Below, in pieces: positions 1 to 64,000 of a DNA stretch of 64,000 bases (the stretch's first letter is position 1; every line of letters begins with the position of its first letter). This DNA is from an uncultured bacterium (GTDB lineage: Bacteria > Krumholzibacteriota > Krumholzibacteriia > LZORAL124-64-63): positions 1-64,000 of the forward strand of contig CAIWHK010000006.1 in assembly GCA_903912525.1 (NCBI GenBank). Direction: 5' to 3'. The notes below the pieces were generated by a model that searched no databases, was not told where the DNA came from, and worked only from the letters and a program-made list of their open reading frames with translations. The position numbers and the translations under genes are program-made.

Positions 1-1
1 G

Positions 2-577
2 GCCGGTGGCGGCGGCCGCCAGACGGCACCTGCGCCGGCGCATCCGGCCGCCCTGGCGCCCGAACGTCCGCGCTACGCGGGACCGACCGGGGGCGGTGCC
101 TCGAAGGCGTCGTCGCCGGCTCCGGCCGCGCCGGCGGCACCCGACATGACCAGCGCAGATCGCGCCGTGCCCGGCTGGACGCGCTATATCGACACCCTGA
201 TGAAGAAGCACCCACGCCTGGCCTCGTGCCTGATGATGGGGCTTCCCGAGCGCGACGATGCGGCCGGCTGCCTGCGCGTGTCGTTCGAGGCGGACAAGAA
301 GTTCATGGTCGACAGCATCGCCGGCGACACCGGCGTGCTCGCCGCACTGGCCGAGGCCCAGTGGGGCACGCCGCTGAAGGTCGTGCTCGAATACGGGCCG
401 CGCGGCCAGCAGGCCGCGGTGACCGAAGAGATCCGCCAGGAAGTGGCGCCGACCCATGTCGAGGAACTGAACCGGGCCTGCGCCGCCGACCAGGCGCTGG
501 GCGACCTGGTGGACATGATCGGCGGCCAGCCGCTGCCCGAGAGCGAGCGCAGCCGCTGGGATCCGCCCGCGAACTGA
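2..577 (+). CDS. dnaX: DNA polymerase III subunit gamma/tau, C-terminal part (5' truncated)
   Basis: The reading frame is open to the left window edge, so only the last 191 residues are seen. The first ~50 are an Ala/Pro/Gly-rich linker. From about the methionine at 146 a compact domain follows (PGWTRYIDTLMKKHPRLASC...), resembling the C-terminal region of DnaX clamp-loader subunits. The ATPase part, which loads the sliding clamp in replication, lies outside the window. The assignment rests on this domain and on the classical gene order dnaX-ybaB-recR found in many bacteria. The methionine at 146 is internal, not a start. Confidence 0.8.
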   Translation, partial: AGGGGRQTAPAPAHPAALAPERPRYAGPTGGGASKASSPAPAAPAAPDMTSADRAVPGWTRYIDTLMKKHPRLASCLMMGLPERDDAAGCLRVSFEADKKFMVDSIAGDTGVLAALAEAQWGTPLKVVLEYGPRGQQAAVTEEIRQEVAPTHVEELNRACAADQALGDLVDMIGGQPLPESERSRWDPPAN

Positions 578-641
578 CGCGGCCCTGCGCGGCGACCCCT
601 CGACGGGATTCAACGAAACATCCGGACAGCAGGGAGGACCC

Positions 642-965
642 ATGGACATCCGCGTGTTGATGAAGCAGGCCCAGGCGATGCAGGCCAAGATGGCCAAGGC
701 GCAGGCCGAGCTCGAGGGCAAGGAAGTGACCGCCGAGGTCGGCGGCGGCCAGGTGAAGGTCGTCATGAACGGCAAGCACCGGGTCAAGAGCATCGTGATC
801 GCACCGTCGGCCGTCGATCCCGAAGATGTCGAGTTCCTGCAGGACCTCGTGCTTGCCGCCGTGAACGAGGCTGTCGCCGCCGTGGACGCGATGGTCGAGG
901 CGGACATGGGCTCGGTGACGGCCGGCATGAATGTGCCGGGGCTGAACCTGCCGGGGATGGGCTGA
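642..965 (+). CDS. ybaB: YbaB/EbfC family nucleoid-associated protein
   Basis: A 107-residue protein of the usual family length. It starts with an amphipathic helix (MDIRVLMKQAQAMQAKMAKA), followed by the family's beta core (VTAEVGGGQVKVVMNGKHRV) and a C-terminal helix with a short Gly/Met-rich tail. YbaB proteins are dimeric DNA-binding proteins of the nucleoid, almost always encoded between dnaX and recR, as here. A GGGAGG ribosome binding site at 632-637 supports the ATG start. It is probably cotranscribed with recR, which begins 2 nt after its stop. Confidence 0.93.
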   Translation: MDIRVLMKQAQAMQAKMAKAQAELEGKEVTAEVGGGQVKVVMNGKHRVKSIVIAPSAVDPEDVEFLQDLVLAAVNEAVAAVDAMVEADMGSVTAGMNVPGLNLPGMG

Positions 966-967
966 AC

Positions 968-1648
968 GTGGAGAACGCGCGCGGTGGGGGCGGCCTGTCC
1001 GGCGGCGGCCTGTCCGGTGGCGGCTTGTCCGGCGGGGACGGAGGCGAGTTTCAGTCGCCGGCGCTCGAGCGCCTGGTCCGCAGCCTCAGCCGCCTGCCCG
1101 GGCTTGGCCGCAAGTCGGCCACGCGCGTGGCGCTCCACCTGCTGACCGGAGGCGGCGCCGAGGCGCACGCCGAGGAGCTGACGACGGCCCTGGGCGAGGC
1201 CCGCAGCCAGGTGCGCACCTGCACCCGATGCGGGGCGATCACCGAGCCGGACCCCTGCCGGATATGCACGTCCGAGCGCCGCGATCGCTCTCAACTGTGC
1301 GTGGTCGCCAGCCCGGTCGATGTCCTGCCGATGGAGAAGGCCGGGTTCTTTCGCGGGCGCTATTTCGTCCTGGGCGGGCTGCTGTCGCCCATCGACGGGG
1401 TCCGGGCCGGCGACCTGCCGTTCGAGCGCCTCCTGGACCGCCTGCAGGATGGGCCGGTCACCGAGCTGATCATCGCCCTGGACGCCAGCGTGGAGGGGGA
1501 GACGACGGCCCTCTATATCCAGAGGCTGTTGTCCGGCAACCCGTTGCAGCTGACGCGACTGGCCACCGGCATCCCCGTGGGCGGGGCCCTGGCCTACACG
1601 GACGAAGTGACCCTCCAGCGCGCCTTCCAGTTCCGCCGTACCTTCTGA
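968..1648 (+). CDS. recR: Recombination mediator protein RecR
   Basis: RecR acts with RecO/RecF in loading RecA at gaps. The helix-hairpin-helix region is visible (LERLVRSLSRLPGLGRKSAT), then a four-cysteine zinc motif (CTRCGAITEPDPCRIC) and a TOPRIM domain (LCVVASPVDVLPMEK...). At 226 residues it is about 25 longer than typical RecR. The extra part is an N-terminal glycine-rich stretch with GGGLS repeated three times by a 15-bp tandem repeat. The GTG start lies 2 nt after ybaB, and no other in-frame start precedes the conserved region, so the extension appears to be translated. Confidence 0.94.
   Translation: MENARGGGGLSGGGLSGGGLSGGDGGEFQSPALERLVRSLSRLPGLGRKSATRVALHLLTGGGAEAHAEELTTALGEARSQVRTCTRCGAITEPDPCRICTSERRDRSQLCVVASPVDVLPMEKAGFFRGRYFVLGGLLSPIDGVRAGDLPFERLLDRLQDGPVTELIIALDASVEGETTALYIQRLLSGNPLQLTRLATGIPVGGALAYTDEVTLQRAFQFRRTF
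990..1034 (+). repeat. 15-bp tandem repeat in the 5' end of recR (3 units)
   Basis: The heptamer cctgtcc/cttgtcc recurs exactly every 15 nt at 994, 1009 and 1024 within a GGC-rich unit and encodes three GGGLS pentapeptides. The array stays in frame and lies before the conserved helix-hairpin-helix domain. Confidence 0.9.
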
Positions 1649-1788
1649 TCCCGGACGACCCTACCCTCCTCTGTGGCCCCCGTGGCCTCCGTGGCCTCCC
1701 CGGCGACCTCGGTGCCAATTCCGCATTCAAGTGGTTGGGCTTCCGGTCGATATCCGTCTGGCGTCATGATCGTTTGCCCTGCGGCAGA

Positions 1789-1807
1789 CCGGGCCGGACT
1801 GGCCCGG
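1789..1807 (+). promoter_or_regulatory. Hairpin directly upstream of the mglB ribosome binding site
   Basis: A perfect 7-bp inverted repeat (CCGGGCC, 5-nt loop, GGCCCGG) ends one base before the AGGAG at 1809-1813 that serves mglB. It could influence translation or be a remnant of a terminator after recR, but no T-run follows. The rest of the 173-nt recR-mglB gap holds a duplicated 9-mer (gtggcctcc) and no clear promoter. Confidence 0.4.
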
Positions 1808-1821
1808 CAGGAGTGCGGTTC

Positions 1822-2319
1822 ATGGTCAGAGCTGAGTGGGCCATCTTCGAAGAAGACTACTGGGCCATCAACAACGTGTTGGATGACCTGCTGCGCAGCA
1901 GCCGGGCGACCAACGTGGTGTTGATCGACCGGACGGGCCAGCTGGTCAGCCAGTGCGGTCCTTCGGTCGACTTCGACCTGACCAGCTTCGCCTCGCTGTG
2001 CGCCGCCGATTTCGAGGCGAACTACCAGTTGGCCAAGCTGATCGGCGAGCGCGACTTCAGCACGCTGTTCCACCAGGGCGCGCGCGAGAGCATGTACCTG
2101 GCGAAGATCACCAAGGGCGTGGTGCTGGTGGTCCTGTTCGCCAAGAGCACGACGCTCGGCCTGGTGCGGCTGCGGGTCAAGCGCGCGGTCGAGGAACTGA
2201 ACGAAGTCATGGAGCATCTCTACGAGAAGCTCGAGTACCGCAACGAGGAATACGACACCTTCGACGAGACCTTCGCGCGCGGCGTGGAGGCCGAGATCGA
2301 CAACCTGTTCGCCGAATAG
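1822..2319 (+). CDS. mglB: Roadblock/LC7 protein, MglB-type GTPase-activating partner of MglA
   Basis: The 165-residue product has the Roadblock/LC7 pattern: an alpha-beta start (INNVLDDLLRSSRATNVVLIDRTGQLVSQCG), a central DFEANYQLAKLIGE segment and a second sheet (MYLAKITKGVVLVVLF). It ends in a long charged helix and tail. MglB is a homodimeric GAP for the Ras-like GTPase MglA, which sets front-rear polarity in Myxococcus. The ATG at 1822 is chosen because AGGAG sits 8 nt upstream and because the frame farther upstream is only the shadow of recR. mglA follows 46 nt downstream, the same order as in Myxococcus. Confidence 0.85.
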   Translation: MVRAEWAIFEEDYWAINNVLDDLLRSSRATNVVLIDRTGQLVSQCGPSVDFDLTSFASLCAADFEANYQLAKLIGERDFSTLFHQGARESMYLAKITKGVVLVVLFAKSTTLGLVRLRVKRAVEELNEVMEHLYEKLEYRNEEYDTFDETFARGVEAEIDNLFAE

Positions 2320-2365
2320 GGATGCAGGAAGCCGGCCCTGTCACCGGCAGCCAAAGGGGAAAGAC

Positions 2366-2950
2366 GTGTCGCTCATCAACTACTCTTCGCGCGAGATCAA
2401 CTGCAAGGTGGTCTATTACGGCCCCGGTCTCGGCGGGAAGACGACCAACATCCAGTATGTCTACGAGAAGCTCGCACCCGAGACCAAGGGCAAGCTCGTG
2501 ACGCTGGCGACGGAGATGGACCGCACGCTCTTCTTCGATTTCCTGCCACTGGAGCTGGGCGAGGTCAAGGGCTTCAAGACGCGCTTCCACCTCTACACGG
2601 TGCCCGGCCAGGTGTACTACAACGCCAGCCGCAAGCTGATCCTGCGGGGCGTGGACGGCATCGTCTTCGTGGGCGACAGCAGCGAGGCGCGCTTCGACGC
2701 GAACATCGAGGCGCTGTACAACCTGCACGACAACCTGAAGGAATACGACCTGAGCCTCGAGCAGATCCCGTTCGTGATGCAGTGGAACAAGCGCGACGTG
2801 CCGGACGCGATCCCCACCGCCGAGCTGAACGAGGAACTGAATCCCGAAGGTTACGACTTCTTCGAGGGCATCGCCGTGCAGGGCGTGGGCGTCTTCGACA
2901 CGCTCAAGTGCGTGGCGAAGAAGGTGCTCAGGCAGCTGCAGACGAGCTGA
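2366..2950 (+). CDS. mglA: Ras-like small GTPase MglA
   Basis: A 194-residue small GTPase. The P-loop is G19-PGLGGKTT-27, the switch II region carries TVPGQ with Thr78 and Gln82, and the base-recognition motif is N141-K-R-D144. These positions match those cited for Myxococcus xanthus MglA, including the Thr in place of the usual Asp of DxxG. The GTG start has an AAAGGGGA site 5-12 nt upstream. With MglB it would form a GTP-dependent polarity switch. In this organism the output (motility, pili or envelope placement) cannot be told from the window. A strong terminator follows. Confidence 0.95.
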   Translation: MSLINYSSREINCKVVYYGPGLGGKTTNIQYVYEKLAPETKGKLVTLATEMDRTLFFDFLPLELGEVKGFKTRFHLYTVPGQVYYNASRKLILRGVDGIVFVGDSSEARFDANIEALYNLHDNLKEYDLSLEQIPFVMQWNKRDVPDAIPTAELNEELNPEGYDFFEGIAVQGVGVFDTLKCVAKKVLRQLQTS

Positions 2951-2983
2951 CGCCGGGAACGCGGACATCGCGAAACGGCGGTT

Positions 2984-3011
2984 GCGCGGCCGGAGACGGC
3001 CGCGCTTCGCT
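2984..3011 (+). terminator. Rho-independent-type terminator after mglA
   Basis: Perfect 9-bp G+C stem (GCGCGGCCG / CGGCCGCGC) with a GAGA tetraloop, followed by TTCGCTTT. It lies between mglA and the convergent minus-strand operon ending at 3056. Confidence 0.75.
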
Positions 3012-3055
3012 TTGGGGAAACGCGGCCGGCCGGGAGCAGCGTGATTCGGGCCCTG

Positions 3056-3490
3056 TCAGTCCGCGGGGGCGCGCCGCAGCGAGGCCAGATGGTCGGCGAA
3101 GACCTCGTTGAACAGCGCGCCGGGTCGCCGTTCGCGCAGGCGGGCGACGATGTCGGGGCCCTCGGCGCCCAGTTCGTGCATGATCAGCCCGGCCACGAGC
3201 GCCGACCGGTTGTAGCCCATCCCGCAGTGCGACAGCACGGCGTGGCCGTCGCGGACCAGATCGGCGCCCATGCGGGCGATGGCGCGCAGCTTGGCGGTGT
3301 TGGGCAGGTCGTCGTCGTGGATGGGGAAATAGACGTACAGCCAGCGGTCCGGCACCGTCGGCACGCCCATGTCGAGGTCGCCCTCGAGGTCGATCACGAC
3401 GTCCACGCCGTGGCGCTCAAGGACTTCCCAGCTCGTGATGGCCGGCGAGATGAACAGCCGGCCGTCGTCATCCACGTTGAACAGTTCCAC
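3056..3490 (-). CDS. Dual-specificity/tyrosine phosphatase family protein
   Basis: The 144-residue product carries the cysteine-phosphatase signature HCGMGYNRS (C-x5-R) and an upstream DDDLP segment that can supply the general acid, so it should hydrolyse phosphoesters on proteins or small molecules. The preferred start is the GTG at 3490, just past the stop of the upstream aspartokinase-homoserine dehydrogenase gene and preceded by a G-rich site (GGGGGGATT). An in-frame ATG at 3523 would overlap that gene by about 30 nt. It is the last gene of the riboswitch-led methionine/threonine operon. A link to amino acid metabolism is suggested only by this position. Confidence 0.8.
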   Translation of the reverse strand: MELFNVDDDGRLFISPAITSWEVLERHGVDVVIDLEGDLDMGVPTVPDRWLYVYFPIHDDDLPNTAKLRAIARMGADLVRDGHAVLSHCGMGYNRSALVAGLIMHELGAEGPDIVARLRERRPGALFNEVFADHLASLRRAPAD

Positions 3491-3492
3491 GG

Positions 3493-5190
3493 TCAATCCC
3501 CCCGGTTTTCCCCAGCGTAACATGGGGCTGCATTGGTGGCGAGCAGTGCGCGTCCACGCGCCAGCTCGAGCAGGTCGCCCACCACGGCCTCGGCCGTCGG
3601 CCAGCGTCCGGCTCCGCCGCCGAGAAGGCACTCACGGCTGCCGTCCGTCCTGTCGATGACGACCACGTTCTGCTCACCGCGCGCCTGTCGCAACGGTGAA
3701 TCCGCAGCCGGGCACTCCAGGGCCACGCGCGCCCGCCAGCCGTCGGCGGTGCGCTCGAGAGAGGCTACCTGCCGCAGGCCCGGGCGCAGGGCCGCCGCCG
3801 TGATGGGCTCGCACGATACCTCGTCCTCGCGCAACGGGGGGCCGCCATGCAGGAGCGCGACCGTGCACAGCTTGGCCGCCGCATCGCGTCCGTCGAGGTC
3901 GCGCGAAGGGTCGGCCTCGGCCAGGCCGCGTGCGCGCGCCTCGGCCACCGCCGCCTCCAGTGACCACCCGCGTTCACATTGCTCGAGCACGAAGTTCGCC
4001 GTGCCGTTCAGCACGCCGCTGAGCGCCCGGAGCGGCACGCCGCCGTCGCGCCCGAGCGCTTCCAGCACCGGCACCGAACCGCCGACGGCGGCCCCGGCCA
4101 GAAGGCGTGCGTCCCGGCGACGCGCAACGGACAGCAGTGCCTCGCCGTGGGCGGCCAGAAGGTCCTTGTTGGCCGTCACCACCGGCGTGCCCCGGTCCAG
4201 CGCCGCCAGGATCGCGTGGCGGGCGCTGTCGGTGCCGCCCATGACCTCGACGACCACGTCGACGTCGGCACCCGCCAGCGCCACCGGGTCGGTGAAGGTC
4301 GGCGCCGGCGGGCCGAACGGGCGCAGCTTGCGCACGGCGACGCCGACCAGGCGGAACCGCCTGGGGTCGTCGGCCAGCAGGTGGGCCACGCCGCCGCCGA
4401 CGCTGCCGTGCCCCAGCAGCGCAACCCGCAGCGGTGCGACCGGCGGCAGCGGTTCGCCGGCAACGGACGGGCCATGGCCGATGCGCGTCCAGGTGGTGGC
4501 GTTCAGGGCGCCGAGCTCGAAGTCCAGCCGGTGACGGCGCGCGAACCGGATCGCCTTGTGCTGGATGATGGAGCCGTCGGTGGCCAGGGCGTCGCGCCAG
4601 GTGGCGGCGGCGAAGCGGCGGGCGCTGCCGCCGGGCAGCGCCGGGTCACGGTCATAGAGGCCGTCGACATCCTTCACCAGCAGGCAGCGCGCGGCGCCGA
4701 GCGCCCGCGCCAGGCACAGGGCCGTGAGGTCCGAGCCGCCGCGGCCCAGCAACACCGTGCGGCCGCCCCGGTCCCGCGCGATATAGCCGGGGCAGACGAC
4801 GACGCCGGGTCCGGCGAGCGCGCCACGCAGCGCGGACGTCGCTGCGGCCACCGGTTGCGCATCGGTGGCGGGGCCGCGGGCCCGCAACCCCGCCGACAGG
4901 CAGGCGCAAGGCACGCCGGCGCGCTCGAGCAGGGCGGCCAACAGGGCCGCGCTCTCTCGCTCGCCGCCGGCGGCCATCTCGGCTCGCGCGTGCGACTCCG
5001 CCGCGAGACCGAGCCGGTTGGCCCGGGCCAGCAGTTCGTCGGTGCGCCCGGCCAACGCCGAGACGACGGCCACGACGCGCCAGCCGTCGCGTCGCCAGCG
5101 GTAGATCTCATGGACGGCGCCGCCGAGGCTGGCCTCGTCACGCAGCACCGAGCCGCCGAACTTCAGGACGATCAGGGGGGCGTCGCTCAT
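3493..5190 (-). CDS. Bifunctional aspartokinase / homoserine dehydrogenase lacking ACT domains
   Basis: 565 residues. Residues 1-245 are an aspartokinase (KFGGSV at 10-15, GRGGSD at 149-154). Residues ~255-545 are a homoserine dehydrogenase: NAD(P)-binding GHGSVGGG from 260, TANKDLL, LSGVLNGTANF and the substrate motif ADPSRDLDGRDAAAKL. Enzymes of the ThrA/MetL type are about 810-820 residues because two ACT-containing regulatory segments lie between the domains. Here the kinase runs almost directly into the dehydrogenase, with only a ~10-residue linker and no C-terminal ACT. Allosteric control by threonine or lysine is therefore not expected. Its ATG overlaps the stop of the MetB-type gene (ATGA), indicating coupling. 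Confidence 0.93.
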   Translation of the reverse strand: MSDAPLIVLKFGGSVLRDEASLGGAVHEIYRWRRDGWRVVAVVSALAGRTDELLARANRLGLAAESHARAEMAAGGERESAALLAALLERAGVPCACLSAGLRARGPATDAQPVAAATSALRGALAGPGVVVCPGYIARDRGGRTVLLGRGGSDLTALCLARALGAARCLLVKDVDGLYDRDPALPGGSARRFAAATWRDALATDGSIIQHKAIRFARRHRLDFELGALNATTWTRIGHGPSVAGEPLPPVAPLRVALLGHGSVGGGVAHLLADDPRRFRLVGVAVRKLRPFGPPAPTFTDPVALAGADVDVVVEVMGGTDSARHAILAALDRGTPVVTANKDLLAAHGEALLSVARRRDARLLAGAAVGGSVPVLEALGRDGGVPLRALSGVLNGTANFVLEQCERGWSLEAAVAEARARGLAEADPSRDLDGRDAAAKLCTVALLHGGPPLREDEVSCEPITAAALRPGLRQVASLERTADGWRARVALECPAADSPLRQARGEQNVVVIDRTDGSRECLLGGGAGRWPTAEAVVGDLLELARGRALLATNAAPCYAGENRGD

Positions 5191-6377
5191 CGCGCCACCT
5201 CCGCCGTGATCGTCGCGAGGGCCGACTCGAGGTCGTCCCGGATGTCGGCGATGGACTCGAGTCCGACCGACAGCCGCAGCAGGCCGTCGCGGACCCCGGC
5301 CGCCGCGCGTGCTTCCGGCGAGAGGTCGGCATGCGTCATCGACGCGGGGTGGGTGACCAGGGTCTCGACCGAACCGACGTGCTCGACGAGTCGGCACAGG
5401 CGCAATGCCCCGGCCACCCGGCGCGCGGCGGACAGCCCGCCGCTGACCTCGAAGCTGAGCACGGCGCCGTGCGCGCCGAGGTGCTGGGCGTCCGCCAGTT
5501 GGGCGTGGCCGAGCGACGGGTAGTGCGCGCGTGCCACGGCGGGGTGCCCGGCCAGCCACTGCGCCAGCGTCTCGGCCGACGCGGACTGCGCCCGCAGGCG
5601 CAGCGGCAGCGTCTTGATGCCCTGCAGCGTCAGCCAGGCGTGCTGCGGCGTCTGGATGGCGCCGGTGCTCTTGCGGACGAAGCGGATGCGTTCAAGCAGC
5701 GCGTTGTCGCGGGTGACGACCGACCCGCCGGGCGCGACCGAGTGGCCGTCGATGAACTTCGTGGTGGAGGTGACCGTGACGTCGGCGCCCAGTTCGAGTG
5801 GTTGCTGCAGCGCCGGCGTCAGGAACGTGTTGTCCACGACGAGGCGCGCGCCGGCGCCGCGCGCGATGGCCGCGATCGCGCGCAGGTCGGTCACCTCGAG
5901 CGTGGGGTTGGCCGGCGTCTCGACGAAGATGACGCGCGTGCGCACTGTCACCGCCGCCGCGACGGCGGCCGGTGACGTGGAGTCGACGAACGTGGTGTCG
6001 ATGCCGAGCGGCGCGAGCACCTGCTGCAGCAGTCGCGTCGTGCCGCCGTAGACCGCGCGCCCGCAAACCACGTGATCGCCCGCCTTCACCAGCGCCAGCA
6101 GCAGCGCCGTCTCGGCGGCCAGGCCCGTGCTGAAACACACTGCCGGTGGCGCGCCCTCGAGTGTGCCGAGCACGTCCTCGAGCGCGCTGACGGTCGGGTT
6201 CGACACGCGCGAGTACTGGTGTTCGGCGCGGCTGTCGACGCCGTCGCGGCAGAACGTCGTGGACTGGACAATGGGTGTGACAAGCGGTTGGCCGTCGGCG
6301 AAACCGGCGCCGGCGCGGCAACAGATGCTGTCGATCGAGGTGAGGACGGAGGCCGAAGCCGTGGTTCTGTTCGTCAT
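5187..6377 (-). CDS. metB: Cystathionine gamma-synthase / O-acyl-homoserine sulfhydrylase family PLP enzyme
   Basis: A 396-residue Cys/Met-metabolism PLP enzyme. It shows the N-terminal substrate loop (QYSRVSNPTVSALE), the PLP-contacting FSTGLAA turn, VVDNTF with the pyridine-binding Asp, and the Schiff-base Lys207 in TSTTKFIDGHS. The length fits MetB, MetC or MetZ rather than the longer MetY, but sequence alone does not separate gamma-synthase from sulfhydrylase. The ATG at 6377 is preceded by GGGGGT, and the longer upstream frame runs through the riboswitch. It uses activated homoserine made from the product of the next gene. The SAM riboswitch upstream indicates methionine-responsive expression. 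Confidence 0.88.
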   Translation of the reverse strand: MTNRTTASASVLTSIDSICCRAGAGFADGQPLVTPIVQSTTFCRDGVDSRAEHQYSRVSNPTVSALEDVLGTLEGAPPAVCFSTGLAAETALLLALVKAGDHVVCGRAVYGGTTRLLQQVLAPLGIDTTFVDSTSPAAVAAAVTVRTRVIFVETPANPTLEVTDLRAIAAIARGAGARLVVDNTFLTPALQQPLELGADVTVTSTTKFIDGHSVAPGGSVVTRDNALLERIRFVRKSTGAIQTPQHAWLTLQGIKTLPLRLRAQSASAETLAQWLAGHPAVARAHYPSLGHAQLADAQHLGAHGAVLSFEVSGGLSAARRVAGALRLCRLVEHVGSVETLVTHPASMTHADLSPEARAAAGVRDGLLRLSVGLESIADIRDDLESALATITAEVAR

Positions 6378-6378
6378 G

Positions 6379-6399
6379 CCGTTACCCCCAGGGGTACGG
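6379..6399 (-). promoter_or_regulatory. Hairpin sequestering the ribosome binding site of the MetB-type gene
   Basis: Read on the minus strand, CCGTACCC pairs with GGGTAACGG (8 bp, one bulged A, 4-nt CTGG loop). The 3' strand contains the GGGGGT ribosome binding site, and the stem ends one base before the ATG. It is a plausible translational OFF structure for the riboswitch 110 nt upstream. Confidence 0.6.
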
Positions 6400-6510
6400 C
6401 ACCAAGAGCGGCGATGTGCGGCGTGATCGCGGTGGTCCCGGACCTTCAGCGCACGCGCCGGCTGTCCGGGGTCCTTTTTGACGGTTCCCGCCCCGATGGC
6501 GGCTCCGCCC

Positions 6511-6606
6511 GCATCAGCCCGACACGAGGTCGGCTGCGGCACCGCGGCGGGGTCATTCCCGCTCGGTTGCCGTCCCGGTCCGCAGGGCCCCGGGAACTCT
6601 TGATGC
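6511..6606 (-). promoter_or_regulatory. SAM-I-class (SAM-I/SAM-IV clan) riboswitch
   Basis: On the minus strand the element begins and ends with a perfect P1 helix, GCATCA pairing with TGATGC. Directly inside lie the conserved AAGAG, then CGGCAACC, GGTGCC and a P4-like hairpin (CCGAC, CTCGT loop, GTCGG). These blocks and their order match SAM-I-type aptamers. The aptamer starts about 13 nt after the predicted transcription start and precedes a methionine-biosynthesis gene. I cannot decide between the SAM-I and SAM-I/IV variant architecture without a covariance model. Confidence 0.82.
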
Positions 6607-6625
6607 AAGTCTCTACTGGCGGCGC

Positions 6626-6654
6626 AATCTATCGGCGACCAAGCCGGTTGTCAA
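6626..6654 (-). promoter_or_regulatory. Sigma70-type promoter of the met operon
   Basis: Minus strand TTGACA (6654-6649), a 17-nt spacer and TAGATT (6631-6626), about 20 nt upstream of the riboswitch. The 363-nt gap 6378-6740 thus holds this promoter, the aptamer and the site-covering hairpin. No clear plus-strand promoter for the divergent gene was found in it. Confidence 0.72.
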
Positions 6655-6740
6655 GCGGATCGCGCGAATGGCAGGCGGCTTGCTCCCTGGAAACCGGAGA
6701 CAGGCAGCAACGGCTAGCCGCCCACCCGAAAGGTCATCAA

Positions 6741-8345
6741 ATGATGTTCTGCCGCCGATCGCCGGGCTCCCGGGCTCGCCTTGCCGTGCCCCTGTGCATG
6801 ACGGCGCTGGCGCTGTTCCTGCCGCCCCCGGGCAATTCCGGCCGTGCGCTTGCCGGCCAGGACCTGGTCGTCAACACATATACGGAGCTGGACCGCCTGC
6901 GCGACGAGAAGCTCACGCAGCTGCGCGACTATCTCGACCGCGTGCAGCGCCTGGCTGGCCAGGCCGCGACCGACCCGGTGTTGTGCGATTACTTCCGGAT
7001 CCGCAGCCGTTTCGCCGAGTTGCAGGCGCAGCAGGCGCCGCCGGCCGAGGCGCTGGCCGCGATCGCGACGCTGGACCTGTCCCTGCGCGAACACTACCTG
7101 GCGAACTACCTCGCCTTCTACGACATCCTGTTCGTCGCGCGCGACGGCAGCGTGTTCCACACGATCCGCGGTGAAGCGGATGCGGGCACGAATCTCTTCA
7201 GCACTTCGCAGGGCGAGACGGCGCTCGGCAAGCGACTGCGCGGCAGTCCCGACGCGTCGTTCATCGACTACGAGTACTACGAGGCCTCGGGTGAGCCGTC
7301 GGCCTTCTTCGTCGAACCGGTGAAGGTGGGTGGGCGGCCGGCCGGATGGCTCGTGCTGCAGTGCACCATCGACAAGCTCAACCGGATCTTCGCGCGCGGC
7401 GACTACCTCGGGGGAACGGGCGAGGTCTTCCTTGTCAATCGCGAGCGGCAGATGCTCACCGACTCGCGGTTCCGGGCCGACACCAGTGTGCTGAGGCAGC
7501 ACCTGTCCGAACAGAACATCAGCGCGAAGTTCGCAGAGCGACGCGGCCACAAGATCATCACCGACTACCGCGGCCAGCGCGCCCTGACGTCGTTCGAGGT
7601 GTTCCCGGTGCTGGATCGCGAATGGCTGCTGATCGCCAAGATCGACGAGGACGAGGTGGTGACGCGGGCCTGGCAGCGCACGGGCTTCGACGCCATGCTG
7701 GCCGAGGCCGCGCGCGCGACGCGCCCGCCCCGAATGGCCGAACCCCGCCTGCCGGCCGACCTCGTGCGCGTGGACATGGACGAGTTCCGCGGCGCCCGGC
7801 CCGGCGCCGGGCTCCTGACCTACGGCGTCAGCACCTGCACGGCCGTCGTCATCGGCAGGCCCGGGCACTTCGGCTACCTGGGCCACGCCAGCGTCTACGA
7901 CCGCTGCTACGGCGCCGGCGACATGGACCTCGTGGCGCAGATGCTGCAGCGCATCCGGCAGTTTGAGGTGTATCCCAGCGAGCTGCGCGAGCTCCGCGCC
8001 GTGGTCGTGGCGCCGCATGTGAACAGCGCGCGCGGCGTCGTCGAGCGGTTGCTCGACGCGGGGCTGTTCCTGTCCCAGATCACGTTCGTGGCCGACCCCG
8101 GCGCACGGCGAGCCGACGTCCTGCATGACCCGGAATCGGGCGCCACGCGCGTCCACTGGTTCGGGGCCGGCGACCGCCAGTGGTGGGTCGATGCGGCCGC
8201 AGTGCCCGACCTGGGCCTGCTCGCGCAGACCGCCCTCGACTACCCGGCCGCGGTCACACGCGCCGATACGCGCGACCAGGCTGTTCCCGACAGCACGGCC
8301 GCGACCGAGCCTGCCCCCGCCGACGCGGCCGGGACCTCGCCCTAG
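6741..8345 (+). CDS. Exported dCache-like sensor fused to a CheD-like glutamine deamidase domain
   Basis: 534 residues. Residues 1-38 look like a signal peptide (RR near the start, hydrophobic AVPLCMTALALFL, then ALAG). About 40-300 fits a double-Cache extracellular sensor fold: a long N-terminal helix, then sheets with YDILFVARDGSVFHTI and GTGEVFLVNRERQML. No transmembrane helix, HAMP or signalling domain follows. Instead residues ~345-480 resemble CheD, the receptor glutamine deamidase, with the triad positions kept: T360-YGVST-C366 and H382, spaced as Thr21/Cys27/His44 in Thermotoga CheD. CheD is normally cytoplasmic, so an exported fusion is unexpected. AAAGG lies upstream of tandem ATGs. 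The gene stands alone, divergent from the met operon. Confidence 0.7.
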   Translation: MMFCRRSPGSRARLAVPLCMTALALFLPPPGNSGRALAGQDLVVNTYTELDRLRDEKLTQLRDYLDRVQRLAGQAATDPVLCDYFRIRSRFAELQAQQAPPAEALAAIATLDLSLREHYLANYLAFYDILFVARDGSVFHTIRGEADAGTNLFSTSQGETALGKRLRGSPDASFIDYEYYEASGEPSAFFVEPVKVGGRPAGWLVLQCTIDKLNRIFARGDYLGGTGEVFLVNRERQMLTDSRFRADTSVLRQHLSEQNISAKFAERRGHKIITDYRGQRALTSFEVFPVLDREWLLIAKIDEDEVVTRAWQRTGFDAMLAEAARATRPPRMAEPRLPADLVRVDMDEFRGARPGAGLLTYGVSTCTAVVIGRPGHFGYLGHASVYDRCYGAGDMDLVAQMLQRIRQFEVYPSELRELRAVVVAPHVNSARGVVERLLDAGLFLSQITFVADPGARRADVLHDPESGATRVHWFGAGDRQWWVDAAAVPDLGLLAQTALDYPAAVTRADTRDQAVPDSTAATEPAPADAAGTSP

Positions 8346-8371
8346 GCCGCAGCCGATGCCGGCCCGCGCAG

Positions 8372-8402
8372 GGGCGCCGCTCCCGACGAGGCGGCGCCCT
8401 TC
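8372..8402 (+). terminator. Terminator hairpin after the dCache-CheD gene
   Basis: Perfect 9-bp stem GGGCGCCGC / GCGGCGCCC with a 10-nt loop, 27 nt past the stop codon. The downstream T content is poor (TTCGTGTG), so efficiency is uncertain. Confidence 0.6.
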
Positions 8403-8414
8403 GTGTGACCCGCC

Positions 8415-8444
8415 TTGGTGCCCGAGCCTCCCTGCCGCTATAAT
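8415..8444 (+). promoter_or_regulatory. Promoter of the pgpA-cinA-thpR operon
   Basis: TTGGTG (8415-8420), 18-nt spacer, perfect TATAAT (8439-8444), about 55 nt before the pgpA start. Confidence 0.65.
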
Positions 8445-8501
8445 GCCGCACGGCGTCGCTCGCGGCGCGGGCCCGTCCATCCACCAACCCGAGGAAGTTC
8501 C

Positions 8502-8981
8502 ATGCGCCGTTTCGCCCTCCACCTGGCCGGCACGTTCTTCGGCTCCGGCTACGCGCCCATCGCGCCCGCGACTGCCGGCAGCCTGCTCTTCACGCTGATG
8601 TGGTGGGGCGCCTGGACGGCGTGGGGGCCGATCGGGCTGCCGGTGCACCTGGCCCTGCTGGCGCTGGTCACGGCCATCGGCATCCCCGTGGCCGGCGCGC
8701 TGGAACGCCTGCACGGCGAGGACCCGAAACTTGTGGTGATCGACGAGGTGGCCGGCATGCTCGTCACCTTCCTGGGCGTGACCGGCGGCCCGCTGGTCTG
8801 GTTCGCCGGCTTCCTGTGGTTCCGCTTCTTCGACATCCTCAAGCCGCTCGGTGTGCGCAAGCTCGAGCAGCTGAACGGCGGCGGCGGCGTCGGCATCATG
8901 GCTGACGACCTCGGCGCCGGCGTGCTGGCCTGCGCCGCCACGCATCTCACGGCTCGGGTGCTGGCGGGGTGGGGGCTGTGA
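8502..8981 (+). CDS. pgpA: Phosphatidylglycerophosphatase A family protein
   Basis: 159 residues, the size of PgpA, an inner-membrane enzyme that dephosphorylates phosphatidylglycerol phosphate. The N-terminal SGYAPIAPATAGSL, the acidic DEVAGM motif and WFRFFDILKPLGVRKLE, followed by GGVGIMADDLGAG, are family hallmarks and supply the metal-binding acidic residues. Three to four hydrophobic segments are visible. GAGGAAG precedes the ATG. Its stop overlaps the GTG start of cinA. Confidence 0.92.
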   Translation: MRRFALHLAGTFFGSGYAPIAPATAGSLLFTLMWWGAWTAWGPIGLPVHLALLALVTAIGIPVAGALERLHGEDPKLVVIDEVAGMLVTFLGVTGGPLVWFAGFLWFRFFDILKPLGVRKLEQLNGGGGVGIMADDLGAGVLACAATHLTARVLAGWGL

Positions 8982-10270
8982 GCGACGACGTGGCGGGCTT
9001 CGGCGAGCTCAAGATCATAGCCGTCGGCGACGAGTTGCTCGAGGGGCGCACGGCCGACACCAACAGCGGGCGCATCCAGCGCGCGCTCGGCGGACACGCG
9101 CTGCGCTGCGGCCTGATCCAGGTGGTGCCCGACACTTTGGATGCCATCCGGCAGGCGCTCGACCGGACGGCGCCGGGCGACCTCGTGTTCATGACCGGCG
9201 GTCTCGGTTCGACGCCGGACGACCTGACGCGCGATGCGCTGGCAGCGTGGGCCGGCGTGCCGCTCGATGAAGACGCCGCCGTGCGTGCGCAGCTGGAGGA
9301 GCGCTGGCGCCGGCGCGGGATCAGCGTGCGCGCGGGCGTCGAAAGCCAGTGCCAGGTGCCGCGCGGACTGTCGCCGCTGACCAATCCCGTCGGCTCGGCG
9401 CCCGGGCTGGCCGGCCGCCTGTGCGGACGCATGTTCGTCCTGTTGCCGGGCGTGCCCCCCGAGTTGGAGGGCCTGTTGCCTCTCGTGCTCGACCGGCTGC
9501 ATCGTGAAGGCGCCCTGCCGACCGGACGCGCCACGCTCACCTGGCGCACGGCGCAGATCGCCGAGCTGCAGCTGGTGCGCCGCTGCGACGAGGCGCGCGC
9601 CGCGTACCCGTCGCTCGGCTGGTCGTGGTGGCTGTCGGACTGGGGCGTCGATGTGCGCGTGTCGGCGGCGCCCGGGGATGAACACCAGCTGGCGGATGTC
9701 GGCGCGCGGCTCGACGCCGAACTGGCGCATCTGGTCTACACGCGCGACGGGCGCGACCTGCCGACCGTCGTGAAGGACCTGGCCGTGGCCCGCGGCCGCA
9801 CCATCGCGGTCGCCGAATCGTGCACCGGCGGACTGGTGGGCGGGGCGCTCACCGGCGTGGCCGGTTCGTCGGCCTATTTCCGCGGCGGCATCCTGTCCTA
9901 TGCGAACGACGTGAAAGTCGCGCAGCTCGGTGTACCGGTGTCCGTGCTCGACGGCGACGGCGCCGTCAGCGAAGCCTGCGTGCGCGCGATGGCGGCCGGC
10001 TGCCGCGAGCGCCTGGGCGCGGACCTGGCCGTGGCCGTCAGCGGTATCAGCGGTCCGGACGGCGGCACCGACGACAAGCCCGTCGGCACGACATGGATCG
10101 GCGTGGCGACACCCGCGGGCGTGTTCGCCGGCTGTTACCGGTTCCCGGCCGACCGGACACGCAACCGGCTGCTTGCGGTCGCGGCGGCGGTCGATGCGCT
10201 CCGGCGCGTTCTCGAGGACGGGGATGACGTTTCGCCGTGGGCGCGGCGCGACACGTGGTGCACGCGCTGA
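8978..10270 (+). CDS. cinA: CinA: competence/damage-inducible protein with NMN amidohydrolase domain
   Basis: 430 residues, full-length CinA. The N-terminal MoCF-like domain has GDELLEGRTADTNS and MTGGLGSTPDDLTRDAL. The C-terminal PncC-type nicotinamide mononucleotide deamidase domain begins at AESCTGGLVGGALT and includes the SGISGPDGGTDDKPVGT signature. The family salvages NMN in the pyridine nucleotide cycle and often lies upstream of recA, as here. The GTG at 8978 forms a GTGA overlap with pgpA and is preferred to the in-frame GTG at 8969. Confidence 0.94.
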   Translation: MSDDVAGFGELKIIAVGDELLEGRTADTNSGRIQRALGGHALRCGLIQVVPDTLDAIRQALDRTAPGDLVFMTGGLGSTPDDLTRDALAAWAGVPLDEDAAVRAQLEERWRRRGISVRAGVESQCQVPRGLSPLTNPVGSAPGLAGRLCGRMFVLLPGVPPELEGLLPLVLDRLHREGALPTGRATLTWRTAQIAELQLVRRCDEARAAYPSLGWSWWLSDWGVDVRVSAAPGDEHQLADVGARLDAELAHLVYTRDGRDLPTVVKDLAVARGRTIAVAESCTGGLVGGALTGVAGSSAYFRGGILSYANDVKVAQLGVPVSVLDGDGAVSEACVRAMAAGCRERLGADLAVAVSGISGPDGGTDDKPVGTTWIGVATPAGVFAGCYRFPADRTRNRLLAVAAAVDALRRVLEDGDDVSPWARRDTWCTR

Positions 10271-10833
10271 CCCGGGCGTTCGTCGCGGTCCCCTGCGGGG
10301 AACCGCTGGCCGGCGAAATGTCGCGCCGGCTTGACGCCCTGCCTGGCCTGGCCCCCGTCCGCTGGACCCCTCCGGACACCTGGCACCTGACCCTGCAGTT
10401 TCTTGGCGATTGGCCCGCTGACCGCCTCGATGCCCTGCGCGAAGGCCTTTCCGAGCCGGCCGGGCCTGCCCCGTTTGTGTTGCGACCGAGCGGGCTGGGG
10501 GGCTTTCCCGACCTGCGGCGCCCGCGGGTCCTGTTCCTGCAGTTCGCGGGGGCCGAACCGCTGCTGGAAATGGCGCTCGGAGTGCGGCGCGCAACGGCGC
10601 AGGCGTGGGCGGAGGGGCCGCAGGACACCCGGCCCGTCCACCCCCACCTGACGCTGGCGCGGGTTCGCGACCCGCTGGAGGAGTGGCAGGTCAAGCGATT
10701 GCAGGACATCGATCTGGACAATCTGCCAAACCTCTCCGTCGATCATTTCTGCCTGATGGCCAGCACCCTCGGGCCGGGTGGCGCCCGGCACCGGGAACTG
10801 GCCGGATTCGCCCTGCGAAAAAAAGGCGAATAA
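10237..10833 (+). CDS. thpR: RNA 2',3'-cyclic phosphodiesterase (2'-5' RNA ligase family)
   Basis: Both HxTx motifs of the 2H phosphoesterase superfamily are present: HLTLQFLG in the N-terminal half and HLTLARVR in the C-terminal half, giving the paired catalytic histidines. The product is 198 residues with the GTG at 10237. In-frame GTGs at 10255 and 10258 would give a more typical start ([11 protein letters not shown]) and shorten the overlap with cinA, so the exact start is open. It closes the pgpA-cinA-thpR unit just before the recA promoter. Confidence 0.88.
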
Positions 10834-10838
10834 ACCCA

Positions 10839-10868
10839 TTGCCATCCCCGCGCGGGCCGTGCTATCTT
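10839..10868 (+). promoter_or_regulatory. Promoter of recA
   Basis: TTGCCA (10839-10844), 18-nt spacer, TATCTT (10863-10868). It leaves a leader of about 175 nt before recA. No LexA box of the Gram-positive (GAAC-N4-GTTC) or E. coli (CTG-N10-CAG with AT-rich core) type was recognised in this region. Confidence 0.6.
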
Positions 10869-11051
10869 GCCGCGGTCATCGATAGGGGCAGGCCGGCGGC
10901 AGGGAGGCCGGCAGCGGGCGGCGGGACGCGGCGGGACACGTCGAGTCACGCCGGGGGAGCGCAGGGCGGCAGCGGGCCGGCGATCGCATCCCACCCGAAT
11001 CACGAACCAGTCGCGCATTCCTCAGCAGGCGCGACCCACAGGAGAACGAGC

Positions 11052-12323
11052 ATGGCGCAACCGAAGAGCAACCCCGGCAAGGGCCCCGAGGACAGGAACA
11101 AGGATGACCGGAACAAAGAAGACCGGGCGAAGGCCCTGGAACTGACCCGCGCCCAGATCGAGAAGCAGTTCGGCAAGGGTTCGCTGATGCTGCTGGGCGA
11201 GGGCAAGATCTTCGATCATTTCGACGCGATCTCGACCGGCAGCCTGTCGCTGGACATCGCGCTGGGCATCGGCGGCCTGCCCAAGGGCCGCGTGTGCGAA
11301 ATCTACGGGCCCGAGGGCTCGGGCAAGACGACCGTCTGCCTGTCGGTCATCGCCAACTGCCAGAAGCAGGGCGGCACCGCGGCCTTCGTCGACGCCGAGC
11401 ACGCGCTCGACCCCGTGTACGCCCGCAAGCTGGGTGTCGATATCGACAACCTGCTGGTCAGCCAGCCGGACACCGGCGAGCAGGCGCTGGAGATCACCGA
11501 GATGCTCGTGCGCTCGGGCGCGGTCGATATCGTGGTCATCGACTCGGTGGCGGCGCTGGTGCCGCGCGCGGAGATCGAGGGCGAGATGGGCGACCAGCAC
11601 ATGGGCCTGCAGGCCCGCCTGATGTCGCAGGCGCTGCGCAAGCTGACCGGCACCATCAGCAAGACCAACACGCTGGTGTTGTTCACCAACCAGATCCGCA
11701 TGAAGATCGGCGTCATGTTCGGCAACCCCGAGACGACGACCGGCGGCAACGCGCTGAAGTTCTACAGCTCGGTGCGCCTGGACATCCGCCGCATCGGCGC
11801 GATCACGCAGGGCGAGGACGTCGTGGGCAACCAGGTCCGCGTCAAGGTGGTCAAGAACAAGGTGGCGCCGCCGTTCAAGAAGGCCGAGTTCGACATCCTG
11901 TACGGCGACGGCATCAGCAAGGAAGGCGAGCTGATCGACCTGGGCGTGACGGCCAACATCGTCCAGAAGTCGGGCGCCTGGTACAGCTACGGCGAGGAGC
12001 GCCTCGGCCAGGGCCGTGACAACGTGCGCAGCTTCCTCAAGGAAAACCCCGACCTGTTCGAGAAGATCAAGGGCGAGGTCTTCACGCACTACGGCGTCGG
12101 TTCGCCCGCGCTGCTCGACGACGCCGGCACCGGCGGAACGGCCGCGAAGGTCGAGGCGGCGAAGGTCGAGGCCGCGCGCGTCGAATCGGCCAAGGCCGAA
12201 TCGACCAAGGCCGAATCGACCAAGCCCGAATCGACCAAGCCCGAATCGACCAAGCCCGATTCGATCAAGCCCGATTCGATCAAGCCGACCGCCCGCCCGG
12301 CCTCGGCCTCGACCGGGAGCTGA
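11052..12323 (+). CDS. recA: Recombinase RecA with repeat-bearing C-terminal tail
   Basis: 423 residues, against about 350 for typical RecA. The core is canonical: Walker [10 protein letters not shown] from residue 86, VVIDSVAAL, the L2 region [18 protein letters not shown], and [15 protein letters not shown]. It is flanked by a charged N-terminal extension of ~25 residues ([12 protein letters not shown]) and a C-terminal tail of ~65 residues. The tail is built of AKVEA and ESTKP pentapeptides, Lys/Glu-rich rather than the purely acidic tail of E. coli. AGGAG lies 7 nt before the ATG. recX follows after 5 nt, so the two are cotranscribed. Confidence 0.97.
12148..12287 (+). repeat. 15-bp tandem array in the 3' end of recA
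   Basis: From 12183, seven 15-nt units (consensus gaatcgaccaagccc) encode [15 protein letters not shown]. Before them lie two diverged 15-nt units (aaggtcgaggcggcg type) encoding AKVEA. Units 3-5 are identical, which points to recent slippage or unequal exchange. Confidence 0.95.
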
Positions 12324-12328
12324 CCTCC

Positions 12329-13162
12329 GTGCTGAACCGGCCCAAGCACCCGGGCCGCCGGCATGGTACGAGCGAAGAAGCGCAGTCATCGTCGTCACAG
12401 CAGCCGGGCCTCCCTTCGGGGAGCGCCCGGCTGCTCGCTGTGCGCCGCGAGGGCGAGACGGTCAGGCTCGAGATCGCCGGCGGCACCGTCTACGAACTGG
12501 CCGCGTCGTCCGTGCCGCCGGACCTGCCGCTGCCCGGCGGCGAACTCTCTGCGGAGCAACACCGCGCCGTCGCCCTGGCGGCCGAGCGCAAGCGCGCCGC
12601 CCGGCGCCTGTTTTCGTTGCTGGACCGCAAGCTGCAGCCGGTGGCCCGGCTGCGCAGCCGCCTGCTGGACGAGGGCTACCTGCCCGAGGCCGTCACCTTC
12701 GTCATCGACGCCATGCACGAGCAGGGCGTCCACTCGGACCAGCGCTTCGCCGACGCCTGGTGCCGCGACTACCTGCTCAGCCGCGCGGTCGGTCGCCGAT
12801 ACCTCGAGAACAAGCTGCGCGCGACCGGCATCAGCGCCGACCTGGCGCGGCAGGCCTCGCTCGACGCGCTCGACACGCGCACCGAGGATGAGCTGGCGAT
12901 GCGGGCGGCCGTGAGCGCCTGGCGTCGGGTCCGTGGCAACGAGCAGAAGGACCTCGCGAAGGTCGTGCGGTCCCTGGTCAGCCGCGGCTTCCCGCCGGCC
13001 CTGGCTTCGCGCGTCGCCCGGCAGGCACGGCCGGCGCCCGGCCCGCGTTGGGGGCGGGAACTCGACGCCGGCAACGGCATTGACGGCGCCAGTGACGATC
13101 TGGTTGACGATCTGGTTGACGATCCGGACGCCACAGGGGACGCTGGCGACGACGAAGACTGA
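12329..13162 (+). CDS. recX: Regulatory protein RecX
   Basis: The 277-residue product has the RecX three-helix repeats: an N-terminal beta part (LLAVRREGETVRLEI...), then helices including LRSRLLDEGYLPEAVTFVIDAMHEQG, DQRFADAWCRDYLLSRAVGRRYLENKLRATGI and a third repeat ending SLVSRGFPPALASRVAR. RecX binds RecA filaments and modulates their activity. The GTG start is 5 nt after the recA stop. The protein is longer than usual because of a Ser/Gln-rich N-terminus and an acidic tail in which DDLV is duplicated by a 12-bp repeat. Confidence 0.9.
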   Translation: MLNRPKHPGRRHGTSEEAQSSSSQQPGLPSGSARLLAVRREGETVRLEIAGGTVYELAASSVPPDLPLPGGELSAEQHRAVALAAERKRAARRLFSLLDRKLQPVARLRSRLLDEGYLPEAVTFVIDAMHEQGVHSDQRFADAWCRDYLLSRAVGRRYLENKLRATGISADLARQASLDALDTRTEDELAMRAAVSAWRRVRGNEQKDLAKVVRSLVSRGFPPALASRVARQARPAPGPRWGRELDAGNGIDGASDDLVDDLVDDPDATGDAGDDED

Positions 13163-13212
13163 ACCGACCACCCGGACCGGCAACCGCTATCCTGACGGCG
13201 ATGGAGACCTGC

Positions 13213-14106
13213 GTGAAGATCCTCGTGACCGGATGTGACGGCATGCTCGGCAGCGCCCTGATGCGCCGCCTGGCCGATGGGGTCGCAAGCCTGCCGACGG
13301 CCGCCGTGGGGGTGGACCTGCCGGACGGCGACCTGACCGATGCCGCGGTCGCGGCGGGCCTGGTCGCGCGATACGCCCCGGACTGGATCATCCACTGCGC
13401 GGCGTGGACCGACGTCGACGGTGCCGAGGCGCACTTCGACGACGCGATGGCGGCCAACGGCCAGGCCACCGCGAATCTGGCGACCGCCGCCAGCGCGGCC
13501 GGGAGCGGGTTCACCTACATCTCCACCGATTATGTCTTCGACGGGCGCGGGCGCGGGGGCGACCCCGCCGCCGGCTACGACGAGGACGACCCGCTGGCGC
13601 CGCTGAACCGGTACGGCCTGACCAAGGCCGCGGGCGAGGCCCATGTGGGCGCCCTGGACACGCCCTGGCAGATCGTGCGCACGAGCTGGCTGTTCGGCGA
13701 TGGGCGCGTGAACTTTCCCAAGACCATCCGCCGGCTGCTCTCCGAACGGGAGATCCTGCAGGTGGTCGACGACCAGCGCGGTTGCCCGACGTACGCCGAC
13801 GACCTGGCGGATGTCCTGGCCCACCTTGTCAGCGGCCGCCACCGTGGTATCTTCCACGCAACCAACCGCGGCGATTGTACGTGGTACGAACTTGCGCGCG
13901 AGGTGGCGTCCGCCTGCGGGGCCGACCCCGACCGGATCCGCCCCTGCGCGAGCGCCCAATTTCCGCGGCCGGCCCTGCGGCCGGCCTGCTCCATCCTGCG
14001 CAGCCGGCGGCTCGAAGAGTCCGGCTGCCCGCCGCGGCCGGCCTGGCGGGAAGCCGTTCGTCGCTACGCAGCCCGGCTCGAAGCCGGGCAGGTCTTGCAT
14101 CCTTAG
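13213..14106 (+). CDS. rmlD: dTDP-4-dehydrorhamnose reductase (RmlD family)
   Basis: An extended short-chain dehydrogenase of 297 residues. The NAD(P)-binding GCDGMLGS follows the start, then D-WIIHCAAWTDVDGAE, STDYVFDG and the catalytic YGLTK, with RTSWLFG and the GIFHATN segment typical of RmlD. It would reduce the 4-keto sugar to dTDP-L-rhamnose for envelope glycans. The GTG at 13213 (MKILVTG) is preferred because GGAG lies 5 nt upstream; an ATG at 13201 overlaps that site. rmlA, B and C are not in the window. Confidence 0.85.
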   Translation: MKILVTGCDGMLGSALMRRLADGVASLPTAAVGVDLPDGDLTDAAVAAGLVARYAPDWIIHCAAWTDVDGAEAHFDDAMAANGQATANLATAASAAGSGFTYISTDYVFDGRGRGGDPAAGYDEDDPLAPLNRYGLTKAAGEAHVGALDTPWQIVRTSWLFGDGRVNFPKTIRRLLSEREILQVVDDQRGCPTYADDLADVLAHLVSGRHRGIFHATNRGDCTWYELAREVASACGADPDRIRPCASAQFPRPALRPACSILRSRRLEESGCPPRPAWREAVRRYAARLEAGQVLHP

Positions 14107-14184
14107 TCAGCGCGCCCGCAAGGGGTGGCGCCGAACAGCCCGCGCGGGACCTCCGCGACGGGCGGGAAGGTCCCGGAGGACAAC

Positions 14185-14793
14185 ATGACCACCCCTGCGC
14201 ATAACCCGCTTGCCGACCGCGCTGCGGCCCTGCTGGCGGCCAACGCCGCCGACCTGCAGGCTGCGCTGGCCCGGCTGGGCTCCGCGCAGTTGGCGCCGCT
14301 CGCGGCATTGGCCGCCGATGTGCTGACCGCCTGGGATCACGGCGGCAAGCTACTGGTCTGCGGCAACGGCGGCAGCGCCTCGGACAGCCAGCACATCGTC
14401 GCCGAACTGGTGGGCCGCTTCCTGGGTGATCGCCCCGGCTACGCGGCGATCGCGCTGACGGTCAACACCTCGACCCTGACGGCCGTCGGCAACGACTACG
14501 GCTTCGACGAGATCTTCGCGCGCCAGGTGCAGGCGCTGGGCGGGCCGCACGATGTGCTGCTGGTCCTGTCGACGAGCGGCAACTCGCCCAACTGCGTGCG
14601 GGCCGTCGAGCAGGCGCGCACGTCGGGCCTGCGCGCCTACGGGTTCCTTGGGCGCGACGGCGGCAGGTTGCGCGCGCTGGTCGACGGCGCGATCACCGCC
14701 CCGAGCGACCACACGCCGCGCATCCAGGAAGTCCACATCTTCCTGGGGCACCTGCTCTGCGAACTGCTCGAGGCGGAGCGTCGGTCGGCGTGA
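14185..14793 (+). CDS. gmhA: SIS-domain phosphoheptose isomerase (GmhA/DiaA family)
   Basis: 202 residues, single SIS domain: CGNGGSASDSQHIVAELVGRF early, then LTVNTSTLTAVGNDYGFDEIF and LSTSGNSPNCVRAVE, with a C-terminal helix containing IQEVHIFLGHLLCELLE. GmhA converts sedoheptulose 7-phosphate to heptose 7-phosphate for LPS core or heptose glycans. The paralog DiaA regulates replication initiation; the envelope-sugar neighbour rmlD favours the isomerase. The ATG follows CGGAGGA. The stop overlaps the GTG of the next gene. Confidence 0.88.
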   Translation: MTTPAHNPLADRAAALLAANAADLQAALARLGSAQLAPLAALAADVLTAWDHGGKLLVCGNGGSASDSQHIVAELVGRFLGDRPGYAAIALTVNTSTLTAVGNDYGFDEIFARQVQALGGPHDVLLVLSTSGNSPNCVRAVEQARTSGLRAYGFLGRDGGRLRALVDGAITAPSDHTPRIQEVHIFLGHLLCELLEAERRSA

Positions 14794-15686
14794 CGCTGTT
14801 TCGGGCATTCCTGGCCAACCTGCGGCCGCGGCAGTGGACCAAGAACCTGCTGCTGTTCGCGGGCGTCATCTTCGCGCAGAAGCTGGGGCACCCGGCCTGC
14901 GTCGTGCGCGCGGTGCTCGGTGCGATCGTGTTCTGCTTCGCCTCGGGTGTCATCTACGTATTCAACGACATCGTCGACCGCGAACTCGATCGTCGTCACC
15001 CGCACAAGAAATTGCGGCCGATCGCCTCGGGTCGCCTGCCGGTGGCCTGGGCCGCCCGCGCGGGCGGCGTGCTGCTGGTTGCGGTGCTGGCCGCCTCGGC
15101 CCTGCTGGGCTGGGCGTTCTTCGGTGGCGTCGTTTTCTTCTTCGCCTGGAACTGGCTGTACACGCGGGCCTTGAAGCGCGTGCGCGTGCTGGACGTCACC
15201 AGCATCGGCATGAGTTTCGTGATCCGGGCCACGTGCGGCGTACTCGTGCTGCTGCCGGCCAGCCCGGACGTGGGCATCTCGCCGTGGCTGCTGCTGTGCA
15301 CGTTCTTCCTGTCGCTGTTCCTGGGCTTCTGCAAGCGACGCGACGAGCTGATGAAGATGGTGCCGGGCGCCGGCGAGACGCGACCGGTCCTGCGCGGCTA
15401 CAGCGAGCCCATGCTCAACGCGCTGATCGGCGTCAGCTTCGCGCTGACGACGACAGCCTACGCTCTCTACACCATGTGGCCCGACACGGTCCAGCACTTC
15501 GGCACGCGGGGCCTTGTCTACACGCTGCCGTTCGTGGTGCTGGGCATGGGTCGCTACACGTACCTTGTCTACCTGGAGGACAAGGGCGGTCGCCCGCACG
15601 AGATCCTGCTGGTCGACAAGATCCTGCAGGCGAGCGTGCTGGGCTGGATCATCGTGGCCATCCGGATCATCGGCCCTGGCGCTTGA
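14790..15686 (+). CDS. UbiA-family prenyltransferase (polyprenyl-phosphate phosphoribosyltransferase type)
   Basis: A 298-residue polytopic membrane protein with about eight hydrophobic helices. The first aspartate motif is NDIVDRELDRRHPHKKLRPI and the second lies near LVDKIL. The opening RPRQWTKNLLLFAGVIFAQ is typical of the branch that includes decaprenyl-phosphate phosphoribose synthase, which transfers phosphoribose from PRPP to a lipid carrier. The substrate here is an inference. It is coupled to gmhA by a GTGA overlap and precedes a DUF362 gene and ispE, so lipid-carrier or isoprenoid chemistry is a common theme. Confidence 0.85.
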   Translation: MTLFRAFLANLRPRQWTKNLLLFAGVIFAQKLGHPACVVRAVLGAIVFCFASGVIYVFNDIVDRELDRRHPHKKLRPIASGRLPVAWAARAGGVLLVAVLAASALLGWAFFGGVVFFFAWNWLYTRALKRVRVLDVTSIGMSFVIRATCGVLVLLPASPDVGISPWLLLCTFFLSLFLGFCKRRDELMKMVPGAGETRPVLRGYSEPMLNALIGVSFALTTTAYALYTMWPDTVQHFGTRGLVYTLPFVVLGMGRYTYLVYLEDKGGRPHEILLVDKILQASVLGWIIVAIRIIGPGA

Positions 15687-15720
15687 CCGCCCGTTCGGCG
15701 TCCCGCGGAGGTTTGGACCC

Positions 15721-16722
15721 ATGCGACCCGTTGTTGCGCTCGTCGAAGCGCGTCCCGAGACCATCGGGGACGATTACCGTCGCGCCCTGGCGCTGGCCGG
15801 GTTGGACCGTGCCTCCGTCACCGGCCCGCGGACCGTGGTCGCCGCCCTCGACGGGGGCGCCTGGCAACCGGGCCGGACCTGCCCGCCATGGCAAATTGCA
15901 GCCGCGCTCGCGGCGAGCGTAGGCGTACCGGGCAGCGAACTGACCCTGGAGGCTGTCGGCCCCGGCGGCCTGCAGGCGTGGCCACAGGCGGCGCCGTGGG
16001 ACCTGCTGCGCGACGGGCAGCCCGCACGCGACGCGGCGTCGGTATCCGCCACCGCAGTGCCGGCGCCGGCGCGTCCGCACATGCCGGGGCTCGAAGCGGT
16101 CGGGGCGCGCGCCACGGTGCCGTTTGCGCTGCGCCACCAGCCGCTGCTGGTGTTGGCTGCGGCCGACCGGGTTTCCCGGTGGGGAATCGGTGGCGCCTGC
16201 GCCACCCTGGGGCGGTTGCTGCTGGGCGGCCACCTGGCGCGCCGAGGCGTTTCCGACGCTCAGGTCCGCAGCGACATCGCGGCGCTGGCCGGCGAGTTGT
16301 TCCCTTCCATCGGCGCCGTCATCGACGGCACGCTGTGGCACGTTGGCCCGCGCGGTCGCGCGGTCGCGCGCCACGTCGTGATCGCCGGTGACGACCCGGT
16401 CGCCGTCGACGCGATCGCCCTGCGCCTGGCCGGGTTGGGCCCGCGGGACGTTCCCTGGCTGGGTGTGCACGCGGGGCGGGGCCTCGGCGCCGTCGAGCCC
16501 GCGCAGATCCGGCTGGTGGGCAACACCGGGTTGCTGGATCTTGACTTCGACCTGCCCGAACCCACCTTTGCCCGCAGGGTGCGCCTGCCGCTGCCGCGGA
16601 AGCGCTGGCCGCTGCCGGCGGTGCGGCTGGGCCTGCGCCGCCGACCGGCGACCAACAGCAATCCCTGGACCGCCCTCTTCGAGGAGATGCGCACCGCCGG
16701 CACGGCGGGCCACGGCGGGTGA
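15721..16722 (+). CDS. DUF362 domain-containing protein
   Basis: The 333-residue product is recognised by the DUF362 hallmark near its C-terminal third: GDDPVAVDAIALRLAGLGPRDVPWL, with GRGLG shortly after. No ferredoxin-type cysteine cluster, present in many DUF362 proteins, is seen. The function of the family is not established. It sits between a UbiA prenyltransferase and ispE, 34 nt after the former. The ATG follows a GCGGAGG site. The N-terminal half is Ala/Pro-rich and poorly conserved in appearance. Confidence 0.68.
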   Translation: MRPVVALVEARPETIGDDYRRALALAGLDRASVTGPRTVVAALDGGAWQPGRTCPPWQIAAALAASVGVPGSELTLEAVGPGGLQAWPQAAPWDLLRDGQPARDAASVSATAVPAPARPHMPGLEAVGARATVPFALRHQPLLVLAAADRVSRWGIGGACATLGRLLLGGHLARRGVSDAQVRSDIAALAGELFPSIGAVIDGTLWHVGPRGRAVARHVVIAGDDPVAVDAIALRLAGLGPRDVPWLGVHAGRGLGAVEPAQIRLVGNTGLLDLDFDLPEPTFARRVRLPLPRKRWPLPAVRLGLRRRPATNSNPWTALFEEMRTAGTAGHGG

Positions 16723-16753
16723 CCCCAACCGGTTGTCGAACCAAGGCGGACGG

Positions 16754-17704
16754 ATGAAGCAGCAGGCGACAGGCACAGGATTCGTGGACGGTCGCAAGCC
16801 GGTGGGCCGCCGCCTGCGGCTCAGGGCTCCCGCCAAGGTGAACCTGCACCTCGAGGTGCTGCGCCGGCGGCATGACGGTTACCACGAGATCGAGACCGTC
16901 CTGCAGGCCGTGCAGCTGTTCGACACGCTGGACGTTCGACTGGACGAGCAGTGGCTCGGGCATGCGCCCGAAATCCTGGTCTCGGTCGACGGCCCGGTGG
17001 GCGGCGTTCCGGCGGACGAAACGAACCTGTGCTGGCGTGCCGCCCGGCTGTTCTGCGAACAGCAGCGGGTGTCCGGCCTGATGCGGATCGAACTCCACAA
17101 GGAGATCCCGACGGCCGCCGGCCTCGGCGGCGGCAGCAGCGATGCGGCCGCCGTCCTGGTGGCCTGCGACAAGCTGTTCGGAACGAACCTGGACCCGGTG
17201 GACCTCGAGAAGATGGGGGAGGCCCTCGGGGCCGATGTCCCCTTCTTCATCCACGGCGGGACCATGCTCGGTCGCGGAATCGGGACCATTCTGACGCCCC
17301 TGCCGACGGTTCGCGCCTGCCAGTTCCTTATCATCAAACCCAGCTTGAACTTGAGCACGCCGGAGGTCTACGGGCGCCTCAATTTGGGATTGACAGTCCA
17401 AAGCCCCAAAGCTAGCATCGCCGTTATCAAGCCGATTCTGGCCCGTTTTCCCCAGAAGACGTGGCCGGGGTTCAACCGGTTGGAGGATGTCGTCCTCCCG
17501 GGACAGCCCGGCTTGCAGAGACTGGTCCTCGAACTGCGCGAAACCGCGGTCGTGGCCATGCTCTCCGGCAGCGGATCCGCCGTTTACGGGGTGTTCCCGG
17601 CGGACCGCGATCTCGCCCAGATGGCCGGGGAGTATTCGGAGTCCGGGATGTTCGTGCGGGTCGTCGGGCCGCACCCCGGTGGTGTCGAGATCATGGAAGA
17701 TTGA
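16754..17704 (+). CDS. ispE: 4-diphosphocytidyl-2-C-methyl-D-erythritol kinase
   Basis: A GHMP kinase of the non-mevalonate isoprenoid pathway, 316 residues. The substrate motif is RAPAKVNLHLEVLRRRHDGYHEIETV, the ATP-binding loop PTAAGLGGGSSDAAA, and the C-terminal motif MLSGSGSAVYGVF. The first ~20 residues before the conserved part are an extra Lys/Gly-rich leader. ispE upstream of spoVG matches the gene order of Bacillus. Confidence 0.96.
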   Translation: MKQQATGTGFVDGRKPVGRRLRLRAPAKVNLHLEVLRRRHDGYHEIETVLQAVQLFDTLDVRLDEQWLGHAPEILVSVDGPVGGVPADETNLCWRAARLFCEQQRVSGLMRIELHKEIPTAAGLGGGSSDAAAVLVACDKLFGTNLDPVDLEKMGEALGADVPFFIHGGTMLGRGIGTILTPLPTVRACQFLIIKPSLNLSTPEVYGRLNLGLTVQSPKASIAVIKPILARFPQKTWPGFNRLEDVVLPGQPGLQRLVLELRETAVVAMLSGSGSAVYGVFPADRDLAQMAGEYSESGMFVRVVGPHPGGVEIMED

Positions 17705-17764
17705 CGCACGCGGGGTGGCTGCCCCGCGACGAAGGTCCTGGGCTTGCCACGGAGAGGGACTGTC

Positions 17765-18109
17765 TTGGATATTTCCGAAATCAGGATCACCCTGCGTGAC
17801 GACAACAAGCTGAAGGGCTTCGCCAGCATCACCCTCGAGAACGCCTTCGTCATCCGTGGCCTGAAGATCATCGAAGGCGCCTCCGGGCTGTTCATCGCGA
17901 TGCCCAGTCGTAAGCGCAAGGACGGCACGTTCCAGGACATCGCCCATCCGATCAACATGTCGACGCGCGAGTGGATGGAAAACCAGGTGATCGCGGAGTA
18001 CCGCCGCGAGATGCAGCGGGTCGAGAACGGCGAAGTGCCGCCGCCCTCGCGTGGGCATTACGATGACGACGACGACGACCACGGCTCAGCGATGGCCGGA
18101 AGGTTCTGA
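17765..18109 (+). CDS. spoVG: SpoVG family RNA/DNA-binding regulator
   Basis: 114 residues with the SpoVG core: LDISEIRITLRDDNKLKGFASITLENAFVIRGLKIIEG..GLFIAMPSRK, then FQDIAHPIN and a helix. SpoVG proteins bind nucleic acids and affect gene expression in Firmicutes, spirochetes and others. The start is a TTG at 17765 with GGAGAGGG about 6 nt upstream; an earlier in-frame TTG at 17744 has no site. The C-terminus has an acidic run of six aspartates. ispE lies upstream and tRNA-Gln downstream. Confidence 0.92.
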   Translation: MDISEIRITLRDDNKLKGFASITLENAFVIRGLKIIEGASGLFIAMPSRKRKDGTFQDIAHPINMSTREWMENQVIAEYRREMQRVENGEVPPPSRGHYDDDDDDHGSAMAGRF

Positions 18110-18122
18110 CGCTCTTACCTTG

Positions 18123-18160
18123 GTCCGGTTCATCGGCCCGCTGTCCGGTTCATCGGCCCG
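18123..18160 (+). repeat. 18-bp direct repeat between spoVG and tRNA-Gln
   Basis: gtccggttcatcggcccg occurs at 18123-18140 and again at 18143-18160, separated by 2 nt. It is intergenic and lies about 30 nt upstream of the tRNA. No promoter of the sigma70 pattern is evident across it. Confidence 0.9.
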
Positions 18161-18188
18161 CGCGGCTTAATTAGGGCGCAGTCTTGGT

Positions 18189-18263
18189 TGGGGCGTCGTC
18201 AAGCGGTAAGACACAAGGTTTTGGTCCTTGCATTCGCGGGTTCGAATCCTGCCGCCCCAACCA
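18189..18263 (+). tRNA. tRNA-Gln (anticodon UUG), CCA encoded
   Basis: Acceptor arms TGGGGCG and CGCCCCA pair over 7 bp, with discriminator A and an encoded CCA at 18261-18263. The anticodon stem CAAGG/CCTTG encloses the loop TTTTGGT, giving anticodon TTG (codon CAA). The T arm is CGGGTTCGAATCCTG. Confidence 0.97.
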
Positions 18264-18296
18264 TTCCCGTTTCACGCCCCCCCAGGGAGACAACGC

Positions 18297-19232
18297 ATGC
18301 GCAACGATCTGGTCGTGATGACGGGCAACGCCCATCGCGCGCTGGGCGAGCTTATCGCCGCCAACCTGAACATCGACCTGCTGCAGGTCGAGGCCGGCCG
18401 GTTCTCCGACGGTGAGATCCAGATCAAGATCGGCGAGAACATCCGCGGCACCGATGTATTCATCGTGCAGCCGACGATGCCGCCTGCAGAGAACATCATG
18501 GAACTGCTGCTGCTGATCGACGCCGTGCGCCGCGCCTCGTGCCGACGCGTGACGGCGGTCATCCCGTACTTCGGCTACGCGCGCCAGGACCGCAAGGACC
18601 AGCCCCGCGTGCCGATCGCCGCCAAGTTGATGGCCGACCTGATCACGACCGCGGGGGCCAATCGCGTGCTGACCATCGACCTTCACGCGCCGCAGATCCA
18701 GGGCTTCTTCAACATCCCGGTGGACCACATCTATTCGGCGCCGGTATGGCTGAACTACTTCCGTGACCGCTCGCGCGAGAACCTCGCCGTGGTGGCGCCG
18801 GACGTCGGCTCGATCAAGATGGTGCGCGCGTTCGCCAAGAGGCTGGATGCGAACCTCGCCATCATCGACAAGCGCCGGCCGCGCCCGAACGAGGCCGTGG
18901 TCATGAATTTCATCGGCGACGTGAAGGGCAAGGACGTCATTATCTTCGACGACATGATCGACACGGCGGGCACCCTGGCGGACGCCGCCCGGGTCTGCCA
19001 CGAGAACGGGGCCCTGTCGATCACCGCGTGCTGCACGCACGCCGTCCTGTCGGGCCGGGCGCTGGAGCGCCTGCAGGCCGCCCCGATCCGGGAAGTCGTT
19101 GTCAGCAATACGATTCCGTTCAATCGCTTCGAGCAGTGCGACAAGATCCGCGTGCTGGACATCTCGGCCCTGCTGGCCGACGCCATTGAGCGGATCCACC
19201 TTGAGAAGACGGTCAGCGCGCTGTTCGTCTGA
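18297..19232 (+). CDS. prs: Ribose-phosphate pyrophosphokinase (PRPP synthase)
   Basis: 311 residues, class I PRPP synthase. It makes PRPP from ribose 5-phosphate and ATP for nucleotide, His and Trp synthesis. Seen are the flexible loop RQDRKDQPRVPI, the DLHAPQIQGFF metal-site segment, VVAPDVGSIKMV and the PRPP-binding loop VIIFDDMIDTAGTL. AGGGAG precedes the ATG, which is chosen over upstream in-frame codons that would run into the tRNA. PRPP is also the donor for the UbiA-type enzyme encoded nearby, if that assignment is right. Confidence 0.97.
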   Translation: MRNDLVVMTGNAHRALGELIAANLNIDLLQVEAGRFSDGEIQIKIGENIRGTDVFIVQPTMPPAENIMELLLLIDAVRRASCRRVTAVIPYFGYARQDRKDQPRVPIAAKLMADLITTAGANRVLTIDLHAPQIQGFFNIPVDHIYSAPVWLNYFRDRSRENLAVVAPDVGSIKMVRAFAKRLDANLAIIDKRRPRPNEAVVMNFIGDVKGKDVIIFDDMIDTAGTLADAARVCHENGALSITACCTHAVLSGRALERLQAAPIREVVVSNTIPFNRFEQCDKIRVLDISALLADAIERIHLEKTVSALFV

Positions 19233-19233
19233 T

Positions 19234-19272
19234 CCCGCCCTGCCTTGACAGGGGGCGGGCCCTGTGTTTTCT
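19234..19272 (+). terminator. Terminator after prs
   Basis: CCCGCCCTG and CAGGGGGCGGG pair with a two-base bulge around a CCTTGA loop, followed after a few bases by TTTTCTT. Confidence 0.55.
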
Positions 19273-19274
19273 TA
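19245..19274 (+). promoter_or_regulatory. Possible promoter of rplY
   Basis: A perfect TTGACA (19245-19250) lies inside the prs terminator loop, with a weak TTCTTA 18 nt later. It is about 80 nt before rplY. The -10 match is poor, so this is tentative. Confidence 0.35.
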
Positions 19275-19353
19275 GACGGTCCTTTTCCGGTTTCCGGCAC
19301 GGGCGCTCCGGAGCGCCATAGTGTGCCATCATGTTGGTGGAGGAAAGAATCCG

Positions 19354-20106
19354 ATGAGCCTGGTCAACCTGAACATCCATCCGCGGACGACCGCCGGTAA
19401 AAACGAGAACCGGCGCACCCGCGCCGCCGGTCGCGTGCCCGCCGTCCTTTACGGCAAGGGCCGTCCCACGGCCAGTATTGAACTGGAAGGCCACGCCTTC
19501 GAGGTCGCGCTCAAGCACCTCGGCGGCCGCAGTGCCATTTTCCAGCTGCATCAGGCCGGCATGGAGGAGGGCCACATCGCGCTGCTGCGCGAGGTCCAGC
19601 GCCACGCGGTCACCGACCAGATCCTGCACGTCGACCTGCTGGAGATCCCGCAGGGCCAGCCCGTGACCGTGGCCGTGCATGTGCACGTCACCGGTTCGTG
19701 CGCGGCGTCCAAGACGGGCGACGGTTCGGTCGTCGTCAACGCCAACTCGGTCGAAATCAGCTGCCTGCCGCGCGCCCTTCCCGAGTTCGTGGAAGTCGAC
19801 GTGACCGAGCTCGAGCTGAACGACAAGATCTTCGCCCGCGACCTGAAGATCGAGGGCGGCGAGGTCGTGTCCGACCCGGATATGCTGATCCTCAGCGTCA
19901 AGCCTGCGGCGCTGTTCGTCGAAGAGGCTGCGCCGGCGGAGGCCGTGGCTGTCGAGGCCGCTGCCCCGGCCAAGGGTGCTGCGCCTGCCAAGGGTGCTGC
20001 GCCTGCCAAGGGCGCTGCCCCTGCCAAGGGCGCTGCGCCCGCGAAGGGTGCTGCGCCTGCGAAGGGTGCTGCGCCTGCGAAGGCCGACGATAAGAAGAAG
20101 AAGTAG
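19354..20106 (+). CDS. rplY: Ribosomal protein bL25 (general stress Ctc type)
   Basis: 250 residues. Residues 1-95 are the 5S-rRNA-binding L25 domain (NENRRTRAAGRVPAVLYGKG, ..HVDLLEI), then the TL5/Ctc C-terminal beta domain to about residue 190. The last ~60 residues are a low-complexity tail of AAPAKG hexapeptides ending in KADDKKKK, giving a basic extension unusual for L25. The ATG at 19354 has GGAGGAAAG upstream. rplY between prs and pth follows the Bacillus prs-ctc-pth order. Confidence 0.95.
   Translation: MSLVNLNIHPRTTAGKNENRRTRAAGRVPAVLYGKGRPTASIELEGHAFEVALKHLGGRSAIFQLHQAGMEEGHIALLREVQRHAVTDQILHVDLLEIPQGQPVTVAVHVHVTGSCAASKTGDGSVVVNANSVEISCLPRALPEFVEVDVTELELNDKIFARDLKIEGGEVVSDPDMLILSVKPAALFVEEAAPAEAVAVEAAAPAKGAAPAKGAAPAKGAAPAKGAAPAKGAAPAKGAAPAKADDKKKK
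19960..20085 (+). repeat. 18-bp tandem array encoding AAPAKG in the rplY 3' end (7 units)
   Basis: Seven in-frame 18-nt units (gctgcgcctgccaagggt type) start at 19960; six encode AAPAKG and the last AAPAKA. Third positions vary little between units. Confidence 0.95.
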
Positions 20107-20150
20107 GCTGCGCGTTCCGGCCCTGGCGGCCGCAACCGACGTGAAGCCCG

Positions 20151-20183
20151 GGCAGCCGGCCGCCACCAAAGCGGCCGGCTGCC
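20151..20183 (+). terminator. Terminator between rplY and pth
   Basis: Perfect 13-bp stem GGCAGCCGGCCGC / GCGGCCGGCTGCC with a CACCAAA loop, followed by GCATTATC. Very stable; the T-tract is weak. Confidence 0.7.
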
Positions 20184-20237
20184 GCATTATCAGGCGCCGA
20201 CCCCGGTTCCGGGGTGCCGCCGGCAGGAGCAGGCACG

Positions 20238-20918
20238 ATGGCGAGCACCGACCCGTTGCTGGTGGTCGGCCTGGGCAACCCGGGCCCGAAGTACCGCGAC
20301 ACGCGCCACAACATCGGCTTCCTGGTCGTCGAGGAACTGGCCCGGCGGCTGGGCTGGGCGTTCGCGCCGGGCGACGGGCGCTGGCGCGAGGCTTCGGCCC
20401 CCGGCGGCGACGGCGCGCTCGTGCTGATGCAGCCCCTGACGTACATGAACCTGAGCGGCGAAGCCGTTTGCGGGTGGGGGACGGCGCACGGAATGCCGGT
20501 TGAACCACAACCGACATTGCCTGCGCCGGAAGAGGTCACCGCCGACGAATGCGACTCCGAATCGGTTCCCGCCCCCCTTCCAGCGCCCGAACGCTGGCGC
20601 CCCCTGGTCATCTGCGACGACCTGGCCCTGCCTCTCGGCGCCCTGCGCCTGCGACCGCGGGGCAGCAGCGGGGGCCAGAACGGGTTGGCCTCGATCATCG
20701 AGCACCTCGGGCACGACGATTTCCCACGCCTGCGGCTGGGTATCGCTCCGGCGGGCGAGCCGGTTCCGCCGGCCGACTGGGCCGATTTTGTCCTGACACC
20801 GTTCGCCGCCGCCGAGCGCGAGGCGGTGGCCGACCTGGTGAGCCGGGCGGCCGACGCGGTCGCCTGTTGCCGGGAACTGGGGGCCGAGGCGGCCGCCTCA
20901 CGCTTCAACCGGCGCTGA
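20238..20918 (+). CDS. pth: Peptidyl-tRNA hydrolase with a long internal insertion
   Basis: 226 residues. Canonical Pth parts: GLGNPGPKYRDTRHNIGF with the catalytic His, PLTYMNLSGEAV, CDDLALPLGALRLRPRGSSGGQNGL with the catalytic Asp and substrate-binding Asn, and RLRLGI. Between GEAVCGWGTAHG and LVICDDLALP lies an insertion of about 30 residues rich in Pro, Glu and Asp, where Pth usually has only a short strand-loop. It stays in frame and looks disordered. ATG is preceded by GCAGGAGCAGG. The enzyme recycles peptidyl-tRNA. Confidence 0.94.
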   Translation: MASTDPLLVVGLGNPGPKYRDTRHNIGFLVVEELARRLGWAFAPGDGRWREASAPGGDGALVLMQPLTYMNLSGEAVCGWGTAHGMPVEPQPTLPAPEEVTADECDSESVPAPLPAPERWRPLVICDDLALPLGALRLRPRGSSGGQNGLASIIEHLGHDDFPRLRLGIAPAGEPVPPADWADFVLTPFAAAEREAVADLVSRAADAVACCRELGAEAAASRFNRR

Positions 20919-20959
20919 CGCCCGGCCGCGACCCTGACCGGAATCCAGCCACCCGGGCC

Positions 20960-20988
20960 TTGCGCCCGCTCTCCTGAACGCCTATACT
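20960..20988 (+). promoter_or_regulatory. Promoter of the rpsF-rpsR-rplI operon
   Basis: TTGCGC (20960-20965), 17-nt spacer, TATACT (20983-20988). A leader of about 170 nt follows before rpsF. Confidence 0.65.
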
Positions 20989-21010
20989 TCGCCGTTCCGC
21001 GCAAGCGGGC

Positions 21011-21054
21011 GCGGGCCTTTGTGCCCGCCACAAAGCTCAACAGCCGAAATGCTG
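21011..21054 (+). promoter_or_regulatory. Structured rpsF leader (candidate S6:S18 autoregulatory site)
   Basis: Two adjacent hairpins can form: GCGGGC/GCCCGC around CTTTGT (21011-21028) and CAGC/GCTG around CGAAAT (21041-21054), the latter presenting a CCG trinucleotide. Many bacteria control rpsF through a leader bound by the S6:S18 complex with an exposed CCG. The match here is suggestive only. Confidence 0.3.
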
Positions 21055-21166
21055 TACCAAGCTGTGTGCTCACATCCCTACCCGGGCTGACGTCGTGGCG
21101 ACCCTTCGCGGGTTCGTTGCGGGGAATAGAGACCCGGGTCGATCTGTCCGAGGGGAGGTGTTACCA

Positions 21167-21571
21167 GTGAAGAAGTACGAATGTGTGTTCATCCTGCGGG
21201 CTGACCAGCCCGAGGCCGCCATGGCGGCCCGGGTCGATCGCTGCAAGGAGATCATCGCCGCCCATGGCGGTGAAGTGACGCTCGAGAACCACTGGGGCGT
21301 GCGTCGCCTGGCTTACGAGATCGAGTTCGAAAGCCGCGGCAACTACATGTTCCTCAAGTTCAACAGCCGGGGTACGGCCGTGGCCGACCTGGACAAGTTC
21401 CTGCGTCAGGACGACCAGATCCTGCGCCACCTTGTGGTGGTGGACGAGGACTGGGCCGAGCGCAACCGCGCGTCGATGGCCAAGCGTCGGGCGAACCGCC
21501 CGGCGGATGTCGCGCCGCAGGCACCGCAGGCGCCGGCGCCTGCTCCTGCGCCGGTGGAGGCTGCGGAGTAG
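21167..21571 (+). CDS. rpsF: Ribosomal protein bS6
   Basis: 134 residues with the ferredoxin-like S6 fold: KKYECVFILRADQPE, a helix, GGEVTLENHWGVRRLAYEIEFESRGNYMFLKFNS and DDQILRHLVVV. The C-terminus is an Ala/Pro-rich tail. The start is GTG at 21167 with an excellent GGGGAGG 6-12 nt upstream; an upstream in-frame GTG at 21095 lies in the leader. It heads the rpsF-rpsR-DUF2232-rplI operon. S6 binds S18 on the 30S platform. Confidence 0.96.
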   Translation: MKKYECVFILRADQPEAAMAARVDRCKEIIAAHGGEVTLENHWGVRRLAYEIEFESRGNYMFLKFNSRGTAVADLDKFLRQDDQILRHLVVVDEDWAERNRASMAKRRANRPADVAPQAPQAPAPAPAPVEAAE

Positions 21572-21663
21572 TTCCGCGACTACGGCCTGGGATCTGTTGA
21601 ACAACGGTATCGAGCCGCCGGGGCGCATCGCGCACGGCGGCCTCTCGAGGAAAGGAGGGTCCG

Positions 21664-21930
21664 ATGGCTCGCAAGAATCTTCGGATCAAGAAGAAGAAGA
21701 AGAAGCGGCGGCACGGCAAACAGAAGGTCTGCTTCTTCACGAAGACCGGCATGATTGCCCTCGACTACAAGGATGAGGACACGCTCCGCCGTTTCGTCAC
21801 CGAACGCGGCAAGATCGCGCCCCGTCGCAATACCGGCACCAGCCCCAAGTTCCAGCGCCCGTTGGCCACGGCCATCAAGCGCGCCCGGCACCTGGCCATG
21901 CTGCCGTTCGTGAAGGAATACTACCGGTAG
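21664..21930 (+). CDS. rpsR: Ribosomal protein bS18
   Basis: 88 residues. An N-terminal run of lysines ([15 protein letters not shown]) precedes the conserved S18 core: [61 protein letters not shown] precedes the ATG. The core is complete and of normal length. Confidence 0.97.
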
Positions 21931-21997
21931 TCCGGATCTGCCGGGCGACGGGGAAGGGTACGTGGTGCCTGGACCGTCAGTTGGTTTGGGAGCGTCC

Positions 21998-23002
21998 GTG
22001 AAGCGATCACCTTCGGCGTACCTGTCGCCGCTGGCGGCGCTCGTGACGCTTGGCGCGGCCTCGCTGCTGAAGCTGGCCGGGGCCGAAGTGGCGGCCGGGG
22101 AGCCTGCCGGTGGCACCGTCAGCGTGCTGTGGCTCCCGGTTGCGGCGGTGGTTCCGCTGGCGGTTGCGGTCCTGTGGGGACTGGCCGCGTGGGGGGATCG
22201 CCGCACATGGAGATTGGTCGGGTCGCTCGCGGCCTGGCTGGGTTCGGGGTACCTGTTGGTGCAGGGGCCGGACATGTGGTCGATGACGGCGAACGTCGCG
22301 GCGGGCCTGGTTGCAGGTCTGGCGTGGCGGCACCGATGGCGACCTGACGTCGCCCTGGTGGGCGCGGCCGCGGTGCTGGCGCCGCTGGTGATCTGGGCTG
22401 CGGTCCAGATGCCGGTGCGCGATCAGCTGGCGGCGATCAGCGACCAGTCGTTGAAGGCGCTCGAGCAGCGGGCACCGCCGAATACCGATCCGGCGGAGCT
22501 GGCAAAGGCGCGGGAGGTCGGGCAGCAGCGTTTCGCGCAGCTGACCGACATGACCCTGCGGCTGTATCCGTCGCTCATTGCGACGGGGTTGCTCGGGCAG
22601 GCGCTGGTGATCCTGTTGCTGGTCCGCGTGGCGGGGCGACGGCAGGGACTGGTGCCCGTCGGCTGGGGGTTGCCGCCGTTCGCACGTTGGCGACTGCCGT
22701 TCTATCTGGTATGGGCGCTCGCGGCGGGGATCGGCCTGCTGGTCACGCGACGGGCGCCGTGGGCGGACGTGGGGCTGAACCTGACGGTTCTGGCCGCCGC
22801 GATCCTGAGCGTACAGGGGCTGGCCGTCCAGTTCCACCTGTCGCGGCGACTGTTGCCGCCCGTGGGGCTGGTCGCTTATTGGACTCTGATGGGTTTGGCG
22901 TTCGTTCCCCTGCTGGCCACCAGCGCCCTGCTGGGCCTGGCCGACCAGTGGCGGGACCTGCGCCGACTCGACTCCGGCGAAGCAAACGCCGGAAGCCAAT
23001 GA
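21998..23002 (+). CDS. DUF2232 (YybS-like) membrane protein
   Basis: About 334 residues with roughly eight hydrophobic segments, among them SPLAALVTLGAASLL, WLPVAAVVPLAVAVLWGLAAW, DVALVGAAAVLAPLVIWAAV and the C-terminal VGLVAYWTLMGLAFVPLLATSALLGL. DUF2232 proteins of unknown function are commonly encoded between rpsR and rplI, and I rely on that position as much as on the sequence. The GTG at 21998 (MKRSPSAYLSP) follows GGGAG; an alternative GTG at 21962 would add 12 residues. Confidence 0.7.
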   Translation: MKRSPSAYLSPLAALVTLGAASLLKLAGAEVAAGEPAGGTVSVLWLPVAAVVPLAVAVLWGLAAWGDRRTWRLVGSLAAWLGSGYLLVQGPDMWSMTANVAAGLVAGLAWRHRWRPDVALVGAAAVLAPLVIWAAVQMPVRDQLAAISDQSLKALEQRAPPNTDPAELAKAREVGQQRFAQLTDMTLRLYPSLIATGLLGQALVILLLVRVAGRRQGLVPVGWGLPPFARWRLPFYLVWALAAGIGLLVTRRAPWADVGLNLTVLAAAILSVQGLAVQFHLSRRLLPPVGLVAYWTLMGLAFVPLLATSALLGLADQWRDLRRLDSGEANAGSQ

Positions 23003-23019
23003 CCAAAGGTGGTTAAGAG

Positions 23020-23463
23020 ATGCAGATCATCCTGATGCACAACGTCGAGAACCTCGGCCGCATGGGCGAAACCGTTTCGGTTGCCCGTGGGTACGCGCGC
23101 AACTTCCTGATCCCGCGGGGTCTGGCGGTCACGTCGTCCGAGGCTTCCCGGAAGATCGTTGCCGCGCACCTCAAGCAGGAGGCCAAGCGCGAGGACGGCC
23201 GGCTGGCCGAAGCCCGCACCCTGGCGGCGAAGATCGGCACGTTGACGTGCACGTTGTCGGTGCAGGCAGACGAGGAGAACAAGCTCTTCGGTTCGGTCAC
23301 GGCGCGCGACATCGCCGGCGCCCTGCAGAGCGAGCACGCCAGCTTCGACCACAAGCAGGTCCTGCTGGACGAGCCGATCAAGCTGCTGGGCGATTACGAT
23401 GTTGCCGTGAAGGTGTACGGCGACGTCACCGTGACGGCGAAGGTGAACGTCGTCAGGTCCTGA
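23020..23463 (+). CDS. rplI: Ribosomal protein bL9
   Basis: 147 residues. The N-terminal 23S-binding domain (MQIILMHNVENLGRMGETVSV..YARNFLIPRGLAV), the long connecting helix (KIVAAHLKQEAKREDGRLAEARTLAAKI) and the C-terminal domain (KLFGSVTARDIAGAL.....KLLGDYDVAVKVYGDV) are all present and of normal length. It is the last gene of the rpsF operon. Confidence 0.97.
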   Translation: MQIILMHNVENLGRMGETVSVARGYARNFLIPRGLAVTSSEASRKIVAAHLKQEAKREDGRLAEARTLAAKIGTLTCTLSVQADEENKLFGSVTARDIAGALQSEHASFDHKQVLLDEPIKLLGDYDVAVKVYGDVTVTAKVNVVRS

Positions 23464-23479
23464 CCGGCGGGAGCCCGCG

Positions 23480-24670
23480 ATGAGCGAGACGCCGACAACG
23501 AACCAGACGCCGACGAACCAGACGCCGACGAACCAGACGCCGACGAACGGGACGCCGGAACACCGTTCCGCGGCCGACGGCCACGAGGTCGTGCAGCCCC
23601 AAGGGGTCTGCGTGATCATGGCCGGAGGCCGCGGCACGCGTTTCTGGCCCCTGAGCCGCACCGCGCGGCCCAAGCAGTTGTTGCCCCTGTCCTCGGGGCG
23701 CAGCCTGCTGCGCGAGACCTACGATCGCGTGTTGCCGCTGGTCGGCGCCCGGCGCATCCTGATCATCGCGAGCGGTGACCTGGCGCCCGCCATCCGGCTC
23801 GACCTTCCCGATTTGCCTCCCGAACACATCATCATCGAGCCGGTGGGTCGCAATACCGCCCCCTGTGCCGTGTTGGGCATGGGATTGGCACAGCGGCTGG
23901 ACCCGTCGGCGCCGGTGGCCCTGCTGCCGGCCGACCACCACATCCCCGATGGTGCCGCGTTTGCGCGGCAGCTTGCCGACGCGTTCACGCTGGCGGCGAA
24001 CCCCGGGACCGTGGTCACGTTCGGCATCCGCCCGACGCATCCCCACACGGGCTACGGTTACCTTGAGGTAGCCCCGGGCGGCGGCGGCGGGCCGCTGGAC
24101 GGGCTCTGCTTCGTCGAGAAGCCCGACGCCGCCACCGCGACCGGATATGTCGACGGCGGCCGGCACTACTGGAACAGCGGCATCTTCGTCTGGAACCCCG
24201 GCTGGTTCGCGGAGATGGCCGATCGCCACCTGCCCGCGGTGCGGGCCCGGATGGCGGCGTCGGTCGCGGCGTTTGGAACCGCCGGCTTCGCCGCGGCGTT
24301 GGACGCTGCTTACGCCGGTTGCCCCGCCGCGTCGGTCGACCAGGCCATCATGGAGAAGCTGTCCGGCTTCACGGTGCTCCCGGCCACGTTCGCCTGGTCC
24401 GACCTCGGCGACTGGGAGGCCTGGGGCGAACTGGCGGGCGAGACGCCGTCGGACGATGCCTCGTTCGTCGGGCTCGGCGATGTCCTGTCGATCGGCAGCG
24501 CCGGCAACATCGTGCGCGGCGACAAGCGTCTGGTGGCGCTCGTGGGTGTCGACGACCTCGTGGTCGTGGACACGCCCGACGCCCTGTTGATCTGCCGCCG
24601 GGGACAGACCCAGCGGTTGCGTGACGTGATCGAAGAGTTGGAAAAGCGGGGCCGCCGCGACCTCCTGTAG
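23480..24670 (+). CDS. manC: Mannose-1-phosphate guanylyltransferase
   Basis: 396 residues. The nucleotidyltransferase signature VIMAGGRGTRFWPLSR with PKQLL, the EPVGRNTAP motif, LLPADHHI, FVEKPDA, WNSGIFVW and FAWSDLGDWEAW identify a GDP-mannose pyrophosphorylase of the short type without the isomerase domain. It makes GDP-mannose for glycans or glycosyl-lipid donors. The first ~35 residues before the catalytic domain contain four TNQTP/TNGTP pentapeptides from a 15-bp tandem repeat and have no known counterpart in the family. It starts 16 nt after rplI. Confidence 0.93.
   Translation: MSETPTTNQTPTNQTPTNQTPTNGTPEHRSAADGHEVVQPQGVCVIMAGGRGTRFWPLSRTARPKQLLPLSSGRSLLRETYDRVLPLVGARRILIIASGDLAPAIRLDLPDLPPEHIIIEPVGRNTAPCAVLGMGLAQRLDPSAPVALLPADHHIPDGAAFARQLADAFTLAANPGTVVTFGIRPTHPHTGYGYLEVAPGGGGGPLDGLCFVEKPDAATATGYVDGGRHYWNSGIFVWNPGWFAEMADRHLPAVRARMAASVAAFGTAGFAAALDAAYAGCPAASVDQAIMEKLSGFTVLPATFAWSDLGDWEAWGELAGETPSDDASFVGLGDVLSIGSAGNIVRGDKRLVALVGVDDLVVVDTPDALLICRRGQTQRLRDVIEELEKRGRRDLL
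23498..23557 (+). repeat. 15-bp tandem array in the 5' end of manC (4 units)
   Basis: Units of acgaaccagacgccg at 23498, 23513 and 23528 are identical; the fourth at 23543 differs by two bases (TNGTP). Confidence 0.95.
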
Positions 24671-24721
24671 GGAGCCCGCGGCCCGATCGTTTGCACAACC
24701 GAACTGCAAGGAGTCCGTGTC

Positions 24722-26014
24722 ATGGTTCGCGTCCGACGTCCTGTCAGCTTGCGTCCTGTCAGATTGCGTCCTGTCAGCTTGCGTCCCGTGCTGCTGTCTG
24801 TCGTAGCGCTCGTCGTGACCCTCGTCGCCACCGCCGGTTGCCAGCAGCAGCAGCAGACCGGGGCCGGTTTCGGCTGGAAGCCCCTGTTCGGCGACCTGGC
24901 GAAGGACACCTCGCCGGTCCTGGCCCGCGTCGGCGACATCGAGATCACCCAGGCGGACCTTGAGCAGTTCATCGATGAACAGCCCGAGCGCCTGAAGGGC
25001 GACTTCGCCGGCCCGGAGGGCGAACGCGTGGCGCTTCGCCGCATGATCGAGCAATCGCTGATGGTGCTGGGCGCGGTGGACCGCAAGCTGTACAACGACC
25101 CGCTGGTCGCCCGCTCGCTCGTGATGCAGCGGCGCCTGACGCTGGACAAGGCCATGCGGCAGTTCGGCCTGCTGAAGGACGCCAAACCGTCCGAAGCCCA
25201 GATGAAGGAATACTACGAGAGCAACATCAGCCGCTACCACCAGCAAGGCCTGGTGCGCGCGCGCCATATCGAACTGGCGACGAAAGCGGACGCCGATCGC
25301 GCCTGGGCGCGGTTGCAGAAGGGTGTGGCGTCGAAGGACCGCGCCGACGACTGGGAGCATGTCTGCGAGGACTTCTCGATCAACGAGAAGACGAAAAAAC
25401 TGTCCGGTGACGCCGGCTGGATGGGCGACGGCACCGCGGTGCCGCTGCTCGACGACGGGATGGGATTCTCGAAGGCCGTCTTCAACATGCCGATCGGTTT
25501 CAACCCGCCGATCAGGATCGGTGACCGCTGGCACATCGTGCAGATCTCGCACCGTGAGTTCGAGCGCAACTCGTCGTTCGACGAGGCGAAGGACGCCATC
25601 CGGAACGAGATGCTGCCCGGCTTCCAGGACGCCGTCATCAAGGACTACCTGAAGACCGCGCGCGCCAAGTACGGCGTCAAGACCGAAGGCCGGTTCGCGC
25701 CGGGCGAAGGCATGACGCCCGAGCAGCTCTTCGAGCGCGCCAAGCTGAACAAGGACGTGCTTCGCCGCATCGACATGCTGACCATGCTGGCGGACGATTT
25801 CCCCGAGTCCGATCGCGCCGACGATGCCCTGTTCCTGGCCGGCAATGCCGCAATCGAGAATCTCGAGGACGTCTCGGTCGGCCAACGCATCCTGATGCGG
25901 CTGGTGGCTGAGTATCCGAAGAGCGAACTCGTCGCTGATGCCCAGTTCATCATCGACAACGTCAATGACCCCAAGTTCCGGAACCCGACTTCGATCGAGG
26001 ACCTCAAGCGCTGA
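24722..26014 (+). CDS. Parvulin-type peptidyl-prolyl isomerase lipoprotein (PpiC/SurA-like)
   Basis: 430 residues. A basic N-terminus with repeated RPVSL/RPVRL precedes a hydrophobic segment (LLSVVALVVTLVATAG) and Cys40 of a lipobox-like TAGC, so an exported lipoprotein is likely. Residues ~60-160 form a SurA-like N-domain with VLARVGDIEITQADLEQFI. Residues ~165-285 are a parvulin domain (VRARHIELATKADADRAWARLQ, ..LSGDAGWMGDG, ..RIGDRWHIVQISHRE). The C-terminal helices (ADDFPESDRADDALFLAGNAAI...) look TPR-like. It may assist outer-membrane protein folding. Confidence 0.85.
   Translation: MVRVRRPVSLRPVRLRPVSLRPVLLSVVALVVTLVATAGCQQQQQTGAGFGWKPLFGDLAKDTSPVLARVGDIEITQADLEQFIDEQPERLKGDFAGPEGERVALRRMIEQSLMVLGAVDRKLYNDPLVARSLVMQRRLTLDKAMRQFGLLKDAKPSEAQMKEYYESNISRYHQQGLVRARHIELATKADADRAWARLQKGVASKDRADDWEHVCEDFSINEKTKKLSGDAGWMGDGTAVPLLDDGMGFSKAVFNMPIGFNPPIRIGDRWHIVQISHREFERNSSFDEAKDAIRNEMLPGFQDAVIKDYLKTARAKYGVKTEGRFAPGEGMTPEQLFERAKLNKDVLRRIDMLTMLADDFPESDRADDALFLAGNAAIENLEDVSVGQRILMRLVAEYPKSELVADAQFIIDNVNDPKFRNPTSIEDLKR
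24737..24790 (+). repeat. 15-bp tandem array in the 5' end of the parvulin gene
   Basis: Units of cgtcctgtcagcttg at 24737, 24752 and 24767 (the middle one with one change) plus a partial fourth at 24782 encode the basic n-region of the signal peptide (RPVSL/RPVRL). Confidence 0.93.
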
Positions 26015-26030
26015 CGAACGGGAGGCGGCC

Positions 26031-27890
26031 ATGACCGGGTTCGCAGCTTGCATCACGGGCCGACATCGTCGGCTGGCGGCGATGTTGCTCATGGTCATGG
26101 CCGTTGCCTGCGCGGTCCCGGCTCGCGCGGGCGATGGGCTGAAGAAACCGGACCTCGAGCAGGCGCGGCGTCTGTACGCGCAGCTCAAGGCCGCGAGCGA
26201 GGAGCAGCGTGCGCGCCAGACCCTGGAACTGGCGGGCACGCTGCTCGACTACTACCCGGCCTTCGACCGCAACGACGAAGTGCTGGTCCTGGCGATGGAA
26301 GCCGCCGCGAAGCTGAAGGACCTGCGGCAGTCCCTGTCGCTGGCCGACGAAATGCTGGCCCGGCATCCGGGCAGCCCGCTGGTCGATGGCGCGCTCGAAC
26401 GCGCGGCGTCGATCGCGGTGGCCGGCGGCGACTCGCTGCGGGCCGCGCACTACCGCCTGCTGTACTACGATCGTGATCCCGCCCGCGGCCAGCGCGACGA
26501 CGGCGTGCCGCGGTGCGCCTCGCTGATGGAGAAGCTGTCGGCCGGCCAGCTGGCCGACCTCGTCGTGTTCCATCCCGGCAGCGCGCTCGTGCCCTACCTG
26601 CAGTGCCAGCGCGTGCGCCGGCTCGTCGATGCCGACCGCCTGGCGGATGCGCGAACGGTTGCGGCCGAAGTGGAGGCCACGTCGCCGGGGGACCGGTGGA
26701 CGGTGGAAGCCCTGCGATTGCTCGGGGTCGCCCAGCCGGGTGACATCGCGGCCCAGCGCGAGCCGGAAGGGCCGGTGCGCAGGTCCCAGGTCGGCGTGCT
26801 GTGCCCGCAGTCGGGCGACTACGCCGCGCTCGGCGGCGCGTTCCTCGCGGCGGCCCGCATGGCGGTGGCCGACGCCAACAAGGAATCGAAGCGCGAGTTC
26901 ACGCTCGTCGTGGAGGATACCGGCGGCGACCCGGTCTCCGGCGCGCTGGCGGCCCGCCGCCTGTGTGCCGAGCGGGGCACCATCGTCCTGTTCGGCGACC
27001 TGCTGAGCGACCCGACGACGGCGGCCGCCGTGGTGGCCGGGCAGTTCGGCACGCCTTTGGTCTCGCCGACGGCGACCAACGACCGCATCTGGGAGATCGG
27101 CCCGAACATCTTCCAGACCAACCTGACCGCGCTGTATGAACCGCGCCTGCTGGCGCGCCTGGCCGATACGGTGTTGCTGAAATCCACCTATGCCGTGCTG
27201 TATCCCGACGAGCCCGAAGGTCGGCGCCATGCGGACGCGTTCCACCTCGAGGTGGAGCGGCTGGGTGGCAGGATCGTGGCGCAGGTGGCGATGGATCCGG
27301 CGGCGACCGATTTCCAGGCCGCGCTCCAGGCGGTGCGCAAGGCCAGGCCGGAGGTCGTGTTCGTGCCCGCCGGTGTGGACCTCATGGTGCTGCTGGCGCC
27401 GCAACTGGACCTGCTCGGCGCCGGAGCGCTCGTCATGGGACTGAGCACGTGGAACAGCCCGCTGCTTCTCGAGCGCGTGGGGCCGTCGCTCGAAGGCGCC
27501 ATCTTTCCGCACGATTACCCGCTGTATCCGCCGGCGTGGCAGGAGGCGTTTGCGGCGACCTGGCAACCGGACCCCGCCAATCCCGAAGCGGACCAGTTGG
27601 CACTGCGCGCCTACCAGTCGATGCGCATGCTGCTCGACACGATGTCCGAGAGCGGCGCCCGCACGCGTGCGGGACTGGCCGAGGCCCTGCGCCGGCGGCT
27701 CTCGCGCGAGGAACTTGACGTGTCCGGTCCCGAGTCCTTCGCCGGCACCGTGCGTGTCGTGCGCGAAGGGCAGGCGACGCCGTTCCCGGCGGCCCTGTAT
27801 GCCGCAGGGTGGGCGGCGGGCCAGTCCGTGCCCCCTCCGCCGGCCGCAGCTGCCGCCGACGCCCCGAAGCCCGCCGGCGGTGGCCACTGA
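26031..27890 (+). CDS. Exported TPR plus periplasmic-binding-fold protein (LpoA/LivJ-like)
   Basis: 619 residues. A signal peptide (HRRLAAMLLMVMAVACAVPARA) precedes helical repeats of TPR type to about residue 240. A type 1 periplasmic-binding fold follows: VGVLCPQSGDYAALGGAFLAAARMAVADAN, LVVEDTGGDPVSGALAARRLC, PLVSPTATND and ...EVVFVPAGVDLMVLLAPQLDLLG. This TPR-plus-Peripla_BP_6 arrangement resembles LpoA-like proteins and branched-chain amino-acid receptors, but no permease genes are near, so transport is not implied. GGGAGG precedes the ATG. It is probably cotranscribed with the parvulin lipoprotein. Confidence 0.78.
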   Translation: MTGFAACITGRHRRLAAMLLMVMAVACAVPARAGDGLKKPDLEQARRLYAQLKAASEEQRARQTLELAGTLLDYYPAFDRNDEVLVLAMEAAAKLKDLRQSLSLADEMLARHPGSPLVDGALERAASIAVAGGDSLRAAHYRLLYYDRDPARGQRDDGVPRCASLMEKLSAGQLADLVVFHPGSALVPYLQCQRVRRLVDADRLADARTVAAEVEATSPGDRWTVEALRLLGVAQPGDIAAQREPEGPVRRSQVGVLCPQSGDYAALGGAFLAAARMAVADANKESKREFTLVVEDTGGDPVSGALAARRLCAERGTIVLFGDLLSDPTTAAAVVAGQFGTPLVSPTATNDRIWEIGPNIFQTNLTALYEPRLLARLADTVLLKSTYAVLYPDEPEGRRHADAFHLEVERLGGRIVAQVAMDPAATDFQAALQAVRKARPEVVFVPAGVDLMVLLAPQLDLLGAGALVMGLSTWNSPLLLERVGPSLEGAIFPHDYPLYPPAWQEAFAATWQPDPANPEADQLALRAYQSMRMLLDTMSESGARTRAGLAEALRRRLSREELDVSGPESFAGTVRVVREGQATPFPAALYAAGWAAGQSVPPPPAAAAADAPKPAGGGH

Positions 27891-27893
27891 GTC

Positions 27894-27912
27894 CCGGCGC
27901 GAGCGGCGCCGG
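27894..27912 (+). terminator. Hairpin after the periplasmic-binding-fold gene
   Basis: Perfect 7-bp stem CCGGCGC / GCGCCGG with a GAGCG loop, 4 nt after the stop. No T-run follows, so its terminator role is uncertain. Confidence 0.45.
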
Positions 27913-27949
27913 ACTGGCTGGGGACCTCGGCCGACCCGGGGCCGCCGTC

Positions 27950-27978
27950 TGGACAACCGCGCCCGCATCTGGTACTTT
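27950..27978 (+). promoter_or_regulatory. Promoter upstream of selA
   Basis: TGGACA (27950-27955), 17-nt spacer, TACTTT (27973-27978), about 105 nt before the selA start. Confidence 0.5.
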
Positions 27979-28088
27979 GGCCCCCACGGAATTTCGCCCC
28001 TGACCGGCGCACCGGGCCGCCTCCGAGCGGCCCTATTGCTATCGTCGGCGGCTGCTCCCATTGCCCGGCACAAGGATGCGTGTCCCCG

Positions 28089-29528
28089 ATGTCCGACCTC
28101 CAGTCCCGTCTGCGGGAAATCCCCCAGGTTAGTGCCGTATTGGAAGATGCGCGCCTGGCGGACTTGCTGGCGGGACGTCGGCGTGGCTGGGCCGGTCGTA
28201 TCGTCCAGGACGAGGTGGACCGGTTGCGGAGCCGCCTGCGGGAGGACGCCGGAGGCCCTGCCGACCGGGCTGCCCTGCACGAGCAGCTGGTCGCCGCGGT
28301 CCGGGAGCGGTGCGGGCGCCTGCTGAGGCCGGCGTGGACCCGTGTGCTCAACGCGACCGGGGTCGTGATCCACACGAACCTGGGACGGGCCAACCTGCCG
28401 GCGGGGGCGGCCGACGCCGCCCGCACGGTGGCCACGCGGTACAGCGACCTGGAGATGGACCTGGTCAGTGGCCAGCGCGGCCATCGCGGACGCCTGGTGG
28501 AACAGAAGGCTGCCTTGCTGGCCGGGGCTGCCGATGCGCTCGTGGTCAACAACAACGCCGCCGCTTTGTGGTTGGCGGTGCGCTACCTGGCCAAGGGCGG
28601 GCCGGTGGTGCTCTCGCGCGGAGAGGTCGTGGCGATCGGTGGTTCGTTCCGGTTGCATGAGATCATCGCCGAGACGGGCAGCGCGCTGATCGAGGTCGGC
28701 ACCACAAATCGCACGACGCTCGCCGATTACGAGCGCGCCCTGGTTCCCGGCGCCGTCGTGCTGAAGGTGCATCGCAGCAACTTCGCTCTGGAGGGCTTCA
28801 CGGCGGAGACGTCGCTGGCCGACCTGGCCGCTCTTTGCGCCCGCACCGGCTGCCCGTTGGTGTACGATGCGGGAAGCGGGTTGCTGGTGTCGCCCACGGA
28901 CCTGCGCCTGCCGGCGGGCGAGTCCCTGCTGGCCGAAGATGTGGCCACCGGTTGCGACCTGGTGACCTGCAGCGGCGACAAGCTGCTGGGCGGTTGTCAG
29001 GCCGGGCTGATCCTGGGCCGCGCCGACCATGTCGCGGGCCTGCGTGAGCACCCGTTGCGGCGTGCGGTGCGTGTGGACAAGATGACGCTGGCCGCGCTCG
29101 ACGGCGTGCTCACGGCGTACCTCGAGGCGACGGGCCTGCCCGCCCTGCCGGCACTGGCGGCGCTGGCGGCCGACCCGGCGGTCCTGCAGGAACGCGCCGA
29201 GCGCCTGGCCGTCGCGCTGGCCGCAAACGCGCCGCAGGAGTGGCTGGTGTCCGTCGTTGCGGACGTCTCGAGTGTCGGCGGCGGTTCCTACGCGACCGCC
29301 GGCATGGAGACGCGACTGGTGGTTCTGGACGGCCCGCGGGCCGGTCTGGAGGCGTGCCACCAGCACCTGCGACGGCAGGATCCGGCTGTCGTCGTGCGCC
29401 TGAACCAATCGGGGCTCGCGGTCGACCCGCGGACGCTCGCGGCCGATGAGGAAACATTACTGGTCGATGCCTTCGTCTGCGCCTGGTCCGCAGCCGCGAC
29501 GAAGGCCAAGGTGGTGACCCGTGGCTGA
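28089..29528 (+). CDS. selA: L-seryl-tRNA(Sec) selenium transferase
   Basis: 479 residues, normal SelA length. SelA is a PLP enzyme converting Ser-tRNA(Sec) to Sec-tRNA(Sec). Seen are the N-terminal four-helix region (LREIPQVSAVLED), LNATGVVIHTNLGRANLP, the VVNNNAAALWL turn, VGTTNRT, VYDAGSGLL and the PLP lysine K298 in SGDKLLGGCQAGLI. In most family members this loop reads GGPQAG; here Cys replaces Pro. An in-frame GTG at 28080 is an alternative start. selB, selD and tRNA-Sec are not in the window. Confidence 0.9.
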   Translation: MSDLQSRLREIPQVSAVLEDARLADLLAGRRRGWAGRIVQDEVDRLRSRLREDAGGPADRAALHEQLVAAVRERCGRLLRPAWTRVLNATGVVIHTNLGRANLPAGAADAARTVATRYSDLEMDLVSGQRGHRGRLVEQKAALLAGAADALVVNNNAAALWLAVRYLAKGGPVVLSRGEVVAIGGSFRLHEIIAETGSALIEVGTTNRTTLADYERALVPGAVVLKVHRSNFALEGFTAETSLADLAALCARTGCPLVYDAGSGLLVSPTDLRLPAGESLLAEDVATGCDLVTCSGDKLLGGCQAGLILGRADHVAGLREHPLRRAVRVDKMTLAALDGVLTAYLEATGLPALPALAALAADPAVLQERAERLAVALAANAPQEWLVSVVADVSSVGGGSYATAGMETRLVVLDGPRAGLEACHQHLRRQDPAVVVRLNQSGLAVDPRTLAADEETLLVDAFVCAWSAAATKAKVVTRG

Positions 29529-31347
29529 ACGCACGCACCTCGAAGGACTGCCTCTGTTCGCGGCCGGCCATGCCGCCGGTTCGTTGCGTCTGGAGGCGGG
29601 TGCGGGATTCTGGCCGGCCGTCGAGCAACTGGCCACCGGCGATGCTGTTGCCGGGCAATTGGACGAGTTGCTGGCCGGGGCCACGTCGCCGCGCACCTGG
29701 CTGGTGCTGCACGAACCCGGTGAACCGCAGCTGAGCTGCGTCGCTGCGCTCATGCTCGCGCGCGCCCTCGCGTCGCGTGGGCAGAACGTGATGGTGCTCG
29801 ACATCGACGAGGACGAGGCCGCGCTGACGCGCTGGACCGGCCGTGAGGAGACCGAAGGCTGGATCGACGTGGCGCGTTTCGGCGCCTCGGTGCTGGGCGC
29901 CGGCATCGCGCTGCCCTTCCGCGGCGGCCGGGGCACGTTGCTGGGCGTGGGTTCGTTCCGCCCCACGGACGCGACGGAAGGCGAGATCGTCTCGCTGATC
30001 GGCCGCCTGCGGCACCAGGGCGACGACATCGTGCTGGTCGGAGCCGTCGGGCCCGCAGTGGTTCCCTGGGCGAAACTGGCGTCGCGGCGGGTGCTGTGCT
30101 GGGATCCGGGCGTGCGTCCGGCAGGCGAGTTGCCCAAGGTGCGCCGCCCGTTCGAAGCGAATGGCGTCCCGCTGACCGGGCTGCTGGCTTTCGGGGACGT
30201 GGTTTTGCCCGTGGCCGTCGAAACGACGCCCGAGGCGGTCGACGTCGTTGCTCCGGTGGCCTCGACCGACGGGACTCTTGCGGATGACACGGTGGCCGCG
30301 ATGCCGGTCGCCGAGGTCGCTGAAGATGTCGACACGGTCGATCACGTCGATCACGTCGATGATGTCGATGATGTCGATGAGGCGGAGCCGGCTGTCGACG
30401 AAGTTGATGTTGCCGAGTTCGCTGGGCTCACCGACGACGATGATCCCGCGGAAGCTGATGCGCCCGACGAGCCGCTGGTCGTCACCCATGGCGCCTCCGC
30501 TCCGCCTGCGCCCGCGATGGTGGCGTCTGCAGAGGCTGCGCGCCCACTGCCGCCGCAGCCGGCCTACGGACATGATGCCGACCTCGGCCTGGGCGTCGAT
30601 GGCGAAGCGCCGCGCGGGACACCGCGCGTGTTCTGGCTGGCCACCGGCGTGTTCGTGGTGGCCCTGCTGGCCGTCGCCTGGTACTGGTCCGAGTACGTGC
30701 GCGTGCCGCCCGGAGGTTACTTCTCGCCCGTGGCGACGCATGAGGATTCGCTGCGAGAACACGCATCCGTCGTCGCTGCCGGTGAACATCAGGTTGCGGA
30801 GGCGGGCGGATTGACGTCGATCGACGACTCGCTGTCGGACGTCCGCAAGGCCGCAACGCCGACCACGGCGCCGACCACGGCGCCGGCCACGACGCCGGCC
30901 GCGACGCCGACCACATCGCCGACCACGGCGCCGGCCACGACGCCAGCGACAGCCCCGACCGGGACGCCGACCTCGGCGCCCGTCACTGGCGCAGCGCCTG
31001 CGGGTGCGCCGGTGACGACCCCCCCGGCGGCCAGCCAGGCGGCGTCTGCCGCGTCCGTGCCCGCGCTGTTCGACAAGGCAGCTTACGAAGTGCCGGTCGG
31101 GCAGGCTGGTTGGGCCCTGCACGTGTATTCGGTGCCCGACAGCGCAGGCGCCGTGAAGGAATGCGCGGGACTCGAGCGCGCCGGCTTCCGGGCCGCGGTG
31201 CGCATCGTCGAGATCAAGGAAAAGGGCGGCCGTTGGTGGCGGATCTACGTCGGCAGCTTCCCGTCGAGGAAGGCCGCGCTGGCGGCAATGCCCGCGCTGC
31301 GGGATAAGCTCAAGACGGACTGGGCCGAACCGGCCCCCATGAAATAG
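29521..31347 (+). CDS. SPOR-domain membrane protein with a degenerate ParA/BY-kinase-like N-terminal domain
   Basis: 608 residues. Residues ~55-200 resemble a CpsD/MinD-type ATPase (..LVLHEPGEPQLSCVAALMLARAL, VMVLDIDED), but the Walker A glycine-lysine is gone (GEPQLSC at 67-73). Then come an acidic linker with DHVD/DDVD repeats, one transmembrane helix (FWLATGVFVVALLAVAWYW, ~residue 375-395), a Thr/Pro/Ala-rich stretch and a C-terminal SPOR domain (GWALHVYSVPDSAGAVKECAGLERAGF...WWRIYVGSFPSRKAALA). SPOR domains bind denuded peptidoglycan at division sites. The GTG start overlaps selA by 8 nt; smc follows. Confidence 0.78.
   Translation: MAERTHLEGLPLFAAGHAAGSLRLEAGAGFWPAVEQLATGDAVAGQLDELLAGATSPRTWLVLHEPGEPQLSCVAALMLARALASRGQNVMVLDIDEDEAALTRWTGREETEGWIDVARFGASVLGAGIALPFRGGRGTLLGVGSFRPTDATEGEIVSLIGRLRHQGDDIVLVGAVGPAVVPWAKLASRRVLCWDPGVRPAGELPKVRRPFEANGVPLTGLLAFGDVVLPVAVETTPEAVDVVAPVASTDGTLADDTVAAMPVAEVAEDVDTVDHVDHVDDVDDVDEAEPAVDEVDVAEFAGLTDDDDPAEADAPDEPLVVTHGASAPPAPAMVASAEAARPLPPQPAYGHDADLGLGVDGEAPRGTPRVFWLATGVFVVALLAVAWYWSEYVRVPPGGYFSPVATHEDSLREHASVVAAGEHQVAEAGGLTSIDDSLSDVRKAATPTTAPTTAPATTPAATPTTSPTTAPATTPATAPTGTPTSAPVTGAAPAGAPVTTPPAASQAASAASVPALFDKAAYEVPVGQAGWALHVYSVPDSAGAVKECAGLERAGFRAAVRIVEIKEKGGRWWRIYVGSFPSRKAALAAMPALRDKLKTDWAEPAPMK
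30337..30381 (+). repeat. 9-bp tandem array (gtcgatcac/gtcgatgat) in the SPOR gene
   Basis: Five units of nine bases encode V-D-H/V-D-D triplets in the acidic linker. A second, less regular array of accacggcgccg type encodes the Thr/Ala/Pro stretch around 30856-30960. Confidence 0.9.
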
Positions 31348-31357
31348 CGGCCTGACT

Positions 31358-31382
31358 GCGGCCGGACTGTGCGTCCGGCCGC
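31358..31382 (+). terminator. Strong hairpin between the SPOR gene and smc
   Basis: Perfect 10-bp stem GCGGCCGGAC / GTCCGGCCGC with a TGTGC loop, 10 nt after the stop. There is no T-tract, so it may be a U-less terminator or only a stable RNA end. Confidence 0.55.
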
Positions 31383-31440
31383 AGGCGGTCCAGGCATCAC
31401 CGCATCACGTATACCGCGCCCGGCGCGGAAAGGTAACCTC

Positions 31441-35285
<3,845 letters not shown>

Positions 35286-35289
<4 letters not shown>

Positions 35290-36344
35290 TCAAGGGGGTC
35301 CTCGACCGTTTCAAGAGCGGCCTGAAGAAGACGCGCGACGGTTTTGTCGGCAAACTCCAGAGCCTGTTCGGCGGGCGTATTCGCCTGGACCAGGAGACCC
35401 TCGATCGCATCGAGGAACTGCTGATCAGCGCGGACATGGGCGTGGCCTCATCCGTGGCCATCACGCGCAACATCGAGAAGCGGCTGAAGGATGAGGGCGG
35501 CGAGGCCACCCTCGAGTCGGTGCTCGACGTGATTCGCGCTGACGTGCTCAACATCCTCAACACGGCCACGCCGCGCCTGCGGCCCGTCAGCTGGGACGAT
35601 GCGGGCGATGCCCCGAAGGCGAAGAGAAAGCCGCACCAGCCGGCGCCCGTGGCCCCGGCGCCCGTGGAGGCGAAGGGTCCGCGCGTGATCTTCGTCGTGG
35701 GTGTCAACGGCACCGGCAAGACGACGACCATCGCCAAGTTGGCGCATCGGCTCAAGAGCGAGGGGAACTCGGTGCTCCTGGCCGCGGGTGACACCTTCCG
35801 CGCCGCGGCCGTCGAGCAGCTGGCGGTGTGGGCCGGGCGTATCGGTGTCGAGTGCATCAGCCAGGGGCAGAACGCCGACCCGGCGGCCGTGGCCTTCGAC
35901 GCGCTGAGCGCGGCCGAGGCGCGCGGCGTGGATATCGTCATCATCGATACTGCCGGTCGCCTGCACACCAAGACGAACCTGATGGACGAGCTCGGCAAGG
36001 TTGCTCGCGTCATCCGCCGCAAGACCGGGCGCGATCCCGAGACGCTGCTGGTGGTCGACGCCAACACCGGCCAGAACGGCCTGCAGCAGGCGCGCGTGTT
36101 CGCCGAGACCATCCCCGTCGACGGCCTGGTGCTGACCAAGCTGGACGGCACGGCCAAGGGCGGCATCGTCGTGGCCATCGCCGAGACCCTCGGTCTGCCG
36201 GTCAAGTGGGTGGGCATGGGCGAGACGGTGGACGATCTGGCCGCCTTCGATCCGCAGGTCTTCGTCGAGGCCCTGTTCGCCGACTGGTCGGGCGAAAGCG
36301 CCGCCGGGGCCCTGCGGGACGATGATGCGCCGACCGCGCGGTAA
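35286..36344 (+). CDS. ftsY: Signal recognition particle receptor FtsY
   Basis: 352 residues, with a short N-terminus and no acidic A domain. The NG domain begins near residue 15. G1 is GVNGTGKTTT from residue 139, followed by DTFRAAAVEQL, DTAGRLHTKTNLMDEL, VDANTGQN, TKLDGTAKGG and GMGETVDDLAAFDP. FtsY receives ribosome-SRP complexes at the membrane. It overlaps smc by GTGA, and the smc-ftsY pairing is common in Firmicutes and other phyla. Confidence 0.97.
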
Positions 36345-37653
36345 CCGCCCCGGCGGGATGCGCCGACTGGACGATCTGCTCGATCGCGCCGCGGGGCGCA
36401 CCAACGACCGCTGGGACAGCCGCGACAACGACCGCGAACGCCGCCGCGAGCGCGGGCCCGTCGTCCGCACGATGGACATCCGCCGCGACCGTGAGATCTT
36501 CGAACGCCTGACCGCCCTGGACTACGACTACCTGCTCTGCCAGCGCTTCACCGCCGGCGCCCGCGTGCTGGGCGACCTGCTGCCGCAGTCGGTGGTCGGT
36601 CGCGCGCAGAACGGCCACGGCTGGTTCACCGACGAGTTCGGCGTCTCGCTCCGCTTTCCCGATGCGACCTTCGAACGCGTGCTGTCGGTCCTGGAGAAGG
36701 TCGACCCCAACCTGCGCGGCGTGCAGGTGCGCGAGCGCCGCGGTGCGCTGGTGACGCGCTTCGGCGAGTGGCTGCTGGCCAACTGCGGTCGGCCCCGGCT
36801 GAAGCTGGAGGTCGATGGCGCGCCGCCACTGGGCATCGAATTCCTGGCGGGCCATGAGGTGGATACGCGCGCCTTCTGCACGGGCATGGTGCTGGCCGGC
36901 TTCATGGACGACTGGGAGCACCGTCGCACGGCGATGCTGGCCCACAAGCGCACCTTCGGCGGTCAGCCGTTCAACGTCGGCGGCGGCGACATCATGATCG
37001 TCGATCGCGAGAAGTTCGAGATGTGCGGCATCGAAGACCCGGGCGCGACGGTCATGGAGCCCGACCAGCTGCGCGAACTGCGCGACTACGGCATCCTCTG
37101 TCGCGAGGGGCGCGGGCCGTACCGGTTCCCCGAGCATGAGCAGGTCTACTTCCGCCGCCGGCTGGGCGACGGCGTCTGCGACGATCTGGCGATGATCTGG
37201 GTCGCGGCCAGCTACGGGTACGACGCATTGCTGGGCGCCTTCCTGATGGACGGCATCGACACCTACGACAAGTATTTGCTGGAGATGACCTGGGGCGGGT
37301 ACGATACATACTTGGCCGGCCGGCTGCAGGAGCGTTTCCTGGACCTGGATGACCGCCCCCTGGTCAGTGACGAGCGTATCTTCGACCTGATCCACTTCGC
37401 GGCCAAGCGCAACGACCCGCCGCTGAACCTCAGCAGCTCGCACCGTCGATTGATCCAGTTCGAGGCGCAGGCCCCGGTGCCGACCGTGCTCAACCACTGG
37501 CGCTTCGTCATGGGCGAACCCGTCTACGACATTCACCTGGGGTTCTCGCGCGTTCCGGCCGAGGAGTTCTATGGCGGCGCGTGGCACCGCCTGCAGGCGG
37601 CGAAACTGCCCGTACCGGCGCCGCGGTTCCTTAAAGCCCGCAAGGAACGGTAA
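36322..37653 (+). CDS. Uncharacterised soluble protein downstream of ftsY
   Basis: 443 residues; not recognised. After a very Arg/Asp-rich N-terminus of ~50 residues the protein is a mixed alpha-beta chain without transmembrane segments or signal peptide. Possible core motifs are YDYLLCQRF, HEVDTRAFCTGMVLAGF, HKRTFGGQPFNVGGGDI, GRGPYRFPEHEQVYFRRRL and MTWGGYDTYLAGRLQERFLDLDDRP. Repeated aromatic and acidic residues suggest a folded enzyme or binding protein. The ATG at 36322 overlaps ftsY by 23 nt; ATGs at 36358 or 36472 are possible. The close junction suggests cotranscription with smc-ftsY. Confidence 0.8.
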   Translation: MMRRPRGNRPGGMRRLDDLLDRAAGRTNDRWDSRDNDRERRRERGPVVRTMDIRRDREIFERLTALDYDYLLCQRFTAGARVLGDLLPQSVVGRAQNGHGWFTDEFGVSLRFPDATFERVLSVLEKVDPNLRGVQVRERRGALVTRFGEWLLANCGRPRLKLEVDGAPPLGIEFLAGHEVDTRAFCTGMVLAGFMDDWEHRRTAMLAHKRTFGGQPFNVGGGDIMIVDREKFEMCGIEDPGATVMEPDQLRELRDYGILCREGRGPYRFPEHEQVYFRRRLGDGVCDDLAMIWVAASYGYDALLGAFLMDGIDTYDKYLLEMTWGGYDTYLAGRLQERFLDLDDRPLVSDERIFDLIHFAAKRNDPPLNLSSSHRRLIQFEAQAPVPTVLNHWRFVMGEPVYDIHLGFSRVPAEEFYGGAWHRLQAAKLPVPAPRFLKARKER

Positions 37654-37710
37654 GCCAGCCGGTTACGGCCGTGCCCGCAACATTTGACGCCCCCGGCGGC
37701 TCCACCTTCC

Positions 37711-37739
37711 TTGACGCCGCCCGCCGCCCGTCCTACGTT
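37711..37739 (+). promoter_or_regulatory. Promoter of the riboflavin operon
   Basis: TTGACG (37711-37716), 17-nt spacer, TACGTT (37734-37739), about 45 nt before the FMN riboswitch. A second TTGACG at 37684 lacks a partner. Confidence 0.55.
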
Positions 37740-37786
37740 CTGGGTCGACATTCTCAATGGCCGGCGCCGTTGCCGGCCGCGAGCCT

Positions 37787-37914
<128 letters not shown>

Positions 37915-37933
37915 GCGGTTCGAAACGATGCCG

Positions 37934-37955
37934 CGCGTCCGGCTGTCCGGACGCG
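37934..37955 (+). promoter_or_regulatory. Hairpin downstream of the FMN aptamer
   Basis: Perfect 9-bp stem CGCGTCCGG / CCGGACGCG with a CTGT loop, 19 nt after P1. It has no T-tract and lies ~80 nt before ribD. It may be part of the expression platform. The remaining 37956-38035 shows nothing further. Confidence 0.5.
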
Positions 37956-38035
37956 TCCGCGGCGTCGATTCGCCGCTTGCCGCCCATCAGTGACGCCCCG
38001 GGATCGGACCGATCGTGGAGCGTGAACAGGTAACT

Positions 38036-39202
38036 GTGCCGGACAGCCCGGTTGGCCCGGTTGGCCCGGTTGGCCCGGATGCCGATGCCGTCTTCATGGC
38101 CGAGGCCCTGTCGCTGGCCGCCTCGACGCCCGTGCGCCCGTGGCCCAACCCGCCGGTTGGCGCGGTTGTCGTGCGCGCCGGCCGCATCGTCGGCCGCGGC
38201 ACCCACCATGGGCCAGGCACGCCGCACGCCGAGGTGCTCGCGCTGCGCGAGGCCGGTGAACTGGCACACGGCGCCACGCTGTACGTCACCCTCGAGCCCT
38301 GCAACCACTCCGGCCGCACGCCCCCGTGTGCGCCCGCCGTCGCCGAGTCCGGTATCACGCGCGTCGTCGTGGCCATGCGCGACCCGAACCCGCAGGTGAA
38401 GGGCGGCGGTTGCCGCTTCCTGCGCGAGCACGGCCTGGTCGTGCACATCGGCACCGGCGCCGCCGCGGCGCTGGAACTGGTGTGGCCGTTCGCGGTCACC
38501 GACGGGTTCAAGCGTCCCTTCGTCGAACTGAAGACCGCCACATCGCTGGACGGCCGCTTCGCGCCGCCGGCTGCGCGCCGGTCGCTGGTGGCGCCGGTCT
38601 ACCTGACCTCGGAAGAGGCGCGGCGTCAGGTTCACGGGCGCCGGCGCTGGGCGGACGCAGTCGTCGTCGGCGAAGGCACGGCCGTCGCCGATCGCCCCTT
38701 GCTGGACGGCCGCCTGGTCTCCGGCGACACCGGCGTCCCTGGCGTCGAACCGGTGGCCGTGTACCTCGACACCGACCTCAGCTGGCCCGGCGGCCTGGGG
38801 CGCTCGCCGTTCGTGGTGCTCGCCGGTGAGCGGGCGCGGACGTCACCCAACCTGGCGGTGATCAACGCGGCCGGCGGCGAGGTGGTCTTCTGCGCCGAAC
38901 GCGACGGCCGCCTGGACCTTGCCGCGGCGCTGGCGGTCCTGCACGGCCGCGGCCTGTCGGTGCTGATGTTCGAGGGCGGGCCCGTGTTGTCGTCGGCGCT
39001 GCTGGCGGCCGGGCTGGTCGACCGCTGGCGCCAGTATGTGGCGCCGGTGGCTCTGGGCGATGGTGTCGGCTGGCCGGCCGTGGCGCCGGCCGCGGGCGCA
39101 GGCTTGTTCACGCTGACGCGCACGGGCACAGCGGGCCCCGACGCGGTGCTGGTGCACGACCGCGTGTCGTTCGCCGCGAAGCTCGACCTGGTGTCACGGT
39201 AG
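38036..39202 (+). CDS. ribD: Bifunctional riboflavin biosynthesis deaminase/reductase RibD
   Basis: 388 residues. The deaminase half has the zinc site H64-AE, C89 (LEPCNHSG) and C98. The reductase half begins near residue 160 (RPFVELKTATSLDGRFA) and includes VVVGEGTAVADRPLL and LMFEGGPVLSSALL. It carries out steps two and three after GTP opening. The GTG at 38036 has AACAGG 5 nt upstream; an in-frame GTG at 38015 is possible. The N-terminus contains PVG repeated three times from a 9-bp repeat at 38047-38078. Confidence 0.94.
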   Translation: MPDSPVGPVGPVGPDADAVFMAEALSLAASTPVRPWPNPPVGAVVVRAGRIVGRGTHHGPGTPHAEVLALREAGELAHGATLYVTLEPCNHSGRTPPCAPAVAESGITRVVVAMRDPNPQVKGGGCRFLREHGLVVHIGTGAAAALELVWPFAVTDGFKRPFVELKTATSLDGRFAPPAARRSLVAPVYLTSEEARRQVHGRRRWADAVVVGEGTAVADRPLLDGRLVSGDTGVPGVEPVAVYLDTDLSWPGGLGRSPFVVLAGERARTSPNLAVINAAGGEVVFCAERDGRLDLAAALAVLHGRGLSVLMFEGGPVLSSALLAAGLVDRWRQYVAPVALGDGVGWPAVAPAAGAGLFTLTRTGTAGPDAVLVHDRVSFAAKLDLVSR

Positions 39203-39213
39203 GGGAGGCGCAC

Positions 39214-39921
39214 ATGTTCACCGGCATCATTCGCGAGATCGGTGTCCTGCGCGGCCTGTCCCCGCGCGGCGACGTCCTGCGCCTGGCCATCGCGGCCCCG
39301 CGCACCGCGGCGTCCGCGCGGCTGGGCGACAGTATCGCCGTCGACGGCATCTGCCTGACGGTGACCGACGCGCGCCCGGGCGTGTTCGCGGTCGAGGCCG
39401 CGTCCGAGACGCGGCGCCTGACCACCCTCGGCAACTGGCGCGCGGGACGTCGCCTGCACCTCGAGCCGGCGCTGCGCGCGGGCGACGGACTGGACGGTCA
39501 CTACGTCCAGGGCCATGTCGACGGCTCCGCGAAGGTGCTGGCGTCGCGGCCGGCGCGCGGTGGCGGCCGTCTGCTCACGGTTTCCCTGGCAACGCCGCTG
39601 GCGGCGTACCTGACGCCGAAGGGCTCGATCGCCATCGACGGCGTCAGCCTGACCGTCGACGAAGGCCCGTTCATCGATCGCGTCACCGTTAACCTGATCC
39701 CGCACACGCTGGCCGTGACGAACCTCGGCCTGTTGCGGGCCGGCGACGTCGTGAACCTCGAGATGGACGTGCTGGTCAAGGCCGCCCGCGGGGCCGGCCG
39801 CGTTGCCTATCCGGAGATGACGACCCGTGATGCGCCGGCGGCGATGCCGGCCGCGTCGCTCACCCTGGAACGCGTGCGCGCGCTGGGCTACGGCGCCGCG
39901 CGCCGGAAGGCCCGCCCATGA
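39214..39921 (+). CDS. ribE: Riboflavin synthase alpha chain
   Basis: 235 residues, two lumazine-binding barrels. The first starts MFTGIIREIG and contains GDSIAVDGICLTVT. The second contains GHYVQGHVDG, PKGSIAIDGVSLTVD and NLIPHTL. It dismutates two 6,7-dimethyl-8-ribityllumazine molecules into riboflavin. GGGGAGG precedes the ATG. The last ~35 residues are an extra Ala/Arg-rich tail. Its stop overlaps the ATG of ribBA (ATGA). Confidence 0.96.
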   Translation: MFTGIIREIGVLRGLSPRGDVLRLAIAAPRTAASARLGDSIAVDGICLTVTDARPGVFAVEAASETRRLTTLGNWRAGRRLHLEPALRAGDGLDGHYVQGHVDGSAKVLASRPARGGGRLLTVSLATPLAAYLTPKGSIAIDGVSLTVDEGPFIDRVTVNLIPHTLAVTNLGLLRAGDVVNLEMDVLVKAARGAGRVAYPEMTTRDAPAAMPAASLTLERVRALGYGAARRKARP

Positions 39922-41162
39922 CCCCCGACCAGACCCCGGCCGAGCCAAAGGTGGACGGCCCCTTGGTGGACAGTATCGACGCCGCGCTCGAGGCCCTGCG
40001 CCGCGGCGAGATCATCGTCGTCGTCGACGACGAGGAGCGCGAAAACGAGGGCGACTTCATCGTCGCCGCCGAGAAGGTCACGCCGCAGGTCGTGAACTTC
40101 ATCGCGCGCCACGGCCGCGGACTGGTGTGCCTCGCCGCGACCGGCGAGCGCCTGGCCGAGCTGGACGTGCACCCGATGGTCACGCGCAACACCGCCTCGC
40201 TCGGCACGCGATTCACCGTCAGCATCGATGCGGCGCGCGGCATCACGACCGGCATCAGCGCCGCCGACCGCGCGCGCACCGTGCAGGTCTTCATCGACCC
40301 GGCCACGAAGCCGGCCGACCTGGCGCGTCCCGGCCACATCTTCCCGCTCGAGGCGGTGCCGGGCGGGGTGCTGCAGCGCGCCGGCCATACCGAGGCCGTG
40401 GTCGACCTGTGCCGCGCGGCCGGCCTGTATCCGTCGGGCATCCTCTGCGAGATCATGGACGACGACGGCGAGATGGCGCGCCTGCCGCGCCTGCGCGAGA
40501 TCGCGACCGAGCACGGCCTGAAGCTGGTGACGATCGCCGACCTGATCCGCTGGCGCCGGCACAACGACCTGCTTGTGCGTCGCGAGGCCGAGGTGCCGCT
40601 GCCGACGGCCATCGGCGATTTTCACATGGTCGCCTACTCGACGCTGGTCGACGGCGCCACGCATGTCGCGCTGGTCAAGGGCGAGATCAATCCCGAGGAA
40701 CCCGTGCTGGTGCGCGTGCACAGCGAGTGCATGACCGGCGACCTCTTCCACAGCCTGCGCTGCGATTGCGGCGAGCAGATGGATGCCGCCCTGCGGCAGA
40801 TGGAGGCGGCCGGGCGCGGCGTCTTCCTCTACATGCGTCAGGAAGGGCGCGGCATCGGCCTGGTCAACAAGATGAAGGCCTACCGCCTGCAGGACGAGGG
40901 CGCCGACACCGTCGAGGCCAACGCGCGCCTGGGCTTCCCGCCCGACCTGCGCGAGTACGGGCTGGGGGCGCAGATCCTGCGCGACCTGGGCGTGCGCAGG
41001 ATGCTGCTGATGACGAACAACCCGCGCAAGATCGTCGGGCTCGAGAGCTACGGCCTGGAGCTGGCCGGCCGCGTGCCGCTCGAGGTCACGCCGGGCGCGA
41101 ACAACGTGAAGTACCTGGAGACGAAGAAGGCCCGCATGGGCCACCTGCTGGATCACCTGTAG
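39918..41162 (+). CDS. ribBA: DHBP synthase / GTP cyclohydrolase II (RibBA)
   Basis: 414 residues. The N-terminal half is 3,4-dihydroxy-2-butanone 4-phosphate synthase (DDEERENEGDFI, RHGRGLVC, HTEAVVDLCRAAGLYPSGILCEIM). The C-terminal half, from about residue 210, is GTP cyclohydrolase II with the zinc cysteines in CMTGDLFHSLRCDCG, the catalytic YMRQEGRGIGL and LGFPPDLREYG..ILRDLGV. It supplies both precursors of the pathway. A 47-nt gap leads to ribH. Confidence 0.96.
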   Translation: MTPDQTPAEPKVDGPLVDSIDAALEALRRGEIIVVVDDEERENEGDFIVAAEKVTPQVVNFIARHGRGLVCLAATGERLAELDVHPMVTRNTASLGTRFTVSIDAARGITTGISAADRARTVQVFIDPATKPADLARPGHIFPLEAVPGGVLQRAGHTEAVVDLCRAAGLYPSGILCEIMDDDGEMARLPRLREIATEHGLKLVTIADLIRWRRHNDLLVRREAEVPLPTAIGDFHMVAYSTLVDGATHVALVKGEINPEEPVLVRVHSECMTGDLFHSLRCDCGEQMDAALRQMEAAGRGVFLYMRQEGRGIGLVNKMKAYRLQDEGADTVEANARLGFPPDLREYGLGAQILRDLGVRRMLLMTNNPRKIVGLESYGLELAGRVPLEVTPGANNVKYLETKKARMGHLLDHL

Positions 41163-41209
41163 AGAGAACCGAAACCGGAACGACGGCAACGCAAGGCAAG
41201 GAGAGAACC

Positions 41210-41683
41210 ATGGGCCGCATCTACGAAGGCAAGTTCGAGGCGCACGGCAAGCGGATCGCGATCGTCGCCAGCCGCTTCAACGATTTCTTCACCAGCGAAC
41301 TGCTGGCCGGCGCACAGGACTGCCTGCGTCGCCACGGCGTGGCCGACGAGCAGGTCGACACCGCGTGGGTGCCGGGCGGCTTCGAGCTGCCGATCGCCGC
41401 CAAGCGCCTGGCGCAGAGCGGCCGCTATGCCGCGGTGATCTGCGTCGGCTGCATCATCCAGGGCGACACACCGCATTTCGGGCTGGTGGCCAGCGAAGTG
41501 ACGAAGGGAATCGCGCAGGTGTCGCTGGACGCCGGCATCCCCATCGCCTTCGGCGTGGTGACGGCCGACACGCTCGACCAGGCGCTGGAACGCTCGGGCA
41601 CGAAGGCCGGCAACAAGGGCTTCGACGCGGCGCTGTCGGCGCTCGAGATGATCGACCTGTTCGCTGCCATCGACAAGGGCTAG
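41210..41683 (+). CDS. ribH: 6,7-dimethyl-8-ribityllumazine synthase
   Basis: 157 residues. YEGKFEAHGKRIAIVASRFNDFFTSELLAGA, the VPGGFELP turn, CVGCIIQGDTPHFGLVASEV with the catalytic His, and FGVVTADTLDQALERSGTKAGNKG identify lumazine synthase. AAGGAGAG precedes the ATG. It ends the rib operon. Only 12 nt separate it from the end of the convergent minus-strand gene, leaving no room for an ordinary terminator. Confidence 0.97.
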   Translation: MGRIYEGKFEAHGKRIAIVASRFNDFFTSELLAGAQDCLRRHGVADEQVDTAWVPGGFELPIAAKRLAQSGRYAAVICVGCIIQGDTPHFGLVASEVTKGIAQVSLDAGIPIAFGVVTADTLDQALERSGTKAGNKGFDAALSALEMIDLFAAIDKG

Positions 41684-41695
41684 GGCCCGGCGGCG

Positions 41696-43285
41696 TCAGT
41701 CCGTGCCGACAGGCAGGCAGTAGATGCTGATGGCCCGCGCAGGGTCTTGCCAGGCCGGGGTGCGGCCGGTCTGGGCCAGCAGCGCCTGCCAGCGCGCGCC
41801 GGCGGCGTCCAGCTTCCGCGGCGTGCCTTCCAGCGAAGGCGCCAACAGCACCCAGCGCGCGCCGTACCGTGCGGCGCGCGCCTCCATTTGCACGAGGTCG
41901 GGCTCGCCAAGCGCGATCACGGGGCGTCCCAGTCGCACGTGCCGCGGCAGCGGTTCCTGCGCCATGATGACGTCGCCCGGCGCGGTGTTGGCTGTGATCC
42001 ATGCGGCGCCGTCGCCGGGATCGACGAACCCGTGCCCGGCCCGGGCCGACGCTTCCTCGAGCGGCCGCGCCACGCGCCACGCGTTGTGGCCCAGGCAGGC
42101 CACCAGGGCCACGACGACCAGCACGGCGCGCGCACCGGCGCCCGGCGCGCCTCGCAACGCCCACCACCACAGCGCCGGCAGCAACGGCAACAGCAGACGG
42201 GTCTGCACTCCGGACGGCCAACCCTCGAAATTCGCGAGCGCCAGCAGCGTGAAGCCCGTGTACCACAGCAGCACGGGCGAGGTCGCATCGTCGGGGTCGT
42301 CGGCGCGCCGGCGAACCGCTCCGATGACGATCACGGCCAGAAGGGCCACCGCGACGGCCGCCTGCAGCCACACCGCCGCTGCGCCCAGTCGCGCTTCCAG
42401 CGGCCTGCCGAACGCCGGGATCATCAGCACGGGCAGTTCCTGCGCATAGCCGATGAGGTTGTGCGCCATGAACGCCGCGCGCGCGCCGAGGCCGGCGTGG
42501 TGGGTCAGCACCTGCTCGCGATAGCCGTCGCCCAGCCACAGCGCGCCCGCCGACCAACCGGGCAGCAGCAGTACCAACTGCGTGGCGGCCGTGCCGGCCA
42601 GCATGACACCCGCGCGTACCCAGCGACGGCGGCCCAGCAGCGACGCCACGATGGCCAACAGCACCGCCAGTCCGATCGTGCGCGTGAGCATCGCCAGCCC
42701 GGCCAGCACGATCACGGCCGCGTACCGGCGCGGCGACGGCGCCCGGCCATCGACCAGGCCGCGCCCGAGCAGCAGCGCCCCGAGCGCGATGGCTGCGAAC
42801 GGGACATCGCTGGTCACGCGCCCGGTCCAGGCGACCAGCCATGGGTTGAGCGCCACGCCGGCGAGGATGAGCACGCTGTGCGTGGAGTCGTCGTGGCGAC
42901 CCAGGCGCCAGGCCAGGCCCAGGAACGCCAGCGACGCCAGGACGCCCACGAGCTTGAGCAGGTCCAGCCCGAGCGGTTGCGCGTAGGCCAGGGGAGCCAG
43001 CATGAGCGGGTAGCCGGGAGGGAACAGTCCGGGGTTGGCGGCGGCGACATCGGGGCCGGCCTGCACAACGGGTCCGTGGCCCGCGGCCAGCGATCGCGCC
43101 ATGGCGACGTAGTAGGCATCGTCGGTCAGGCTGCCGACGGGCGTCTCGTCCAATCGCAGGGCGACCAGGATCGCGAACGCGACCAGCACCACGGTCAACC
43201 CGCGGCGGACACCCCCAAGGGTCCGCGGGTCGAGGGGCCGGCCCGGGCGGAACGGGCCGGAGCGGAAGCGCGGGCTGAGCGGCAT
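41696..43285 (-). CDS. Polytopic glycosyltransferase (GT39/GT83, ArnT/PMT-like)
   Basis: 529 residues, with about 10-12 hydrophobic helices and a soluble C-terminal part. After the first helix lies LTDDAYYVAMARSLAAGHG, the acidic extracytoplasmic loop typical of polyprenyl-phosphate-sugar-dependent transferases. YREQVLTHHAGLGARAAFMAHN recalls the second loop of ArnT-like enzymes. It would move a sugar from a lipid carrier onto lipid A, protein or another lipid. The ATG at 43285 is preferred; a frame up to 43381 adds a Gly/Arg-rich leader that crosses the promoter. Confidence 0.8.
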   Translation of the reverse strand: MPLSPRFRSGPFRPGRPLDPRTLGGVRRGLTVVLVAFAILVALRLDETPVGSLTDDAYYVAMARSLAAGHGPVVQAGPDVAAANPGLFPPGYPLMLAPLAYAQPLGLDLLKLVGVLASLAFLGLAWRLGRHDDSTHSVLILAGVALNPWLVAWTGRVTSDVPFAAIALGALLLGRGLVDGRAPSPRRYAAVIVLAGLAMLTRTIGLAVLLAIVASLLGRRRWVRAGVMLAGTAATQLVLLLPGWSAGALWLGDGYREQVLTHHAGLGARAAFMAHNLIGYAQELPVLMIPAFGRPLEARLGAAAVWLQAAVAVALLAVIVIGAVRRRADDPDDATSPVLLWYTGFTLLALANFEGWPSGVQTRLLLPLLPALWWWALRGAPGAGARAVLVVVALVACLGHNAWRVARPLEEASARAGHGFVDPGDGAAWITANTAPGDVIMAQEPLPRHVRLGRPVIALGEPDLVQMEARAARYGARWVLLAPSLEGTPRKLDAAGARWQALLAQTGRTPAWQDPARAISIYCLPVGTD

Positions 43286-43352
43286 GGCGTGGATCGGCGC
43301 CTTTCGGCAGGGAATAGGGTCGGGGCCGGCGCGGAAACGGCCCCCTGGGGCC

Positions 43353-43381
43353 ACTCTACGGGCTGGGGAGCCGCCGGACAA
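43353..43381 (-). promoter_or_regulatory. Promoter of the minus-strand glycosyltransferase gene
   Basis: Minus strand TTGTCC (43381-43376), 17-nt spacer, TAGAGT (43358-43353), about 65 nt before the ATG. Confidence 0.55.
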
Positions 43382-43459
43382 GCGTTGCCCGCGCCCGTGG
43401 CCGCCCCGCGGACGCTTCCCGGAGGACCGAGGGACACGAAACGGCGCTTTGCCCTCCGA

Positions 43460-43488
43460 TTGTCATTTCCCGGGCGGCAGGCTATTAT
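43460..43488 (+). promoter_or_regulatory. Promoter of nusB and the downstream glycan genes
   Basis: TTGTCA (43460-43465), 17-nt spacer, TATTAT (43483-43488), about 100 nt before nusB. With the divergent promoter it accounts for the 307-nt gap 43286-43592. Confidence 0.7.
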
Positions 43489-43497
43489 TGAGCCTGC
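43477..43497 (+). promoter_or_regulatory. Inverted repeat over the nusB -10 box
   Basis: GCAGGCT and AGCCTGC (7 bp) flank a 7-nt centre that includes the -10 hexamer. The symmetry and placement suit a repressor operator, though a chance palindrome is possible. Confidence 0.4.
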
Positions 43498-43592
43498 GGC
43501 GGGCGTGACCCGCCGACCTTGCGCACAGGCCTTCCCTGGGCGCCACGGGCCTTCCCTGGCCCGACCAGCCGTTCTTTGACAGGAGAATACCG

Positions 43593-44159
43593 GTGGGTAA
43601 ACGCAGAAAAGGCCGCGAGATCGTCCTGCAGTCGCTTTACGCCTCGCTGATCAGCGGGGGCGACGTGCTGGTCGTGCTGGAGGACCAGCTGCTCCGCCGG
43701 GAATCCGCTCCTGAAACCGTCGCCTTCGCGCGCGACCTCGCGCGCAAGATCAAGGCGAACCGCCCCGACACCGAAGCCTGGCTCAAGACGCTCATCAGCG
43801 CGCGCTGGGATCCGTCACGCCTGGGCACGCTCGAGCTTTGCATCCTCCACCTGGGACTGACCGAGCTGAAGCACAGCCCCGAGGTGCCGTTCCGCGCCGT
43901 CATCAACGAGGCCTGCGAACTGGCCCGCCGTTACTGCGAGGAGGGCGCCATCGGCTTCGTCAACGGCGTGCTCGACCGCGCTGCGCATCAGGTCTATCCT
44001 GACGCCGCCGTGGCGCAGGCTGTCGTGGTGCCGGACGATGACGCCGATGACGCCGATGACGCCGACGCCGGCAGCCCCGAAAGCAGCGATCTGGACGCCG
44101 ACTTCGGCGATACGCCGCTGCGCGGTGATGCCGCCATCGATCCCGGGAAGGACCGCTGA
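43593..44159 (+). CDS. nusB: Transcription antitermination factor NusB
   Basis: 188 residues. The helical NusB fold is seen: KRRKGREIVLQSLYASLIS, a middle helix pair, then the conserved WDPSRLGTLELCILHLGLTELKHSPEVPFRAVINEACELARRYCEEGAIGFVNGVLDR. The C-terminal ~45 residues are an acidic tail containing DDADDADDAD from a 9-bp repeat, so the protein is longer than the usual ~140. GTG start with AGGAGAA upstream. NusB binds boxA RNA with S10. Its TGA overlaps the ATG of the next gene. In many genomes nusB follows ribH; here the minus-strand gene separates them. Confidence 0.93.
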   Translation: MGKRRKGREIVLQSLYASLISGGDVLVVLEDQLLRRESAPETVAFARDLARKIKANRPDTEAWLKTLISARWDPSRLGTLELCILHLGLTELKHSPEVPFRAVINEACELARRYCEEGAIGFVNGVLDRAAHQVYPDAAVAQAVVVPDDDADDADDADAGSPESSDLDADFGDTPLRGDAAIDPGKDR

Positions 44160-44977
44160 TGAGGGTGTCGACCCCCGGCCACTGGCAGCGCTTCTGGGAA
44201 CAGGCCGACCGCCTGGAGCTGGACGATGTCTACGGCACCGACGGGCGCATGGTCCGCGAGATCGCCGGCATCTTCGCCGGCGAGGCGCAGGGCCTGCGCG
44301 GCCGCCGCATCCTGGAAGTGGGGGCGGGCACCGGCCGCGACGCCGTGGCGCTGGCCGCCGCCGGTGCGCAGGTCGTCACCATCGACTACGTGCCGGGTTC
44401 GCTGGGCCTGACGCAGAAGGCCGCCGCACAGGCGCGCGCCGACGTGACGGCCGTCTGCGGCGACGGCCTGACGATGCCTTTTCCCGAAGGCACCTTCGAC
44501 GTCGTCTTCCACCAGGGCCTTCTCGAACACTTCCGCGAGCCGGGCTTCCTGCTGCACGAAAACGTGCGCGTGCTCAAGCCGGGCGGCTACCTGGTCGTCG
44601 ACGTGCCGCAGACCTTCCACTACTACACCCTCGGCAAGCAGGTGCTGATCGCAATGAACCGCTGGTTCGCCGGCTGGGAAACGCAGTTCACCATCACCCA
44701 GCTCGAGGAACTGGCGATCGCGCAGGGGACGACCATCACGCGCAGCTACGGCGACTGGATGGTGCCCGGGCTGTGGTACCGCGCGCTGCGCAAGATCCTG
44801 CTGACGCGCACCGGCCTGAAGCTGCCGATGCGGCCCGAGCCGGTGCCGCCGCTGGCGCGCGCGGGCGAGGCCTGGCGCCGCTGGTTCGCGCGCCGCCGGC
44901 TGTCGCTCTACACGACGCCCACGATCGGCGTGATCGCGCGCAAGCGGGGCGGGGCCGCGGAACGGGCCGCCTCGTGA
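44159..44977 (+). CDS. SAM-dependent methyltransferase (class I)
   Basis: 272 residues. Motif I is LEVGAGTGRDAVALAAAGA, then TIDYVPGS, CGDGLTMPFPEGTFDVVFHQGLLEHF and LKPGGYLVVDVPQ, a Methyltransf_11 type domain over residues ~50-160. The C-terminal third (YGDWMVPGLWYRALRKILL...) is basic. It starts at TGATG with nusB and is joined by GTGA to a glycosyltransferase, so sugar or lipid-linked glycan methylation is likely but unproven. Confidence 0.85.
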   Translation: MRVSTPGHWQRFWEQADRLELDDVYGTDGRMVREIAGIFAGEAQGLRGRRILEVGAGTGRDAVALAAAGAQVVTIDYVPGSLGLTQKAAAQARADVTAVCGDGLTMPFPEGTFDVVFHQGLLEHFREPGFLLHENVRVLKPGGYLVVDVPQTFHYYTLGKQVLIAMNRWFAGWETQFTITQLEELAIAQGTTITRSYGDWMVPGLWYRALRKILLTRTGLKLPMRPEPVPPLARAGEAWRRWFARRRLSLYTTPTIGVIARKRGGAAERAAS

Positions 44978-46116
44978 GGATCCTGGCGGTCAACTGGCGC
45001 GACATCAATGACCCGATGGCCGGCGGCGCCGAGCAGCACCTGCACCACATCCTGGCCGGCGCCGTCCGGCGCGGCTGGCAGGTGGACCTGTGCTGTGCCG
45101 ACTACCCGGGCGGCGGGCCGCGCGGGCAGGTGGACGGCGTCGAGATCCACCGCCGCGGCCACTGGACGGTGGCCAACCTGACGGTGCCGACACTGGTGCG
45201 CGAGCTGCTGCGCCGCAATCGATACGACCTCATCGTCGAGGACATCAACAAGATCCCGTTCTACACGCCGCTCTACGCCGGCAAGGTGCCGGTGCTGGCG
45301 GTGGTGCCGCACCTGTTCGGCACCACGGTCTACCGCGAGACCAATGCGCTGGTGGCCACCTACGTCTACGCCGCCGAGAGCCTGATCCCGCGCGTCTACG
45401 GCCGCTGCGAGTTCGAGGTCATCAGTCCCTCGACGCGCGACGACTTGATTGCCCGCGGCCTGGATGCCGCGCGGGTGACGACCATCTTCTGCGGGCTGGA
45501 GCACGAGCGCTTCACGCTGGCTGACCCGCCGTCGCGCGACGACACGCCGCTGCTGGTCAGCTGGAGCCGCCTGCGCCGCTACAAGAGCCTGGATGTGGCC
45601 ATCCGCGCCTTCGACCTGGTGCAGCAGCAGATGCCGGACGCGCGCCTGTTGATCATGGGCCGCGGGCCGGACGAGAAGCGACTGCGGGCGCTGGTGGCGA
45701 GGCTGGGCATGCAGGACAAGGTCGAGTTCCGCGGCTTCCAGCCGTGGGACGAGCTGGTGCGCACGCTGCACCGCTGCCACGTGTTCCTGAACCCCAGCCC
45801 GAAGGAGGGGTGGGGCCTGACGGTGATCGAGGCCAACCAGTGCGGCTTGCCGGTTGTGGCGACCGACGCGCCGGGCCTGCGCGATTCGGTGCGCGACGGC
45901 GAGACCGGCGTGCTCGTGCCGTACGGTGACCCGCAGGCGATGGCCGAACATGCGCTGCTGCTGCTGCGCGACCGGGAGTACCTCGAGCGCATGGCCACCG
46001 GGGCCCGCGCGTGGGCCGCCACGTTCGACTGGAACCGCTGCATCGATGAATCGCTGGAGCTGATGAAACGCACAGCCGCGCAGGGCACCCGCCCGACGCG
46101 AAAGGACCCGCGGTGA
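44974..46116 (+). CDS. Glycosyltransferase family 4 protein
   Basis: 380 residues, GT-B fold. The N-terminal domain starts VRILAVNWRDINDPMAGGAEQHLHHILAGA, the usual acceptor-side glycine loop. The C-terminal domain has VSWSRLRRYKSLDVAIRAF, LLIMGRGPDEKRLR, VEFRGFQPWDELV and the donor-binding NPSPKEGWGLTVIEANQCGLPVVATDAPGLRD (E-x7-E). It is a retaining transferase using a nucleotide sugar in the cytoplasm. GTG starts within the stop of the methyltransferase. Confidence 0.9.
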   Translation: MRILAVNWRDINDPMAGGAEQHLHHILAGAVRRGWQVDLCCADYPGGGPRGQVDGVEIHRRGHWTVANLTVPTLVRELLRRNRYDLIVEDINKIPFYTPLYAGKVPVLAVVPHLFGTTVYRETNALVATYVYAAESLIPRVYGRCEFEVISPSTRDDLIARGLDAARVTTIFCGLEHERFTLADPPSRDDTPLLVSWSRLRRYKSLDVAIRAFDLVQQQMPDARLLIMGRGPDEKRLRALVARLGMQDKVEFRGFQPWDELVRTLHRCHVFLNPSPKEGWGLTVIEANQCGLPVVATDAPGLRDSVRDGETGVLVPYGDPQAMAEHALLLLRDREYLERMATGARAWAATFDWNRCIDESLELMKRTAAQGTRPTRKDPR

Positions 46117-47093
46117 GCCCCGCCATCCGGGCCCGCCTGTTCCTGGCGCTCAAGGTGCTGGGTACCGTGGCGCTGGTCGCGGTCCTGCTGACGAAGCTGC
46201 CGCTGCGCGAGGTCGAGGCCGCGCTGAGCCACCCGCACTGGGGCTGGCTCGTCGCCTCGCTGGCGGCCTACGGCATCTCGGCCGTCCTGGGCGCCTGGCA
46301 GTGGGCGCTGATCCTGCGCGGGGTCGGCATCGACGCCGGCTGGGGAGAGATTGCGCGTCTCTATCACATCGGCCTGTTCTTCAACAATTTCCTGCCGGCG
46401 AACATCGGCGGCGACGCCTGGAAGATCCTCGACCTCGGCGCGCGCGACGGGCGTCGGGCCGGCGTGCTGGGCGCGACCATGCTCGACCGGCTGATCGGGC
46501 TGGCCGCGTTGACGGTGCTGGCCCTGCTGGCGATGGGCGCGGCAGCGGTCCTGCACGTGCCCCTGCCGAAGGTCGCGCTGGCGCTGCTGCCGATCGGCAT
46601 CCTGCTGTTCGCCGTCCTGGCCGCCCTGCTCTCGCGCCGGCTGGGCGGGCTCCTGATCGCCATCGCGCAGCGTGTGGGGTTGGGCCGGCTGGCCGGCCCG
46701 CTGACCCAGTTCACCGACGACCTGGCCCGCGTCGCTCCGCGCGTCGGCTGGCTGAACGGGATCTTCGGCCTGAGCATTGGCATCCAGGCATTGCGCCTGC
46801 TCACCCACCTGCTGGCTGCGTGGGGGCTGGGGATCGCGATCAGCGGCCAGGCGGCCCTGCAGTTGACGGTCCTCATCCCGGTGTTGGCCCTCAGTCTGAC
46901 CTTGCCCATCTCCATCAACGGTATCGGGTTGCGCGAGTCTGTCTCGGCCGGCCTGCTGACCTGGGCGGGCCTGGTCGCGCCCCAGGCCGTGGCCATGGAA
47001 CTGGCCGCGTACCTGGTCCAGGTGGCCTTCAGCCTGGTCGGCGGCGTGTTCCTGTGGCGCCACCGGCGTCCCCGGGCGACGCGCGGAAGTTGA
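46113..47093 (+). CDS. YbhN/AglD-type flippase-like membrane protein
   Basis: 326 residues with about eight transmembrane helices. The family's conserved core is visible: FFNNFLPANIGGDAWKILDLGARDGRRAGVLGATMLDRLIGLAAL and later LPISINGIGLRESVSAGLLTWAG. Members of the lysylphosphatidylglycerol synthetase TM superfamily (UPF0104/AglD) are associated with lipid or lipid-linked sugar translocation. It is coupled to the GT4 gene by GTGA. Confidence 0.85.
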   Translation: MSPAIRARLFLALKVLGTVALVAVLLTKLPLREVEAALSHPHWGWLVASLAAYGISAVLGAWQWALILRGVGIDAGWGEIARLYHIGLFFNNFLPANIGGDAWKILDLGARDGRRAGVLGATMLDRLIGLAALTVLALLAMGAAAVLHVPLPKVALALLPIGILLFAVLAALLSRRLGGLLIAIAQRVGLGRLAGPLTQFTDDLARVAPRVGWLNGIFGLSIGIQALRLLTHLLAAWGLGIAISGQAALQLTVLIPVLALSLTLPISINGIGLRESVSAGLLTWAGLVAPQAVAMELAAYLVQVAFSLVGGVFLWRHRRPRATRGS

Positions 47094-47131
47094 GCCTTTC
47101 GGCGGTCCCCGGGAACCGGAAGGAAGCCCGG

Positions 47132-47160
47132 TTGTTCGCTGCATTTTGGTGTGCTAGCTT
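47132..47160 (+). promoter_or_regulatory. Promoter of the DUF2723 gene
   Basis: TTGTTC (47132-47137), 17-nt spacer, TAGCTT (47155-47160), about 75 nt before the start codon. Confidence 0.55.
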
Positions 47161-47234
47161 GGGTTGCGTTGCTTCCCGACTCCGCCGATGAACCCGGCCG
47201 CGATGCGGCTACGCCCCCTGACGAAGGTGACAAC

Positions 47235-50009
47235 GTGACTGCAAACTGGCTCCGCCGGCCCCAGGTCCTGATCGCTGCCGGCGTGTTCGTCCTGACGCTT
47301 GCCGTCTACATGGCCACCCTGAACGCGACGACCCCGTTCTGGGACGCGGGCGAGTTCATCACCACCAGCCACATCGTCGGCGTCCCGCACCAGCCGGGCA
47401 CGCCGCTGTATGTGCTGATGGGCCGGGTCTTTGACGTGCTGTTCAGCGGCCAGCCCGACATCGCCAAGGCGTCGATGCATACGGCCTGGGCCGTCAACTT
47501 CATGTCGGCCTTCTTCAGCGCGCTGGCAGTCGTCTTCATCTACCTGCTGATCTGGGAACTGGCGCGGCGCGCCGACCCCGACTCGGGCTGGCTGGCCCAC
47601 GCGGGCGGCGTGGTGGGCGCCCTGTTCCTGGCGTTCTCCGAGACGTTCTGGGCCAACGCGATCGAAGCCGAGGTGTACGGTCTGGCCGCCTTCATGCTGG
47701 CGCTGATGGCCTGGCTGGCGGTGCAGTGGTACCAGGACCGCGGCCACATCGGCAGCAACCACCTGCTGCTGCTGATGATCTACCTGTTGGGCCTGGGCGT
47801 GGGCTTCCACCTGGGCACGCTGCTGGTCTACCCGGGCATCTTCGTGTTGATGGTGCTGGCGTCGCGGCGCAAGCTGCCGCTGCTGGACGTGTTTCTGATG
47901 AGCGGCGGCCTGGCGCTGTTCCTGCTCTCGACCACGAAGATCGTCCCCGACAAGGGCCTCGTCTTATTCCTCATCGTCTACATCGCCCTGGTGGGTGTCC
48001 GGGCGTTCACCGGCCACCGTTTCGCCATGTGGGGCAGCGCCCTGTTCTTCCTGGGCCTGACTGTGCATGCGATCATGATGATCCGCGCCGGCGCGCACCC
48101 CGAACCGTACGTGAACCAGACCTCTCCGAGCGACTTCAGCACGCTGATGTCGGTGATCCGCCGCGAGCAGTACCCGCCGATGAACCCGTTCACGCGGCAG
48201 GCGCCGCTGGGCTGGCAGTTCGGCTACTACTACAAGTTCCTGATGGAACAGTTCTGGTACCTGGGCTCGGGCCAGAACCTGCTGACGACCATCTCGACGG
48301 TGCTCGGGCCGATCTTCCTGGCGCTGGTCGGCATCTTCCACGGGTTCCGGCGGATCAAGCCGCTCATCTTCGTGCCCATGCTGGGCTACCTGATCAACGG
48401 CGAGATCCTGACGCTGTACCTGAACTTCACGAACCACGAGGTTCGCGAGCGCGACTACTTCTACTTCGCGGCGTTCATGTTCGCCGCCGTGTTCATCGGC
48501 CTGGGCGTCGCCGCGCTGCTGCGCTACCTGGCGGGCTCCGAGGGCAAGTCGGCGGCGCAGATCGAGCGCGAAGAGAAGAGCGGCGACTGGCGACGTGTCG
48601 CGGCCACGATCATGCCGGTGAAGCTGAAGCCGGTGACGATCGCCGCCGGCGCGGTGCTCCTGCTGCTGCCGCTGCTGCCGCTGGCGCCGGGCAGCGTGAA
48701 GTGGTTCGAGCACGACAACACGAAGAACACGATCGCCTACGACTACGCCTGGAACATCCTGAACGGGTGCGACCAGAACGGCATCCTGTTCACCAACGGC
48801 GACAATGACACGTTCCCCATCTGGTACCTGCAGGAAGTCGAGCGCTTCCGCCGCGACGTCACGGTGGTCAACCTGTCGCTGGTCAACCTGCCGTGGTACA
48901 TCAAGCAGCTCAAGCACAGCCCCGAGCATCCGCTGGCGATGCAGCGCTCCGACCAGCAGATCGACGAGCTGCGCCATCGCCTGTACGAGGACCCCAAGAC
49001 GGGCGAACGCTCGTTCGTGATGATCAAGGACTACGTCATCGAGGACATCATCGCGACCAACACGGCCGGCCAGAAGCGGCCGGCGTTCTTCGCGGTCACG
49101 ATCCCGTCCGAGAACATGCAGCGCTACTACCCGAGCCTGCAGATGGAAGGCATGGCCTACCGGCTCATGGACAAGCCGGGCCCGGACAACCAGCCGATCA
49201 CCGATCCCCAGGCCGTCATGCAGAACATGCTGGGCGTGTACCGGCTCGGTTCGGTGATGACCGCCGGTGACGCTGAGCGGCATGGTGCGTACAAGTCGAT
49301 GGCCGGCCTGGCCGGCGACGGCCCGCGGCAGGGACTGGGGCAGTCCACGCGCGAACTGCGCTCGGCTGACCTGGGCCGGCTGGTCGAGATGCTGGGCAAG
49401 GAACGCACCGACCAGTACCGCGTGGAGAACGCCTCGTTCCTGCTGGGCAACTACCCGGCGGCGCTCAATCGCGCCGGCTACGAGTTCTACATGCAGGCGA
49501 ACGAGGTCTTCAAGACCGACCAGGCGCGCTACAAGGAGCTCCTCGAGTGCGCGCTGACGGCGTTCCGGTCGAGCCTGGCCATCGCGCCGTACAACGAACA
49601 GGCCCTGGAGTTCTTCCCGCTGCTGCTGGTGCAGGCCTACAAGGACGACGAGGCGCTGGCGTTGCTGGACTCGCTCAAGGGGCACCTGCCGCCGAAGGAC
49701 GAGGAGCGCGTGGTCTTCGGCGCCATCAGCGGATTCGTGCGCGGCGGCGTGCCCGAGCTGGCCGTCAAGTGGCTGACCGGGCGCATCGCGCAGGAGCCCG
49801 AGCGGAAGTTCTACTACCAGGCGCTGTTCGGCGTGCACCAGGCCCTCGGCGAAGTTCCGCAAGCGAGCGGCGTGATGGAAGCCTGGCAGAAGCAAAGCGG
49901 CGAGCAGGATCCCGACATGGCGAAGGCGCTGACGCAGATGCGCAGCAGCGTCGGGCAGAGTGAACAGGACCAGGTCCGACAGAAGGTGGAGGCTGCGCTT
50001 GGCCAGTGA
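47235..50009 (+). CDS. DUF2723 membrane protein (putative O-glycosyltransferase) with C-terminal helical repeats
   Basis: 924 residues. An N-terminal DUF2723 module with NATTPFWDAGEFITTSHIVGVPHQPGTPLY holds the acidic extracytoplasmic loop of GT-C enzymes. About 12 hydrophobic helices extend to residue ~490. A soluble part follows: FTNGDNDTFPIWYLQEVERFRRDVTVVNLSLVNLPWYIKQL. The last ~150 residues are TPR-like. The family is frequent in the FCB group and has been proposed to transfer sugars to proteins. The GTG at 47235 has AAGGTGA 4 nt upstream. Confidence 0.85.
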   Translation: MTANWLRRPQVLIAAGVFVLTLAVYMATLNATTPFWDAGEFITTSHIVGVPHQPGTPLYVLMGRVFDVLFSGQPDIAKASMHTAWAVNFMSAFFSALAVVFIYLLIWELARRADPDSGWLAHAGGVVGALFLAFSETFWANAIEAEVYGLAAFMLALMAWLAVQWYQDRGHIGSNHLLLLMIYLLGLGVGFHLGTLLVYPGIFVLMVLASRRKLPLLDVFLMSGGLALFLLSTTKIVPDKGLVLFLIVYIALVGVRAFTGHRFAMWGSALFFLGLTVHAIMMIRAGAHPEPYVNQTSPSDFSTLMSVIRREQYPPMNPFTRQAPLGWQFGYYYKFLMEQFWYLGSGQNLLTTISTVLGPIFLALVGIFHGFRRIKPLIFVPMLGYLINGEILTLYLNFTNHEVRERDYFYFAAFMFAAVFIGLGVAALLRYLAGSEGKSAAQIEREEKSGDWRRVAATIMPVKLKPVTIAAGAVLLLLPLLPLAPGSVKWFEHDNTKNTIAYDYAWNILNGCDQNGILFTNGDNDTFPIWYLQEVERFRRDVTVVNLSLVNLPWYIKQLKHSPEHPLAMQRSDQQIDELRHRLYEDPKTGERSFVMIKDYVIEDIIATNTAGQKRPAFFAVTIPSENMQRYYPSLQMEGMAYRLMDKPGPDNQPITDPQAVMQNMLGVYRLGSVMTAGDAERHGAYKSMAGLAGDGPRQGLGQSTRELRSADLGRLVEMLGKERTDQYRVENASFLLGNYPAALNRAGYEFYMQANEVFKTDQARYKELLECALTAFRSSLAIAPYNEQALEFFPLLLVQAYKDDEALALLDSLKGHLPPKDEERVVFGAISGFVRGGVPELAVKWLTGRIAQEPERKFYYQALFGVHQALGEVPQASGVMEAWQKQSGEQDPDMAKALTQMRSSVGQSEQDQVRQKVEAALGQ

Positions 50010-51060
50010 GTACATCCCGGGCGCCGACGCGCGAGAGATCGTCGCCGGCCTGCCGGCGCGCGTGACGGACATCCTGGTGCCCGGCGCGCCCGTGGTGGTC
50101 ACCGGCTGCGCCGGCTTCATCGGCAGCACCATCACCGAGGCGCTTCTGGAACTCGGCTGCCGCGTGACGGGCGTCGACTGCCTGACCGACTACTATGACC
50201 CGGCACTCAAGCGCGAGAACCTGGTGGGCCCGCTGGCGCACCCGAACTTCACGTTCCGGCAGGAGGACCTGCAGGAGCTGGACCCGGTGGGGCTGCTCGC
50301 TGGACAGCGCGCCTGCTTCCACCTGGCCGCGCAGGCCGGGGTGCGCGCCAGCTGGGGCGAGTTTTTCGCCGAGTACCTCGGGCGCAACGTGATGGCGACG
50401 CAGCGCCTGCTCGAGGCCTGCCGCCAGCCTTCGGTGAGCGGGACGCTCGCGCGCTTCGTCTACTCGAGCAGCAGCTCGGTCTACGGCGACCAGGAAGAGC
50501 TGCCCGTGACCGAGCAGGCGCTGCCGCAGCCGCGCTCGCCCTACGGCGTGACGAAGATGGCGGCCGAGCACCTGTGCGTGCTCTATTCGTCGAACTTCGG
50601 CGTGCCCACCAGCAGCTTGCGCTACTTCACGGTCTACGGCCCGCGCCAGCGGCCGGACATGGCCTTCCGCAAGTATATCGAGGCGGCGCTCGACGGCCGC
50701 ACCTTCCACGTCTACGGCGACGGGCAGCAGACGCGCGACTTCACCTATGTCGCGGATGCCGTGCGCTCGAACCTGCTGGCGGTGGCCTGCGACAAGCCGT
50801 GGGAAGTGTTCAACACCGGCGGCGGCAGCCGCGTTGCGTTCGGCGACACGTTGACGCTGCTGGGCGAGCTGCTGCGCGCGCAGGTGCCCGGCATCTCGGC
50901 CACGGTCGAGTACCGGCCGGTCGCCGACGGCGACGTTCGCGACACGTTCGCCGACCGCACGCACGTCGAGGCGACGATCGGCTACCGGCCGACGATCGAG
51001 TTCGCCGAGGGCCTGCGCCGCGAGGTGGCCTGGGCCGTGGCCCGGAGGCGCAACTCGTGA
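49999..51060 (+). CDS. NAD-dependent epimerase/dehydratase (UDP-sugar epimerase type)
   Basis: 353 residues. The Rossmann motif VVTGCAGFIGSTI, D-YYDPALKRENL, AAQAGVRASW, SSSSSVYG, the catalytic YGVTK, FTVYGPRQRPDMAF and DFTYVADAV resemble UDP-glucuronate/UDP-galactose 4-epimerases. It likely supplies a nucleotide sugar to the adjacent transferases. The TTG at 49999 is chosen because GGTGGAGG ends 6 nt upstream; it overlaps the DUF2723 gene by 11 nt. A GTG at 49960 has no such site. Confidence 0.9.
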   Translation: MASEYIPGADAREIVAGLPARVTDILVPGAPVVVTGCAGFIGSTITEALLELGCRVTGVDCLTDYYDPALKRENLVGPLAHPNFTFRQEDLQELDPVGLLAGQRACFHLAAQAGVRASWGEFFAEYLGRNVMATQRLLEACRQPSVSGTLARFVYSSSSSVYGDQEELPVTEQALPQPRSPYGVTKMAAEHLCVLYSSNFGVPTSSLRYFTVYGPRQRPDMAFRKYIEAALDGRTFHVYGDGQQTRDFTYVADAVRSNLLAVACDKPWEVFNTGGGSRVAFGDTLTLLGELLRAQVPGISATVEYRPVADGDVRDTFADRTHVEATIGYRPTIEFAEGLRREVAWAVARRRNS

Positions 51061-52019
51061 GCGACCCGGACCGCAACGCCCCGGGTGCCGGCGCCACCTG
51101 CGACCTGTCGGTCGTCGTCCCGGCCTTCAACGAAGCCGAGTCGCTGCCCGAACTGGTCGATCGCATCGCCGCGGCCGCCGAGGGGCGGGGCCTGTCGTGG
51201 GAAGCGTGGATTGTCGACGACGGCAGTACCGACGACACGTTCGCCGTGACGCAGAAGCTGGCGGCCCAGCGACCCCAGGTGCACGGCCTGTCGTTCGGCC
51301 GCAACTTCGGCAAGGCGGCGGCGCTGTCGGCCGGCTTCGCCGCCTGCGGCGGCGCCATCGTCATCACCATGGATGCCGACCTGCAGGACGACCCCGCCGA
51401 GATCCCCGCTCTGATCGACAAGCTGGACGAAGGGTACGACCTGGTCTCCGGCTGGAAGCAGAAGCGCCGCGACAGCTTCGTGAAGAACCAGACCAGCAAG
51501 GTGTTCAACTGGTACACCGGCCGCATGTGCGGCCTGAAGCTGCATGACTTCAACTGCGGCCTGAAGGCGTATCGCCGCGAGGTCACCCAACGCGTCCGCT
51601 TGTACGGCGAGATGCACCGCTACGTGCCGGCGCTGGCGCAACTGGACGGCTTCCGCGTCGCGGAACTGCCGGTCCGCCATGCCGCGCGCAAGTACGGCAA
51701 GACCAAGTACGGCATGGCGCGCTTCATCAACGGCTTCCTGGACCTGCTGACGGTCTACTTCCTGCACGCCAAGCGCACCTCGCCGCTGCATTTCTTCGGT
51801 CGCATGGGCCTGGTGAGCTTCGCCGGCGGCGGCGGCATCAGCCTCTACTTTTTGGTCTGGTGGCTGATGGGGCACGGCCTGCGCGTGCGCCCGGTGCTGG
51901 TGCTGGGCCTGGTGATGATCGTGATGGCGGTGCAGTTCGTCAGCCTGGGGCTGATCGCGGAGATGATCGTGGCCGGTCGCCGCCCGGAGACCGAGTACCG
52001 AATCAGCCGCCGTGCCTGA
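51057..52019 (+). CDS. GT2 glycosyltransferase, polyprenyl-phosphate sugar synthase type
   Basis: 320 residues. The GT-A domain has VVVPAFNEAESLPELVDRI, the DXD-like MDADLQDDPAEIP, and the C-terminal DFNCGLKAYRREV with the catalytic region. Then come a basic ARKYGKTKYG segment and two transmembrane helices (LVSFAGGGGISLYFLVWWL, VLVLGLVMIVMAVQFVSLGLI). This is the layout of DPM1/GtrB/ArnC-type enzymes that load a sugar on undecaprenyl phosphate. GTGA overlap with the epimerase suggests they share a sugar. Confidence 0.9.
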   Translation: MSDPDRNAPGAGATCDLSVVVPAFNEAESLPELVDRIAAAAEGRGLSWEAWIVDDGSTDDTFAVTQKLAAQRPQVHGLSFGRNFGKAAALSAGFAACGGAIVITMDADLQDDPAEIPALIDKLDEGYDLVSGWKQKRRDSFVKNQTSKVFNWYTGRMCGLKLHDFNCGLKAYRREVTQRVRLYGEMHRYVPALAQLDGFRVAELPVRHAARKYGKTKYGMARFINGFLDLLTVYFLHAKRTSPLHFFGRMGLVSFAGGGGISLYFLVWWLMGHGLRVRPVLVLGLVMIVMAVQFVSLGLIAEMIVAGRRPETEYRISRRA

Positions 52020-52944
52020 GCGCAGTGCCCTCCGGCACGATGGCCATGGCGGCCCGTTGCCGCCACTGGTTGTCGTGATCGTCAACTGGAACGGGATGGC
52101 CGACCTCCGCGATTGCCTGGGCTCGCTGCGCGACTGCCGCTACCCCGGAATGCGCGTGATCATGGTCGACAACGGTTCGGCCGACAATTCGGTGGCGTGG
52201 ACGCGCCGCCACCACCCGGGGGTCGAGATCATCGAGGCCGGCGCGAACCTGCGCTGGGCCGGCGGCAACAACGTCGCCCTGCGCCTGCTCGCGGACGAAG
52301 CCGAGGACCCGTACATCCTGCTGCTCAACGCCGACACGATCGTGCCCGAGGGCAGCCTGCGCTCGCTGGCGCTGGCGATGACGGCCGACCCGACGGCCTG
52401 GCTGGCCACCCCCCGCATCATCTATGCGGCCGACCCGGCGCGCGTCTGGTACGACGGCGGCATCGTCGGGCGGCGCAGCGGCTGGGTGCGCCACGACGGC
52501 ATCCGCAAGCTGGCCGGGCGCCTGGACCCGCAGCCGCGGTACATCGACTACGGCACCGGGTGCGCGCTGATGCTGGCGCCCGGCGTCCTGGCGCGGCTCG
52601 GCCTGCTGGACGAGTCGTTCCATTTCTACGGCGAGGATGCGGACTACTCGCTGCGCGCGCGCAAGCTGGGTGGCAACATCCTGCACGTGCCGCGCTCGCT
52701 GGTGCTGCACAAGGTGTCGGCATCGCTGGGGCAGGAGAGCCCTTACCGGGTCTGGTTGCGCAGCCGCAGCCACGTGCGGCTGATGCGCACGCACTGGCCG
52801 CGCCGGCAGTGGCCCCTGCTGTTCCTGGCCCAGGCCGGGTTCTTCGCCGGGCACATGGCGTGGAACCTGTGGCATGGGCGCCTGGCCACGGCGCTGGCCG
52901 TCTGGCAGGGGGCCATCGACGAGTTGCGGGGCCTGGACAACTGA
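52012..52944 (+). CDS. GT2 glycosyltransferase (rhamnosyltransferase-like)
   Basis: 310 residues. VVVIVNWNGMADLRDCLGSL, VIMVDNGSADNS, GGNNVALRLL, LLLNADTIV (DXD-type) and LLDESFHFYGEDADYSLRARKLG are typical of the WbbL-like rhamnosyl/galactofuranosyl transferases, cytoplasmic inverting enzymes. No transmembrane helix is evident. The GTG start overlaps the previous gene by 8 nt. Confidence 0.88.
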   Translation: MPERSALRHDGHGGPLPPLVVVIVNWNGMADLRDCLGSLRDCRYPGMRVIMVDNGSADNSVAWTRRHHPGVEIIEAGANLRWAGGNNVALRLLADEAEDPYILLLNADTIVPEGSLRSLALAMTADPTAWLATPRIIYAADPARVWYDGGIVGRRSGWVRHDGIRKLAGRLDPQPRYIDYGTGCALMLAPGVLARLGLLDESFHFYGEDADYSLRARKLGGNILHVPRSLVLHKVSASLGQESPYRVWLRSRSHVRLMRTHWPRRQWPLLFLAQAGFFAGHMAWNLWHGRLATALAVWQGAIDELRGLDN

Positions 52945-52979
52945 ACGCCTGGAAGCATCGGGCACTTGCGGGCCGGCGG

Positions 52980-53009
52980 TTTACGCCCCGACCGACATTC
53001 TGGTAGGAT
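52980..53009 (+). promoter_or_regulatory. Possible promoter of the YfhO gene
   Basis: TTTACG (52980-52985), 18-nt spacer, TAGGAT (53004-53009), about 50 nt before the start. Only a moderate match. Confidence 0.4.
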
Positions 53010-53059
53010 GATGTCCGGCCGCGGGTTGCCGCGGCCGTCACGCGAATACAGGAGAGGTC

Positions 53060-55627
53060 ATGGCGCACGCAGGTTCCCGCGAAGCGAACACCGCCAAGGG
53101 CGGAAACCCCGGCGGCGGCCCGGCCGCCTGGCAGGCCGTCGAGGCCCGCCCGTGGGCACGCTGGCTGGTCCTGGCGCTGGCCGTGTGGCTGCTCGTGGCC
53201 ATCGTCTACCCTGGGCCGGTGTTCCAGGGCCTGACCTTCCGCAGCGCGGACGCCGGCAACTCCGATGCGTTCACGAGCGTGGGGGACGCCGCCACCGCGC
53301 GCGGCGAGTCGGCCAAGTGGAACCCGTACCTGTTCGCCGGCATGCCCACCTTCGGGTCCCTGGCCTACATGCCCGGACTGTACCCGCCCACCGCGCTGTT
53401 CACCTTCCTCCAGGGCAGCCTGGGCCTGGCGCCCCTGACCTGGATGATCGGTCACCTGGTCTTCGGCGGCCTGGGCATGGTGTGGCTGTTGTCGCGCTGG
53501 CGGTTGCCCGTCTCGTCGCTGCTGCTGGGCGCGGCATTGTACATCCTGTTCCCGCAGGTCGTGGCCTGGGGCGTGCACGGGCACGGCTCGAAGCTGGGTG
53601 CGGCGATGTACCTGCCGTGGATCGTCGGCTGGACGCTGCGCGTCCTGGACGGCGGCGGGCTGCGCGCGATCGGCATGCTGGGCCTGCTGACCGGACTGCA
53701 ACTGCTGCGGGGGCACTTCCAGATCACGTACTACACGCTGGCGGTCGCCGCCTGGCTGGCGGCGTGGGGGACGCTGCGCCCGTTCGAGGCGGCGCAGAAA
53801 GCCCTGGCCGGGGCCGTGCGCGCGCGCCGGCTCGGCGGCTTTGCGGTCGCCATCGCGATGGGCTTCCTCGTGGGCGCCGTCCTGCTCGTGCCGGTGAAGC
53901 AGTATGCGGGCATCTCCATCCGCGGGCAGGACAAGGATGGCGGCGGCGGTGTCGGACTGGAATATGCCTCGGGCTGGGCGCTGGCGCCCTCCGAGACGGG
54001 CACGTTCATCCTGCCCGCGGCCGCCGGCTTCGGCCAGGCCACGTACCTGGGCCACATGCCGTTCAACGACTACCCGAACTACTACGGCATCCTCTGGCTG
54101 GCGCTGGCCGCCTGCGCGTTCGCACGCGGCGGCCGTGGCCTGTGGGCGGCGCTGGTGGCCGTCTCGGTGCTGGCGGTGTTCGTCTCGTTCGGCACCTTCG
54201 GCTTCGGACTCTATGAACTGCTCTACAAGGCGCTGCCGTTCTTCAACAAGTTCCGCGTGCCGTCGATGATCCTCGTCGTGCCGGCGTTCGCCCTGGCGAT
54301 CCTCGCGGCGCGCGGCGTCGAGCGCCTCGGCCGCGAAAGCATGCCGGCGGCAAAGCCGCTGCTGGCGCCGATCGTGCTGGGCGCCATCGGCCTGTTGATG
54401 CTGGCCGGCGGCGGCGCCTCGATGTTCGAGGGCGCGTACCGCGGCGGACTGCAGGGCCTGGCCGCAGCCAGCGGCAAGCCGGCGCCAGATGTCCTGCTGG
54501 ACGCGGCCTGGGGGCTGCAAAAGGCCAGCCTCGTGCGCATCGGCCTGGTGCTGCTGGCCGCGGCCGGCGCGCTGGCCTTTGCCGCGCGCAACGCCGTCTT
54601 CCGGCAGCGCGGCCTGGCGTGGGTGCTGCTGGCGCTGGCCTGCGTCGACCTGCTGGGCGTCGACCGGTTGATCGTGCATCCGGAGCAGGGGCTGCTGCAG
54701 GTGGCGCGTGGCGCCAACGGGCAGGCGCAACTGGTGCAGGCCCCGCAGCTGCAGGTCGCCCCGACGCCCCGCGGCGCGTCCACGGCCGGCACGGGCGCCG
54801 CCGCCCTGGCGGCCGCCGTGGGCCACGACCGCATCTGGCCGCTGGGCGAGCACCAGCAGCGCAACACCTGGCTGACCGACAGCATCCGCTCGCTGGGAGG
54901 CTACCACCCGGCCAAGCTGGCGAACTACGAGGCCATCCGCAGCCGCCTCTACGGCGATCCGCCGGCCGGCCGGCTGGCCTCGTGGCTGGGCGCGCGGCTG
55001 GTCGTGCTGGACGGGGAACTGGACCCGCAGCAGCTGCCGATGCTCGCGCAGCTCGGCTGCGACGTCGAGCCGGACCCCATCCTGGCCGGCGATGTCGTCG
55101 CCTACCGCAATCGTTCGGCGCTGCCGCGCGCGCGGCTCCTGTCGCGCTGGGAACCGGCGCCGGGCGGCGGGCGCGCCGCGCTCGGGCCGTTCCTGGACGG
55201 GATCCAGGCGGGCCGCATCGACGTGAAGGGCACGGTCCGGCTGGACGCGACGCCCGATCCCGCGCCGGCGCCGACGGACGCGCCGCTGCCGACGCCTGAG
55301 TTCGTGACCGACGGTCTCGACCAGGTGGTCCTGCGCACGAACGCTGCCGTCCCGGCCGTGCTGGTGCTGGCGGACATGGCGGCCCCGGGCTGGAGCGTCG
55401 AGGTGGACGGCCGGGCCGCGAAGCTGCTGACCGCCGACCTCGCCCTGCGCGCGGTGGCTGTGCCGGCGGGCAGCCATACCGTAACTTTCCGTTACCGGGA
55501 CGCCTCGTACCGGACGGGATTGACGCTGACGATGATCGGGGCCATCCTCACGCTGGGATTCGTTGCGGTGTCGTTCCTGCCGCGCCGTTTGTTGCCCGGC
55601 CGTGCCGCGAACCTCCTGAAAGGTTGA
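53060..55627 (+). CDS. YfhO family membrane protein (GT-C like)
   Basis: 855 residues with about 13 hydrophobic helices. Early features are WNPYLFAGMPTFGSLAYMPGLYPPTALFTFLQG and ALYILFPQVVAWGVHGHGSKLGAAMYLPWI; later GYHPAKLANYEAIRSRLY leads to a soluble C-terminal domain (VLVLADMAAPGWSVEVDGRAAKLL) and a last helix. YfhO proteins are GT-C-type enzymes; a Bacillus homologue is tied to lipoteichoic acid glycosylation. Here it probably uses a polyprenyl-phosphate sugar. AGGAGAGG precedes the ATG. The DPM1-type gene follows 7 nt downstream. Confidence 0.85.
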   Translation: MAHAGSREANTAKGGNPGGGPAAWQAVEARPWARWLVLALAVWLLVAIVYPGPVFQGLTFRSADAGNSDAFTSVGDAATARGESAKWNPYLFAGMPTFGSLAYMPGLYPPTALFTFLQGSLGLAPLTWMIGHLVFGGLGMVWLLSRWRLPVSSLLLGAALYILFPQVVAWGVHGHGSKLGAAMYLPWIVGWTLRVLDGGGLRAIGMLGLLTGLQLLRGHFQITYYTLAVAAWLAAWGTLRPFEAAQKALAGAVRARRLGGFAVAIAMGFLVGAVLLVPVKQYAGISIRGQDKDGGGGVGLEYASGWALAPSETGTFILPAAAGFGQATYLGHMPFNDYPNYYGILWLALAACAFARGGRGLWAALVAVSVLAVFVSFGTFGFGLYELLYKALPFFNKFRVPSMILVVPAFALAILAARGVERLGRESMPAAKPLLAPIVLGAIGLLMLAGGGASMFEGAYRGGLQGLAAASGKPAPDVLLDAAWGLQKASLVRIGLVLLAAAGALAFAARNAVFRQRGLAWVLLALACVDLLGVDRLIVHPEQGLLQVARGANGQAQLVQAPQLQVAPTPRGASTAGTGAAALAAAVGHDRIWPLGEHQQRNTWLTDSIRSLGGYHPAKLANYEAIRSRLYGDPPAGRLASWLGARLVVLDGELDPQQLPMLAQLGCDVEPDPILAGDVVAYRNRSALPRARLLSRWEPAPGGGRAALGPFLDGIQAGRIDVKGTVRLDATPDPAPAPTDAPLPTPEFVTDGLDQVVLRTNAAVPAVLVLADMAAPGWSVEVDGRAAKLLTADLALRAVAVPAGSHTVTFRYRDASYRTGLTLTMIGAILTLGFVAVSFLPRRLLPGRAANLLKG

Positions 55628-55634
55628 CGGATCG

Positions 55635-56387
55635 ATGAGAGCGCACCCGCACGACCGCACCTGCCCGCCGCTGGAACCCACAGCGGCGGTGGTGGTCGTG
55701 CCCACCTACAACGAGGCCGAGAACATCGGTCGCCTGGTCCCGCTCATCCTGGCGCGTGACCCGCGGCTGTCGGTGCTCGTGGTGGATGACGGTTCGCCCG
55801 ATGGCACGGCCGCCATCGTCAAGGCGCTGCCCGGCTTCGGCGATCGCATCATGCTGCTTGAGCGGACGAAGAAGGAAGGCCTCGGCGCCGCCTACATCGC
55901 GGCCTTCAAGTGGATCCTGGCCAACACGAAATTCGACGTCGTCTTCGAGATGGACGCCGATTTCAGCCACGACCCGTCGGCTCTCGACGAGTTCATCGTG
56001 GCGATCCGCGACCACGACCTGGTGCTCGGCAGCCGCTACCTGTACGGCATCACGGTCGTCAACTGGCCGCTGCGCCGACTGGTCCTGAGCGTGGGCGCCA
56101 ACCGCTACGCGGGCTTCGTCACCGGGTTGCCCATCAAGGACTGCACGGGCGGCTTCAAGTGCTTCCGGCGTTCGACGCTCGAGCGCCTGCCGCTCGACCG
56201 CATCCGCAGCGACGGCTACTCGTTCCAGATCGAGACGACCTACATCTGCTGGAAGAAGGGGCTGAGCATCCGCGAAATCCCCATCATGTTCGTCGACCGT
56301 CAGGTGGGCATCTCGAAGATGTCCAAGCGCATCATCCTTGAGGCGATGTGGATGATCTGGGCGATGCGTTTGCGCAGGACGCACTGA
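55635..56387 (+). CDS. Dolichyl/polyprenyl-phosphate mannosyltransferase (DPM1-like GT2)
   Basis: 250 residues, without membrane helices. VVVPTYNEAENIGRLVPLIL, VVDDGSPDGTAAIVKAL, FEMDADFSHDPSAL (DXD), LGSRYLYGITVVNWPLRR, IKDCTGGFKCFRRSTLERL and YSFQIETTYICWKKGLSIREIPIMFVDR correspond closely to the soluble DPM1 branch. It would make polyprenyl-phosphate mannose from GDP-mannose, which the manC product at 23.5 kb can supply. It overlaps the next gene by TGATG. Confidence 0.92.
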   Translation: MRAHPHDRTCPPLEPTAAVVVVPTYNEAENIGRLVPLILARDPRLSVLVVDDGSPDGTAAIVKALPGFGDRIMLLERTKKEGLGAAYIAAFKWILANTKFDVVFEMDADFSHDPSALDEFIVAIRDHDLVLGSRYLYGITVVNWPLRRLVLSVGANRYAGFVTGLPIKDCTGGFKCFRRSTLERLPLDRIRSDGYSFQIETTYICWKKGLSIREIPIMFVDRQVGISKMSKRIILEAMWMIWAMRLRRTH

Positions 56388-58549
56388 TGGCGGACGTGCG
56401 CGGTCACGGCGCCGAGGGCCACGTCCGGCTGGCGATCGTCATCGTCCATTTCAACACCAGCGAGGACCTCGGCCGCTGCCTCGAGTCGATCGCGGCCTAC
56501 CCGCCCGCGGTCCGGCACCAGGTCGTGATCGTCGACAACGCGTCGCGCGACGAGGGTCTGGCCGCCGTTCACCAGCGGCATCCCGAATGCCAGTGGCTCT
56601 TCAACACCGAGAACACGGGCTACGCGCGGGGCTGCAACAAGGGCATGGCCGCTGTCGTGGCCGACTACTACCTGATCCTGAACCCGGACATCGTCGTGCA
56701 GCCGGGCGCGCTCGACAAGCTGCTCGAGTTCGCCGACGCGCACCCGCGCGCGGGCCTGGTCGGGCCGCAGTTGCTGAACGAGGACGGGAGCCTGCAGGAA
56801 TCCTGCCGCCGCTTCTACACGCTGCGCACGCTGCTGCTGCGGCGCACGGTCCTCGGCAAGCTGTTCCCTGACAGTCGCACGGTGCAGCGCCACCTGATGC
56901 GCGACTTCGACCACCGCAGCAGCCGGCCCGTCGACTGGGTGCTGGGCGGCTGCGTGCTGGCGCGGCGGTCGGCGCTCGACCGCAGCGGCCCGATGGACGA
57001 GCGCTTCTTCCTGTACTTCGAGGATGTCGACTGGTGCTACCGGATGTGGCAGGCCGGCTTCGAGGTGCAGTACACGCCCGACGCGCGCTTCATCCACCGC
57101 CACCGGCGCGCGAGCGCGCGCGGGCGCTTCGGCCGCTCGTGGTGGCTGCACCTGGGCAGCCTCATCTCGTTCTACGAGAAGTGGGGGATGTTCGTCTGGC
57201 TGCTGAAGAAGTGGCGCGCCCCGTTGCTCGCGCAGCTGCTGTGGGTGCTGGACATGCTCGGCTTGTTCGCGGCGTTCATCGGCGCCTATGAACTGCGGCA
57301 GGCGGCGGCCGCCTGGTTCTCCGAGCCGCTGTTCCCGTTCCACGAGTACCTGCCGCTGCTGGGTTTCGCCGGTGTGCTCGCGTCCGTGACGTTCCTTCTG
57401 ACCGGGCGCTACCGCGTGGACGGTCGTGACCGCGCCCGCAGCCTGGGCGAACACCTGCAGCAGGTGGGTGTGCTGGCGGTGCTGCTGCTGGCGGCCACCT
57501 ACCTGGGCCACCTGGACGTCGTCAGCCGCGCGGTGCTGCTGCTGTTCATCCCGCTGCTGGGCTTGGCGACCTTTGCCGGGGACCGCCTGGTGCGGCGCGC
57601 CCGCGGGCGCCTCGAGCGCGGGCGACTGACCCTGGAGCGCACCCTGCTGGCGGGTCCGCCGGCGCGCGTCGGCGCCTGGCTGGCCTCGCTGGGTGAGGAC
57701 GCCCGGCGGGGCATCGACGTGGCCGGGTACGTGGCCGAGCCCGCCGCGGGGGGTGGCCTGCCGGCCCTGGGCGCGGGCGAGATCCCGTGGCTGGGCCGCC
57801 CCGGGGAGATTCCCGAGATCGTGCGGCGCTACCGCGTCTCACAGGTGGTATTCTGGGAGGAGAGTGGGCCGCGTTCGCCTGAGGACTGGGCGGTGCTGGC
57901 GACCCTGCGTCGCGAGCGTATCCGTTTGCGCTGGCCCCTTCCGGCGGCGTGGCTGGCCGTTGCGGGCGATCATGTCGAGACTTTCGGGGACGAACTGAGC
58001 GCCGTGCATGCCAGCGGCGGCACCCTGGCGCTGGCGGGCCTGCCCGGGCGCCTGGGAGGCATGGCGGCGGGCGCCGGCCTGGCGGTCCTGGCGGCACCGG
58101 CCTGGCTGTGGTTGCGCGCGGTGCGCGTGCCGCGCGGTTCGGCCCGGGTCGTGACGGTGGAACTGAGCGACCTGTGGGGGCACGACCCCTCGCTGACGGT
58201 CGCTGTTGATCAAGGCGGCCGCGTGCTGCCGCTGAGGTGGCAATGGCGACTGGCCGGCGCGCTGTGCGCCGGGCGCGTCGCGATCAGCGGGCCTCGCCCG
58301 CAGACGGGCGGCCGGCGCGAAGCGCCGCGGACGCCCGGCGAGGTCCTGACGTTCTGGCGAAGCACGCCGCGCGCTCCCGGACTGACCGGGCCGTGGGCGG
58401 CGACGCCGACCGGGAAGAGGCCGGGTTCCCCGGCGAAGTTCAGGCAACTGTGGCGGGATCCGGGCGGCTTCGGGCTGCTGGTCGCCGCCGGGTCGATGGC
58501 CGACAGCGACGCAACATCGTCGCGCCGGCCGCGGGAGGAAGGCTCTTGA
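56387..58549 (+). CDS. GT2 glycosyltransferase fused to a degenerate phosphoglycosyltransferase-like module
   Basis: 720 residues. Residues ~10-260 are a complete GT2 domain (VIVHFNTSEDLGRCLESI, VDNASRDEG, LILNPDIVV, DERFFLYFEDVDWCYRMWQ). Residues ~275-400 hold four or five transmembrane helices, then a Rossmann-like CoA-binding segment (LLAGPPARVGAWLASLG..). The end recalls polyprenyl-phosphate sugar-phosphate transferases of the WbaP class: AISGPRPQ, TPGEVLTFW, PGLTGPWA. The KFRSM-type motif and the catalytic Asp-Glu dyad before the GPRP motif are absent, so that part is probably inactive. Confidence 0.75.
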   Translation: MADVRGHGAEGHVRLAIVIVHFNTSEDLGRCLESIAAYPPAVRHQVVIVDNASRDEGLAAVHQRHPECQWLFNTENTGYARGCNKGMAAVVADYYLILNPDIVVQPGALDKLLEFADAHPRAGLVGPQLLNEDGSLQESCRRFYTLRTLLLRRTVLGKLFPDSRTVQRHLMRDFDHRSSRPVDWVLGGCVLARRSALDRSGPMDERFFLYFEDVDWCYRMWQAGFEVQYTPDARFIHRHRRASARGRFGRSWWLHLGSLISFYEKWGMFVWLLKKWRAPLLAQLLWVLDMLGLFAAFIGAYELRQAAAAWFSEPLFPFHEYLPLLGFAGVLASVTFLLTGRYRVDGRDRARSLGEHLQQVGVLAVLLLAATYLGHLDVVSRAVLLLFIPLLGLATFAGDRLVRRARGRLERGRLTLERTLLAGPPARVGAWLASLGEDARRGIDVAGYVAEPAAGGGLPALGAGEIPWLGRPGEIPEIVRRYRVSQVVFWEESGPRSPEDWAVLATLRRERIRLRWPLPAAWLAVAGDHVETFGDELSAVHASGGTLALAGLPGRLGGMAAGAGLAVLAAPAWLWLRAVRVPRGSARVVTVELSDLWGHDPSLTVAVDQGGRVLPLRWQWRLAGALCAGRVAISGPRPQTGGRREAPRTPGEVLTFWRSTPRAPGLTGPWAATPTGKRPGSPAKFRQLWRDPGGFGLLVAAGSMADSDATSSRRPREEGS

Positions 58550-58551
58550 CG

Positions 58552-61002
58552 ATGCACGCGAAGAAGCCCTCGACGATGCAGGCCCCGCAGGGGCCGAACC
58601 AGTTCCTGCGCGCCACGGCCTTGCGATGCCTGGCGGCGTCGGCGCTGTGCCTGGCGGCCTTCGGCGCCCGCGCGCAGAGCGTGGACCTGGACCCGCTCCT
58701 GGCGCAGCACGACGTCATCGCGCTGCAGGAAGTGGGTGACCGTATCTTCGTCGGCCTTGAAGGCGGCGGCCTGGCCGTGCTTCCGGTGGCCGATCTGCAG
58801 GCGGGCGAAATCTGGTACGCGGGCCAGGACCTCTCCGGCAACCGCGTGACCGACCTGGCCTGGACGGGCGCGAACCTGTGGGTCGCCACCGAGGGTGGCG
58901 GCCTGACCCGCGTCACCGACCCCGCGGGCGTTCCCGTTTTTCGCCAGTTCACGGGAGGAAACCTCGGCGGCCTGGACCTGACCGCGGTGGCGGGCACGGT
59001 CACCGACGGCAGCGAGCGCGTCTATTACGCGATGGACGGCGCCGGCATCGGCCAGATCATCGACGGCCTGTCGGGCAACCTCTACACGGCAGACCAGGAT
59101 GGCCTCATCTCGAACACGGTCAACGCGCTGCAGGTGTGGAACGGACAACTGTTCGTCGGCACGCCGGTCGGCGTCTCGCGGTTCGCGAACAACGTGTTCA
59201 CCGACCAGAACGCGGGCTTCGGCAGCCTCGTGGTCAACGACTTCGCCATCGATGACGCCGGCAACCTGCTCGCGGCCACCAACGGCGGCATCTACCGCTG
59301 GGACAACGCCGGCTCGGCGTGGGTGTTCGTCCGGTCGCTTGGCGCCTGGGTCATGCGCCTGAGTTGCCGCGCCGGCGAGACCTGGGCCCTGGGGGTCGAC
59401 AACCTGGGCAACGGCGTCCTGCAGGCCTCGAGCGCCGGCGTCTGGCGCACCATCACGCTGACCAATCCCAAGTGCCGCGCGATCTGCGCCGGGACCGATG
59501 TCTGGATCGGTGGGCGCACGGAGCAGACGAGCGTCTCGCGCACTCTCGGACAGGCCTATGTCGGCCGGCGCGATGCGGGCGACCAGTTCACGCTGCGCTC
59601 CTTCCGCGCGAGCGTCGTCCGCAATGCTGAAGGCGTCACCTTCGGCGCCGGCGATGGATACTGGATCGGCGATTGGACGGGCTTGGGCGCGTCCGGCTTC
59701 GACGGGACGGCGTGGCGGTACCTGTGGGAGAGCGCCAGCGTGGCGGCCGATTCCAACGGCATCTTCACGTCGGGCGGCAACGTGCTCAGCATGGCCGCCG
59801 GGCCCGACGGCACCATCTGGGGCGGTCAGTACACCTCGGGCATCCTGCGGATCGATGCCGCCACCGGCAAGGTCAACCACCTGACGCCGACCAACGGCCT
59901 GTCCGGCCGCTCGATCATCAACCTGGTCACGCACCCGGACGGCCCCCTGATCGCCATGCACGACTGGGCCGACGTCGAGAAGGTCGACGTGCTGGTCGAT
60001 CCGGCGCACTGGCGCAATCCCGCGAACTGGATGGTGCTGCCGCGCACCGACGGACTCGGAGCCGGACCCGGCGTCTGGGATGCCGTCGTGCAGCGGCGCG
60101 ACGTGGTCTGGTTCGCGGTCGAGGACGTCGGCCTGGTGCGCTGGGATATCAACGGCGACGCGGCCGGCCCCGGCGACGCGCTGACCTGGCTCGACCAGTC
60201 CGATGATCGCTGGGATGCCCCGGTCCGGTATGTCCCGGGCACCTCGCTGGACCTGGGCAAGGCCGTGTCGCTGGCCGTCGGGCCGGACGGCTCGCTGTGG
60301 GCCGGCGGCAACGGCGTCGTGCAGATCAACTACAACGACGTCACGCAGACGGCCTCGCTGGTGTCGGCCGTGGGCGAGAAGTTTTCCACCAGCAGCCAGG
60401 GCCTGGTCAACGGCAACGTGGCCGACCTGGCCATCGATGTGAACGGCGACGTGTGGGTCGCCACCCGTACCGGCCTCAACCGCATCCGCGGCACCGGCGA
60501 CAATATCGCCGTCACGGCCTGGATCGACCTGGCCAACTACTACGGTTCGGAGACGTACCAGACGCTGTATTCGACGAACGTCATCGCGCAGTTGCCGGGC
60601 CTGACCTACCGCAAGCTCGTGGTCGACGGCACGGGACGGCGACTGCTCCTGAGTTCCGACCAGGGCGCGGTCATGTTGACCGTCGGCAGCGGCGGGGGCA
60701 CCGGTGAAGTCGAACTGGCGGGCACCTACTGCTACCCGAACCCGTGGCTCGCCGATGCGACCGATACCTCGCGCCTGAAGCTCGGCGGCCTGCCTGATGG
60801 CGTGTCCGCGGACCAGCCGGCCCGCGTGGCGATCTACGACCTTGCGGGCGAGCTCGTCTACCTCGATCCGAACGTCACGTCGGGCGATGCATTCTGGAAC
60901 GGGACCAATCGCCTGGGCAACCTCGTGCGCACCGGCATGTACGTGGTGCATGTGAACTGGGGCGGCAAGGACGCCGTCCTGACACTGGCCATCGTCCGCT
61001 GA
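58552..61002 (+). CDS. Exported beta-propeller protein with C-terminal FlgD-like/sorting domain
   Basis: 816 residues. A signal peptide (FLRATALRCLAASALCLAAFGARAQ) precedes many short blades of the type LWVATEGGGLTRV, LFVGTPVGVSRF, LLAATNGGIYRW, DVWVATRTGLNRI, as in two-component-regulator propellers. The last ~95 residues (YCYPNPWLA.., VAIYDLAGELVYLD, WNGTNRLGNLVRTGMYVVHV) match the FlgD-Ig/type-A sorting-like domains frequent in FCB bacteria. No kinase or transmembrane part follows. A TTG at 58546 closer to GGGAGG is an alternative start. It sits inside the glycan locus and may be a surface substrate. Confidence 0.82.
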   Translation: MHAKKPSTMQAPQGPNQFLRATALRCLAASALCLAAFGARAQSVDLDPLLAQHDVIALQEVGDRIFVGLEGGGLAVLPVADLQAGEIWYAGQDLSGNRVTDLAWTGANLWVATEGGGLTRVTDPAGVPVFRQFTGGNLGGLDLTAVAGTVTDGSERVYYAMDGAGIGQIIDGLSGNLYTADQDGLISNTVNALQVWNGQLFVGTPVGVSRFANNVFTDQNAGFGSLVVNDFAIDDAGNLLAATNGGIYRWDNAGSAWVFVRSLGAWVMRLSCRAGETWALGVDNLGNGVLQASSAGVWRTITLTNPKCRAICAGTDVWIGGRTEQTSVSRTLGQAYVGRRDAGDQFTLRSFRASVVRNAEGVTFGAGDGYWIGDWTGLGASGFDGTAWRYLWESASVAADSNGIFTSGGNVLSMAAGPDGTIWGGQYTSGILRIDAATGKVNHLTPTNGLSGRSIINLVTHPDGPLIAMHDWADVEKVDVLVDPAHWRNPANWMVLPRTDGLGAGPGVWDAVVQRRDVVWFAVEDVGLVRWDINGDAAGPGDALTWLDQSDDRWDAPVRYVPGTSLDLGKAVSLAVGPDGSLWAGGNGVVQINYNDVTQTASLVSAVGEKFSTSSQGLVNGNVADLAIDVNGDVWVATRTGLNRIRGTGDNIAVTAWIDLANYYGSETYQTLYSTNVIAQLPGLTYRKLVVDGTGRRLLLSSDQGAVMLTVGSGGGTGEVELAGTYCYPNPWLADATDTSRLKLGGLPDGVSADQPARVAIYDLAGELVYLDPNVTSGDAFWNGTNRLGNLVRTGMYVVHVNWGGKDAVLTLAIVR

Positions 61003-61047
61003 GGCACCCGCCGGCGGGTCGCAGGGACGCAACGACACGGAGTTCGC

Positions 61048-62238
61048 ATGGGTGACATCCAGGGCACTGAATTCATTCGCCGCGACAGTTTCCTGCCGTT
61101 CTTCCGGCCCGACCTGGGCGAGGCCGAACTGTCCGCCGTGACCGAGGTGCTGCGCTCGGGGTGGCTCACCTACGGTCCGAAGGTGCGCGAGTTCGGCGAG
61201 GCCTGCGGGCGCTACCTGGACGTGCCGCACGCGGTGCCGGTTTCGAGCGCCTCGTCGGGCCTGCTGGTGGCGCTCAAGGCGCTCGGTGTCGGTCCCGGCG
61301 ACGAAGTGATCCTGCCGTCGCTGACGTTCGTCGCCACGCTCGGGGCCGTCGTTCACTGCGGCGCACGGCCCGTGCTCGCGGACATCGACCCGGCCAACCT
61401 CGGCCTGGACCCGGACGCCTTCGCCGCCGCCATCACGCCGCGCACGAAAGCCGTCATCCCGGTGCACCTGGCCGGCCATCCCTGCCGCATCGAGGAGATC
61501 CTGGCGATCGCGAAGCCGCGCGGCATCCGCGTGCTGGAGGACGCGGCGCACGCATTCGGCGCCGAGGTGCGCGGCAAGCGACTGGGCGGGCTCAGCGACG
61601 CCACCGTGTTCTCGTTCTACGCCACCAAGTGCATCACCAGCGGCGACGGCGGCCTGGTCACGACCAACGACCCCGAGGTGGCGCGGCGCGTGCAGGTCAT
61701 CAGCTTCCACGGCATGGACGGCAACGCCTGGCAGCGCTACACGGACAAGGGGCGCTGGTACTACGAGATCGTCGAATTCGGTTACAAGATGCACCTGGGC
61801 GACCCGGCCGCGGCGCTGGGCCTGGTGCAGCTCGGCCGCTCGGACGAGTTCATGAAGCGGCGGACGGAGATCGCGCACCGCTTCGGCGCGGCGCTGGCCG
61901 GACTGCCGGGGCTGACGTTGCCGACGGCCGCCGACTGGTGCACGCACGCCTGGCACCTGTACGCCGTGCGGGTCAACCGCGAGATGATCGAGGGCGGTCG
62001 CGACGGCGTCATTGCCGACCTGACGGCCAACAAGATCGGCAGTTCGGTGCACTTCATCCCGCTGCACTACCATCCGGTGTTCCGCGAGGCCGGTCGCGAG
62101 TTCGCGCCGCGCCTTGGCCAGACCGAGCGCTACTTCGACGAGGCCGTCAGCCTGCCGCTGTTCCCGTCGATGACCGACCAGGAGATCGACGACGTCGTGA
62201 CGGTCGTGCGCGAAAGCCTGCGGCTGCGGTGTCGTTGA
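61048..62238 (+). CDS. DegT/DnrJ/EryC1-family sugar aminotransferase
   Basis: 396 residues. SGWLTYGPKVREFGEACGRYLDVPHAVPVSSASSGLLVAL, DEVILPSLTFVATLGAVVHCGARPVLADID, EDAAHAFGAE and the PLP lysine K194 in FYATKCITSGDGG are the hallmarks of nucleotide-sugar aminotransferases. It would place an amino group on a keto-sugar nucleotide for glycan synthesis. It overlaps the next gene by TGATG. Confidence 0.93.
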   Translation: MGDIQGTEFIRRDSFLPFFRPDLGEAELSAVTEVLRSGWLTYGPKVREFGEACGRYLDVPHAVPVSSASSGLLVALKALGVGPGDEVILPSLTFVATLGAVVHCGARPVLADIDPANLGLDPDAFAAAITPRTKAVIPVHLAGHPCRIEEILAIAKPRGIRVLEDAAHAFGAEVRGKRLGGLSDATVFSFYATKCITSGDGGLVTTNDPEVARRVQVISFHGMDGNAWQRYTDKGRWYYEIVEFGYKMHLGDPAAALGLVQLGRSDEFMKRRTEIAHRFGAALAGLPGLTLPTAADWCTHAWHLYAVRVNREMIEGGRDGVIADLTANKIGSSVHFIPLHYHPVFREAGREFAPRLGQTERYFDEAVSLPLFPSMTDQEIDDVVTVVRESLRLRCR

Positions 62239-63341
62239 TGGGGTCCCGAACGCGTGGCGACGGCGGCCTGCTGATCGAGCGAGCCGCCGTCGCGCCGCCC
62301 GACTGGGATGAGCTCGTCGCCGCCGATGGCTCCTCCGACTACCCGCATACAGCGCACTGGACCAACACCGCCGTGGCGACCTGGCCGGGCGCGTCGGCGC
62401 TGTGGTTGACGGCGCGACGTGACGGGCGGCTGCTCGGCGGGCTCCCCGCGGTGGCTCAGCGTCTCGGCGGTGGACCGCTGGCCCGGCGCCGGCTCGACAG
62501 CAGCCTCGAGGGCACCTCGTGTGGCCCCCTGGCCGCCGCGGACCTGCCCGCCGCGGAGCAGGCGATGCTGGTCTCCGCGCTGCTCGACGCCTACCGCGGC
62601 CTGCTTCCCGGACCGCTCGGCGCAGTTACGCTGGCGCTCGGTCCCGAGCGCGAGCGCCGCTTCGGTCCTGCGCTCCTGGCCCACGGCAGTTGGCAGCGGC
62701 AGGCCTCGCCGACGGCGGTCATCGACCTCGCGGGTGGGGCGGACGCCGTGTCTGCTGCACGCCTGTCCATGAGCAAGCGCAATGAACGCAACCGGGGCCT
62801 GCGGCGCGGCGCCGAAACGGGCCCGTCAGCGGACCCCGCCGACCTGGCCGCCTACTATCCGCTCTACGAAGCTGCTGCTTCCCACTGGGGCGTCCGTCCA
62901 ACGCCGTTGCCGTTCCTGCAGGCGCTGCTGGCCGATCCCAGCGGTCGCACGTTCTTCACCTGCGTCCGCCTGGACGGCCGCGTGATCGGCGGTCATCTCA
63001 ACCTGCACCTTGGCGACCGTGTGTTCGCGTGGAACGGCGTGACCGATCCCGCGTTCGCGCGCACGCATTTCCCCGCCACGCTCTGCTTCTGGGGCGACAT
63101 CGTCGAGGCCTGCCGGCGCGGCGCGCGCTGGCTCGACATTGGCGCCAGCGGCGGCAGCGACACCCTTGAAGGCTTCAAGAAGTACTTCGGCGCCGAACTG
63201 CAGGAGCGTGGCTACTACGTGCACGAAGGCGCGGCGCTGCGCCTGGCCCGCCTGGCCCGCGCGCAGGGGCGCCGCGACCCTTCGCACACGCGGTGGCACG
63301 ATGGCCGCACGGGCACGCCCCGCGAAAGCGATGACGCATGA
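62238..63341 (+). CDS. GNAT/FemAB-type acyltransferase
   Basis: 367 residues, a double GNAT-like fold of the Acetyltransf_6/FemAB class. Seen are ARLSMSKRNERNRGLRRG (the usual KxRxxxRK-like basic segment), YYPLYEAAASHWGVRPTPLPFLQALL, FTCVRLDGRVIGGHLNLHLGDRVFAWNGVTDPAF and LDIGASGGSDTLEGFKKYFGAEL. Relatives join amino acids or acyl groups to peptidoglycan or exopolysaccharide. The position after a sugar aminotransferase suggests acylation of the new amino sugar; this is inference. Confidence 0.78.
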   Translation: MGSRTRGDGGLLIERAAVAPPDWDELVAADGSSDYPHTAHWTNTAVATWPGASALWLTARRDGRLLGGLPAVAQRLGGGPLARRRLDSSLEGTSCGPLAAADLPAAEQAMLVSALLDAYRGLLPGPLGAVTLALGPERERRFGPALLAHGSWQRQASPTAVIDLAGGADAVSAARLSMSKRNERNRGLRRGAETGPSADPADLAAYYPLYEAAASHWGVRPTPLPFLQALLADPSGRTFFTCVRLDGRVIGGHLNLHLGDRVFAWNGVTDPAFARTHFPATLCFWGDIVEACRRGARWLDIGASGGSDTLEGFKKYFGAELQERGYYVHEGAALRLARLARAQGRRDPSHTRWHDGRTGTPRESDDA

Positions 63342-64000
63342 GGCTGGCAGTCGTCGGCAGCCGCATCCTGATCAGCCGCGTGGGGCAGGTCGCCGCGAAT
63401 GCCGCGGTCGTGGTGCTCATCGCGCAGCGACTGGGACCGGCGGGGCAGGGGCACTACAGCCTGACCGTCGCCGTCACGCTGCTGGCTGCGTCGCTGCTGG
63501 GAGGCGGCATGGGCCTGGCGGCAGTGCCGGCGCTGCGGCAGGGGCGCCTGCGACCCGAACGCCTGATGCGCGCGCAGGTGACCTGGATGACCGCCATGCT
63601 GGTCGTGCTCGCGGGGGCCGCCTCGCTGGCGGCGATGACGGGCGCCGCCGAGGCGTGGCTGGGTCGGCACCTGGGCTGGACGCCGGGCATGGCGCGCCTG
63701 GCTGCGCTGGGCGCCTTCGGCATGCTCGGCTTCGAGATCTTCAGCTACAACCTGCTGGCGCGCGGACGGCTGGTCGTCGGCTCGACAGTGAACGGCGCGC
63801 GGGCTGCGGCGCACCTGGTGCTGGTGGCGGCGCTGACGTTCACCGGCCGGCTCACGTTGGGCTCGGCGGTCGCGGCCTTTGCCGTGGCCCAGCTCGGGGG
63901 ACTGGTTGCGATCACCATCGTCGCGTTGCGCGACCTGCGGCGGCCGGCGCCGGCGCCATCGTCGCCGCCCTCTTCACGCGCAACCGCGGCCGAGCCGACG
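63338..64000 (+). CDS. Wzx-type polysaccharide flippase, N-terminal part (3' truncated)
   Basis: The frame starts at an ATGA overlap with the previous gene and is open through the last base: 221 residues seen. It begins LAVVGSRILISRVGQVAANAAVVVLIAQRLGPAGQGHYSL and shows five to six hydrophobic helices, the pattern of MATE/MOP-superfamily O-antigen or exopolysaccharide flippases, which move lipid-linked oligosaccharides across the membrane. A Pro/Ser-rich segment precedes the window edge. Confidence 0.82.
   Translation, partial: MRLAVVGSRILISRVGQVAANAAVVVLIAQRLGPAGQGHYSLTVAVTLLAASLLGGGMGLAAVPALRQGRLRPERLMRAQVTWMTAMLVVLAGAASLAAMTGAAEAWLGRHLGWTPGMARLAALGAFGMLGFEIFSYNLLARGRLVVGSTVNGARAAAHLVLVAALTFTGRLTLGSAVAAFAVAQLGGLVAITIVALRDLRRPAPAPSSPPSSRATAAEPT

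What the first reader, a model, noticed from the sequence alone, without database searches (positions are those of the whole stretch)
6741..8345. Exported dCache sensor fused to a CheD-like deamidase with an intact Thr-Cys-His triad
A signal peptide, a double-Cache-like ligand domain and a CheD-like domain lie in one chain with no transmembrane or cytoplasmic signalling part in between. CheD acts on receptor glutamines in the cytoplasm. Here the aligned catalytic residues T360, C366 and H382 keep CheD spacing (T-x5-C, His 16-17 residues on), so a secreted ligand-gated deamidase or a repurposed fold is possible. Sequence shows the motifs; the CheD and Cache assignments rest on family knowledge; the extracytoplasmic role is inference.
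Basis: partly seen in the sequence, partly recalled or inferred. Interest (0 to 1): 0.82.

Follow-up and report, generated by a model that had tools for sequence, protein, structure and literature searches.

The report
Exported dCache sensor with CheD-like enzyme
A protein sent outside the bacterial cytoplasm joins a sensor domain like those of chemotaxis receptors to a domain folded like CheD, an enzyme known to work inside the cell, and its relatives often sit in chemoreceptor operons, which suggests that receptors may also be modified or tuned from the outside.

Summary
ORF 6741-8345 (+, 534 aa) is a real gene under purifying selection. It has an N-terminal signal segment and no later transmembrane helix, a dCache_1 domain, and a C-terminal domain (residues 339-492) that no Pfam, NCBIfam or PDB sequence search names. 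AlphaFold models that domain well (pLDDT 90); its best PDB match is Thermotoga CheD (Foldseek E=2e-8, TM 0.65/0.70), then NTAN1, YfiH and CNF. Cys366 and His382 are kept in all 18 homologues examined; residue 360 is Thr or Ser.

New here: the fusion recurs patchily in several phyla, and the domain was seen only in it. In 7 of 14 loci with flanks it lies beside a co-directional MCP gene, often with CheW, in two gene orders. The window's gene is unlinked, but its genome keeps a matching CheW-MCP pair and a separate canonical CheD. The closest outside relatives of the dCache are MCP ectodomains.

Best reading: an extracytoplasmic partner of helical-bundle chemoreceptors that senses a ligand by dCache and acts on, or docks to, the receptor's periplasmic part. 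Export, fold, site conservation and chemotaxis linkage are supported; deamidation and substrate are inference. No paper found describes this fusion.

The parts
6728..6733 (+). GAAAGG, likely ribosome-binding site, 7 bases before the ATG
   Evidence: sequence printed
6741..8345 (+). whole gene: exported dCache / CheD-like fusion, 534 aa plus stop
   Evidence: homologues; purifying selection
6741..6857 (+). signal segment, residues 1-39, possible cleavage after Ala-Leu-Ala
   Evidence: hydropathy and comparison of homologues; no dedicated signal-peptide program was available
6858..7670 (+). dCache_1 ligand-binding domain, residues 40-310 (Pfam match 63-298)
   Evidence: PF02743 E=2.8e-11; fold search led by dCache structures
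7671..7754 (+). variable linker, residues 311-338
   Evidence: higher dN/dS; alignment
7755..8216 (+). CheD-like domain, residues 339-492
   Evidence: model pLDDT 90, pTM 0.87; best PDB match CheD 2f9z_C E=2e-8
7818..7820 (+). codon of Thr360 (Thr or Ser in the family), third member of the presumed triad
7836..7838 (+). codon of Cys366, presumed nucleophile, invariant
7884..7886 (+). codon of His382, presumed general base, invariant
8217..8342 (+). C-terminal extension, residues 493-534, ending in an Ala/Pro-rich tail found only in the window's genus
   Evidence: alignment; low pLDDT from residue 512 on

Best explanation
The gene encodes an exported (in some relatives probably lipid-anchored) partner protein of chemoreceptors. 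A dCache domain derived from a chemoreceptor ectodomain binds a small ligand outside the cytoplasmic membrane. The attached domain has the CheD fold with an intact Cys366-His382-Thr360 site. It docks on the helical periplasmic part of a methyl-accepting chemotaxis protein (typically of one 4HB/HBM-like subfamily) and most likely hydrolyses a side-chain amide there (Gln to Glu or Asn to Asp), so that ligand binding sets the state of the receptor from outside. Supported by computation: gene, export signal, dCache, CheD fold, conservation of the site, genetic linkage to MCP and CheW. Inferred: the receptor as target, deamidation as the reaction, and control by the ligand.
For: CheD is the best PDB match of the C-terminal model, with other amidohydrolases of the same fold next. 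Cys and His are invariant in 18 homologues across phyla, and residue 360 is Thr/Ser, as the third triad member is in CheD and NTAN1. The other Cys residues of the domain are not conserved, so no structural disulphide explains C366. N-terminal export segments and one lipobox. dCache, whose nearest outside relatives are all MCP ectodomains. Seven loci in six genomes have a co-directional MCP next door, with CheW in several and CheB in one, in two gene orders; chance adjacency about 1e-9 or less on a simple binomial for 7 of 12 (7 of 14 after later loci were added). The helical MCP subfamily co-occurs with the gene, Fisher p=2e-4 and 1.4e-3, and is present with CheW in the window's own genome.
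Against: Half of the loci, the window's included, show no physical linkage to chemotaxis genes. Four carriers (G029, G079, G082, G084) lack the helical MCP subfamily and one genome (G110) has the MCP and CheW without the gene. A periplasmic amide edit would be one-way, since no methylation cycle is known there. In B. subtilis the binding role of CheD matters more than its deamidase activity (PMC3513319). Sequence-profile similarity to CheD alone is marginal (P=0.0046; 1 of 100 shuffles scores as well). No ligand, substrate or activity was tested.
Confidence: 0.5

Rival explanations
1. Non-enzymatic co-receptor: the protein works like a periplasmic binding protein. dCache binds ligand and the CheD fold is only a docking module for the MCP's periplasmic helices; the Cys-His site is kept for structural reasons.
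For: CheD itself acts mainly by binding receptors and CheC in B. subtilis (PMC3513319). Linkage to MCP genes is equally explained.
Against: Cys366 and His382 are among only eight invariant residues of the domain in 17 sequences, and Thr/Ser is kept at 360; a pure docking surface should not need a hydrolase site.
Confidence: 0.25
2. An exported Cys-His amidohydrolase with a target other than receptors, for example a cell-wall, peptide or small-amide substrate; dCache regulates it, and the MCP neighbour merely senses its product or the same ligand.
For: The fold also holds YfiH, which acts on a cell-wall precursor (PDB title of 7w1g), and NTAN1, which acts on N-terminal Asn. In the window and six other loci the gene is not next to an MCP.
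Against: Best match is CheD, not YfiH or NTAN1. Co-directional MCP/CheW linkage in seven loci and co-occurrence with one MCP subfamily.
Confidence: 0.17
3. An ordinary cytoplasmic CheD, or a degenerate chemoreceptor, misread as exported.
For: The characterised CheD proteins act inside the cell (established knowledge).
Against: Signal segment in all intact members, no second transmembrane helix, dCache domains are extracytoplasmic, a lipobox in one homologue. The genome has a canonical CheD on contig C70. Purifying selection acts on both domains.
Confidence: 0.04

Closest known systems
CheD, chemoreceptor glutamine deamidase (Thermotoga maritima 2F9Z; Pfam PF03975)
   Same: Best fold match, same T-x5-C motif and following His, chemoreceptor gene neighbourhood in seven loci
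   Different: Exported, fused to dCache, not recognised by the Pfam model or clearly by profile comparison, His one residue closer to the Cys; activity unknown
NTAN1, N-terminal asparagine amidohydrolase (6A0E)
   Different: Weaker fold match; NTAN1 has an extra C-terminal region and no sensor domain
dCache_1 ectodomains of chemoreceptors (PF02743)
   Same: Sensor part is of this family, and its nearest outside relatives are MCP ectodomains
   Different: No second transmembrane helix, HAMP or signalling domain follows
Periplasmic binding proteins that present ligands to chemoreceptors
   Same: Proposed working mode: a soluble ligand binder signalling to a membrane receptor (established knowledge, not tested here)
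   Different: dCache instead of a solute-binding-protein fold, and an enzyme-like second domain

Membership tests
CheD | CheD fold | tested here: met
   Foldseek best PDB match 2f9z_C, E=2.0e-8, TM 0.65/0.70
CheD | Thr-x5-Cys and His about 17 residues on | tested here: met
   T360, C366, H382 (C+16); Cys and His invariant in 18 homologues, T/S at 360; CheD triad Thr21/Cys27/His44
CheD | Sequence match to the CheD family profile | tested here: not met
   No PF03975 match, though that model omits the motif; hhalign against 20 CheDs P=0.0046, motif in register, 1 of 100 shuffles as good
CheD | Cytoplasmic single-domain protein | tested here: not met
   Export segment and fused dCache in all intact members
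CheD | Deamidates chemoreceptor glutamines | not testable with these tools
   needs purified protein and mass spectrometry
[quoted passage not shown]
   CheD, NTAN1, YfiH and CNF are the matches up to E=1e-3; C366 and H382 invariant
[quoted passage not shown]
   C at the start of one strand and H in the next strand of the model; coordinates not available to measure
dCache_1 | Profile and fold match | tested here: met
   E=2.8e-11, 1.2 bits under the curated cut-off; 9 of 10 members match; fold search
Chemoreceptor (MCP) | Second transmembrane helix and MCP signalling domain | tested here: not met
   None in the chain

The most novel reading that the evidence does not exclude
Chemoreceptors are covalently edited from the outside: a ligand-sensing CheD relative in the periplasm deamidates conserved Gln/Asn residues of the receptor's periplasmic helical bundle, an extracytoplasmic counterpart of the cytoplasmic receptor-modification system.
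Probability: 0.3. Interest if true: 0.9.

Novelty: new variant of a known kind. Interest (0 to 1): 0.75.

Why it matters
The described covalent tuning of chemoreceptors (CheR, CheB, CheD) happens in the cytoplasm (established knowledge). An exported CheD-fold protein with its own ligand sensor, recurring across phyla and often encoded with particular MCPs, would mean that receptors can be set or matured by a separate extracytoplasmic sensor. It also adds an unnamed domain to the deamidase fold and makes a concrete test possible: look for Gln/Asn deamidation in the partner MCP's periplasmic domain.

Tried and rejected
Pfam and NCBIfam scans do not name the C-terminal domain. PDB sequence searches with the protein and with the domain profile gave only chance matches. 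hhalign of the domain profile against 20 CheDs put the motif in register but gave only P about 0.005, so sequence alone does not prove descent from CheD; the first shuffle control, inside, returned one identical value and was redone properly. Ordinary cytoplasmic CheD and degenerate receptor were rejected (export segment, purifying selection, no signalling domain). Fold search of the whole chain was swamped by dCache matches, so the C-terminal domain was modelled and searched alone. Literature searches for CheD with Cache/dCache, periplasmic or fusion found no description of this architecture. The first regular-expression hunt for CheD genes in the fetched loci failed because the Pfam match begins after the motif. 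No correction for relatedness was made in the adjacency and co-occurrence statistics.

Full report
WHAT IS THERE. The ORF at 6741-8345 (+) encodes 534 residues, with GAAAGG 7 bases before the ATG. Its neighbours are a Cys/Met-metabolism PLP enzyme on the other strand, then pgpA and cinA downstream. No MCP lies on this contig. Within the genus the protein is 79-81% identical in two of three relatives. dN/dS is 0.12-0.18 in the C-terminal domain and 0.13-0.19 in the dCache part; it is higher in the signal segment, in the linker and in most comparisons of the tail. It is a working gene, not an artefact.

EXPORT. Residues 1-39 look like a signal peptide, and every intact homologue has such a hydrophobic N-terminus and no later transmembrane helix. 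One homologue has a lipobox (LISC, L039); two others have lipoprotein-like ends (TASC in L044, TVGC in L110). With one N-terminal hydrophobic segment preceded by arginines, the rest of the chain is expected outside the cytoplasmic membrane, cleaved or not (inference).

SENSOR PART. PF02743 matches at E=2.8e-11 and in 9 of 10 family members. Fold search of the whole-chain model (pLDDT 79) is led by dCache domains of kinases and chemoreceptors. The closest outside relatives by sequence are chemoreceptor ectodomains, one after another, before any kinase. This suggests that the protein arose by replacing the membrane and signalling parts of a receptor (inference).

C-TERMINAL DOMAIN. No Pfam, NCBIfam or PDB sequence match exists. 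Modelled alone with 11 sequences it reaches pLDDT 90 and pTM 0.87. Its best PDB match is CheD of Thermotoga maritima, E=2.0e-8, TM 0.65/0.70, followed by NTAN1, YfiH and CNF; all share one fold. Known triads of the fold are Thr21/Cys27/His44 in CheD and Ser69/Cys75/His92 in NTAN1 (PMC7022378). Here T360-x5-C366 and H382 (C+16) correspond. In 17 aligned homologues C366 and H382 are invariant and position 360 is Thr or Ser; an 18th, in another Deferribacterota genome, keeps all three. The other Cys residues of the domain are not conserved, so a structural disulphide does not explain C366. Profile comparison with 20 true CheDs aligns the motif in register but is only marginal (P=0.0046; 1 of 100 shuffled profiles scores as well). 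The link to CheD rests on fold plus site, not on sequence.

DISTRIBUTION. The domain was found only in this fusion or in fragments cut by contig ends. It is patchy: 7 of 80 genomes of the window's phylum, 4 of 297 and 2 of 85 in samples around deltaproteobacterial carriers, 2 of 51 in the phylum of the Denitrovibrio carrier, and one Phycisphaerae genome.

CHEMOTAXIS CONTEXT. In seven loci the neighbouring co-directional gene is an MCP. L036: CheW, MCP, gene. L037: MCP, gene, then a dCache MCP. L038 plus its likely continuation L103: CheW, gene, MCP. L044: MCP with dCache, gene. L087: CheW, MCP, gene. L088: gene, MCP, CheW, next to CheB. L089: gene, MCP. Seven others with usable flanks are not adjacent: the window's genus, L034, L039, L040, L041, L090 (an MCP and CheY/CheA-like cluster lies about 5 kb away) and L110; L106 is open on one side. 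Six of the seven adjacent loci carry one MCP subfamily with a helical 4HB/HBM-like periplasmic domain. That subfamily co-occurs with the gene: 5 of 7 carriers against 5 of 73 others (p=2e-4), and 3 of 4 against 19 of 293 (p=0.0014), not corrected for relatedness. The window's genome, although unlinked, keeps such a CheW-MCP pair on contig C7 and a canonical CheD on C70. Counter-examples are G029, G079, G082 and G084 (gene, no such MCP) and G110 (MCP and CheW without the gene).

MECHANISM. Most likely the protein senses a ligand by dCache and uses the CheD-like domain on the periplasmic helices of a partner receptor. CheD is known to act on Gln in alpha-helices of receptors (PMC7022378), and in B. 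subtilis its binding matters more than its deamidation (PMC3513319). The invariant site argues that catalysis is kept, with deamidation the default reaction of the fold. Since no methylation cycle is known outside, such an edit would be one-way, closer to maturation or a latch than to reversible adaptation. This is the weakest step. The partner MCPs carry conserved glutamines in their helical repeats, which are candidate sites only.

VERDICT. The enzyme role outside the cytoplasm is plausible but unproven. The searched library holds no paper found on such a fusion.

Noticed in passing
L041:8952-8954 (Denitrovibrio sp. contig PKTN01000010): This copy has an in-frame TGA exactly at the conserved Gly between Thr and Cys; a second, intact copy exists in the same genome (L090). 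Broken copy or assembly error.
   Followed up: partly
L044:6526-8031, L045:1-1119, L091:9049-9708: A divergent subfamily with Ser or Thr at position 360, a GVGPC motif and an insertion of about 10 residues after the His; in L044 it lies next to a dCache MCP instead of the helical type.
   Followed up: partly
L104:5980-9399 (G110 contig C6): A CheW and long helical MCP pair of the partner type without the fusion gene.
   Followed up: no
L098:6698-9281 (own genome, contig C7): CheW-MCP pair of the partner subfamily, the best candidate partner of the window's protein.
   Followed up: partly
Pfam PF03975 (CheD): The model of 108 positions begins after the catalytic Thr-Cys-His motif, so Pfam scans cannot report whether a CheD-like protein keeps its active site.
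   Followed up: yes
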